Shown one piece after another: positions 1 through 33,076 of a stretch of DNA of 33,076 nucleotides (position 1 is the stretch's first letter; every line of letters begins with the position of its first letter). This DNA is from Verrucomicrobiales bacterium (GTDB lineage: Bacteria; Verrucomicrobiota; Verrucomicrobiia; Verrucomicrobiales; Verrucomicrobiaceae). The notes beneath the pieces were generated by a model, which saw nothing but the letters and a program-made list of their open reading frames with translations, had not been told where the DNA came from and did no database searches. The stretch lies in contig JAGRPD010000105.1 of the NCBI GenBank assembly GCA_020439875.1, positions 1-33,076 on the forward strand, given 5' to 3'. The position numbers were made by a program, and so were the translations under genes.

Positions 1-638
1 AGGGCGAGATGCGCACGAGGCGATGCACGCCGCGTTCGGCCTGCAGGTAGCCGTAAGCGTTTTCACCCAGGATTTCGAGGGTGGCGGAGCGGATGCCGAC
101 TTCCTCGCCGGCTTGGTAGTCGATGATCTGCACTTTGCAGCCACGGCGTTCGGCCCAGCGCTGATACATGCGCAGCAGCATGTCGGCCCAGTCGCAGGAC
201 TCGGTGCCACCGGCTCCAGAGTGGACGGTGAGGTAGGCACCACCGCGGTCGAAGGGGCCGGCGAGCAGGAGGTCGAGTTCGTAGGCATTGATGCCGGTTT
301 CGAGGTCTTCGTACTCCTTGCGCACCTCACTCCAGGAATTGGGATCTCCCTCCTCGCGGGCCATTTCCATGAGGACATCGAAATCTTCGACCCGAGACTC
401 GAGGCCCGCCAGGGGATCGACCCGGCGTTTGATGCCATTCATCTGGTCGATGACCTTGCGCGCGGCATTCTGATCATCCCAAAATTGGGGGGAGGCCACT
501 TGTTCTTCGAGCGTGGCTAGCTCGGCTTTCTGTTTCGGGACGTCAAAGATACCTCCGGAGCGCGCCGAGGCGGCCTTTGAGGGACTGCGTGTCGAGGGCT
601 TGAATATCGGTGATGATGGTTTTCTCGCGAGGGTCCAT
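1..638 (-). CDS. prfB: Peptide chain release factor 2 (RF2), 5' part, with programmed +1 frameshift
   Basis: RF2 recognises UGA and UAA stop codons and triggers peptide release on the ribosome. The gene starts at the ATG at 638-636. A short leading frame of 31 codons ends at an in-frame TGA (545-543). Shifting +1 there continues into a clear RF2 sequence: an N-terminal helical domain, then SGAGGTESCDWADML, then GVHRLVRISP at the window edge. The GGQ catalytic loop would lie outside the window, so the gene is partial at position 1. The shift site has the classical arrangement, with a GGAGG element, TAT, then CTTTGAC. It diverges from recO, whose start is about 75 bp away. Regulation is expected to be autogenous: low RF2 slows UGA termination and favours the shift. 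Identity is very confident. Confidence -1.
542..557 (-). promoter_or_regulatory. prfB programmed +1 ribosomal frameshift site
   Basis: Read on the minus strand, the site is CGG AGG TAT CTT TGA C. It contains a Shine-Dalgarno-like GGAGG, a 3-nt spacer, the slippery CTT codon and the in-frame TGA followed by C. This matches the well-known RF2 recoding site (AGGGGG TAT CTT TGA C in E. coli). The zero frame terminates here. The +1 frame is the one carrying the RF2 domains, so shifting is required for product. Confidence -1.
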
Positions 639-712
639 GGGATCGGCAATATCCGTGCGGCGTGCAGGCTTGCAACCGCGAACTGGTGAGCCATGGTGGG
701 GCTCCGCGAGTG

Positions 713-1282
713 ATGGAACAAGGAGAGGCAATCTTGATCGGCCGGATGCGCTATCGGGACACGAGCCTGATCGTGCAGTGGTGCTCAGCGGAGGCGGGGC
801 TTTTTCGGACGATTGCGAAGGGGGCACTGCGGCCCAAGTCGGACCTGGGGACGCGGCTGGATCTGATGGTGACGGCGGAGATCCAGTGGGTGCGGAGTCG
901 GCGGTCGGACCTGCACACGCTGACGGAGGTGCGCTGGAAAAAGCCGCGGCTGGGGCTGCGCAGCAGCTACGGGCGGCTGCTGGCGGCGACGTATGTGACG
1001 AAACTCGTCACTCAGGTGGCGGAGGCGGAGGCTCCGCTGGCGGGCATCCATGCGCTGCTGGAAAAGGCGCTGGATCATCTGGCGGAAAAGGAGCCGAGTG
1101 CGGCGCTGCTGGCGCGTTTTGAGTGGCGGTTGGCGCAGGAGTTGGGGGTGGCGGGAGAGAGGCCGGAGGGGGCTGCAGCGGCTTTGGAAGAGGCTTTTCA
1201 CCGCCGGCTCCCACCTCAGCGGCGGCAGGTGCTGGAGTGGATCCGCAGCCAGTCGGGAGAGGCCGATGGTGGTGCCAAGTGA
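713..1282 (+). CDS. recO: DNA repair protein RecO (short form)
   Basis: RecO works with RecF and RecR to load RecA on SSB-coated single-stranded DNA during gap repair. The N-terminus has the RecO OB-fold pattern: EAILIGRMRYRDTSLIVQW, then a GLFRTIAKGA segment, followed by an alpha-helical C-terminal half. The frame is open from a GTG at 662, but the ATG at 713 puts the OB-fold at the expected distance from the start. The product is then 189 aa, short compared with 240-250 aa in E. coli or B. subtilis. No zinc-binding cysteine cluster is visible in the C-terminal half. It is divergent from prfB. Identification rests on the N-terminal domain only, hence moderate confidence. Confidence -1.
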   Translation: MEQGEAILIGRMRYRDTSLIVQWCSAEAGLFRTIAKGALRPKSDLGTRLDLMVTAEIQWVRSRRSDLHTLTEVRWKKPRLGLRSSYGRLLAATYVTKLVTQVAEAEAPLAGIHALLEKALDHLAEKEPSAALLARFEWRLAQELGVAGERPEGAAAALEEAFHRRLPPQRRQVLEWIRSQSGEADGGAK

Positions 1283-1396
1283 TCAAGAGAGGTGAAGCGT
1301 TGAAAATGCGTTTTTCGGATGGTGGGTGGTGTTTTCCCTTGATGGACCGGGGGAGGCGCGGTGATATTTAGCACTCCCGCCGATTTTCCGCTGCCC

Positions 1397-2287
1397 ATGT
1401 CTTCGAGTTCCCCAGGTTTTTCTTCTCTTTTGGATGATCATGCATCCCAATTGATGCAGGAGGGCAGGCTGGAAGAGGCTCTCCGAGCGGCTCGCACGGC
1501 GCTTTCCAGTGCGCGACAGGAGGCGGAGGATGGAGGCGCACCGACTCAGCGGCTGCTGACGGCGCTGGAGATGGTGGCCACGGTGCATCGAGAGCTGGGG
1601 CAGGTGGCGGAGGCGGAGGCGGCGCTGAAGGAGGCGCTGGAGGTGGGAGATCAGGTCAGCGCGCCGAAGCGTCAGATGGCGAATCTGCGGACTTCATTGG
1701 GGACGCTGCTGGACTTCAGCCAGCGGGAGGCGGATGCAGTGCCGCTGTATGAGCAGGCGATTGCGGACTTCGAGGAATTGGAGCCGCCGGAGATGGAGGT
1801 GAGCGCGCAGCTGCGCAACAATTTGGCGATGATTTACAAGGGCCTGGGCAAATTTGCTCTGGCGGAGCAGCACTACCTGCGGGCGTTGGAGGTGCTGGAA
1901 AACACGCGGGGCCGTCGTTCGGAGTCGGTGGCGGCGGTTTACAACAATCTGGGCAGCCTGTATTTCACGGCGGGTTTTGCGGATCAGGCGCGGGAGATGT
2001 TTCAGGAGGGATTGGATTCACGGATCCGGACGCTGGGGCCGAAGCATCCCGATGTGGCACAGTCGTATTGCAACCTGGCCACGGTGTGTCATGAGCTGGG
2101 AGAGAGCAGCCGGGCGCTGGAGTATTTTGAACAAAGCCTGCAGGTGCTGGAGGCGAACATCAAAGAGGAAGCGGCGTCGTATGAGGCCGTCGGGGAGGAC
2201 TACGCCTCGCTGCTGGAGATCGAGGGCGATACGCGCAAGGCGGAGGCTTTTCGCAAGCGCATGAAAAAGGTGCTGGCCCTGGCCTGA
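1397..2287 (+). CDS. Tetratricopeptide repeat protein, kinesin-light-chain-like
   Basis: The frame opens at a GTG (1361), but the ATG at 1397 is the more natural start, giving 296 aa with no signal peptide or membrane segment. Most of the protein is tandem TPR helices of the roughly 42-residue kinesin-light-chain type. Units include LRNNLAMIYKGLGKFALAEQ, then VYNNLGSLYFTAGFADQARE, then SYCNLATVCHELGESSRALE. Such proteins are cytoplasmic scaffolds for protein-protein contacts. The sequence gives no partner or specific role. It lies 114 bp after recO on the same strand and ends 10 bp before the convergent phoR. Confidence -1.
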   Translation: MSSSSPGFSSLLDDHASQLMQEGRLEEALRAARTALSSARQEAEDGGAPTQRLLTALEMVATVHRELGQVAEAEAALKEALEVGDQVSAPKRQMANLRTSLGTLLDFSQREADAVPLYEQAIADFEELEPPEMEVSAQLRNNLAMIYKGLGKFALAEQHYLRALEVLENTRGRRSESVAAVYNNLGSLYFTAGFADQAREMFQEGLDSRIRTLGPKHPDVAQSYCNLATVCHELGESSRALEYFEQSLQVLEANIKEEAASYEAVGEDYASLLEIEGDTRKAEAFRKRMKKVLALA

Positions 2288-2297
2288 CGGGCAGAAA

Positions 2298-3551
2298 TTA
2301 CGCCGCAGCAGGCGGTGGAGCCTCGCGGTGGGGGAGGCGGATGGTGAAGGTGGTGGCGCGGCCGGGGATGCTCTCCAGATCAATGCTGCCGCCGTGGGCT
2401 TCGATCGCGCGACGCACGATGGAGAGGCCGAGACCGGTGCCTTTGACGGTTTGGGCGTGATGCTTGTGTCCGCGGTAAAAGCGTTTGAAGACAAAGGGCA
2501 CGTCGTGAGCTGCGATGCCCACGCCGTTGTCGATGACGCGGATCACGCATTGATCCTTGAGGCGCTCTCCCTGGACGCTCACCGTGAGCTGGCGGCCCGT
2601 GTTTTCTTTGATGGCGTTTTCGATCAAGTTGGTGAGGATCTGATCCCAGTAAAAGCGATCCGCGACGAGGCGACAGCCGTCGTCGGGGAACTGGATGGCA
2701 AATTTGACGGTGCTGTCTTGCAACAGGGGGCGCAGGCGATCAATGACGTCTTGGACGCACTCCACCATGGAGAAGGTCTCCCAATTCAGCTGAGTGCCGA
2801 GGTTCTCCAATTTGGAAATGGTGAGCATGTCCTCCACGATGCGAATGATGCGGGTGCTGTGATTTTGCATCACCTTGAGGGAATGCGCGACGAGGGCGGG
2901 ATCGTCCAGGCCGCCGTCCCGCAGGGTCTCGATGTAACCTTGGATCAGGGTGAGCGGGGTGCGCAGCTCATGGGAGGCATTGGCGACGAAGTCTTTCCGA
3001 ATCTGGTCGGTCATGACTTGATCGGAAATGTCCTGCACCATGAGCCAAGCGCCGCGTTCGGATTCGGAGGGCAGGGGAGCGGTCTCGATGAGGCAATCTC
3101 TCGACGAGGCGGATGGTCGGGTGGGCAAGAGTCGGATCTGGCGGACGACGCGGCGAGAGCCCTGCAGCGCCTCACGCACGGTCTCGGCGAGCTGGTGATC
3201 CTGAGTCTCCTCCATCAGGCTGCGGCCACGGCGGATCTCGGGCCGGTGGAAAAGCTGCGCGGCGGTGCGGTTGGCAAAGCGGATCTTGAGATCGGGATCG
3301 ACGATGATGACGCCCTGACGGATCTCGTTGAGGAGGGATTCAAACAACCGCCGCAGGTAGTGCTCCTTGCTGTGGTCATGGGCGAGTTGGTGTTGCTGCT
3401 CCAGCAGGCGGAGGAGGTCATCTCCCGCCGCTTCGGGTCGGCCCGCAGCGGTGGCGAGACGTTGGGTCTTTTTCCGCCAGCGGCGATCCGCGATCCACCA
3501 ACCGAAGGCGAGCGCGGCGGCCGCCAGCAGCAGGGTGGTCAGAGGGCTCAT
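2298..3551 (-). CDS. phoR: Phosphate regulon sensor histidine kinase PhoR
   Basis: Membrane-bound sensor kinase of 417 aa. One N-terminal membrane segment (about residues 4-20) is followed by a PAS-like domain (about 67-180). The dimerisation/phosphoacceptor helix carries His194 in NASHELRTPL. The ATPase domain has an N box around residues 308-316, the G1 motif DNGVGI (341-346) and the G2 motif GTGLGLSIV (371-379). There is no large periplasmic sensor loop, as in E. coli PhoR, which reads phosphate status through PstB and PhoU. The start overlaps the phoB stop as ATGA (3548-3551), so the two genes are translationally coupled. With phoU and pst next door, the PhoR assignment is strong. Confidence -1.
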   Translation of the reverse strand: MSPLTTLLLAAAALAFGWWIADRRWRKKTQRLATAAGRPEAAGDDLLRLLEQQHQLAHDHSKEHYLRRLFESLLNEIRQGVIIVDPDLKIRFANRTAAQLFHRPEIRRGRSLMEETQDHQLAETVREALQGSRRVVRQIRLLPTRPSASSRDCLIETAPLPSESERGAWLMVQDISDQVMTDQIRKDFVANASHELRTPLTLIQGYIETLRDGGLDDPALVAHSLKVMQNHSTRIIRIVEDMLTISKLENLGTQLNWETFSMVECVQDVIDRLRPLLQDSTVKFAIQFPDDGCRLVADRFYWDQILTNLIENAIKENTGRQLTVSVQGERLKDQCVIRVIDNGVGIAAHDVPFVFKRFYRGHKHHAQTVKGTGLGLSIVRRAIEAHGGSIDLESIPGRATTFTIRLPHREAPPPAAA

Positions 3552-4237
3552 GCGTCGGGCGGATCGGAGGCGAATTGATAACCGGTGCCGCGCACGGTCA
3601 CAATGTGTTTCCCCCAGGCACCGAGTTTTTCCCGCAGGCGCTTGACGTGGGTGTCCAGGGTGCGGGTGGCCACGTCGTCATTGTAGCCCCAGACTTCCCG
3701 CAGCAGTTCGGCGCGGGTGTGGATGGCTTCCTGACTTTCGATCAGGGTGGAGAGCAGTTTGAACTCGGTGGTGGTGAGATCGACGGGCTCGTCGTTGAGG
3801 AAGAGTTTCATGTTTTTGCGATCCACCAAAAAGGGGCCGGCGCTCAGCTCGGAGACGTGCTGCACACGCTGGGTGCGGCGCAGGACGGCGGCCACACGCA
3901 GGGCGAGTTCGCGCGGGCTGAAAGGCTTGGTCAGGTAGTCGTCCGCGCCCAGCTCCAGGCCAGTGATTTTATCCACCATCTGACCGCGTGCGGTGAGCAT
4001 GACGACGGGGATGGAGCGAGTGCGGGTGTCGGCGCGCAGGGTTTTGAAGACTTGAAAACCGTCCTGGCCAGGCAGCATCAGGTCCAGGATGATGAGATCG
4101 GGGCGGGTCTCCAGGGCCTGTTCCTTCACGCCCAATCCGGTGTGCATGACATCGAATTCGTGTCCTTCTCGACGCAGATGGAGGGCGATGAGGTCCGTGA
4201 TGTCGGCTTCATCGTCGATGATTAAGATTCGGCTCAT
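3548..4237 (-). CDS. phoB: Phosphate regulon response regulator PhoB (OmpR/PhoB family)
   Basis: The product is 229 aa, the usual length for the family. The receiver domain has the acidic pair Asp9/Asp10, phosphoacceptor Asp52 in IILDLMLPG, Thr82 and Lys104 in TKPFSPREL. The C-terminal winged-helix DNA-binding domain contains LTTTEFKLL, the recognition-helix stretch TRTLDTHVKRLREKLG and the terminal hairpin VRGTGYQF. Phosphorylated by PhoR, it would activate Pho-box promoters for phosphate scavenging. It is the first gene of phoB-phoR and overlaps phoR by 4 nt. It diverges from the glycosyltransferase gene. A GTTAC direct repeat about 60 bp upstream may serve autoregulation. Confidence -1.
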   Translation of the reverse strand: MSRILIIDDEADITDLIALHLRREGHEFDVMHTGLGVKEQALETRPDLIILDLMLPGQDGFQVFKTLRADTRTRSIPVVMLTARGQMVDKITGLELGADDYLTKPFSPRELALRVAAVLRRTQRVQHVSELSAGPFLVDRKNMKLFLNDEPVDLTTTEFKLLSTLIESQEAIHTRAELLREVWGYNDDVATRTLDTHVKRLREKLGAWGKHIVTVRGTGYQFASDPPDA

Positions 4238-4290
4238 GCTAGGGTATCACGGCGTCTATTCGCGGCAGAGGGGTGGAGCAAAGGATTCCC

Positions 4291-4308
4291 GGTAACGATC
4301 CTGTAACA
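4291..4308 (-). promoter_or_regulatory. Candidate Pho box upstream of phoB
   Basis: On the minus strand the sequence reads TGTTACAGGATCGTTACC. The pentamer GTTAC appears twice with exactly 11-bp spacing, the spacing of the two half-sites of a PhoB box. It lies about 55-70 bp before the phoB ATG and about 120 bp before the divergent glycosyltransferase gene, so it could serve either. The half-site differs from the E. coli CTGTCAT, so this is a pattern-based suggestion only. Confidence -1.
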
Positions 4309-4424
4309 TGGAGCGGACGCGACCTTCAATCTGAAACAAAACCGTCACACGAATGCCGTTGAACCCCGCGTGGCTCGGACGCTAGTGCAGCCATGGGACT
4401 TCCCCTTAAAATCACTCTGCTCGC

Positions 4425-5555
4425 ATGAGGCTGCTGCTCGTCTCAGACACCTACGCGCCCGATGTGAACGGTGTGGCTCGCACCTTGGCGACGCTCGTGG
4501 CGGCCTTGCGGTCACGCGGGCACGGCGTGATGGTCGTCACCACGGGCGACGAAGCAAACGCGTTTTGTGTCGATCATCGCACCGTTCCCTCGGTTCCCTT
4601 GCCGGGGTATCGCGGTTTGCGCGTGGGATTGGCGAGTCGGGGGCGACTGGAGGAGTTGATCCGCGAGTGCCAGGCCGATGTGCTCTACGTGGCCACCGAG
4701 ACACCACTCGGGCTGGCGGCGATCCGCGCTGCGGATCGTTTGCGGGTGCCGGTGATTTCCGGTTTCCACACCAATTTTCAGACCTACCTGGAGGACTACC
4801 ATTTGCCCGGTCTGGAGACGGTGGCGCGGCGTGTGCTGACCACGATGCACAATCAGACGGTGCGCACCCTGACGCCCTCTCACGACAGCGCAGATCTGCT
4901 GCGGGATTGGGGCGTGGATAATGTGGGCGTGCTGGGTCGTGGCGTGGATACGGCGTTGTTTGATCCGGCGCGGCGTTGTGAGGTGTTGCGCGCGTCCTGG
5001 GGTGCGGGGCCTGAGACGCCCGTCACTCTCTACGTGGGCCGCATGGCGGCGGAAAAAAACCTGCCCCTGGCGGCGCGGGCCTTTCGGCGGGTGCGCCGTT
5101 TGCGTCCAGATGCGATCGGCGTCTTTGTCGGAGATGGACCGCGATGGAAGGCGATGCAGCAGGAGTATCCAGAGTTTGTGTATGCCGGTGCGCGACACGG
5201 TGAGGATCTGGCGCGGCACTACGCCAGTGGAGATCTGTTTGTCTTTCCCAGCTCCACCGAGACCTTTGGCAATGTGGTGCTGGAGGCCTGTGCCAGCGGG
5301 CTGCCAGTGGTGGGATTTGACTACGCGGCCCCACGTCTCTTGGTGAGGCCGGGACGGAATGGCTGGCTCGCCCCGTTGGAAAATGAAACGGCTTTTTTGC
5401 AGGCCTGTGAGCGCTGGGCGACCGCTGAGGACCACGCCGAGATGCGGGCTACGGCTCGGGCCGTCGCCTCGGCGCACTCGTGGAGTGCAGTGATTTCACA
5501 GTTTGAAGAAGAACTCCTCGCTGCGGCTGGAGTCACGCTCGCTCAGGCGGCGTGA
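4425..5555 (+). CDS. Family 4 glycosyltransferase, probable diacylglycerol glycosyltransferase of the Agt/SqdX type
   Basis: Retaining GT-B glycosyltransferase, 376 aa. The N-terminal Rossmann domain begins LLVSDTYAPDVNGVARTL, and the second domain has GRGVDTALFDP (171-181) and the donor-binding segment YVGRMAAEKN (203-212). The EX7E motif is Glu279 and Glu287 in ETFGNVVLE. The sequence resembles the MgtA/SqdX/Agt group, whose members add a sugar to diacylglycerol or to a related acceptor. The next gene encodes a PlcP-like enzyme, and both lie between phoB and phoU-pst. I therefore infer production of phosphorus-free glycolipids during phosphate starvation. Sugar donor and acceptor cannot be read from the sequence; a mannosyltransferase of another pathway is the alternative. 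Confidence -1.
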   Translation: MRLLLVSDTYAPDVNGVARTLATLVAALRSRGHGVMVVTTGDEANAFCVDHRTVPSVPLPGYRGLRVGLASRGRLEELIRECQADVLYVATETPLGLAAIRAADRLRVPVISGFHTNFQTYLEDYHLPGLETVARRVLTTMHNQTVRTLTPSHDSADLLRDWGVDNVGVLGRGVDTALFDPARRCEVLRASWGAGPETPVTLYVGRMAAEKNLPLAARAFRRVRRLRPDAIGVFVGDGPRWKAMQQEYPEFVYAGARHGEDLARHYASGDLFVFPSSTETFGNVVLEACASGLPVVGFDYAAPRLLVRPGRNGWLAPLENETAFLQACERWATAEDHAEMRATARAVASAHSWSAVISQFEEELLAAAGVTLAQAA

Positions 5556-5608
5556 GTGCTGCCTCGGCGTCCATTTTTTCCGCACTCCCATCCCATTCCC
5601 TCATCATC

Positions 5609-6481
5609 ATGAATCCCGATCCCCACACGGACAAGGCTGTCAAAAAACAGAAGCTGGATGTCAAAACGGTGTTCATCTCGGATGTGCACCTCGGTGTGCC
5701 GGAGTGCAAATCCGCGCAGGCTTCCCACTTCCTGCGCAACACTCGCTGTGAAAAATTGGTGCTCAACGGAGACATCATTGATGCCTGGCATCTGCAGCGA
5801 TCGGGGGGGTGGAACAAAGGGCACACCCACTTTGTCCGCACCGTTCTGCGCAAGATGGAAAAAGAGAACACCGAGGTGATCTATCTGCGCGGCAATCACG
5901 ACGATGTTTTGGATCGCTTCCTGCCGCTGAAGTTGGAGAACTTCCGGCTGGTCAACGAGCACATCCACCAGGGCCAGATGGGTCCTTACCTTGTGGTGCA
6001 TGGAGATGGCTTTGACGCCGTCACGACCCATCACCCCTGGCTGGCCCACCTCGGAGCCGTGGGTTACAACGCCCTGTTGCGGATCAATCGCATGTACAAC
6101 GGCTGGCGGCGCTGGCGGGGTAAACCTGGATTTTCCCTGAGCCGCTGGGTGAAGCTGAAGGTCAAAAACGTCGTGAGCTTCGTCGGCCGTTACGAGCAGC
6201 AGTTGCAGCAGTTGGCCGAGTGGAAAAAGTGCCGTGGCATCATTTGCGGGCACATTCACAGCCCCGCCAACAAGCTCATCGGAGCCACGCACTACTTGAA
6301 TTCTGGGGATTGGGTCGAGTCCATGACCGCCATCCTCGAGCATCACGACGGCACCTTTGAAGTCATCACTTACCACACCTTCTGCGAACGGACAAACCGC
6401 CAGCCGAAGGGAGACGCTGACTCCGTGGTTGTCTCAAACGAAACAAAAATTCCAGTGGAAGCCGTGGAAACACCGGCCTAA
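5609..6481 (+). CDS. PlcP-like calcineurin-fold metallophosphoesterase (probable phospholipase C for lipid remodelling)
   Basis: The product is 290 aa with the full dinuclear metallophosphoesterase set: FISDVHLG (Asp25, His27), NGDIID (Asp55), RGNHDD (Asn96, His97), HGDGFD (His131) and CGHIHSP (His215, His217). The segments KLKVKNVVSFVGRYE and NSGDWVESMTAILEHHDG match, from memory, the PlcP group of alphaproteobacteria. These enzymes remove phosphate headgroups from phospholipids in phosphate starvation. Databases often label this group UDP-2,3-diacylglucosamine diphosphatase (LpxH/LpxI-like), which is the main alternative. A GTG at 5552 overlapping the glycosyltransferase stop could extend it by 19 residues; ATG 5609 is preferred. 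No signal peptide is seen. The glycosyltransferase upstream and phoU downstream support a Pho-regulon role. Confidence -1.
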   Translation: MNPDPHTDKAVKKQKLDVKTVFISDVHLGVPECKSAQASHFLRNTRCEKLVLNGDIIDAWHLQRSGGWNKGHTHFVRTVLRKMEKENTEVIYLRGNHDDVLDRFLPLKLENFRLVNEHIHQGQMGPYLVVHGDGFDAVTTHHPWLAHLGAVGYNALLRINRMYNGWRRWRGKPGFSLSRWVKLKVKNVVSFVGRYEQQLQQLAEWKKCRGIICGHIHSPANKLIGATHYLNSGDWVESMTAILEHHDGTFEVITYHTFCERTNRQPKGDADSVVVSNETKIPVEAVETPA

Positions 6482-6519
6482 CGACGTTCATCTTTCTTCA
6501 CGTCAAACGCATCCCCCCC

Positions 6520-7218
6520 ATGCACGACCATATCCTCTCAACCTTCGATCGCTCGCTGGCCCAGCTTCGGGACAAACTCCTGGTGATGGCCAGCATCACA
6601 CGCAAAAATCTCGATGGAGCCATGCGCGGCCTGCTGCAACGGGATCTCGCCCTTTGCAATGAATCCATCGCGGCAGATGAAGAAGTCAACGAGCTGAACA
6701 AAGCGATCGATCACCTGGGGATGGACATCCTGGTGAAGTTTCAACCTGCTGCACACGATCTGCGGGAGGTCATGGGATCGATCCGCGTGGCCAGCAATTT
6801 GGAGCGGATCTCGGACCAGGCGGGCAGCATCGCCAAGCGGGCGCGTCATCTCAACCAGCTGCCGGAGTTGCCCGAGCTGAATCAAATCCAGCCGCTGTGT
6901 GAACTTTGCATGCAGAATCTGGATGCTGCCATCGCGGCGTTTCGGGATGGAGACAGTGCTCAAGCGGAGGCCACTCGCGCCAAGGACAAGGAGCTGGACG
7001 CAGCGGAAAAAGCCTTTGGTCGTGAGATGCTGGACTCCATGGAGGAGGGGCGGCAGAAGCTCGAGGGCTGCCTGCACCTGATCTTCGTGGCCCGCATGCT
7101 GGAGCGCGTGGGAGATCACGGCAAAAACATCTGCGAAGACACGATCTTCATTGAAGACGCCAAGGACATCCGATTCCGCAAAAACAAGCGTCTCAGGCAG
7201 GATGCCAGCGCCAGTTGA
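6520..7218 (+). CDS. phoU: Phosphate-specific transport system accessory protein PhoU
   Basis: Cytoplasmic regulator of 232 aa made of two copies of a three-helix PhoU domain. Both metal-binding motifs are visible. The first repeat has ISDQAGSIAKRA after EVMGSIRVASNLER. The second has HLIFVARMLERVGDHGKNICED. PhoU links the Pst transporter to PhoR and restrains both uptake and PhoR activation when phosphate is plentiful. It lies 38 bp after the PlcP-like gene and 138 bp before pstS. In E. coli phoU is last in the operon; here it precedes pstS. Family assignment is very confident. Confidence -1.
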   Translation: MHDHILSTFDRSLAQLRDKLLVMASITRKNLDGAMRGLLQRDLALCNESIAADEEVNELNKAIDHLGMDILVKFQPAAHDLREVMGSIRVASNLERISDQAGSIAKRARHLNQLPELPELNQIQPLCELCMQNLDAAIAAFRDGDSAQAEATRAKDKELDAAEKAFGREMLDSMEEGRQKLEGCLHLIFVARMLERVGDHGKNICEDTIFIEDAKDIRFRKNKRLRQDASAS

Positions 7219-7248
7219 GGGGTGTTTGCGGCGGAGATGTGACAATTT

Positions 7249-7292
7249 GTTCACCCGCCCGTCATTGCCCGACTCACTAGCCAGCGCTTAAT
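7249..7292 (+). promoter_or_regulatory. Candidate pstS promoter with Pho-box-like repeats
   Basis: The phoU-pstS gap contains three TCA-cored half-sites at 11- and 12-bp spacing: TTCAC (7250-7254), GTCAT (7261-7265) and CTCAC (7273-7277). They are followed by CTTAAT (7287-7292), a possible -10 element. This resembles a PhoB-activated promoter, in which tandem 11-bp repeats stand in for the -35 box. The position, about 65-110 bp before the pstS ATG, fits. Matches are imperfect, so confidence is low to moderate. Confidence -1.
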
Positions 7293-7356
7293 CGGCAATG
7301 TCGGACGTTCAAAAACCGACGATTCAAAAAACCAGACAACCCAACATCGAAAATCC

Positions 7357-8316
7357 ATGTTTCCACGCTGCACTCAATCTCTCCTGCTGCTGGCGGCTCT
7401 TGCCAGCCCCAGTTTCAGCTCCGCCGCTGAGGTGGATGCTGACATCAAGCCCTACGCTCAAGTCTCCGGTGTGTCCGGCAACTTGAACTCCATCGGCTCG
7501 GATACCCTCAACAACCTGATGACCCTGTGGGCGGAAGGCTTCAAAGCGCTCTACCCCAACGTCAACATCCAGATCGAGGGCAAAGGCTCCTCCACCGCTC
7601 CTCCGGCCCTGATCGAAGGCACCGCCCAGATCGGACCGATGAGCCGTGCGATGAAGAATGAGGAACTCGACGAGTTTGAGAAAAAATTTGGCTACAAACC
7701 CACCGAGATCAAGGTGGCTGTGGATGCCTTGGCGGTGTTCGTCAACAAAGACAACCCGATCAAAGGCCTGACCCTGACTCAAGTGGACTCCATCTTCTCC
7801 AGCACCCGCAAGCGTGGTGGCCAAGACATCACCAGCTGGGATCAAGCCGGTGTCTCCGAGTGGGCAGGACGCGCCATCAGCCTCTACGGCCGCAATAGCG
7901 CCTCCGGCACCTACGGCTTCTTCAAAGAGCACGCCATGAGCAAGGGCGACTTCAAAAACACCGTCAAAGAGCAGCCCGGCTCCTCTGCGGTGGTGCAAGG
8001 TGTGTCTTCCGACATCTACGGCATCGGCTATTCCGGCATCGGCTACGCCACCTCCGGCGTGCGTGCCGTCCCTCTCGGTGAAACCGATGGTCAATATGCC
8101 GAAGCCAATTATGAAAACTGCCTCAGCGGTGACTATCCGATGGCGCGCTTTCTCTACCTCTACATCAACAAGAAGCCGGGTGAAGCGGCTGACACGCTGA
8201 CCTCGGAGTTCATCAAGTTCGTCGTGGCCCAGCAGGGTCAGCAAGTCGTCGTCAAAGACGGCTACTTCCCCATCCCCGCTGCCATTTCGGAGGAGTCCCA
8301 AGCTGCGCTCAAGTAA
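7357..8316 (+). CDS. pstS: Phosphate ABC transporter periplasmic binding protein PstS
   Basis: The product is 319 aa, normal for the family. Residues 1-24 form a signal peptide (Leu/Ala-rich core, cleavage near FSSAA). The mature part has the PstS fold: SGNLNSIGSDTLNNLM at the start, IEGKGSSTAPPALIEG, the ligand-loop-like segment RNSASGTYGFF, and VQGVSSDIYGIGYSGIGYA. It captures orthophosphate in the periplasm and hands it to PstC/PstA. A separate candidate Pho promoter lies upstream and a strong hairpin downstream. That arrangement suits production of much more binding protein than permease. Confidence -1.
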   Translation: MFPRCTQSLLLLAALASPSFSSAAEVDADIKPYAQVSGVSGNLNSIGSDTLNNLMTLWAEGFKALYPNVNIQIEGKGSSTAPPALIEGTAQIGPMSRAMKNEELDEFEKKFGYKPTEIKVAVDALAVFVNKDNPIKGLTLTQVDSIFSSTRKRGGQDITSWDQAGVSEWAGRAISLYGRNSASGTYGFFKEHAMSKGDFKNTVKEQPGSSAVVQGVSSDIYGIGYSGIGYATSGVRAVPLGETDGQYAEANYENCLSGDYPMARFLYLYINKKPGEAADTLTSEFIKFVVAQQGQQVVVKDGYFPIPAAISEESQAALK

Positions 8317-8371
8317 CTCCATGCATCATCGAGATTTGATCGATCTTGCGATGATTTTCAATTAAAGGATC

Positions 8372-8407
8372 CGGCGGGGCTGGGCCGTATTCCGGTCTGC
8401 CCCGCCG
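8372..8407 (+). terminator. Strong hairpin between pstS and pstC (attenuator or partial terminator)
   Basis: The arms CGGCGGGGC (8372-8380) and GCCCCGCCG (8399-8407) pair perfectly over 9 bp. The 18-nt loop contains a possible inner CCG/CGG stem. CTTTTGCTT follows, a weak T run. Such a structure would stop or slow part of the transcripts after pstS, or protect the pstS mRNA 3' end, so that pstS exceeds pstCAB. The short T run argues for partial rather than full termination. Confidence -1.
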
Positions 8408-8458
8408 CTTTTGCTTCCCATCAAATCACCCCGAAGGTTCCCTCTCCCAACCCTCTCA

Positions 8459-10774
8459 ATGCCTCCCCATCCAGCAGCCGACTCCACTTCATCGCGGCCC
8501 GTTCCGAAGCGATTTCTCGCCTCTTCTGGCACGCTTCGCCTGGATCGTTTCATGTCTTGGCTGATCCGGGTCGGCGGAGTGGGCATCATCGTGGCGGTGT
8601 TCGGCATTTTCTTCTTCGTCCTGATGGAGATCCTGCCGTTGTTTGGAACGGCATCGGTGGAAGCGGATGGGGAAAGGAATTCCGGTTGGACCGGAGCGGG
8701 CGTGCTGGGGGTGGATGAGTGGGCCGAGCGGCCGTTCTTTTTTGATGGCCGTTCCATGCATTTTATGGATTGGGCCTCGGGCAAGGAATCGACTGAGGCA
8801 ATCGCTCTGCCGGAAGGCGCGGTGGTGAGTTGCTGGAGCTTTGAAGCCGGACGGCAGTGGATCACGGTGGGTACTGCCGATGGTCGGGTGGGGAGTGTGC
8901 AGGTGAAGTATCAGCCGACGTTTAGCGGTGAAAAACGCACCATCACGAGCACGGTCTCAGTGGGTGAATTTACGCCAATGGGCCTGCCCGGGGTGAAGGT
9001 GGAAAAGGTGGCCGATGGTCACGCGGAATCGGCCCAACTGCTGGCCATTTTGCAGCACGACCCCGCAGGCAAACCCCATGTTTTTGTACGCTGCATTCGC
9101 GTCAAGCGAGGTTTGATGGGCGGAGGAAAACCCGCCGTGAGTGGGGAATTTGATCTCGCGCAGCAGGTCGGTGGCGAGGTGTCTCACCTGCTGGCAGGCG
9201 CTTCGGCTGACAGTTTGCTGGTGGTGAAGAAAGATGGGTCGGTGGACTATTTTTTCTTCGAAAACGGTGCGTCCATGGAGTTGCGCCAGACTTTTCAGCC
9301 CTTTGCAGGCAAGGCTGATGCGATGATCGCCAGCGCGGGATTTGTGTTTGGTGGAGGCTCAGTGGTGGTGAGTTCCATCGATGGAGAGCAGCAGGTTTGG
9401 AGCCTTTACAACCAAACCGTGGAAAAGCAGGGCAAGACCTTCCAACAACGGCTCTTTGGCAAAACCAAAGATCTGCCAAAGATGGATGAGGCAGGGGAAT
9501 TGTTTGCGGCGAGCCGTCGCAACAAGGTGGTGATGGCGGCTGCGGGAGACTTTGTCACCCTGCGGCACACGACGTCGGAGTCGGTGCGGTGGCAGGGGCA
9601 TGTGCCATTTGACGTGGCCAACATGGTGATGGACGGTAAGTCGGAGCATTTGTTTTTCCTGGATGGCCAAGGAGGGCTGCACCGCTACAGCTACGAAGAC
9701 CCGCACCCAGAGGCGGGATGGAAGGCGTTTTTTGGCAAGATCTGGTACGAAGGGGCTTCGGAGCCGAGCTACACTTGGCAGTCCACCGGAGGGACGGATG
9801 ACTTTGAACCCAAGCTCTCCCTGGTGCCGCTCATCATCGGCTCCCTGAAAGGCACGCTGTATGCGTTGGTCTTTGCGGTGCCGATTGCTCTGCTGGCGGC
9901 GATTTACAGCGCCAACTTTCTGCCGGGGAAAATTCGCAACGTGGTGAAACCGACCATGGAGATCATGGCCTCTCTGCCGTCCGTGGTTTTGGGATTCTTG
10001 GCGGGGCTGTGGTTAGCCCCATTGATCGAACAAAAAGTGCCATCTGTGCTGCTGGCTATTTTGGTGCTGCCCCTCGGCACGCTGCTGCTGGGCTGGGCCT
10101 ACACCAAGCTGCCCGTGACGCTGCGTTGCCGTGTGCCGCATGGATTGGAATTCCTGCTGCTCGTGGTGCCGCTGGCGATCTTGGTGTCAGCGGCTTGGGC
10201 GATGGGGCCGGTCATTGAGTCCTGGTTTTTTGTGGTGAAAGATCCTGGCACGGGCAAGGCGATCGCAGATTTTCGCATGTGGTGGCCGGAGGCGACGGGT
10301 ACGCCGTATGATCAGCGCAACTCTCTGGTCGTAGGCTTCATGATGGGTTTTGCTGTGATTCCCATCGTCTTCACCATCACGGATGATGCGTTGAGCAATG
10401 TGCCACCGCAGCTGCGAGCCGCGTCTCTGGCGCTGGGGGCCACCCGCTGGCAGATGGTGCGCACGGTGGTGCTGCCCGTGGCGAGTGCAGGCATTTTTTC
10501 CGCGTTGATGATCGGGTTTGGTCGGGCCGTGGGGGAGACCATGATCGTGGTGATGGCCACGGGAAATACGCCGGTGATGGATTGGAACATCTTCTCCGGC
10601 ATGCGAACGCTCTCGGCCAACATCGCAGTGGAGTTGCCCGAAGCGCCGGTGCATTCCACGCACTACCGGGCCTTGTTTTTGGGGGCGATGGTGCTGTTCG
10701 CGCTGACTTTTGTGTTGAATACCGTAGCGGAGATCCTCCGGTTCCGTCTGCGTGAACGCTTCAAACTGGTGTAA
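8459..10774 (+). CDS. pstC: Phosphate ABC transporter permease PstC, with large periplasmic insertion
   Basis: Inner-membrane permease of the Pst importer. The frame is open from 8411; the ATG at 8459 gives 771 aa, more than twice the 319 aa of E. coli PstC. After a membrane helix (VGIIVAVFGIFFFVLMEIL) comes a soluble region of nearly 400 residues. It is rich in short beta-strand patterns such as GRVGSVQVKYQ and DGSVDYFFFENG, and could be propeller-like. The permease core then follows from SLVPLIIGSLKGTLYALVFA, with the EAA coupling loop RAASLALGATRWQMVRTVVLP. Long PstC forms are known in other bacteria such as Pseudomonas, so the family call is firm. The role of the insertion is not known. 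pstA begins 2 nt after the stop. Confidence -1.
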   Translation: MPPHPAADSTSSRPVPKRFLASSGTLRLDRFMSWLIRVGGVGIIVAVFGIFFFVLMEILPLFGTASVEADGERNSGWTGAGVLGVDEWAERPFFFDGRSMHFMDWASGKESTEAIALPEGAVVSCWSFEAGRQWITVGTADGRVGSVQVKYQPTFSGEKRTITSTVSVGEFTPMGLPGVKVEKVADGHAESAQLLAILQHDPAGKPHVFVRCIRVKRGLMGGGKPAVSGEFDLAQQVGGEVSHLLAGASADSLLVVKKDGSVDYFFFENGASMELRQTFQPFAGKADAMIASAGFVFGGGSVVVSSIDGEQQVWSLYNQTVEKQGKTFQQRLFGKTKDLPKMDEAGELFAASRRNKVVMAAAGDFVTLRHTTSESVRWQGHVPFDVANMVMDGKSEHLFFLDGQGGLHRYSYEDPHPEAGWKAFFGKIWYEGASEPSYTWQSTGGTDDFEPKLSLVPLIIGSLKGTLYALVFAVPIALLAAIYSANFLPGKIRNVVKPTMEIMASLPSVVLGFLAGLWLAPLIEQKVPSVLLAILVLPLGTLLLGWAYTKLPVTLRCRVPHGLEFLLLVVPLAILVSAAWAMGPVIESWFFVVKDPGTGKAIADFRMWWPEATGTPYDQRNSLVVGFMMGFAVIPIVFTITDDALSNVPPQLRAASLALGATRWQMVRTVVLPVASAGIFSALMIGFGRAVGETMIVVMATGNTPVMDWNIFSGMRTLSANIAVELPEAPVHSTHYRALFLGAMVLFALTFVLNTVAEILRFRLRERFKLV

Positions 10775-10776
10775 CC

Positions 10777-12483
10777 ATGGCAACGGATCACAGCATGCAA
10801 AGCAAGGAGAAAGCCATGGCGGCCGGGCGGCGACCCGACTCTCAGCACGGCGAGCCCAAGGTTTGGCTCAGCGCGTTGGGTTTGACCGTGGGTTTGCTCA
10901 TGGTGGTGGGGTTGCTGGGATTGATTTTGATCAAAGGCCTGCAAGTGTTTTGGCCTGCGCCAGTGGTGCAGATGCAGGTGAAAAAAGCCGATGGCTCTGT
11001 CGAGACCCTGGCGGGTGAGATCCGGGTGATTCAGCACCGTCGCGATGCGGCGAAGGAAGGCCAGCAGATCGAAGAAATCCTGCTCTTCATGGGCAACAAG
11101 GATGTCTTTGGCAATGCCTTCCGCTACATCGACACGGCGCTCATCGAATCCCGCGAGCTGCCGAAAAACATCGTGGTGGCGGAGCGCATGGAGTATGGCG
11201 ACGGCATCTTTTTCCCCGTCGCGTTGAAGCGGGCTGATGGTGCGGAAGTGACAGCGGCGGACGCCGCCTTTTATCCGGCGCTGCAGGAGGAGGTGGATCG
11301 GGTGGCGGCCCTGAGGCGGGACATTGAGCACATCGAGAAAAAAGAGATCGGCCGCATCAACAAGGAGTTGCTGCAAATCAATCTGAAGCGCAAGGCTCTC
11401 GGTGCGGACGCACTCGGAGCGGAGGCACTCGGAGCGGAGGGAGACGCGGCAGCTCTCGCCGGGCTGGATGAGGAGCAGACTCGGATCCAGGCGGAATACG
11501 AAAAGCTGGCGGCTCAGGCGCGGCAGCTGCGGGATCAGCTGGGAGTGAGCACGCTGACCTACCGTCTGGCGGATGGCCAGCAGCGGGACATGAGCGTGGG
11601 CAATTTGGTGACGTTCGAGCGGCCCAACAACCTGGGTTTTGGTGGGAAACTGCTGGCGATGGTCAAGCACGGCTGGGCCTTCCTGAGTGGCACGCCGCGC
11701 GAGGCGAATACGGAGGGCGGCATCTTCCCGGCGATTTTCGGCACCTTTGTGATGACGGTGTTGATGAGCATCCTGGTGACCCCTTTCGGCGTCATCGCTG
11801 CCATCTATCTGCGCGAGTACGCCAAGCAGGGCTTTCTGGTGCAGGCCGTGCGGATCAGCATCAACAACTTGGCGGGCGTGCCGTCCATTGTGTTCGGGGT
11901 GTTTGGCCTCGGCTTTTTTGTTTACACCGTGGGTGGCACCATTGACCGATTTTTCTTCAGCGAGTATTTGCCGAATCCGACCTTTGGAACGGGCGGCATC
12001 CTGTGGGCTTCCTTCACGCTGGCACTGATGACGCTGCCGGTGGTCATTGTGGCCACGGAGGAGGCGCTGGTCGCGGTGCCCCGCGGCGTGCGGGAGGCGG
12101 CTCTTGCTTGCGGAGCCTCGAAGTGGCAGACCATCCAGCGCATCGTACTTCCGGGGGCCTTGCCGGGCATCTTGACGGGGGTGATTTTATCCATGGCGCG
12201 GGGAGCGGGCGAGGTGGCTCCGCTGATGATCGTGGGTGTGGTGAAGCTGGCCCCCTCGCTGCCGTTTGATTTTGAAGCGCCCTTCATTCACGCTGAACGC
12301 AAGTTCATGCACTTGGGATTCCACATTTACGACTTGGGCTTTCAGTCGCCGGACTCAGAGGCGGCCAAGCCCATGGTGTTTGCCACCACGCTGCTGCTGA
12401 TCGCGCTGGTCGTGATCATGAATGTGGCAGCCATCCAAATCCGAAATCATCTGCGCCGAAAGTATGCCGCCAGCACCTTCTGA
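10777..12483 (+). CDS. pstA: Phosphate ABC transporter permease PstA, enlarged
   Basis: Second Pst permease, 568 aa against 296 aa in E. coli. An N-terminal membrane helix ([17 protein letters not shown]) is followed by a periplasmic region of about 260 residues. That region contains a helical, probably coiled-coil stretch ([20 protein letters not shown]). The core starts near [20 protein letters not shown] and carries the EAA loop [21 protein letters not shown] and [14 protein letters not shown]. Within the extra region the pentapeptide [15 protein letters not shown] is repeated in tandem (about 11399-11445). It starts 2 nt after pstC and its end overlaps pstB1 by about 20 nt, so the genes are co-transcribed. 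Both permeases being enlarged suggests that the two extra domains meet in the periplasm. Confidence -1.
11399..11443 (+). repeat. Three-unit 15-bp tandem repeat inside pstA
   Basis: A 15-bp unit close to CTCGGAGCGGAGGCA occurs three times in a row and encodes the pentapeptides [10 protein letters not shown] and LGAEG. The unit is a multiple of three, so copy-number changes keep the frame and would only lengthen or shorten a helical linker in the periplasmic part of PstA. The first copy is diverged; the second and third are nearly identical. Confidence -1.
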
Positions 12484-13294
12484 TATCCAGACGACGCCGA
12501 ACGCAGGGCCGGCGGAGACGGGCCTGGAGCATCCGCTGAATCCGCGGATGGTCGAAGTCAGCGGTTTCTCGTTTTTCTACGGGGCCAAGCAGGCGTTGTT
12601 TGACATTTCCATGGACATTCCCGAGCGGGAAATCACGGCGTTGATCGGCCCCAGTGGCTGTGGGAAAAGCACGCTGCTGCGGAATATGAACCGCCTCAAC
12701 GACCTGATCGATGGCGTGCGTCACGAAGGAGATATCCGCATTGATGGCACCAGCTTGTATGATCCCACCGTGGAAGTGATCTCCCTGCGCAAGCGGGTGG
12801 GCATGGTGTTTCAGAAGTACAATCCCTTCCCCAAAAGCATCTACGAGAACGTCATTTTCAGCCTGCGCGTGGCGGGTCGGAATCGCAAGAGTGAGCTGGA
12901 TGAAGTGGTGGAAAAAAGCCTGCGTCAGTCTGCCTTGTGGGATGAGGTGAAGGATCGTCTGCATGACAGCGCCTATGGCCTCTCCGGGGGTCAGCAGCAG
13001 CGTCTCTGCATCGCGCGCGCCATTGCCAATCAACCGCAGATCCTGCTGATGGATGAGCCCTGCGCGGCGTTGGATCCGATCGCGACGCTGAAGATCGAGG
13101 AACTGATGCTGACGCTCAAAGAGGAGTTCACCGTGGTCATCGTGACGCACAACATGCAGCAGGCGCGGCGCTGTTCTGACCGAACGGCGTTCATGTACAT
13201 GGGCCGGTTGGTGGAGTTTGCAGAGACCACTCAGTTGTTTTCCACCCCCGCTGAGGCGGAGACGGAGGCCTACATCACGGGCCAGTTCAGTTGA
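12464..13294 (+). CDS. pstB: Phosphate ABC transporter ATPase PstB, copy 1
   Basis: Cytoplasmic ATPase that powers phosphate import. The ATG at 12464 gives 276 aa; an upstream ATG in the same frame (12422) lies deeper inside pstA. Motifs are Walker [10 protein letters not shown], the Q-loop segment [19 protein letters not shown], the signature [16 protein letters not shown], Walker [14 protein letters not shown] and the H-loop [12 protein letters not shown]. These are specific for PstB. It overlaps the end of pstA. The stop is 23 nt before the ATG of the second pstB, with which it shares the same motif order and most residues. Confidence -1.
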
Positions 13295-13317
13295 GATCCG
13301 CCACCTTTTCTTTTGCC

Positions 13318-14127
13318 ATGAGTTCAGCCACCGCAGATCCCGCCCCCACCGTGAGCGCTCGTTCGGTCGTGGAGACGCAGATTCGGTTTGATCGCGTCGA
13401 TTTCTGCTACGGCACCAAGAAGGTGCTGCACGAGGTCACGCTGGACATTCCGAAACAAAAGGTGACCGCCTTCATCGGGCCCAGCGGTTGCGGCAAATCG
13501 ACCGTGCTGCGTTGCGTGAATCGAATGAATGATCTGGTGCCTGGCGCGCGCATCACCTCGGGCCTTCTGACGGTGGATGGCATCGATATCAATCTCCCCA
13601 CCCAAGACATCACGGAGCTGCGTCGGCGGGTGGGCATGGTGTTTCAAAAGTCCAACCCCTTCGCGGACTCTATCTATCAAAACGTGAGTTACGGCCTGCG
13701 CGTGGCGGGAGTGAAATCACGAGCGGTGTTGGATGAGGCGGTGGAACGCAGCCTGCGTGGTGCGGCTCTCTGGGATGAGGTGAAGGATCGCCTGCATACC
13801 AGCGCGTTTGGCCTCTCCGGCGGGCAGCAGCAGCGCCTGTGCATCGCGCGCACCTTGGCCATCCGGCCTGAGATCATCTTGATGGATGAACCTTGCAGTG
13901 CGCTGGATCCCATCGCTACGGCGAAGGTGGAGGAACTCATCGTTCAGCTGAGTCAGGAGTTCACCATCGTCATTGTGACGCACAACATGGAGCAGGCGCG
14001 ACGGGTGGCGGATCGGACGGCATTCTTTTACCTGGGAAAACTCATCGAGTATGATGACACGATGAAGATCTTCTCCAACCCAGGAAAACTAGAGACGGAG
14101 CGTTACGTCTCAGGCGGAATGAGCTGA
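13318..14127 (+). CDS. pstB: Phosphate ABC transporter ATPase PstB, copy 2
   Basis: Second PstB, 269 aa from the ATG at 13318; a TTG at 13291 would add nine residues. Motifs are Walker [29 protein letters not shown], signature [16 protein letters not shown], Walker [14 protein letters not shown] and [12 protein letters not shown]. All catalytic residues are intact, so neither copy looks dead. The two copies are clearly paralogous, from a tandem duplication or a long-standing pair. They could form a heterodimer below PstC-PstA or be used alternatively. It is the last gene of the locus and ends 2 nt before the stop of the convergent rapA. Confidence -1.
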
Positions 14128-14129
14128 GG

Positions 14130-16904
14130 TCAGGCCTTCGGGGCGCGGCACCAGACCAGGCGGATGGCATCCAGCCGCAGATGGGCACTTTGGAAAACTT
14201 CCCGCAATCGGTCGCGCTGAATTTCGAGCGCCGTGATTTCCTCGGGGCTGACGTGATCGTTGATCTTTTCTAGATCCCGCAGGCGCTCGATTTCCTCATT
14301 GAGCTGAGTCTCCATGGTCGCGGTGGCTTCGGCGATGAGAGTTTCGCGGCGACGATCGGCGAGACGGGTGTTGCGCTCGATCATGCGGGGCAGCAAGACT
14401 TGTTTGACCTGGGTTTGATCGATGAGGGCATCGATCTTGCCGCGCTTGAGCGGCGCGCCGTCGAGTTCGACTTTGTCGGTGAGATCGTTCTTGTTGTGAT
14501 TGACCAGCACCCGCACGGGCGTGAGGGGGAGGAAGCGGTCAGCGTGTAGCGCGGCGGGGGCCACGCACTCGAGGACATGCACGCACTCCACCAGCAGCGC
14601 ATCCACCGGGGCGTCTTGCCAGACGGCGTAGCTGGCGTTGCCGGATTCACCGCCGAGCAGCACGTCCATGGCACCGCGCACCAGTGGGTGATCGGGCGTC
14701 AAAAAGGCCAATTGCTCACGGCTCAGGGCACGGCTGCGATCGAAGGTGCTGGCCAGTCCTTCCTCCGGCAGAGAGGGGAAGGCATCCGAGATCAGGTGGC
14801 CGCGATGCAGGTAGTAATCGCGCTCGGAGAGTTCCTCAATGTGCAGGCCCAGATGGTCGAGCAATTCGATGAAAAAGGCTTCAAAATCGCGATCCTCATC
14901 GGCCTTGCGGATCGAGTCGATGAGCGTTTCGACTTCGGGGCTGGGTTTGGAAGACAGCTCGAGCAGCCGATCTTGCCCGCGGGCGAGTTTGGCCTCCACC
15001 TGATCGCGTTCCTTGCGGGCGCGGGTGATGAGGGTTTTGAGCTTGGCTGCGGTCGGCGGTTTTTCGGCTTCGAGGAGGAGGCGGGCATCCTCCGCCAGAG
15101 CACGCTGGATCTCGCTGGCTCCGTGCAGGGTGGATTCGAAAGCGTTGAGGCCCTCGTGATACCAGCGAGCGAGAGATTCCTCGCTGCTGCCTTTGAGCGT
15201 GGGGATGTGAATGTGAATGGTGGAGGTCTGACCGATGCGGTCGAGACGACCAATGCGCTGCTCCAGCAATTCCGCATCTCCGGGCAGATCCAGCAGGACG
15301 AGGTGATGGGCAAATTGAAAATTGCGGCCCTCACTGCCGATCTCGGAGCAGACGAGGATGCGAACGCCGTCCTCATCGGCAAATGAGGCCGCGTGGCGAT
15401 CCCTCTGCATCAAGGTCAGGCCTTCGTGAAACAGCGCGGCGTGAACGTTGATCTTCTCCTGGAGGCTGCTGACGATTTCTTCTGCACGCTCGGCGGAGTG
15501 ACAAATGGCGAGGATTTTTTCTCCAGGTTCCGCTCGCAAAAACTCGGCCAGCCAGGTGGTCAAGGCCTCAACCAGCAAGGCCTCGGCAGGCTCGTCGGAT
15601 TTCTTCGGCTGAGGCAGAGAAACGAGATGGGCTTGGCGTTGGGGGAAACCGGTGAGCACGCGCCGTGTGTTGCGGAACATGACGCGGCCGGTGCCGAATT
15701 CATCGATGAGATCGGAGATCAATGCGTCCCGGGCCGCATCGCCCCCTTTGCTCAAAGCCTTGAGATGGCGCTGCACGCGATCCGAACGCTGGGCGAAGGT
15801 TTTTTTGTCGGCAGCACTGAGTTTGCCGGTTTCCAGCAGGCGATCGATGGCGGCGGCGACATCCTCGTAGTGTCGGTTTTCTTCGAGAAACTGATTCAGA
15901 TCGGCGTAGCGATCTGGATCCAGCAGGCGGAGCCGGGCAAAGTGTCCCTCCGGTCCGAGCTGCTGAGGCGTGGCGGAGAGAAGCAGCAGGCCATCCGTTT
16001 GCGCAGCGAGGGTCTCGACGATCTCGTAAGCGATGCTGGGCTCGTCGGCGGTCCATTCCAGGTGATGTGCTTCATCGACGATCAATAGGTTCCAGCCAGC
16101 GTCGGCAAGTTGATCGATGCGCTGAGGATGGGCCTCGAGAAAAGACAGGCTGGTGAGGACGAGCTGACTGTCGAGAAAGGGATTGGAGCCGGGCTGCTGA
16201 TCCTCGATCGCCTTGCAACGTTCTTCATCAAACAGGCTGAAGAGCAGGTGAAAACGGCGCAGCAACTCGACAAACCACTGATGCAGCAGCGCGTCGGGAA
16301 CCAGGATCAAAACGCGATCCGCCCGACCGGTGAGATGCAGGCGGTGCAGGATGAGGCAGGCCTCGATGGTCTTGCCCAGACCGACTTCATCCGCCAGGAG
16401 CACGCGGGGACGCAGCCGAGAAGTGACCTGGCTGGCAATGTTGATCTGGTGCGGGATGAGGTCCATGCGCGCGCCGACGAAGCCCCGAGCGGTGGAGCGG
16501 CGAACGCGGCTGCGATGCTCCAAGGCGCGCAGTCGCAGGTCGAAGGCGCGGGAGTCATCAGTCTGTTTGGCGAAGAGCCGATCCTGCGGTTTGCTGAAGC
16601 TGATGGAATCCGACAGCAGAGCCTCTGGGATGGTGGCACCGCCGGTGGCGTGGTAGGTGAGCAAGCCGTTCTCCTCGGTGGCCGAGCGCACGGTGTGGGT
16701 GCCGCCTTGTTGATCCTTGAAGGTATCGCCAGGACCAAAACGCACGCGGCGGACGGGAGCGGCTTGCAGGGCGTACTGCCGGTGCTCCCCAGCGGCGGGA
16801 AAAAAGATCTCGATGCGTCCATGAGCCGCCTTGAGGACCACGCCCAGCCCCAGTTCAGGTTCTGTGTCGCTGACCCAACGCTGCCCAGGTGCCGGTGTAT
16901 CCAT
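14130..16904 (-). CDS. rapA: RNA polymerase-associated SWI2/SNF2 ATPase RapA (HepA)
   Basis: RapA binds RNA polymerase and uses ATP to recycle it from stalled post-termination complexes. The product is 924 aa; E. coli RapA is 968 aa. The N-terminal double-Tudor-like region begins GQRWVSDTEPELGLG, close to E. coli RapA, and contains FSKPQDRLFA. Helicase motifs follow: LLADEVGLGKTIEA (Walker A, 169-182), LIVDEAHHLEW (DEAH at 277-280) and LLSATPQQLGPEGHF. The C-terminal helicase lobe has GSEGRNFQFAHHLVLLDLP and QRIGRLDRIGQ. Full-length similarity, including the RapA-only N-terminus, separates it from generic SNF2 helicases. RapA is best known from gammaproteobacteria, so transfer is possible. 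It shows no functional link to the Pst genes it meets tail to tail. Confidence -1.
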   Translation of the reverse strand: MDTPAPGQRWVSDTEPELGLGVVLKAAHGRIEIFFPAAGEHRQYALQAAPVRRVRFGPGDTFKDQQGGTHTVRSATEENGLLTYHATGGATIPEALLSDSISFSKPQDRLFAKQTDDSRAFDLRLRALEHRSRVRRSTARGFVGARMDLIPHQINIASQVTSRLRPRVLLADEVGLGKTIEACLILHRLHLTGRADRVLILVPDALLHQWFVELLRRFHLLFSLFDEERCKAIEDQQPGSNPFLDSQLVLTSLSFLEAHPQRIDQLADAGWNLLIVDEAHHLEWTADEPSIAYEIVETLAAQTDGLLLLSATPQQLGPEGHFARLRLLDPDRYADLNQFLEENRHYEDVAAAIDRLLETGKLSAADKKTFAQRSDRVQRHLKALSKGGDAARDALISDLIDEFGTGRVMFRNTRRVLTGFPQRQAHLVSLPQPKKSDEPAEALLVEALTTWLAEFLRAEPGEKILAICHSAERAEEIVSSLQEKINVHAALFHEGLTLMQRDRHAASFADEDGVRILVCSEIGSEGRNFQFAHHLVLLDLPGDAELLEQRIGRLDRIGQTSTIHIHIPTLKGSSEESLARWYHEGLNAFESTLHGASEIQRALAEDARLLLEAEKPPTAAKLKTLITRARKERDQVEAKLARGQDRLLELSSKPSPEVETLIDSIRKADEDRDFEAFFIELLDHLGLHIEELSERDYYLHRGHLISDAFPSLPEEGLASTFDRSRALSREQLAFLTPDHPLVRGAMDVLLGGESGNASYAVWQDAPVDALLVECVHVLECVAPAALHADRFLPLTPVRVLVNHNKNDLTDKVELDGAPLKRGKIDALIDQTQVKQVLLPRMIERNTRLADRRRETLIAEATATMETQLNEEIERLRDLEKINDHVSPEEITALEIQRDRLREVFQSAHLRLDAIRLVWCRAPKA

Positions 16905-17126
16905 GCGGTAATCGAATCGTGACGAGGAGTTGATGAAAAAATTCGGGCGAGGAGGGTAGGGGCCGTTGAAGGGAGCGCAACGCCTTTTTGTCCCCGAATC
17001 TTGGGATTTTCAGGGGTTTGCAACGGTCTGGGGCAGCGCTGGAGCATCGTCCCGCAGATGATGTGGGATTTTCCGCCATCGATTCGGTGAGGACATGGGG
17101 AAAATGCGACGAGGCAAGTCCAATCA

Positions 17127-17171
17127 TCGTCCCACTCCTCGTCCACGATCGTCTGGGATTGAGTGGGACGA
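17127..17171 (-). terminator. Hairpin downstream of the glycoside hydrolase gene
   Basis: The arms TCGTCCCACT (17127-17136) and AGTGGGACGA (17162-17171) form a perfect 10-bp inverted repeat around a 25-nt loop. It starts 6 bp after the minus-strand glycoside hydrolase stop, where a transcription terminator would be expected. There is no T run after it on either strand, so an mRNA-end-stabilising hairpin or a protein-binding site is also possible. Apart from this, the 272-bp space between rapA and the hydrolase gene holds nothing I recognise. Confidence -1.
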
Positions 17172-17176
17172 AGCTC

Positions 17177-18868
17177 TCATTCCTCCAGCTTCCGCACCGT
17201 GACCCGCTGAATCAGGTAGCGATTGAAGACATCGCCGTCGCTGACTAGGGAGAAGTTGTAGCCCCAGTAGCTGACGAACTGCGGGTCGTCGATCCGCCAG
17301 CGCTGGGTGTGCCATTGCGTGTTGTCGGGAATGGTGAACCAGCCTCCAGCGGTTTTGAAGCCGTCCTTGGATTCATAGACGAGTTTGAATCCGGCCTTGT
17401 CGTTGGCTTCATTTCGCCGCACCACCACCTCGATCTCGATGGGCACCGTGGTGTAAGCGAGGAACTCGGGATCGACCACGAACAGGTTTCCTCCGGGAAC
17501 ATTTCCCGCTCGGGCGGAACCTCCATAAGCGACGACGGCATCCGCGAGAGAAGAGCCCGACAAGGTGTGCAATCCCTTTTCGCCATCGGCCTCACCCATT
17601 GTGATGCAGACCTCCTTGACCTGTGAGTAATCCCCATCCCAGGTCAGCGGTTGGTCGCGGTGGAGCTTCGCGGCTTCGAGGAGACTCTGCGGCGGAGCGA
17701 GCACGAGGATCGCCGCACTCGTGAGGAAATGGTGATCCACGTCGATTCGATCTCCAGAAACGAGTTCAACAAGAGTCACGACCTTTCCAAAAGCCACCTC
17801 ATCCGATTCGCAACCGTGCGCCCAAGTGATCAGCACCGGACCCTCCGCTCCCTCAAAGGCAAAGGCGTAATGCTTCCCATTCAGCAGGCACCAACCGAGA
17901 TACTTGGGATGCTGGCCAAGGTGTTTGATCAGGTGCTTCATCGCATGGAAAGAAAGGCGCGGATGGCCTTCCCGGTCGAGCAGACCCAGTGGACCACTGT
18001 CGCCGTCGCGACCTTCGAACCACTGGATGCATTCAACGCCCTGCGCGATGCCCAAGGTGTAGGCTTTGATCAAAGACTGCGCCTGCGGACCTTCCCCCTT
18101 GTTTGCATTCGATCCCAACTCCGTGAAAATGACGGGCACGTCGGCCTTCGCCGGATTCTGAATGGCGAGCATTTTCCGCAGCGTCGGAACGATGTGCATG
18201 AACACGGATTCAGTTCCCGCGTTGTCCACGATGCCGTTGAGCACTTCATAGGGATGTAGGGTGATGAAATCAAAATGGTCGCGCCCACCCGCCTGAATGA
18301 CCTGCTCCAGGTAATGGATGTGCACCGACTTCGCCGCGAGTCCGATCTTGCAATCGGGATCGACCGCCTTCGCCGCATCGTGGGCCGCGATCACGATCTT
18401 CGCGTAGTCCGCAGGCGTTTGATCTTTGCCGGTGAAGTTGGGCGGCTCGTTCCAAATTTCCCAGCGCTTGATGCGCCCGTTCACATGTTTCACGACGGCC
18501 GTTACGTAAGCGGACCAACCCTTCAGGTTGTTCACCGGCAATGACCCGCGTTCGTCTTTGTCATTCCAACGAGGGTTGCCGATCAACGTGCCGCCAAAGG
18601 TGAATCCGTGCTCGCTCAGATAGTCCATCTGTTCGTCGAGCTGATCCCACTTCCACACGCCCGGCTCCGGCTCCACCGCGCCCCAGTTGAGCTGAGGCGT
18701 GCGAAAAACTCGGAGACCGATCTCCTCCATTTGAGGCACCCAACGCTCGTTGTCCTTCGCGGAACGGTTGTTGATGTGGCAGGCACCGATGCCAAATGGA
18801 CTCCATGACTCCAGATCCACCGCGTGGACAGATACCGTGACAAACAGGAAAGCGACAAGGATTCTCAT
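17177..18868 (-). CDS. Secreted clan GH-A glycoside hydrolase (GH39/GH5-like)
   Basis: The product is 563 aa with a short signal peptide (MRILVAFLFVTVSVHA). The catalytic domain is a (beta/alpha)8 barrel of clan GH-A. WEIWNEP carries the likely acid/base Glu141, VIFTELGSN the likely nucleophile Glu250, and FDFITLHPY the usual active-site strand. The N-terminal part (RTPQLNWGAVEPEPGVWKW) resembles GH39-type beta-xylosidases and related enzymes. Residues from about 410 to the end form a separate beta-rich domain, possibly a carbohydrate-binding module (AGGWFTIPDNTQWHTQRW). The substrate cannot be deduced; xylan, other plant or algal glycans are candidates. It lies 42 bp downstream of the alpha/beta hydrolase gene on the same strand and ends at a hairpin. 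Confidence -1.
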   Translation of the reverse strand: MRILVAFLFVTVSVHAVDLESWSPFGIGACHINNRSAKDNERWVPQMEEIGLRVFRTPQLNWGAVEPEPGVWKWDQLDEQMDYLSEHGFTFGGTLIGNPRWNDKDERGSLPVNNLKGWSAYVTAVVKHVNGRIKRWEIWNEPPNFTGKDQTPADYAKIVIAAHDAAKAVDPDCKIGLAAKSVHIHYLEQVIQAGGRDHFDFITLHPYEVLNGIVDNAGTESVFMHIVPTLRKMLAIQNPAKADVPVIFTELGSNANKGEGPQAQSLIKAYTLGIAQGVECIQWFEGRDGDSGPLGLLDREGHPRLSFHAMKHLIKHLGQHPKYLGWCLLNGKHYAFAFEGAEGPVLITWAHGCESDEVAFGKVVTLVELVSGDRIDVDHHFLTSAAILVLAPPQSLLEAAKLHRDQPLTWDGDYSQVKEVCITMGEADGEKGLHTLSGSSLADAVVAYGGSARAGNVPGGNLFVVDPEFLAYTTVPIEIEVVVRRNEANDKAGFKLVYESKDGFKTAGGWFTIPDNTQWHTQRWRIDDPQFVSYWGYNFSLVSDGDVFNRYLIQRVTVRKLEE

Positions 18869-18910
18869 GAGATCGAAGGAAAAGCGGTGTGCTCGCCCGC
18901 GCGCGCTCCT

Positions 18911-19699
18911 CTACGGCGCGCTTCCCACATGAGACAGCACGAAGTCGATCAATTCGCGGCATTCAAAAAACGACGGACCCACCTTGTGACCCTCGCCGGG
19001 AATGACCTTCACCGTGATCTCTCCGCCGCCCGCTTCGTAACGCTGCTGGAGGAGCGCCGTGTTGAGATCGAGCGGCACCACGACATCGCTGTCACCATGC
19101 ACGCTGAACATCGGAACCTTGTGGGCGAGCAGGCCCTTCAAGTTGTCGATGGGATTGAACTCGGCCAGCCTGGCAGTGAGTTCCTCCTCGCTCAAGGCAA
19201 AGTCTTTCAGCGTCAGCGCCTTGGAATTCTTCAGCGGCCAACTGGCCAGATTGCACACCGGATAGATGCCGACCCAGGCGCGCACCTTGTCTGGATGCCG
19301 AAACGCCCAGGCCAGTGTCATCATCCCGCCACGGCTTTGGCCCAGCAAAATCGGTTTCGGAGAAAAGCCGCGTTGCACCATCGCCTCGTAGAAATCTGTA
19401 AACTTCGCCGTGCTCGCCGGGGAGCCGCGCACCTCACCCAGGTCGTAACCCGCGAGGCTGATTCCCGCCTTCATGATCGCCTCAAAATACATCGGCCGCC
19501 CCGCGAGCGAGATGCCCTTCAGCGTCGGCGCATACCAAAGCCACGGTTTTCCAGGAGCGGGTGCAGGTGCCGTGTAGAGATAGGCGTTGCTGCCGTTGAT
19601 CTGAAAGGTCTCTGCGTTGCGGGGAAGGGCATCTCCCGCGATGACCTGAGCTGTCGTCGCGAGAGCGCCGAAGAGGAAGAGAAAGAGTCGCGAGTTCAT
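18911..19699 (-). CDS. Secreted alpha/beta-hydrolase fold esterase/peptidase
   Basis: The frame is open from 19792, but the ATG at 19699 starts directly at a signal peptide (MNSRLFLFLFGALATTAQVIAG), giving 262 aa. The nucleophile elbow is GQSRGGMM with Ser122. The acid is probably Asp203 or Asp205 in HGDSDVVVP, and the catalytic His is His238 in PGEGHKVG. Such enzymes cleave esters, often acyl decorations of polysaccharides. The neighbouring glycoside hydrolase makes a carbohydrate-esterase role plausible, but this is inference. It is likely co-transcribed with that gene. Confidence -1.
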   Translation of the reverse strand: MNSRLFLFLFGALATTAQVIAGDALPRNAETFQINGSNAYLYTAPAPAPGKPWLWYAPTLKGISLAGRPMYFEAIMKAGISLAGYDLGEVRGSPASTAKFTDFYEAMVQRGFSPKPILLGQSRGGMMTLAWAFRHPDKVRAWVGIYPVCNLASWPLKNSKALTLKDFALSEEELTARLAEFNPIDNLKGLLAHKVPMFSVHGDSDVVVPLDLNTALLQQRYEAGGGEITVKVIPGEGHKVGPSFFECRELIDFVLSHVGSAP

Positions 19700-19799
19700 G
19701 AATCGGATGGAACGGAATAGACCTTCGAAATCGCTCGCCCTGCGTTCCTCGACATGGTCTTGGGTTAGGAGGAGCATTTCTTGGTAGAGCATTCAAGCT

Positions 19800-19863
19800 T
19801 TGGCAACAGCGAGCGAAAGACTTTGCTGCCTCAATTGACGGCTACGATCCGTTGGCAACAGCG
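19800..19863. repeat. 12-bp direct repeat, period 52 bp
   Basis: TTGGCAACAGCG occurs perfectly at 19800-19811 and at 19852-19863. The pair lies between the start of the alpha/beta hydrolase gene and the stop codon of the upstream membrane-protein gene. It could be a paired regulator-binding site for the hydrolase operon or the footprint of a small duplication. Nothing in the sequence decides between these. Confidence -1.
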
Positions 19864-19864
19864 T

Positions 19865-20455
19865 TTATTGTTCGGCGTGTCGATTCTCGTCTGGTTCCTC
19901 CGGCACATCTTCAATCTGCGATTTCAGGTACAATGCATATCCCCAAGCGACCGCGCACAAACCGCCAAACCCGACACACAAAATGCCAATTGCCTGATTC
20001 GCTCCGCTACGCAACATCCAGGCACCAGTGGCCATGAGAATAAGCGATCCCGTGAGGCCGAGAACAAGCCTGCCTCGGCTGTGCCGTTGCGCTTTTTGAC
20101 CATAGAACGAGCGTGGCCGCAATGGTGCCCGTGCGCGCTGCAGACCTCTCAAATCGGTAGCGAGAACAACCCGACCAATAAACCAATAGACCAGCATCAC
20201 GACAAAGAAGTAAACGAGAAACCCATATGGCTGGTGGACAACCTCTGGACGCAAGATGAACAGGAATGGCTGTCCGACAATCAATCCTCCAAGCAGGATT
20301 CGAAATATCCATGTCTGCTTCTTGAAGAGCCTCTGCTCCGTATCGGCATCTGGAATAATGAATGGCCGCGACCAAGGTCCGCCGCGATAGAAAAGTCGCT
20401 CGCCGGTGGCGGAAGTCTTAAACGCCTGTTCGGCGAGGTATGTGAAGTAGCGCAT
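19865..20455 (-). CDS. Four-helix integral membrane protein, unknown function
   Basis: The product is 196 aa and I do not recognise it as a named family. After a roughly 45-residue cytoplasmic-looking N-terminus (MRYFTYLAEQAFKTSATGER...) there are four predicted membrane helices: about 49-68, 78-98, 129-148 and 154-177. A basic loop, rich in Arg between 100 and 130, separates the middle pair, and a short acidic tail ends the protein. It has no catalytic motif. Codon use looks less GC-biased than in the neighbouring genes. It lies upstream of the alpha/beta hydrolase on the same strand, separated by 165 bp containing a 12-bp direct repeat, so co-transcription is uncertain. Confidence -1.
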   Translation of the reverse strand: MRYFTYLAEQAFKTSATGERLFYRGGPWSRPFIIPDADTEQRLFKKQTWIFRILLGGLIVGQPFLFILRPEVVHQPYGFLVYFFVVMLVYWFIGRVVLATDLRGLQRARAPLRPRSFYGQKAQRHSRGRLVLGLTGSLILMATGAWMLRSGANQAIGILCVGFGGLCAVAWGYALYLKSQIEDVPEEPDENRHAEQ

Positions 20456-20744
20456 ACGAGCTTAATTAGCTGATGAGAAGCCATTTTGTCGATTGCATCA
20501 ACAACGCTAAATTCGAACCATTGGTGGTGCTCCAACTGTTGGTTAACTCTTTGGATAAGGCTCCTTGTCCTGAGCCATGAGTGCCATCTGCACGCGAACC
20601 CTGGACTCAGTTTTGGGAGGACGCTTTCCGTAGCTCTTGGCGACGGGAGTGATGCCGCTAGCATCGGCCGCAGAGATTTGTCCAAATCCCGCTGGGAATC
20701 TTCCATGTGGTGGCGGAGATGGAAGCGGGTACTGGGGCGCGTGG
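20456..20744. other. 289-bp spacer without a supported gene
   Basis: No frame with a start codon and convincing composition fits here. On the minus strand a +1 frame relative to the end of the next gene stays open. It would encode a proline-rich then ordinary-looking tail ending in KEPYPKS before a TAA near 20558. It has no start of its own. It could be the remains of a longer version of the upstream gene or chance. The rest is featureless and of lower GC content than its surroundings. Confidence -1.
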
Positions 20745-21392
20745 TTATTCTGCGGTGTCGGTGCTGGTGGTGGCTGGGGTGCTGTAGCCGCGGCGTTTGA
20801 GACGGGTGGTGGCTCGGGTTACTGCATCGGCTGTGGTTAGGCCTGCTTCGTTGATTTGCTTTGTGAGGGTTTCGTCCAGGGTCAGGCGCATTTCGGAGAA
20901 GTTCAGAAAGCCAGTGGAGCCATCCAGAGCGGTGGTGCCGCCTTCATCCAGGGCAGCGATGCTTTCCCCGTGAAGGCGAGTGGCGAGTTTCAATCGTGTG
21001 ATGGCTTCGGGGGTGGTGAGGGTGATCCAGCGTGTTGCCTCCGCAAAGGCGAGGTAACTGGCGCGGACGGTTCCCTCGGAGCTGGATGCGGAGGCGGACA
21101 CGACGGTTTGATATTTGCCGCTGGAGGTGACGCCGGTGAAGAAGCTGCCCGTGCCATGGGTGGTCTCCAAGATGCGGCGGCCCCGTTCCAGGGTGGTGAA
21201 CACGAAGGTTCCCTCACCGCCGAGGGCTGGGGCGATGAAATAGCCGCCGTTGAAGAAGTCGCCATTGAACCCTGCGCGATGAATGAATTCCACCTCGTAG
21301 GCGACGACCTGGGCCTGGGCCGGAGCGGCGGCGCAGATGCAGGCGAGGATCCATCCGGCGAGCCAGCGACGCGGGGGTGTCAGCGATGTCAT
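20745..21392 (-). CDS. Secreted hypothetical protein
   Basis: The product is 215 aa with a signal peptide (RWLAGWILACICAAAPAQAQ, cleavage after AQA). The mature part contains a Gly/Phe-rich opening (FIHRAGFNGDFFNGGYFIAP), then Thr/Ser/Ala-rich beta-type sequence and a final helix with LDETLTKQINEAGL. No known catalytic motif, membrane anchor or sorting signal is present. I do not recognise the family. It is the last of three minus-strand genes beginning with pabB, 78 bp after the repeat protein, and may be exported with it. The C-terminal RLKRRGYSTPATT is followed by a frame that stays open in +1. Confidence -1.
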   Translation of the reverse strand: MTSLTPPRRWLAGWILACICAAAPAQAQVVAYEVEFIHRAGFNGDFFNGGYFIAPALGGEGTFVFTTLERGRRILETTHGTGSFFTGVTSSGKYQTVVSASASSSEGTVRASYLAFAEATRWITLTTPEAITRLKLATRLHGESIAALDEGGTTALDGSTGFLNFSEMRLTLDETLTKQINEAGLTTADAVTRATTRLKRRGYSTPATTSTDTAE

Positions 21393-21470
21393 GAGAAAAG
21401 ACTAGGTGCATCGACGTGGGATGTCGATCTGAAAAGGGGAGTGCCTCGAGAGCAAATGCGGAGAGAGGGG

Positions 21471-22568
21471 TTATTTGACGTCGAGCGTGAGTTCGCTCAG
21501 GGCGTTGGCTTTGATTTCGACCTGCTGTTCGATTTTGTCGTCGTTGCGATGGCGGACAACAAGGAGGTTGCCGACGGGGACGAAGGTCTTGAAGTCTTTG
21601 TCGTAGGAGTAAGTGAGGACTTGGCGTTCTCCATTGATGAGGGGGCCGAAGATTTCCCAACTGCCGTCTTGAGTGGCGTGAAGTTGGAGGGTGCCGCCAT
21701 TGAGATTGAGGGTGAGGGCGGCGGTCTGGCCGGCGATGACTTCGATTTCTTGTTGAGCGCGGAGGGGACCGCGGACGAGTTTGACGAGGTATCTGCCGGC
21801 GGCGAGGTGGAATTGGGGTTGGGCGTCGTTGCTGGCTCCGAGGGAGGGGCGATCTCCCTCGGCGTTGGGCTGCCCGAGGACCTCCCAGGAGAGGTCGGTG
21901 GTGGCGGGGGCAGCTCCGTCAGTCATGGTGGCGGTGGGGATGAGGCTCCCGGCGTTGAGGATGATTTGGGTTTGGAGTTGTTTGCCTGCGGTGAGTTCAA
22001 CGGTTTGATTGACAACGGTTTCTCCCCATTTGACGGAGATGAGGTAGGGGTTGGCGGGGAGCGTGAAGGTGGGTTGGGCGTCGTCGCTGGAGGCGATTTG
22101 GTCGCGCTGGTCATCCTCGCGTGAGGAGCTGAGGATTTCCCAGGAGAGGTCGCGAGTCAGGGGGTTGCCTCCGGTGGCGGCGAGGGCGGTGAGGGTGAGG
22201 CGACCTGCTCCGAGGGAGAGGGTTTTGATGGTGGTCTGACCGGGGGTGACTTCGATGTCGGCGGTGGTTTGGGTGTCGCCGACTTTGACTTTCACCAAGA
22301 ATTTTCCGGCGGGGACGATGAGGTTGGGTTGGGGATCGTAACTTTGAGCGACGGAGCGACGATGGCCTTCGGCGTCGGGTTTGGAAAGGATCTCCCAGGA
22401 GATGTCGGTGTCGATGGGGGCACCGCCTTCATTCATGATCGCGGTGAGTTGGACTTTGCCACTGCCGAGGAGGGGCTGGGTTTGGGTTTCATCGGCGGTG
22501 AGGATGGTTTCGAGTTGGCCGTTGAGCAGCATCAATCCGATGAGAGCGAGGAGGAGGCGAGATTGCAT
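21471..22568 (-). CDS. Secreted protein of four tandem beta-type repeats
   Basis: The product is 365 aa with a hydrophobic signal or anchor at residues 1-22. The rest is four repeats of about 75-90 residues. Each runs G(K/R)L-LTA, (D/R)(I/L)SWEIL, SxDAQP, a strand with (A/V)G(K/R)(Y/F)LV(K/S)V, and a strand ending near (T/A)AGQ. Repeats 1-3 are complete and repeat 4 has lost about 12 residues after its first strand (LHATQDGSWEIFGPL). The alternating strand pattern suggests small beta-sandwich domains like carboxypeptidase-regulatory or Ig-type folds. From memory, similar repeats occur in alphaproteobacterial surface proteins. A role in surface binding is inferred. It starts 36 bp after pabB, probably in the same transcript. 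Confidence -1.
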   Translation of the reverse strand: MQSRLLLALIGLMLLNGQLETILTADETQTQPLLGSGKVQLTAIMNEGGAPIDTDISWEILSKPDAEGHRRSVAQSYDPQPNLIVPAGKFLVKVKVGDTQTTADIEVTPGQTTIKTLSLGAGRLTLTALAATGGNPLTRDLSWEILSSSREDDQRDQIASSDDAQPTFTLPANPYLISVKWGETVVNQTVELTAGKQLQTQIILNAGSLIPTATMTDGAAPATTDLSWEVLGQPNAEGDRPSLGASNDAQPQFHLAAGRYLVKLVRGPLRAQQEIEVIAGQTAALTLNLNGGTLQLHATQDGSWEIFGPLINGERQVLTYSYDKDFKTFVPVGNLLVVRHRNDDKIEQQVEIKANALSELTLDVK

Positions 22569-22604
22569 GAGGTGACGTGGGGTGTTTTTGACAAAGGCGG
22601 CGGC

Positions 22605-23879
22605 TCAGCTCCAGGCGGCGAGCAGGCCGGCGGCTTTGTGCTGGGTTTCTTCGTATTCGAGGGTGGGATCCGAATCGGCGACGATGCCGGCTCCGGTGTG
22701 GAAGGTGAGGGTGGAACCGATGCGTACGGCGGTGCGGATGGCGATGTTCCAAAAACTCTCGCCACTGAAGGCGAAGCCGCCGATGGCTCCGGTGTAGAGG
22801 CCGCGGGGGTGAGGTTCGAGTTCGTGGATGATCTCGAGGGCGCGTTTTTTGGGAGCACCGGTGATGGAGCCGCCGGGAAAACAGGCGCGGAAGGCGGCGG
22901 CGTGAGAGATGCCGGGGGCGAGGTGTCCGGTGACGGTGGAGACGAGGTGGAAGACCTGGGGAAAAGTCTCGACCTGCCAGAGGGCGGGGACTTTGACACT
23001 GCCGAATTCGCAGACGCGGCCGAGGTCGTTGCGCTCGAGGTCGGTGATCATGAGCAGTTCCGCGCGTTCTTTTTCACTGGCGAGCAGTTCGGCGCGGGCG
23101 GCGGCGTCGCGGGTGGGATCGGTGGGAAAACGGGGGCGGGTGCCTTTGATAGGACGGGTTGTGACGCGGCGGCCGCTGAGGCGCAGGAAGAGTTCGGGCG
23201 AGGCGGAGAGGACGTGGCAGTCGGCCAGCTCGGCAAAGGCGGCGTGGGGGGCTGCGGAGGCGGCTCGGAGGCGGTGGTAGAGGTGGAGGCTGGAGACGTG
23301 AGGGGGGCAGGTGGCCGTCCAGGGGTAGGCGAGGTTGACTTGATAGATGTCTCCGGCGGCGATGTAGGCCTGGGCGCGGCGGACGCGGGAGATGAAGGCT
23401 TCGGCGTCGAGCTGTGGGGCAAAGCGCAGGGCCGGAGGTGGGGCGGCGGCGGCCAGCGGGGGGGGGGGGGGGGGGGCTTCGAGGGAGGAGGTGTGCCAGC
23501 GGGCGGTGGCGTGATCGTGGATCCAGACGGTGGGGTAGTGGCCGAGGACGAAGTGGCCGTCGAATCCGACCCAGCCGAAAAGTCCGGCGCTGGGTCGGGT
23601 GGGAGTGGCGGTGGTGGGCTGCTGGTGGCGGGCGAGGTGCTGCTCGACGCGATGCCAATCCGTGGCCATTTGACCGGTCAAAATCTCGGTGGGGGCTGCG
23701 GCGAGCAGGCTGAAGCCGGAGGCTGCGTCTCCGCTGTCGAGCCAGAAAAGTCCGCCCTGGGGCTGGAGGCGGGCGGCGAGATCGGCGGGGCTGAGCCGCC
23801 AGGGACTGGGGCGCAAGGCGGCGTCCGCCCCTGAAATCAAGGACGGCAGCGGAGATTCGAAGCAGGAGTCTTGAAGCAT
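22605..23879 (-). CDS. pabB: Aminodeoxychorismate synthase component I (PabB)
   Basis: PabB turns chorismate and ammonia into 4-amino-4-deoxychorismate for folate synthesis, usually with a glutaminase PabA that is not in this window. The ATG at 23879 gives 424 aa. The chorismate-binding domain has RPIKGTRPR, whose Lys marks PabB rather than TrpE (Ala there). It also has ASEKERAELLMITDLERNDLG, CFPGGSITGAPKKRA and YTGAIGGF. The less conserved N-terminal domain is joined through a Pro/Ala linker (about 135-150) encoded by a run of 19 C on the coding strand. The frame is intact at this run length. A GTG at 23885 is an alternative start. It diverges from the TPR gene by 50 bp and leads the operon with the repeat protein. 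Confidence -1.
   Translation of the reverse strand: MLQDSCFESPLPSLISGADAALRPSPWRLSPADLAARLQPQGGLFWLDSGDAASGFSLLAAAPTEILTGQMATDWHRVEQHLARHQQPTTATPTRPSAGLFGWVGFDGHFVLGHYPTVWIHDHATARWHTSSLEAPPPPPPLAAAAPPPALRFAPQLDAEAFISRVRRAQAYIAAGDIYQVNLAYPWTATCPPHVSSLHLYHRLRAASAAPHAAFAELADCHVLSASPELFLRLSGRRVTTRPIKGTRPRFPTDPTRDAAARAELLASEKERAELLMITDLERNDLGRVCEFGSVKVPALWQVETFPQVFHLVSTVTGHLAPGISHAAAFRACFPGGSITGAPKKRALEIIHELEPHPRGLYTGAIGGFAFSGESFWNIAIRTAVRIGSTLTFHTGAGIVADSDPTLEYEETQHKAAGLLAAWS
23458..23476 (-). repeat. 19-nt homopolymer (poly-C on the coding strand) inside pabB
   Basis: Nineteen consecutive G on the plus strand encode most of six prolines (residues 136-141) in the PabB linker. Runs of this length are prone to slippage in replication and to sequencing error. 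One base more or less would shift the frame ahead of the whole chorismate-binding domain; three bases would only change the number of prolines. Confidence -1.
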
Positions 23880-23929
23880 TGACACTCCGGTGGCCAGACC
23901 GTACCATACGCCACTCTTTGATCAACGCG

Positions 23930-25096
23930 ATGGCGCGCCCTACTTCACCAATCCTCGCTGCCGATACGGGGCGCGCCCAAGCGGCGGCCCTGGCGGTGCT
24001 GGCTGTCTTGGCGGGTTTGCAAGTGCTGCTGCTGGCGGGTAGCTGGTGGTTGGCGGCGCGGCGGGGTGGGGAAATGAAACCTGATCTGCAAGCGGACGGG
24101 GCGGGTGCGGGGGGCGCGGCGACCTCGGCGCTGGGGGCACCGCCGCAGCCGGGTCAGCTGGCGGGTGAGAGCAGCAGTCTCTCGACGCTCGCCTTTTCCA
24201 CCGGGACGGCGACGGCACCACCGATGCCGGGAGAATTGGCGGGGGATTCAGCGGGGCTGACCACGGCTCCGACGATGGCCGCTCCGCTCGGCGCAGTGCA
24301 GGCTCCCTCAGCGGGCACTGCCGCACGGCATCCTGAGCTGGAGGAGCTGTTGGACACGGTGCGGCAGCTGCGTCCTCTGGATGATACGGCGGGCATGCTG
24401 GCGGTGCTGCGGCGCTGCGAAGAATTGCAGCCGGGTGATCCGGAGGTGCAAAGCGAATTTGCTCTGACCTACGAGCAGATGGGGCTCAACGACAAGGCGG
24501 CGTTGTATTGGCGCAAGTTGGCGGAGGCGGGGCCGGCGGTGGCAGGGGATTTTTACGGCATGGCCGTGGGGCGACTCAAGGAGCTGGGTGAACTCGGACC
24601 GGCGGAGCAGCCTCAGGCGAGTACTCAGGCCTCGGTGCAGACGGCGGCGCAAGGGGATCAGGTGCTCAAAATCGGTCCCTGCGCGGTGGTGAAGGATCCG
24701 GCGGTGACGCAGGGTGAGCGGATCACGCTGAGGATCCCGATTCAGCGTCTGGTGGAGGGTTACATTGAGCCGACGGCGGTGAGTGTGGATGTGTTCTTTT
24801 ACGATCTGGTCAATGGCTCGAAGGTGGAGCCGACCCGCGCGGATCCACCGGTGAGCCGATGGGTGGCTGAGCCGGTGGATTGGTCAGGCCAGCCGGAGGA
24901 GGAGCCGCTGGACATGGTGTACTTTCTGCCGCCGATGTCTTCTCAGGAGGTCAAAGATCACGGTGAGAGGCAATTTTACGGCTATGTGGTGAAGCTTTAT
25001 TACCAGAACCGGCTGCAGGACACGGCAGCTGCCCCGCCGGATCTGGCGGGAGAAAAAGAAGCGCGCGCGGGGGCAGGGACAGCGCAGGCGAGGTGA
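23930..25096 (+). CDS. Single-pass membrane protein with TPR-like region
   Basis: The ATG at 23930 gives 388 aa; an earlier in-frame ATG at 23879 overlaps the pabB start. Residues about 15-38 form one membrane helix. A Gly/Ala/Thr-rich disordered linker follows, with a partly repeated motif (LAGESSSL / LAGDSAGL). Then comes a TPR-like helical region (EVQSEFALTYEQMGLNDKAALYWRKLAE) and a C-terminal beta-rich domain of about 150 residues, beginning VLKIGPCAVVKDP and containing VDVFFYDLVNGSKVEP. I do not recognise a named family. The next gene starts 3-18 nt after its stop, so the pair is an operon. It probably partners the pseudokinase/FGE-like fusion in the same membrane. Confidence -1.
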   Translation: MARPTSPILAADTGRAQAAALAVLAVLAGLQVLLLAGSWWLAARRGGEMKPDLQADGAGAGGAATSALGAPPQPGQLAGESSSLSTLAFSTGTATAPPMPGELAGDSAGLTTAPTMAAPLGAVQAPSAGTAARHPELEELLDTVRQLRPLDDTAGMLAVLRRCEELQPGDPEVQSEFALTYEQMGLNDKAALYWRKLAEAGPAVAGDFYGMAVGRLKELGELGPAEQPQASTQASVQTAAQGDQVLKIGPCAVVKDPAVTQGERITLRIPIQRLVEGYIEPTAVSVDVFFYDLVNGSKVEPTRADPPVSRWVAEPVDWSGQPEEEPLDMVYFLPPMSSQEVKDHGERQFYGYVVKLYYQNRLQDTAAAPPDLAGEKEARAGAGTAQAR

Positions 25097-25114
25097 GCGG
25101 TGTGGATGGCTGGA

Positions 25115-27082
25115 ATGAAGGCGATTTTGGTGGACTCCAATGAGGCGAAGCGGACCGAGCGGGTGCGGGCGCTGGAGGCGCGGGATTGGGAGGTGCATGC
25201 TTTTGGGGATCCGTTGGAGGCGGGCCGTTGGGTGGAGAGTGTGGAAGGAGCGGCGGCGGATTTGCTGGTGACGGAGGCGGTGTTTGACGATGGCATCACG
25301 GGATTTGAGCTGCGGGACGTGGTGGTGGATGCGTGGCCTGAGGTGCGGGTGATTTTCACGACGCGATTTGATTTGGCGGGGTTTGAGCAGTCTGTCGCGG
25401 GCTGGCCGGTGTTGGTGGATCAGCCGCCCTTTGCACCGGGTCAGTTGCTGGAGCAGATCAAGGCGGTGATGGCGGCACCCCCGCCTGCGGAAGCGCTGGG
25501 CGCGATGCGGGTGGTGGCCGAGGGGATGACGCTGGGGCGCTACCAGCTGCTGGAGCATGTGAGATCGGACGCGATGGCGGACACCTATCGTGCGGTGCAG
25601 ACGGACGTGGATCGGACGGTGGGTCTGGTGCTGCTCAAACCCAGACATCACGACAATGCGGAGATGGTGGAGCGGTTCCTGGCGCGGGAGAAAGTGAAGG
25701 CTGCCATCTCGCACCCGCGTGTCGCCCCTCTGTATGAAGCGGCAGATGTGGCGGGCCACTATTTTTACACCCGCGAGGTGCCACGCGGTCGGTCGCTGGA
25801 TGAGCTGGCAGCAGCAGGTGAGAGCCTGTCGGAGCGCGCGCTGGTGGAGCTGCTGTTTGGCGTGGCGGAGGTGATGAGCTGGGCAGCGGAGCATGAGTTT
25901 CATCATCGCGAGCTGACGAGTCGGGACATTTTCCTGGATGAAGACTTCCAGGCCAGCTTGGTCAATGTGTTCCGCCCCCATTCCGACGGGGTGGAGGTGC
26001 CGCAGCCGGACGATGTGCGCGCGCTGCTCACGCTGCTGCGCGGGCGGGCCAAGGCGGGCAAGGCCAATGGGTTGGTGCGTCAGTTGGCCAGTGAGACGCT
26101 GACGTGGCCGGAGCTTTTGGAGGAAATGTCCGACATGCGCAGCTCGATGCGGCGCCACAGTGTGCGGCAGCGCATGGAGCAGGGGCAGGGGGAGCAAGCG
26201 GCAGGTGGCCTTTTGCCGTGGTGGGGCTGGCTCGTCCTGGTGGCGATCATCGCCGTGGTGGCGGGGCTGGGAGCGCTCACGGGATCCGGTGGGAAGTCGC
26301 CCGGAGCCGCCGGGCGCGAGGAAATGGTTCGCATTCCCGCCGGAACGTTCCTTTATCAAAAAGGCGAGAGACGCTCCCTGCCGGATTTTTGGATCAGCCG
26401 GACGGAGGTGACCATCGGGCAATATCAGCGCTTTCTCGATGAAGGGCGCGGGGGCAATGGCGGAGCCTGGGATCACTCCGAACAGCCGACATCCAAGACC
26501 AGTCACGAGCCAGATGGCTGGGCAGAGATGCTGGCGGCGGCTCGGGCGGGGGCGCGGGTCAATGGCGAAGTGGTGACGTTGGAGACGCCGGTGACGAAAG
26601 TGGACTGGTGGGATGCGTACGCCTACGCCCGCTGGAGGGGGCATCGCCTGCCGACGGAGGAGGAGTGGGAAAAAGCGGCGCGCGGGACGCGTGGGCTGCC
26701 TTTTCCCTGGGGGAAAAAGCCGGACCGTCATGCGGCGAACCTGGGTCTGGATTATGATCCAAATGGCACGGAAGGTGGCGTGCTGGACGGATACAACCTT
26801 TGGGCTCCCACCGATCGGGAATCGGCGGATGCCAGCGAGTATGGCATCGTCGATCTGGCGGGCAATGTGCAGGAGTGGACGGCGTCTGAATCCGGTGGGT
26901 TGGCCTGGTCGGCGCATCCCGAATATCCTGATAAACGTGTGCCCGTGGCTCGGGGCGGTCACTTTGCGCTTCCTAGCGATGTGGATCTTCTGACCACTCG
27001 GTTTTTTGCCGCAGGACCGGAGGAATCCAACATCGCTCGCGGCTTCCGCACGGCAGCCGACGCGCCGCCGGAGGAGGAGTGA
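25115..27082 (+). CDS. Pseudo-receiver / pseudokinase / membrane / FGE-sulfatase-like fusion protein
   Basis: The product is 655 aa from ATG 25115 (GTG 25100 and ATG 25106 are alternatives). Residues 1-120 form a receiver-like domain whose phosphoacceptor is Glu54 instead of Asp and whose conserved Lys position reads Gln103. Residues 139-345 look like a Ser/Thr kinase. Lys175 is kept, but the HRD motif is HRE (264-266), the Gly loop is degenerate and no DFG is found. A basic linker leads to a membrane helix (about 367-389). The outer part, 403-645, is a formylglycine-generating-enzyme-like fold: MVRIPAGTF, RLPTEEEWEKAARG, YGIVDLAGNVQEW, VARGGHF, ARGFR. It has no cysteine anywhere, so it cannot be a classical cysteine-dependent FGE. 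Most likely it is a signalling or scaffold protein. It is in an operon with the preceding TPR membrane protein. Confidence -1.
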   Translation: MKAILVDSNEAKRTERVRALEARDWEVHAFGDPLEAGRWVESVEGAAADLLVTEAVFDDGITGFELRDVVVDAWPEVRVIFTTRFDLAGFEQSVAGWPVLVDQPPFAPGQLLEQIKAVMAAPPPAEALGAMRVVAEGMTLGRYQLLEHVRSDAMADTYRAVQTDVDRTVGLVLLKPRHHDNAEMVERFLAREKVKAAISHPRVAPLYEAADVAGHYFYTREVPRGRSLDELAAAGESLSERALVELLFGVAEVMSWAAEHEFHHRELTSRDIFLDEDFQASLVNVFRPHSDGVEVPQPDDVRALLTLLRGRAKAGKANGLVRQLASETLTWPELLEEMSDMRSSMRRHSVRQRMEQGQGEQAAGGLLPWWGWLVLVAIIAVVAGLGALTGSGGKSPGAAGREEMVRIPAGTFLYQKGERRSLPDFWISRTEVTIGQYQRFLDEGRGGNGGAWDHSEQPTSKTSHEPDGWAEMLAAARAGARVNGEVVTLETPVTKVDWWDAYAYARWRGHRLPTEEEWEKAARGTRGLPFPWGKKPDRHAANLGLDYDPNGTEGGVLDGYNLWAPTDRESADASEYGIVDLAGNVQEWTASESGGLAWSAHPEYPDKRVPVARGGHFALPSDVDLLTTRFFAAGPEESNIARGFRTAADAPPEEE

Positions 27083-27097
27083 TGCGGCCTCACGTCG

Positions 27098-28228
27098 TCA
27101 CCAGGCGCACTCGCTGCTGAGCAGCCGCTGGTAAAAGGCGAAAGCGGAATGCACCTCATCGATCTCCACGTACTCATCTGCTGCGTGTGCGCGGTCGATG
27201 GAGCCCGGGCCGAAGATGATGGCGGGGATGCCGGCGCGGGAGAATTTGCTGGCATCACTGCCAAAGGGCACACCGCAGGGAGAGGCATCGAGGCCCAGCT
27301 CAGCGAGGATCGACCCGCAGGCGGAGACGAAGGCGTGATCGACCGGGGTGGCAAAGGCCGCATCGGCCAGCATCGGAGGAGTCTCAGCGGTGACACCGGG
27401 GATGGCATCGAGCACCGCCTGACAATGCGCCATCACGGCGTCGGGCTCTTCACCCGGCAGCAAACGGCGGTCCAGCTCGATGACGCAGCGTTCGGGCACA
27501 AAGTTGATCTGCTCGCCGCCGTGAATGGTGCTGATGGTGCAGGTGGCTGGGCCCAGCAGAGGATGCACGGGCGTGGCCAGCTGCTGGTGGTCGGCATCCA
27601 GCGCCGTCACCGCGCGCGCCATGGCGGTGATGGCATTGATGCCGAGATGCGGTTTCGAACTGTGCGACGCCCGCCCGACGGCGTGGACCCGCCAGCGCAG
27701 CACGCCCTTGCTGGCGGTGACGAGGCGCAGCTGAGTGGGCTCGGCGACGATGGCCGCGCTGGCTTGCAAATCCTTCACCAGACGGCTCACTCCGGTGAAG
27801 CTATGCTCCTCATCGACCACAGCCGCCAGCAGCACATCGAAGGCGGGTGGGCGACCGCTGCGATGCTGGGCCAGCAGCGCGTGCATCATGGTCGCGAGAC
27901 CGGCTTTGGTATCGCAGGCACCTCGGCCATGCATACGACCGCCCTCGATGCGGGGCTCGAAGGGCGGTGTCACCATTCCATCTGTGGAGACGGTGTCCAT
28001 GTGTGCCTCCAGCACCAGGCAGCGGGAGCGATCTCGCCCCGCGAGGCGCACCAGCACATTGTCCTGTCCCGGTGCCACGCTCTGGCGCTGGCTGGTGAGG
28101 CCTGCCCGCTGGAAAAATGCCTCCACCCATGCCGCGACCTCCGACTCTCCCGTGCCGCCATAGGCGAGGTTGATGCTGGGGATCGAAACAAGATCCGCCA
28201 GGGTCTGAATCAAATCGGGATCTTCCAT
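27098..28228 (-). CDS. M20 family metallopeptidase (ArgE/DapE/carboxypeptidase type)
   Basis: Cytoplasmic di-zinc amidohydrolase of 376 aa. Metal and catalytic residues are His76 and Asp78 in LEAHMDTV, Asp106 in GRGACDTKAG, Glu140/Glu141 in VVDEEHSF, Glu163 in VAEPT and the late His in RAHAADEY. The dimerisation domain lies between, with ASHSSKPHLGINAI and GGEQINFVPERC. The family includes acetylornithine deacetylase, succinyl-diaminopimelate desuccinylase and carboxypeptidase G2-like enzymes. The sequence alone does not choose; ArgE-type deacylase is a reasonable first guess. It starts 15 bp after the stop of the secreted hypothetical protein gene (same strand) and ends 15 bp from the convergent fusion gene. 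Confidence -1.
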   Translation of the reverse strand: MEDPDLIQTLADLVSIPSINLAYGGTGESEVAAWVEAFFQRAGLTSQRQSVAPGQDNVLVRLAGRDRSRCLVLEAHMDTVSTDGMVTPPFEPRIEGGRMHGRGACDTKAGLATMMHALLAQHRSGRPPAFDVLLAAVVDEEHSFTGVSRLVKDLQASAAIVAEPTQLRLVTASKGVLRWRVHAVGRASHSSKPHLGINAITAMARAVTALDADHQQLATPVHPLLGPATCTISTIHGGEQINFVPERCVIELDRRLLPGEEPDAVMAHCQAVLDAIPGVTAETPPMLADAAFATPVDHAFVSACGSILAELGLDASPCGVPFGSDASKFSRAGIPAIIFGPGSIDRAHAADEYVEIDEVHSAFAFYQRLLSSECAW

Positions 28229-28243
28229 GGTAGCGACCGGCGG

Positions 28244-29374
28244 TTAGGGTTTTTGGGGTGCCTTTTCTTCGATCTGCTTGCGCAACCACGTCGAGGCATC
28301 ACCGCGCTCCACCGCGTCGGTGAGTTGATCCAGGCCGGGATGTGAAAAGGCGGGATACTTTTCCTTCATCTTCAAATACACCCGCACCATCTGCTGCGCG
28401 GCGGTGGTGAGAGCGGTGTTGGCGTCCTTGCCCTGAAGCGCGGCGCTCGCTCCGCCGATGACATAAGCGCGGAGCAGCTGGGAGCCGCTGCCTTGCACGG
28501 TTTTTTCCGCTTCTTCGGTCCAGGTGGTCACGGGGGCTGCAGGGCGCAGGATGGAGACCGTGGGGGATTCATCGAGGTATTCGACGATGAGGTTGGCCGA
28601 TTCGTGACCGGCTTCGGAAAAGGGATCTTGCAGGTAGGTGTTGATGGCTGGCACGATCTCGGCGCGCAGCGAGGGATCTTTGATGATCTCCATCAGGTGA
28701 TCAAAAAAGCGCTTCATGTCGTCTTCCCCCTCCTTGCCGGTGGAAGACGGGCGCAAGTGACGAATCGTAATGAGGTGATCCGCCATCACCGTCAGACCGA
28801 GCCAGAGCTTCAGAGGTGATTTCACCGTGACGCCGTTGGGAGCCTTGTCCACGCGGGTGGCCGACATTTCACGGACGATGAGCGGGATGGCATCCTCTTT
28901 CCACAGTGGGATGGAGCCGCTCAGAGAACGATCCTCTTTGACATCTTCGTAGATGCCCTCTCGATGCATCTGCGCCAGCTGGGTGAAGACCTGGGAGAGG
29001 CCCTCTTGCAGCGCCTCTTTTTTGGAGGCCGCATCCTTGGGGCTGTTGGCGAGTTTGAAGATGAAAATGTCGGCCCGTGCACGCTGGGATAGGCTCTCAT
29101 AGCGCACCAGCACGTCCTCGCTGTCCGGATACTTCATGATCCCGATCAGGGTGTAGGACAGGAGGTGCAGGGGAAAGCGCATGCCCGTGGCCTGCTGCAA
29201 CCAGGGGGAGCCATCGGCGGGCGGCAGCGTCCAGTCTCGCCCCGGTTCGTTCGGTAGGGTAGCCGGATCGGGCGATTCCGCAGCGGATCCGGCGGGCGTT
29301 TCATCGGCGGCAAAGACGCAGGGTCCGCCGGTGGCGAGGAGTAAAGCGGGGAGGCAGAAGTGAAGCAGGCGCAT
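28244..29374 (-). CDS. Secreted hypothetical protein, mostly helical
   Basis: The frame is open from 29428, but the ATG at 29374 starts at a clear signal peptide (MRLLHFCLPALLLATGGPCVFA), giving 376 aa. A Pro/Ala/Glu-rich stretch follows, then a helical body. Recognisable pieces are MRFPLHLLSYTLIGIMKYPD, DDMKRFFDHLMEIIKDPSL and TTAAQQMVRVYLKMKEKYP. There are no paired cysteines and no catalytic motif that I recognise. The family is unknown to me. The M20 peptidase gene follows after 15 bp, so they are co-transcribed, but no functional link is evident. It diverges from the zinc-ribbon/sulfatase pair by about 140 bp. Confidence -1.
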   Translation of the reverse strand: MRLLHFCLPALLLATGGPCVFAADETPAGSAAESPDPATLPNEPGRDWTLPPADGSPWLQQATGMRFPLHLLSYTLIGIMKYPDSEDVLVRYESLSQRARADIFIFKLANSPKDAASKKEALQEGLSQVFTQLAQMHREGIYEDVKEDRSLSGSIPLWKEDAIPLIVREMSATRVDKAPNGVTVKSPLKLWLGLTVMADHLITIRHLRPSSTGKEGEDDMKRFFDHLMEIIKDPSLRAEIVPAINTYLQDPFSEAGHESANLIVEYLDESPTVSILRPAAPVTTWTEEAEKTVQGSGSQLLRAYVIGGASAALQGKDANTALTTAAQQMVRVYLKMKEKYPAFSHPGLDQLTDAVERGDASTWLRKQIEEKAPQKP

Positions 29375-29516
29375 GAAGTAGGGCGTAGTGTGAGGAAATC
29401 TGGTGGCTGACGCAAGTGAGGAACCCAACGCAAATCGACGGCTGACAAAAATGTCAAAAATTTGGCTGGCTAGGGTTTACTAGACCGCGTTCCATCGTAG
29501 TACGTTGGAAGACAAA

Positions 29517-29753
29517 ATGAGTGCTCCGGATGAAGGTCTCACTGACCGCCTGCAGCAGGCGGAAAAAATCGCAGCTCAACCTCAGCAATACAAGGTGTGT
29601 GAGGGCTGCGGCTCCATCGTCGTGGCCCGTGCCGTGACCTGCCCGAGCTGCCATGCGTACCGCTTCGATGCGCAGCCTGAGCGCGTGGTGAGTCAGGCAC
29701 GGCTGTTGGCTCTGAAAAATCCAGTTTCCGTCACCTCCTCCGACCTCGACTGA
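29517..29753 (+). CDS. Small zinc-ribbon protein
   Basis: The product is 78 aa from the ATG at 29517; a TTG at 29505 is also in frame. Four cysteines in two CxxC knuckles (Cys28, Cys31, Cys42, Cys45; CEGCG and CPSCH) make a zinc ribbon, with a helical N-terminus and a short tail. Small ribbons of this kind bind nucleic acid or protein; no specific role can be read. The stop overlaps the sulfatase start by one base (TGATG, 29751-29755), so translation is coupled. That is curious, because this protein is cytoplasmic and the sulfatase is secreted. Confidence -1.
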   Translation: MSAPDEGLTDRLQQAEKIAAQPQQYKVCEGCGSIVVARAVTCPSCHAYRFDAQPERVVSQARLLALKNPVSVTSSDLD

Positions 29754-31303
29754 TGCGCGCGATCGCAGCGGCAGCCGTCGGCCTGATGATGGCGGGGTGG
29801 CTGGTACCTCACTCCGCTCCCGCTCGAGACATCGTCTGGATCTTGGTGGACGACCTGCGGCCCCTGCTCGGCTGCTACGGAGAAAAAAACGCCCACACAC
29901 CGAACCTCGATCGCCTAGCGCAGGAAGGCGTGCGGTTTGAGCGAGCCTACTGTCAGGCGGCCAAATGCGGCCCTTCCCGCATCTCCATGCTCAGCGGACT
30001 GCGACCTGAAACGACGCGGGTTTGGTCGCACAAGGAAGCGGACTGGCAGCGCTTTCGGCAGCGTCAGGCCGATTGGAAAAGCCTGCCTCAGGCTCTGCGG
30101 GCAGCGGGTTGGACGACGCGCGCCTTTGGCAAGGTCTCTCACGATGGCTGGGTGGATGACGCCGACTGGAGCCTACCTGCGGAGCCGGGTCGGGAAGGGG
30201 AGATGCTAGAAATCGTGGATGAGGCAGCCCTCAAAAACGTGCCCTACGCGGAGCGTGCGCAGGTGCCCACCCTCATCGCAGACCGCAAAAAATGTCCCGC
30301 CATCCAAGCCGCCGACGTTCCGGATGATGCCTTGTTTGCCGGGCGCATGACCCACCGGGTGCGGGAGGTCTTGCAGCAGGCGGGGCCCGAGCCGCACTTT
30401 TTGGCGATTGGTTACCGGCGTCCGCATCTGCCGATGGTGGCCCCCTCGAAGTACTTTGATTTGCATCCCGCAGAGCAGCAAATCCTGCCATCCAACCGCC
30501 AACCACCGAAGGGTGCGCCGTGGTTCGCCTGGTTCAATAGCGACGGTTATCAAGGCATGATCCGTCAATTGAAGGTGCCCGTGGTATCGCCCCCGACCGA
30601 TGCGGCGGAGGCCATGGAATGGAATGGATTTGAACTGCGCAGCTACCTCGGTGTGCCCACCCATGGTCCGATCCCCGACGATCGCCAGCGGGAGATTTGG
30701 CAGGCTTATCGCGCCTGCATCAGCTACGTGGATGCCCAGATCGGCCTATTGTTGCAGGCCCTGCGGCAGCATCCGCGCTGGCGAGATGCGGCCGTGGTGG
30801 TGACGTCGGATCACGGCTGGCATCTCGGCGATCAGACCGCTTGGACGAAGATGACCAACTACGAGGTAGCCACTCGGGTGCCGCTGCTGATCCATGTTCC
30901 AGGAGTGACGCCTGCGGGCGCGGTGATCCGGCAGCCGGTGGAATTGCTGGATCTGGCCCCGACCTTTCTGGACTGCGCCGGACTGCCCATTCCCAAAGCG
31001 CTCGAAGGGCACAGCCTGCTGCCACTGCTACAAAACCCCGACACCACCGATGCCGACGCCGTCGCCTGCTCCAGCTTCCCGCGGTTCCAAGATCTCATGG
31101 GCCAAGCCGCGCGGGACGCGCGCTATCGATACGTACGTTGGTTAGATGCCAGCACGGGCCGGCTTCGCGGGGAAGAACTCTACGATCATGAGGTCGATCC
31201 CGGTGAAACCGTGAATCGCGCCCCTCAGCATCCCGAAATTTGCCAGCGTCTCGCCACCCGGTTGGACCAGGTGATGAAGCGCACTGAGCCGCAAAAGCCG
31301 TAG
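29753..31303 (+). CDS. Secreted sulfatase, iduronate-2-sulfatase-like
   Basis: The product is 516 aa with a signal peptide (residues 1-24, ending SAPARD). The N-terminal metal site is LVDDLRPLLGCYG. The sulfatase signature CGPSR (Cys72-Arg76) is followed by SMLSGLRPETTR, as in iduronate-2-sulfatases; Cys72 must be oxidised to formylglycine for activity. Later motifs are FLAIGYRRPHLPMVAPSKYFDL, VVVTSDHGWHLGDQTAWTKM and EVATRVPLLIHVPG. It would remove sulfate esters from sulfated polysaccharides in the periplasm. The maturing enzyme is probably elsewhere in the genome, since the FGE-like domain at 26300-27050 has no cysteine. The zinc-ribbon gene overlaps its start by 1 nt. Confidence -1.
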   Translation: MRAIAAAAVGLMMAGWLVPHSAPARDIVWILVDDLRPLLGCYGEKNAHTPNLDRLAQEGVRFERAYCQAAKCGPSRISMLSGLRPETTRVWSHKEADWQRFRQRQADWKSLPQALRAAGWTTRAFGKVSHDGWVDDADWSLPAEPGREGEMLEIVDEAALKNVPYAERAQVPTLIADRKKCPAIQAADVPDDALFAGRMTHRVREVLQQAGPEPHFLAIGYRRPHLPMVAPSKYFDLHPAEQQILPSNRQPPKGAPWFAWFNSDGYQGMIRQLKVPVVSPPTDAAEAMEWNGFELRSYLGVPTHGPIPDDRQREIWQAYRACISYVDAQIGLLLQALRQHPRWRDAAVVVTSDHGWHLGDQTAWTKMTNYEVATRVPLLIHVPGVTPAGAVIRQPVELLDLAPTFLDCAGLPIPKALEGHSLLPLLQNPDTTDADAVACSSFPRFQDLMGQAARDARYRYVRWLDASTGRLRGEELYDHEVDPGETVNRAPQHPEICQRLATRLDQVMKRTEPQKP

Positions 31304-31489
31304 CTGAAGGCTGCCAACGAATTCAACGGAAGTGATTGCCTGACTTCAGATACTCGGGCATAGGGGGGAGCCGTGGATGGAAGCACGCCCAAAGTGCAAT
31401 GCCCGTGCGCGGGGGCATAAAATGGCGAGCAATCGGTGCACGATGATGACTTGACGGTGTTGGCCGAGTACCAGTAAGTTAGTGTTGCG

Positions 31490-33076
31490 ATGCCTTCGGT
31501 GAATACCTTCTCCCAACCAGGTATTGAACGGCGTTGGAAGAAGTCGTCGGGTGAGCCGGATGGAGATGCGGGAGATCCGTACACGGGTTACGACCGCTTT
31601 GGCCGCACGGAACGTATGCGCTGGATCAAAGGCAGCAGCTCATTGGTGGATGTGCAATGGGGCTACAACCAGGCCTCGCTCAAGACTTGGCGGAGGGATT
31701 TGGTGGCACCGACCTCGGCCGATCAGGACCAGTCATTCGGATATGATGGCCTGTATCAGGTGGTGGAACGCAAACAAGGGTTGCTCAACACCAACGCCAC
31801 CAGCATTGCGGGGGTGCCTGCCCAAGAGGAGCTGTTCAGCTACGATGAGACGGGAAACTGGGTGCAGTATCGCAAAGTGGACGACGGGGTGTCCGAGATC
31901 GACCAAACTCGGGTCAACAACCAGAGCAACCAGATCCTCCAGGTTGACGGTTTGTCCACCGGAGTGAGCTACGACGCGAACGGCAACATGTTGCTGGTTC
32001 CTACTGGAGACGCGCTCGAAGGGGCACCACGGAAATTGACTTGGGATGCGTGGAATCGACTGCGCACGGTCAAAGACTCAAACAATGTCACCTTGGGTGA
32101 CTACCAATACGATGCCCGGTTCCGTCGGATAACGACAGCGGCGAATGGTGCCACGCAACACGTATATTTCAATGACCACTGGCGTAGTGTGGAGGAGAGG
32201 TTGGATTCGAGTGCAAGCGCAGAGCGCCAGTACGTGTGGCATCCGACCAACCGTTGGGACTTGATCCTGCGGGACCGCAGCCCCTCCAACAATGGCACGC
32301 TCAGTGAGCGGCTTTATAGTTTGAAGGATCAGCTTGATGTGGTTGCCACCTGCAACAGCAGTGGAGTGACACAAGAACGGTTCAGTTACAGTGCGTTTGG
32401 TGAACCCACATTCCTGAATGCCGCATACACTGTGCAATCGACGTCTCCAGCGCTGTGGACGTTCCTGTTCCATGCTGAGTTCGGAGATATTGACACGGGC
32501 TGGTATAACTACGGATACCGGTTCTATGTGCCAAGTCTGGGTAGATGGCCGAGCCGCGATCCGATCTTGGAGGCAGGTGGCCAAAACTTGCAGGCATTCT
32601 GTTTCTCCGATGCCGTTAACTGGTATGATGTTTCAGGAAAAAACCCACAGAAGCCAGTGAATCCCCGAACCGATGGTGATCTACAGCCAGGTCCAAATCC
32701 ATCATCTGATTGCGCAGGCCACGCGTGTGGTTCTCCGACGCAGGTCGGATTCAAGCCAGAGAATAAAACCGCTGAAGGTGAGATTGATTGTGACAAAGAG
32801 TGCCCAGATCCCAAAATCAAGGTAAAGGTATACTATCCTCAGGATGGTGGGAAGAACAGTGATCCAGACAGAGATCCCCCATTCCATGCAGTCGGGGAAC
32901 AGCCAGATGGCAGGTGGACGTCACAGGACGGGCGTGGTGGAAACGTTTACAATAACATTACTGATGTGGACGGGCATACCCAGGGCTACTATTGTCAACT
33001 TTATCCCGAGAAGTGTGAAGGAAAGCTCGCCCCTCCCCGAATCGAAGTGCCCCCCCATGATCGCAAGATGCACCTG
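31490..33076 (+). CDS. RHS repeat-associated core protein, C-terminal fragment with variable tip (partial)
   Basis: Open from ATG 31490 to the window end (529 codons, no stop). YD-type repeats include YTGYDRFGRTERMRW, FGYDGLYQVVERKQ, VSYDANGNMLL and YQYDARFRRI. The core end is clear: FSYSAFGEPTF, NYGYRFYVPSLGRWPSRDP and VNWYDVSGKNP near residue 383. The following 145 residues are unrelated to the core, Cys-rich (CAGHAC, CDKEC, YYCQLYPEKC) and lower in GC, as expected for an exchangeable toxin or adhesin tip. Upstream in the same frame, DDLTVLAEYQ is also RHS-like but is followed by TAA at 31475, with another TAA at 31418. The long N-terminal part of a normal RHS protein is therefore missing. 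It may be silent or serve as a donor cassette. Confidence -1.
   Translation, partial: MPSVNTFSQPGIERRWKKSSGEPDGDAGDPYTGYDRFGRTERMRWIKGSSSLVDVQWGYNQASLKTWRRDLVAPTSADQDQSFGYDGLYQVVERKQGLLNTNATSIAGVPAQEELFSYDETGNWVQYRKVDDGVSEIDQTRVNNQSNQILQVDGLSTGVSYDANGNMLLVPTGDALEGAPRKLTWDAWNRLRTVKDSNNVTLGDYQYDARFRRITTAANGATQHVYFNDHWRSVEERLDSSASAERQYVWHPTNRWDLILRDRSPSNNGTLSERLYSLKDQLDVVATCNSSGVTQERFSYSAFGEPTFLNAAYTVQSTSPALWTFLFHAEFGDIDTGWYNYGYRFYVPSLGRWPSRDPILEAGGQNLQAFCFSDAVNWYDVSGKNPQKPVNPRTDGDLQPGPNPSSDCAGHACGSPTQVGFKPENKTAEGEIDCDKECPDPKIKVKVYYPQDGGKNSDPDRDPPFHAVGEQPDGRWTSQDGRGGNVYNNITDVDGHTQGYYCQLYPEKCEGKLAPPRIEVPPHDRKMHL

Follow-up and report, generated by a model that had tools for sequence, protein, structure and literature searches.

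Two neighbouring genes in the phosphate locus of a Verrucomicrobiales bacterium very probably form a module that exchanges phospholipids for glycolipids during phosphate starvation. They encode a GT4 glycosyltransferase and a metallophosphoesterase with the hallmarks of PlcP, and they lie in what we call the window, the whole stretch of 33,076 nucleotides that we analysed (contig JAGRPD010000105.1). From sequence, neighbourhood and relatives, we infer the activity, product and phosphate induction of the module as follows. When phosphate is scarce, PhoR–PhoB would activate the operon via PHO-box-like sites lying between phoB and the glycosyltransferase gene. The PlcP-family enzyme, judged by its family, would cleave the phosphate-containing head group off membrane phospholipids such as PG and PE, so that diacylglycerol remains and phosphate is released. 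The Agt2-type glycosyltransferase would then transfer a sugar from a UDP-sugar donor to this diacylglycerol, forming a glycolipid free of phosphorus.

The pair sits between phoB and a phoU-pstSCABB cluster. On the minus strand are phoR (2298–3551), encoding a PhoR-type sensor histidine kinase with HisKA and HATPase_c domains, and phoB (3548–4237), encoding a PhoB-type response regulator with Response_reg and Trans_reg_C domains; phoR adjoins phoB and the pair in relatives too. Divergently, on the plus strand, come the glycosyltransferase gene (4425–5555; 376 residues; PF13439, PF13692 and PF00534), whose product we predict to be a glucuronosyl- or glucosyl-diacylglycerol synthase of the Agt2 type, and the gene for the predicted PlcP-family phospholipase C, a calcineurin-type metallophosphoesterase (5609–6481; 290 residues; PF00149). 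The ATG at 5609 is the most likely start of the phosphoesterase, and a GTG at 5552, overlapping the glycosyltransferase stop, is a possible alternative. On the same strand follow phoU (6520–7218; PF01895; TIGR02135 at 170.8 bits, cut-off 130), pstS for a PstS-type phosphate-binding protein (7357–8316; PF12849), and pstC, pstA, pstB and pstB2 (8411–14127, starting at 8411, 10777, 12422 and 13291; two PF00528 and two PF00005 matches). Pfam domains and homology with relatives both support the flanking pho and pst genes, and the window's PhoB is 61–72% identical to the pair's neighbour genes in close relatives. Open reading frames, Pfam domains and relatives thus confirm what the sequence-only reading had described, a GT4 glycosyltransferase and a metallophosphoesterase between phoB and phoU-pst. 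Its further claim that the pair is part of the phosphate locus is borne out by gene order, by the conserved pho/pst neighbours and by PHO-box-like sites. The interval it gave for the pair, 4425–7218, does contain both enzyme genes, but phoU (6520–7218) lies within it as well, making three genes.

The evidence supports placing the phosphoesterase in the PlcP family. In blastp comparisons it is 41.6% identical to Pseudomonas aeruginosa PlcP (PA3219; E = 6e-65) and 40.4% identical to a Sinorhizobium meliloti reference protein (E = 7e-62), in alignments of about 245–260 residues that span nearly the full length, versus 24% for Escherichia coli LpxH (E = 2e-5). We take the S. meliloti protein to be SMc00171/PlcP of the sinI–sinR locus; its gene lies beside those for a LuxR-type regulator and an acyl-homoserine-lactone synthase. 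Its measured identity to PA3219 is 47%, close to the 46% published for the PlcPs of these two species (PMC8528852), which fits that assignment. The window protein carries the metal-site motifs DVH, GD, GNHDD, HGD and GHIH. It also carries GDWVES, which 68 of 69 sequences on the PlcP side share and all eight LpxH sequences lack. GNHD is typical of the PlcP side, while the six proteobacterial proteins among these eight LpxH have GNRDF.

Phylogeny agrees by distance. In a tree of 79 sequences the LpxH proteins sit on a branch 3.43 changes per site long, separated with support of 100/99, and path lengths from the window protein are 2.7–3.5 to the two PlcPs versus 14.5–16 to LpxH. An AU test on the point at which this long branch joins gave p = 0.57, so that rooting decides nothing; constraining the window protein and LpxH to one clade merely shifts the long branch. 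The assignment to PlcP therefore leans on distance, identity and motifs. In the tree check between PlcP and LpxH it is thus distance, together with the motifs, that favours PlcP, while rooting is uninformative.

Could the phosphoesterase nevertheless act in lipid A synthesis as the UDP-2,3-diacylglucosamine hydrolase? We consider this extremely unlikely, even though in NCBI annotation many relatives, including the PlcPs of P. aeruginosa and S. meliloti, are named 'UDP-2,3-diacylglucosamine diphosphatase'. A PDB sequence search found no clear solved relative, and the closest solved folds in a fold search are LpxH proteins at ~20% identity. The shared calcineurin fold does not decide function, but LpxH as nearest solved fold explains the database label. 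Against an LpxH function stand the low identity, the absence of GDWVES from all eight LpxH sequences and the placement of the gene within the phosphate locus; the predicted substrate differs as well. Moreover, the window protein does not reach the cut-off of either NCBIfam LpxH model (TIGR01854, 19.5 bits versus 190.35; NF003743, 35.2 versus 134). LpxI scores over its cut-off in the window's own genome (G000:C291), so that an LpxH role for the phosphoesterase is unnecessary. LpxI was found in 54 of 57 genomes searched, and LpxH over cut-off in none of the 57. Identity, tree distance and signature motifs uphold the earlier proposal that the enzyme is PlcP-type rather than LpxH-type, and LpxI in the genome, with no LpxH over cut-off among the relatives, upholds its corollary: judged by its sequence, the protein is wrongly labelled as LpxH.

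The glycosyltransferase resembles one particular lipid glycosyltransferase of P. aeruginosa. It is 42.8% identical to Agt2 (PA0842; E = 1e-91) and 34.5% identical to Agt1 (PA3218) by blastp, and the catalytic stretch ETFGNVVLE is the same in the window protein and Agt2. In a glycosyltransferase tree built without SqdX, MgdA and Agrobacterium Agt sequences, an Agt1-like clade excludes the window protein at 100/99, and Agt2 falls among verrucomicrobial sequences. These data support an Agt2-type enzyme, apart from the Agt1 type. The suggestion that PlcP is paired here with an Agt-like enzyme thus holds in that the partner is a lipid GT4 glycosyltransferase, but this partner groups with Agt2 and not with the Agt1-like group. 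Agt2 is a glucuronosyl-diacylglycerol synthase and yields GADG in E. coli (PMC8528852). The most likely product here would be glucuronosyl-diacylglycerol, a stand-in for acidic PG, at about an even chance; otherwise we would expect glucosyl-diacylglycerol. A UDP-glucose-dehydrogenase-like protein is encoded, making UDP-glucuronate a plausible donor.

The best NCBIfam model for the glycosyltransferase raises a different acceptor. This model, the GlcNAc-phosphatidylglycerol synthase NF053787, scores the window protein at 153 bits and Agt2 at 135, with a cut-off of 480. Since the window protein scores above Agt2, its acceptor could be PG itself, as for P. aeruginosa GpgS, likewise a GT4 enzyme (PMC12713373) and of a related group of lipid glycosyltransferases; PlcP would then serve a separate phospholipid turnover. 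We regard this as distinctly unlikely. The score is far under the cut-off, and Agt2 has the same profile yet makes GADG. The GpgSDF system, which synthesizes GlcN-PG, needs a deacetylase, whereas the genes examined near the pair include neither a deacetylase nor a flippase partner. In addition, the fused form of these enzymes in Akkermansia, described below, argues for diacylglycerol handed from one to the other.

The pair is conserved across Verrucomicrobiae. Of 57 genomes of the order, 49 encode the phosphoesterase, and so do 42 of 145 sampled from the phylum, most of them from the class to which the window belongs; close relatives include Prosthecobacter, Brevifollis and Verrucomicrobium. 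Among 80 named loci, 48 have the glycosyltransferase gene directly upstream of the phosphoesterase gene in the same orientation and 36 have pho/pst genes no more than 5 kb away, so the arrangement is not down to chance. Some relatives have plcP with no adjoining glycosyltransferase gene.

One group of loci has a different company of genes. An operon at locus L139 has the order GT4 glycosyltransferase, MGDG-synthase-like protein, diacylglycerol kinase, PlcP, and MGDG-synthase-like genes occur also in the clusters at L136 and L127. The group would belong to Opitutae, going by named loci whose genes are spaced in the same way. MGDG-synthase-like protein, diacylglycerol kinase, glycosyltransferase and PlcP all handle diacylglycerol.

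In Akkermansia, the glycosyltransferase and PlcP form one open frame of about 650–680 residues. The genus was recognised by AM0627, a mucinase of A. muciniphila, and one of these genomes, G162, we take to be A. muciniphila, as it carries AM0627 at 100%. Its fusion is 44% identical to the window in the glycosyltransferase half and 52% in the PlcP half, and the gene lies just upstream of dnaK, which in A. muciniphila is Amuc_1406 (PMC11480725). Nine of the 15 genomes sampled from the genus carry the gene. At locus L133, also of this genus, the glycosyltransferase half has decayed and has neither a Pfam match nor an EX7E motif. Both domains likewise share one frame at locus L035, in a genome of another family. 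Long open frames at L127 and L128 had also looked like fusions; they proved to be spurious upstream frames in GC-rich DNA, with the glycosyltransferase outside that frame.

Regulation by phosphate is suggested by a repeat typical of the lineage. The classical E. coli PHO-box consensus gives only weak matches in the window, and the lineage motif came from aligned relatives. Alignment of the gap between phoB and the glycosyltransferase gene revealed GTGAC-N6-GTCAC, usually in two copies, and its 11-bp period fits a PHO box. The motif occurs 32 times in 719 kb versus once in the reversed control, mostly 50–130 bp before the start of the glycosyltransferase gene, phoB or a lone plcP. In one 5.8-Mb genome (G010), an exact 17-mer is present at seven separate places, versus none in the backward control; these places include a phosphate-selective porin, pstC, the gap between phoB and the glycosyltransferase gene (two sites) and a pstS/pstB pair.

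We scanned the window with a site matrix trained on 54 sites, with the window left out. Three of the window's top four places are in this locus; the fourth, 29442–29457, ranks third as listed. The best, at 15.7 bits, is GTGACAATTTGTTCAC in the phoU/pstS gap (7239–7254, plus strand, scored from the minus orientation), and no background position reaches as high. Second, at 12.4 bits, is GTGACGGTTTTGTTTC (4333–4348, minus strand), upstream of the glycosyltransferase gene and with one half degenerate. It is nearly the same as a conserved Akkermansia site, GTGACGGTTTCGTTTC, which stands just before the likely ATG of the fusions. A direct repeat, GTAAC-N6-GTAAC (4292–4307, plus strand), lies 55 bp from the phoB start and scores 9.0 bits with the window-free model. 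It is the sole GTNAC-N6-GTNAC in the window (0.13 expected), and its position matches that of GTGAC-N6-GTCAC in sister genomes. In the sister genomes, the sites beside the glycosyltransferase gene are stronger than in the window. PhoB would be the protein that binds these PHO-box-like sites.

Two other readings bear on what the module is for and when it is made. The pair might serve phospholipid scavenging or turnover, with the freed phosphate as what matters and the glycolipid minor or serving another end such as envelope charge. In some relatives a lone plcP lies beside phoBR, as this account would have it, and glycolipids shield P. aeruginosa from polymyxin B (PMC8528852). We think it unlikely, given the tight coupling of the two genes; this coupling, fusions included, suggests linked chemistry. 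Alternatively, the module might be expressed irrespective of phosphate, its pho/pst neighbourhood being a matter of descent alone. Several relatives do have the pair away from pho/pst genes, and the ornithine lipids of A. muciniphila are high at all phosphate levels tested (0.02, 0.2 and 2 mM; PMC9981464) and unresponsive to phosphate. We judge constitutive expression to be very unlikely, because the PHO-box-like element is kept before pairs that have no phoB beside them (L048, L050, L061, L062, L066 and L067) and also precedes the Akkermansia fusions. Phosphate-controlled exchange of phospholipid for glycolipid is the reading we prefer.

How does this module compare with those already described? 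PlcP–Agt remodelling, PHO boxes before plcP and PlcP in Verrucomicrobia are all known. The P. aeruginosa system (PA3219, PA3218 and PA0842) is alike in its PlcP (about 42% identity), in Agt2 (43% to the window glycosyltransferase) and in PHO-box control. However, its agt2 is apart from plcP, beside plcH-plcR, and its plcP is paired with agt1, in the order plcP then agt1. In the window the Agt2-type gene is the direct partner and comes first, both genes lying between phoB and phoU-pst, and in Akkermansia PlcP and the Agt2-type glycosyltransferase are fused. Agrobacterium, SAR11 and Methylosinus share the two-step scheme, with adjacent genes in SAR11 and Methylosinus and with PHO boxes reported before plcP clusters, but there plcP precedes agt and placement in a pst locus is not reported in the literature searched. 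The comparison on the glycosyltransferase side is with the Agt1-like group, which includes PA3218 and is separate from the window enzyme.

A verrucomicrobial single-cell genome was earlier reported to encode a PlcP homologue (Sebastian et al. 2016, PMC4796936), which comes from the same phylum and is of the same family as the window protein. In the text consulted it is recorded as present only, with no glycosyltransferase partner, regulation, fusion or lineage-wide survey. Verrucomicrobial methanotrophs are reported to be without PlcP (PMC9239053). The idea of the same strategy in a different phylum is therefore supported by the pair, the locus and the sites, but given that earlier homologue the phylum is not wholly new. 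In the literature searched we found no report of Agt2-type pairing inside a pho-pst locus, of the PHO box typical of this lineage, of a cluster of MGDG-synthase and kinase genes with plcP, or of the Akkermansia fusion. New here are the glycosyltransferase and PlcP on one polypeptide in Akkermansia genomes, that of A. muciniphila among them, and the clustering of plcP with MGDG-synthase-like and diacylglycerol-kinase genes in what would be Opitutae.

We lean slightly towards a wider view, in which exchange of phospholipid for glycolipid within the phosphate regulon would be common to Verrucomicrobiae, under a lineage-typical PHO box and with PlcP partnered directly by a glycosyltransferase of the Agt2 type. 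In Akkermansia, A. muciniphila among them, both steps would have merged in a single bifunctional protein that converts phospholipid to glycolipid and thereby remodels the membrane of this inhabitant of gut mucus under phosphate scarcity. The module offers a clear instance of a wrong LpxH database label. It would also bring a phylum common in lakes, soil and the gut into the range of a lipid exchange that saves phosphate and has been studied for the most part in Proteobacteria, and the natural fusion in a culturable and much-studied gut bacterium provides a direct test of the handover of diacylglycerol from PlcP to the glycosyltransferase.

The window may hold a further member of the Pho regulon. 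The place ranked third in it by a matrix trained without the window is a PHO-box-like element at 29442-29457, about 68 bp upstream of the likely ATG (29374) of a minus-strand gene (28244-29374). This gene encodes a predicted secreted protein for which Pfam returned no match. The window's own pst genes (8411-14127) encode the permeases PstC (787 amino acids) and PstA (568 amino acids), each with a long N-terminal extension preceding the permease domain, and pstB is present as two tandem copies.

The plcP gene also occurs without an adjoining glycosyltransferase. In some Prosthecobacter-like genomes (loci L049, L063, L176, L180 and L185) the lone plcP adjoins a phoB-phoR pair and, in most cases, has its own upstream PHO-box-like site. 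A more distant PlcP-like gene (L145, genome G174), again without a glycosyltransferase, is the last gene of a pstC-pstA-pstB-phoU operon; a GTGAC-N6-GTCAC site of its own lies 61 bp in front of it. In one Akkermansia-group genome (G145; L133, 4197-6110) the PlcP half of the fusion is intact and the glycosyltransferase half has decayed, lacking the EX7E motif.

Elsewhere, PlcP-like genes have other neighbours. In Parabacteroides distasonis (L075, 4977-6898) one (48% identical) is followed by a glycosyltransferase of a different family (MJ1255/VC2487); in Mitsuaria (L085, 3417-6483) polyphosphate kinase gene ppk1 lies directly downstream of the plcP homologue, with a Ppx/GppA phosphatase nearby. 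In Pannonibacter (L091, 1869-3910) a divergent PlcP/LpxH-like phosphoesterase directly precedes a ceramide glucosyltransferase and a GT2; this may be the PlcP-glycosyltransferase scheme applied to sphingolipids.

In the glycosyltransferase tree, Agt2 of P. aeruginosa and a relative from Acinetobacter baumannii (L073, 4989-6209; L074, 4001-5107) nest among verrucomicrobial glycosyltransferases (95/87), which hints at gene transfer between phyla.

Finally, the window's genome encodes an OlsF-like bifunctional acyltransferase (L246, contig C178), scoring 302 bits, below the cut-off of 620; the organism could thus possibly make another phosphorus-free lipid, an aminolipid.

Follow-up and report, generated by a model that had tools for sequence, protein, structure and literature searches.

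Gene content and architecture of the locus

The stretch of DNA analysed here (the window, 33,076 nt) comes from a Verrucomicrobiales bacterium of the family Verrucomicrobiaceae and corresponds to positions 1-33,076 of the forward strand of contig JAGRPD010000105.1 in assembly GCA_020439875.1. The following features were identified around the gene of interest:

22605-23885, minus strand: divergent gene for a chorismate-binding enzyme, syntenic across much of the order; it marks the locus and no functional link is claimed
23879-25096, plus strand: partner gene, 405 aa, coding for a TM helix, a Pro-rich linker, TPR repeats (aa 152-235 of the model) and an Ig-like beta domain (about aa 262-391); from a structure model and adjacency
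25115-27082, plus strand: pseudo-receiver/pseudokinase/TM/FGE-like fusion, 655 aa; from the open frame, Pfam, ortholog alignment, AlphaFold2 and structure matches
25115-25474, plus strand: pseudo-receiver (aa 1-120), with D7 kept, Asp replaced by Glu at 54, R84 invariant and no receiver Lys in the window's family
25523-26149, plus strand: pseudokinase (aa 137-345), with Gly-loop, VAIK Lys, alphaC Glu, HRD and DFG all degraded and a short activation segment
26219-26278, plus strand: single TM helix (aa 369-388); from AlphaFold2 and a comparison of flanking charges in orthologs
26315-27064, plus strand: Cys-free domain of FGE/SUMF2 (C-type-lectin-like) fold (aa 401-650); from Pfam, a structure match and a conserved motif

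A preliminary description of this gene had proposed a fusion of receiver, kinase, membrane helix and FGE-like (formylglycine-generating enzyme-like) parts, and all four were recovered by Pfam, AlphaFold2 and structure matches in one open frame whose translation, as had also been claimed, contains no cysteine at all. Pfam detected FGE-sulfatase at residues 402-647 (3.2e-39) and a partial kinase that passes its cut-off (PK_Tyr_Ser-Thr, 7e-7), together with a sub-threshold Response_reg match (0.11). The AlphaFold2 model, built on an alignment of 35 orthologs, reached a pLDDT of 87.6 with a pTM of 0.47, so that the domain folds are reliable but the packing between them is not. It shows a receiver-like fold, a bilobal kinase, the TM helix and an FGE fold, in this order and at the residue ranges listed above, with a long helix at residues 331-358. 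In 61 of 78 orthologs positive charge is greater on the N-side of the TM helix, and following the positive-inside rule the FGE-like domain is predicted to lie outside the cytoplasm. The C-terminal region was conserved across 50 aligned orthologs, a result that argues against a variable protein of a diversity-generating retroelement, in which this region would be hypervariable. An antisense open frame of 692 aa (24884-26962, minus strand) was considered spurious, a by-product of the GC-rich sequence, homology favouring the plus frame.

A kinase fold that lost its catalytic residues early

In structure searches the kinase part matched PknA and PknB with Z scores of 18-19 over 203-213 residues at 16-20% identity which, together with the Pfam match, identifies a protein-kinase fold. 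However, when compared with active kinases of this kind, the window protein lacks the VAIK lysine, the HRD and DFG aspartates and the Gly-rich loop. The replacement of HRD by HRE (H264-R265-E266) and the absence of DFG (N284-V285-F286) had been read correctly in the preliminary description; in addition, the catalytic Asn is replaced by D271, and the C-lobe is also shortened, with about 12 residues between N284 and the next helix. Lys175, which had been taken as the catalytic lysine, instead sits three residues past the VAIK position, which corresponds to Val172 when aligned with two other class members (L103, VAMK, and L141, VAIK). With V172 at the lysine position and Arg191 at that of the alphaC-Glu, the kinase is deader than had been claimed.

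Within the window's family (35 orthologs) V172, R265, D271 and N284 are invariant, the alphaC-Glu position is occupied by Arg or His (R191 in 34/35) and the Gly-loop is gone; N284 is also kept by the 15 orthologs from the order's other families, that is, by 50/50 in the order. Furthermore, the HRD and DFG aspartates are missing from all 94 orthologs (35 from the family, 15 from the rest of the order and 44 class-wide), which places the death of the kinase before the diversification of the class. Some class members (L103, L141, L143, L149 and L150) still retain the Gly-loop or the VAIK lysine, and L103 (family f42) has both, without HRD or DFG. With its fold conserved and its catalytic motifs lost family-wide, the domain is a bacterial pseudokinase.

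A pseudo-receiver that degenerates separately in different lineages

Alignment and the AlphaFold2 model place Glu54 at the end of beta3, the phosphoacceptor position, in agreement with the Asp-to-Glu change proposed previously. D7, E54 and R84 are invariant in the window's family (35/35), and the features of a phosphorylatable receiver are lacking, since the phosphoacceptor is Glu54, D7 stands alone for the acidic pair and the Lys is lost. Glu also occupies this position in families f9, f18, f21 and f36. By contrast, the L103 protein has all receiver residues (acidic pair, phosphoacceptor Asp, Thr/Ser and Lys) in a domain detected by Pfam at 5.9e-17 and followed by DUF4388/PATAN. Outside the window's family the receiver is lost or eroded, and 0 of its 120 columns are at least 95% invariant across the order. 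Judging from these alignments, the receiver is degenerating separately in different lineages of the class and is canonical in at least one member, L103.

Asp-to-Glu pseudo-receivers are a recognised class, including plant PRRs, fungal Rim15p and bacterial PsRs, in which Glu is a common replacement that can mimic phosphorylation, without necessarily being what makes the protein active (PMC12632262). Unlike these proteins, the fusion has also lost the receiver Lys and the linked module is a pseudokinase rather than a DNA-binding domain. One possibility is that Glu54 fixes the receiver in a single, active-like conformation.

The composition of the gene varies among families. In f14 the receiver is encoded together with DUF4388 as a protein of its own; the kinase-FGE protein of f10 has no receiver, and a receiver-bearing gene adjoins it in two loci (L150 1313-3736, a hybrid histidine kinase, and L152 3427-5814); in f2, probably Akkermansia, the fusion also lacks the receiver, and f12, f19 and f31 keep the partner gene with the fusion gene absent. 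These absences indicate that not every domain is needed. Stand-alone pseudo-receivers with DUF4388/PATAN, without kinase or FGE domain, lie beside the partner gene in L105 (6848-7537) and L106 (5409-6452), and L148 (4085-9904) carries a tandem pair of fusion genes.

An ordinary cysteine-free FGE fold

In structure searches the C-terminal domain gave Z scores of 23-25 with human FGE/SUMF2 and EgtB (human FGE: Z 23, 2.7 A, about 220 residues, 31% identity), and its best PDB match by sequence was SUMF2, a Cys-free paralogue. The FGE fold is thus present without the active-site pair, there being no Cys at either catalytic position. Across the order, 41 of its 250 columns are at least 95% invariant, and a motif, QPxxKxxHxPxxW, is found at residues 457-469. 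This domain had been described as having lost its chemistry; however, a C-x4-C pair is likewise absent from every FGE-fold domain that could be read elsewhere in the genome (12 hits, 3 of them unreadable by motif), so the absence of Cys is not special and the Cys-free sort appears ordinary. The same fold is found in SUMF2, GldK/PorK and PvdO, non-FGE members of the FGE-sulfatase superfamily of which SUMF2 is likewise Cys-free, although none of them carries a fused pseudokinase or receiver. The idea that three domains lost their chemistry jointly does not hold either, given the early death of the kinase, the canonical receiver of L103 and an FGE-like part of an ordinary kind. A sulfatase gene with a C-G-P-S-R motif, whose product would need a maturase, lies 2.7 kb downstream of the fusion gene (29753-31303, plus strand).

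Distribution and selection

Of 57 related genomes, all except G003, G036 and G045 gave a strong match to the fusion; the matches in these three were weak, although G036 has an ortholog by profile (L129). Orthologs occur throughout the class Verrucomicrobiae, and a phylum-wide scan at E 1e-40 gave matches in 17 of 145 sampled genomes, all within the class and none outside it. In close pairs, dN/dS was 0.05-0.18 for the gene as a whole and 0.017-0.095 for the pseudokinase, the lowest of the domains in most pairs (Nei-Gojobori estimates, the most diverged pair being near saturation). These values and the conservation rule out a decaying gene. Glu54, Lys175 and Glu266 had been proposed as the residues to check, variation as in a decaying gene counting against a selected role. 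Such variation is indeed seen at position 175 (K, R or D) and at position 266 (in the 35 family members, E in 3, R in 9, S in 9 and M in 9), but not at Glu54 nor in the gene as a whole.

A near-constant partner gene

In 72 of 78 loci, among them 40/40 in the order, the partner gene immediately precedes the fusion gene and has the same orientation; adjacency is biased in the part of the class set fetched around the partner gene (L103-L136), whereas the order set and L137-L165, collected around the fusion gene, do not carry this bias. This gene order strongly backs the earlier suggestion that the neighbouring TPR membrane protein is the partner. Its named relatives are mostly from Verrucomicrobiaceae (Prosthecobacter, Brevifollis) and also from Spartobacteria and Chthoniobacteraceae. 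Structure searches with the partner returned generic TPR (LpoP, Z 12.4) and Ig-like (Z about 7) matches that were not used as evidence of function. In families f8 and f10 its position is taken by an FHA-TM protein (Pfam FHA, 1e-14 to 1e-16), found instead of the TPR partner beside the kinase-FGE gene in L141, L143, L144, L146, L148-L152, L155, L163 and L164. Where its frame is long enough, the C-terminal domain of the FHA-TM protein is homologous to the beta domain of the TPR partner. FHA domains act in the cytoplasm, which would put the beta/TPR side of the partner in the periplasm, on the same side as the FGE-like domain; the positive-inside test of the partner (35 vs 20, with 22 ties) lends weak support to this topology. 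Only in an Akkermansia-like genus (L050, L123, L124, L128, L130 and L165) does a conserved protein of 270-339 aa lie upstream of the partner.

A proposed non-catalytic core of an envelope complex

Taking together the predicted folds, the dead motifs, the selection on the gene and the gene pairing, we propose that the fusion spans the membrane as the non-catalytic core of an envelope complex, conserved among verrucomicrobial bacteria, with its upstream partner and periplasmic clients, a reading to which we assign a probability of roughly 60%. In this complex, whose physical existence and topology we infer, the cytoplasmic pseudo-receiver and pseudokinase would serve as docking and conformational modules, and the FGE-fold domain outside the cell would be a binding domain rather than a formylglycine-generating enzyme. 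The single-TM TPR/Ig-like protein, or the FHA-TM protein in other families, would be its near-obligate partner, and both together would pass or anchor a cytoplasmic signal to the clients. Class-wide conservation, very low dN/dS, family-invariant replacements and the almost invariant gene partner give good support to a role that is under selection and non-catalytic, as a scaffold or transmitter, in line with the scaffolding or sensing role under selection advanced in the preliminary description.

The likeliest clients would be a secreted beta-sandwich protein and a cell-wall amidase, whose genes come next in an apparently ancestral operon. The beta-sandwich gene lies downstream of the fusion in 36 of 75 loci, and an Amidase_3 gene is found there in about ten, spread over more than one order. 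In the window genome neither is beside the fusion gene, the beta-sandwich gene being on another contig (L169, G000:C594:2669-3550), and this makes the cell-wall link weaker than the partner link; the connection to the amidase is suggestive only. A more specific form of the envelope-core explanation would make the fusion a regulator of the amidase, its pseudo-domains gating the FGE/TPR-Ig complex, which would activate Amidase_3 via the secreted beta protein in a manner resembling FtsEX-EnvC-AmiA/B. The order partner - fusion - beta protein - Amidase_3 in L037, L039, L044, L046-L049 and L103, and partner - receiver gene - beta protein - amidase in L105 and L106, speak for this; on the other hand, the linkage is absent from the window's family and most others and may reflect an old housekeeping neighbourhood, as suggested by the Nnr gene that also follows in many loci. 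We consider this form possible, at perhaps one chance in a few.

It is rather unlikely that the receiver and kinase are relics and that only the FGE-like domain matters, as a membrane-anchored periplasmic domain binding a ligand or glycan. Such a view would fit the concentration of invariant columns in the FGE-like part and the loss or erosion of the receiver elsewhere, but it is difficult to reconcile with a pseudokinase whose N-lobe is conserved and whose dN/dS is the lowest in most close pairs, and with an invariant Glu54. We regard it as improbable that nucleotide binding survives in the pseudokinase, or that the domain has taken on a non-kinase chemistry in the way of SelO or SidJ; this kind of repurposing is known (PMC12599244) and a few class members keep parts of the ATP site, whereas the window's family has Val for the VAIK lysine, Arg or His for the alphaC-Glu and no Gly-loop, and the DFG aspartate occurs in no ortholog. 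Finally, despite its FGE fold and its proximity to the sulfatase gene, a working formylglycine-generating enzyme for that sulfatase can be rejected, since the fusion has no cysteine and the sulfatase is not syntenic in relatives.

Relation to known systems and significance

The preliminary description could not match the protein to a described system, and this remains fair as regards the full architecture, although EssB/YukC, MviN-FhaA and TagR-PpkA-Fha are close analogues in function. EssB/YukC of type VII secretion b is a transmembrane pseudokinase with a scaffold role, whose cytoplasmic pseudokinase, like the one reported here, has none of the three motifs, a degraded Gly-loop, a shortened activation loop and one TM helix, a likeness that rests on the published description (PMC12599244). 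Unlike the fusion, it has no receiver or FGE fold, and no secretion genes were seen at the locus. Mycobacterial MviN-FhaA (ActPs3) pairs a membrane pseudokinase with an FHA partner in cell-wall metabolism (PMC12599244), and in f8 and f10 the pseudokinase gene too has an FHA-TM partner. However, peptidoglycan synthesis cannot proceed without MviN, which also has a carbohydrate-binding domain, and the partner in the window's order, unlike FhaA, has no FHA domain. TagR is an FGE-like protein. In type VI secretion, the threonine phosphorylation pathway TagQRST-PpkA-Fha1 has a kinase that is controlled from the periplasm via TagR and whose output is sensed by an FHA protein (PMC10482370); PpkA, however, is an active kinase, whereas here the kinase is dead and fused to the FGE fold, and no type VI genes were found at the locus.

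A 2025 review covers seven families of bacterial pseudokinases (ActPs1-3, GLW, CP1, DYD and DLHK) and describes no receiver- or FGE-linked family and none from Verrucomicrobia (PMC12599244). By comparison with the published descriptions the fusion appears to lie outside these families, and within the open literature searched its own family appears to be undescribed.

The fusion occurs in many sampled families of the class, probably also in the gut genus Akkermansia, and does so beside a steady partner, which points to a likely core function in the envelope. More tentatively still than the amidase regulation considered above, this could be a class-wide Verrucomicrobiae envelope machine in which a receiver locked by its Glu and a dead kinase on the inner side, an FGE/lectin fold outside and an FHA/TPR partner control a peptidoglycan amidase, conformational signalling replacing catalysis. 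Bacterial pseudokinases are largely uncharacterised, and the series of lineages found here, from a canonical receiver and a near-complete ATP site to dead domains, is well suited to testing how signalling shifts from phosphorylation to scaffolding.
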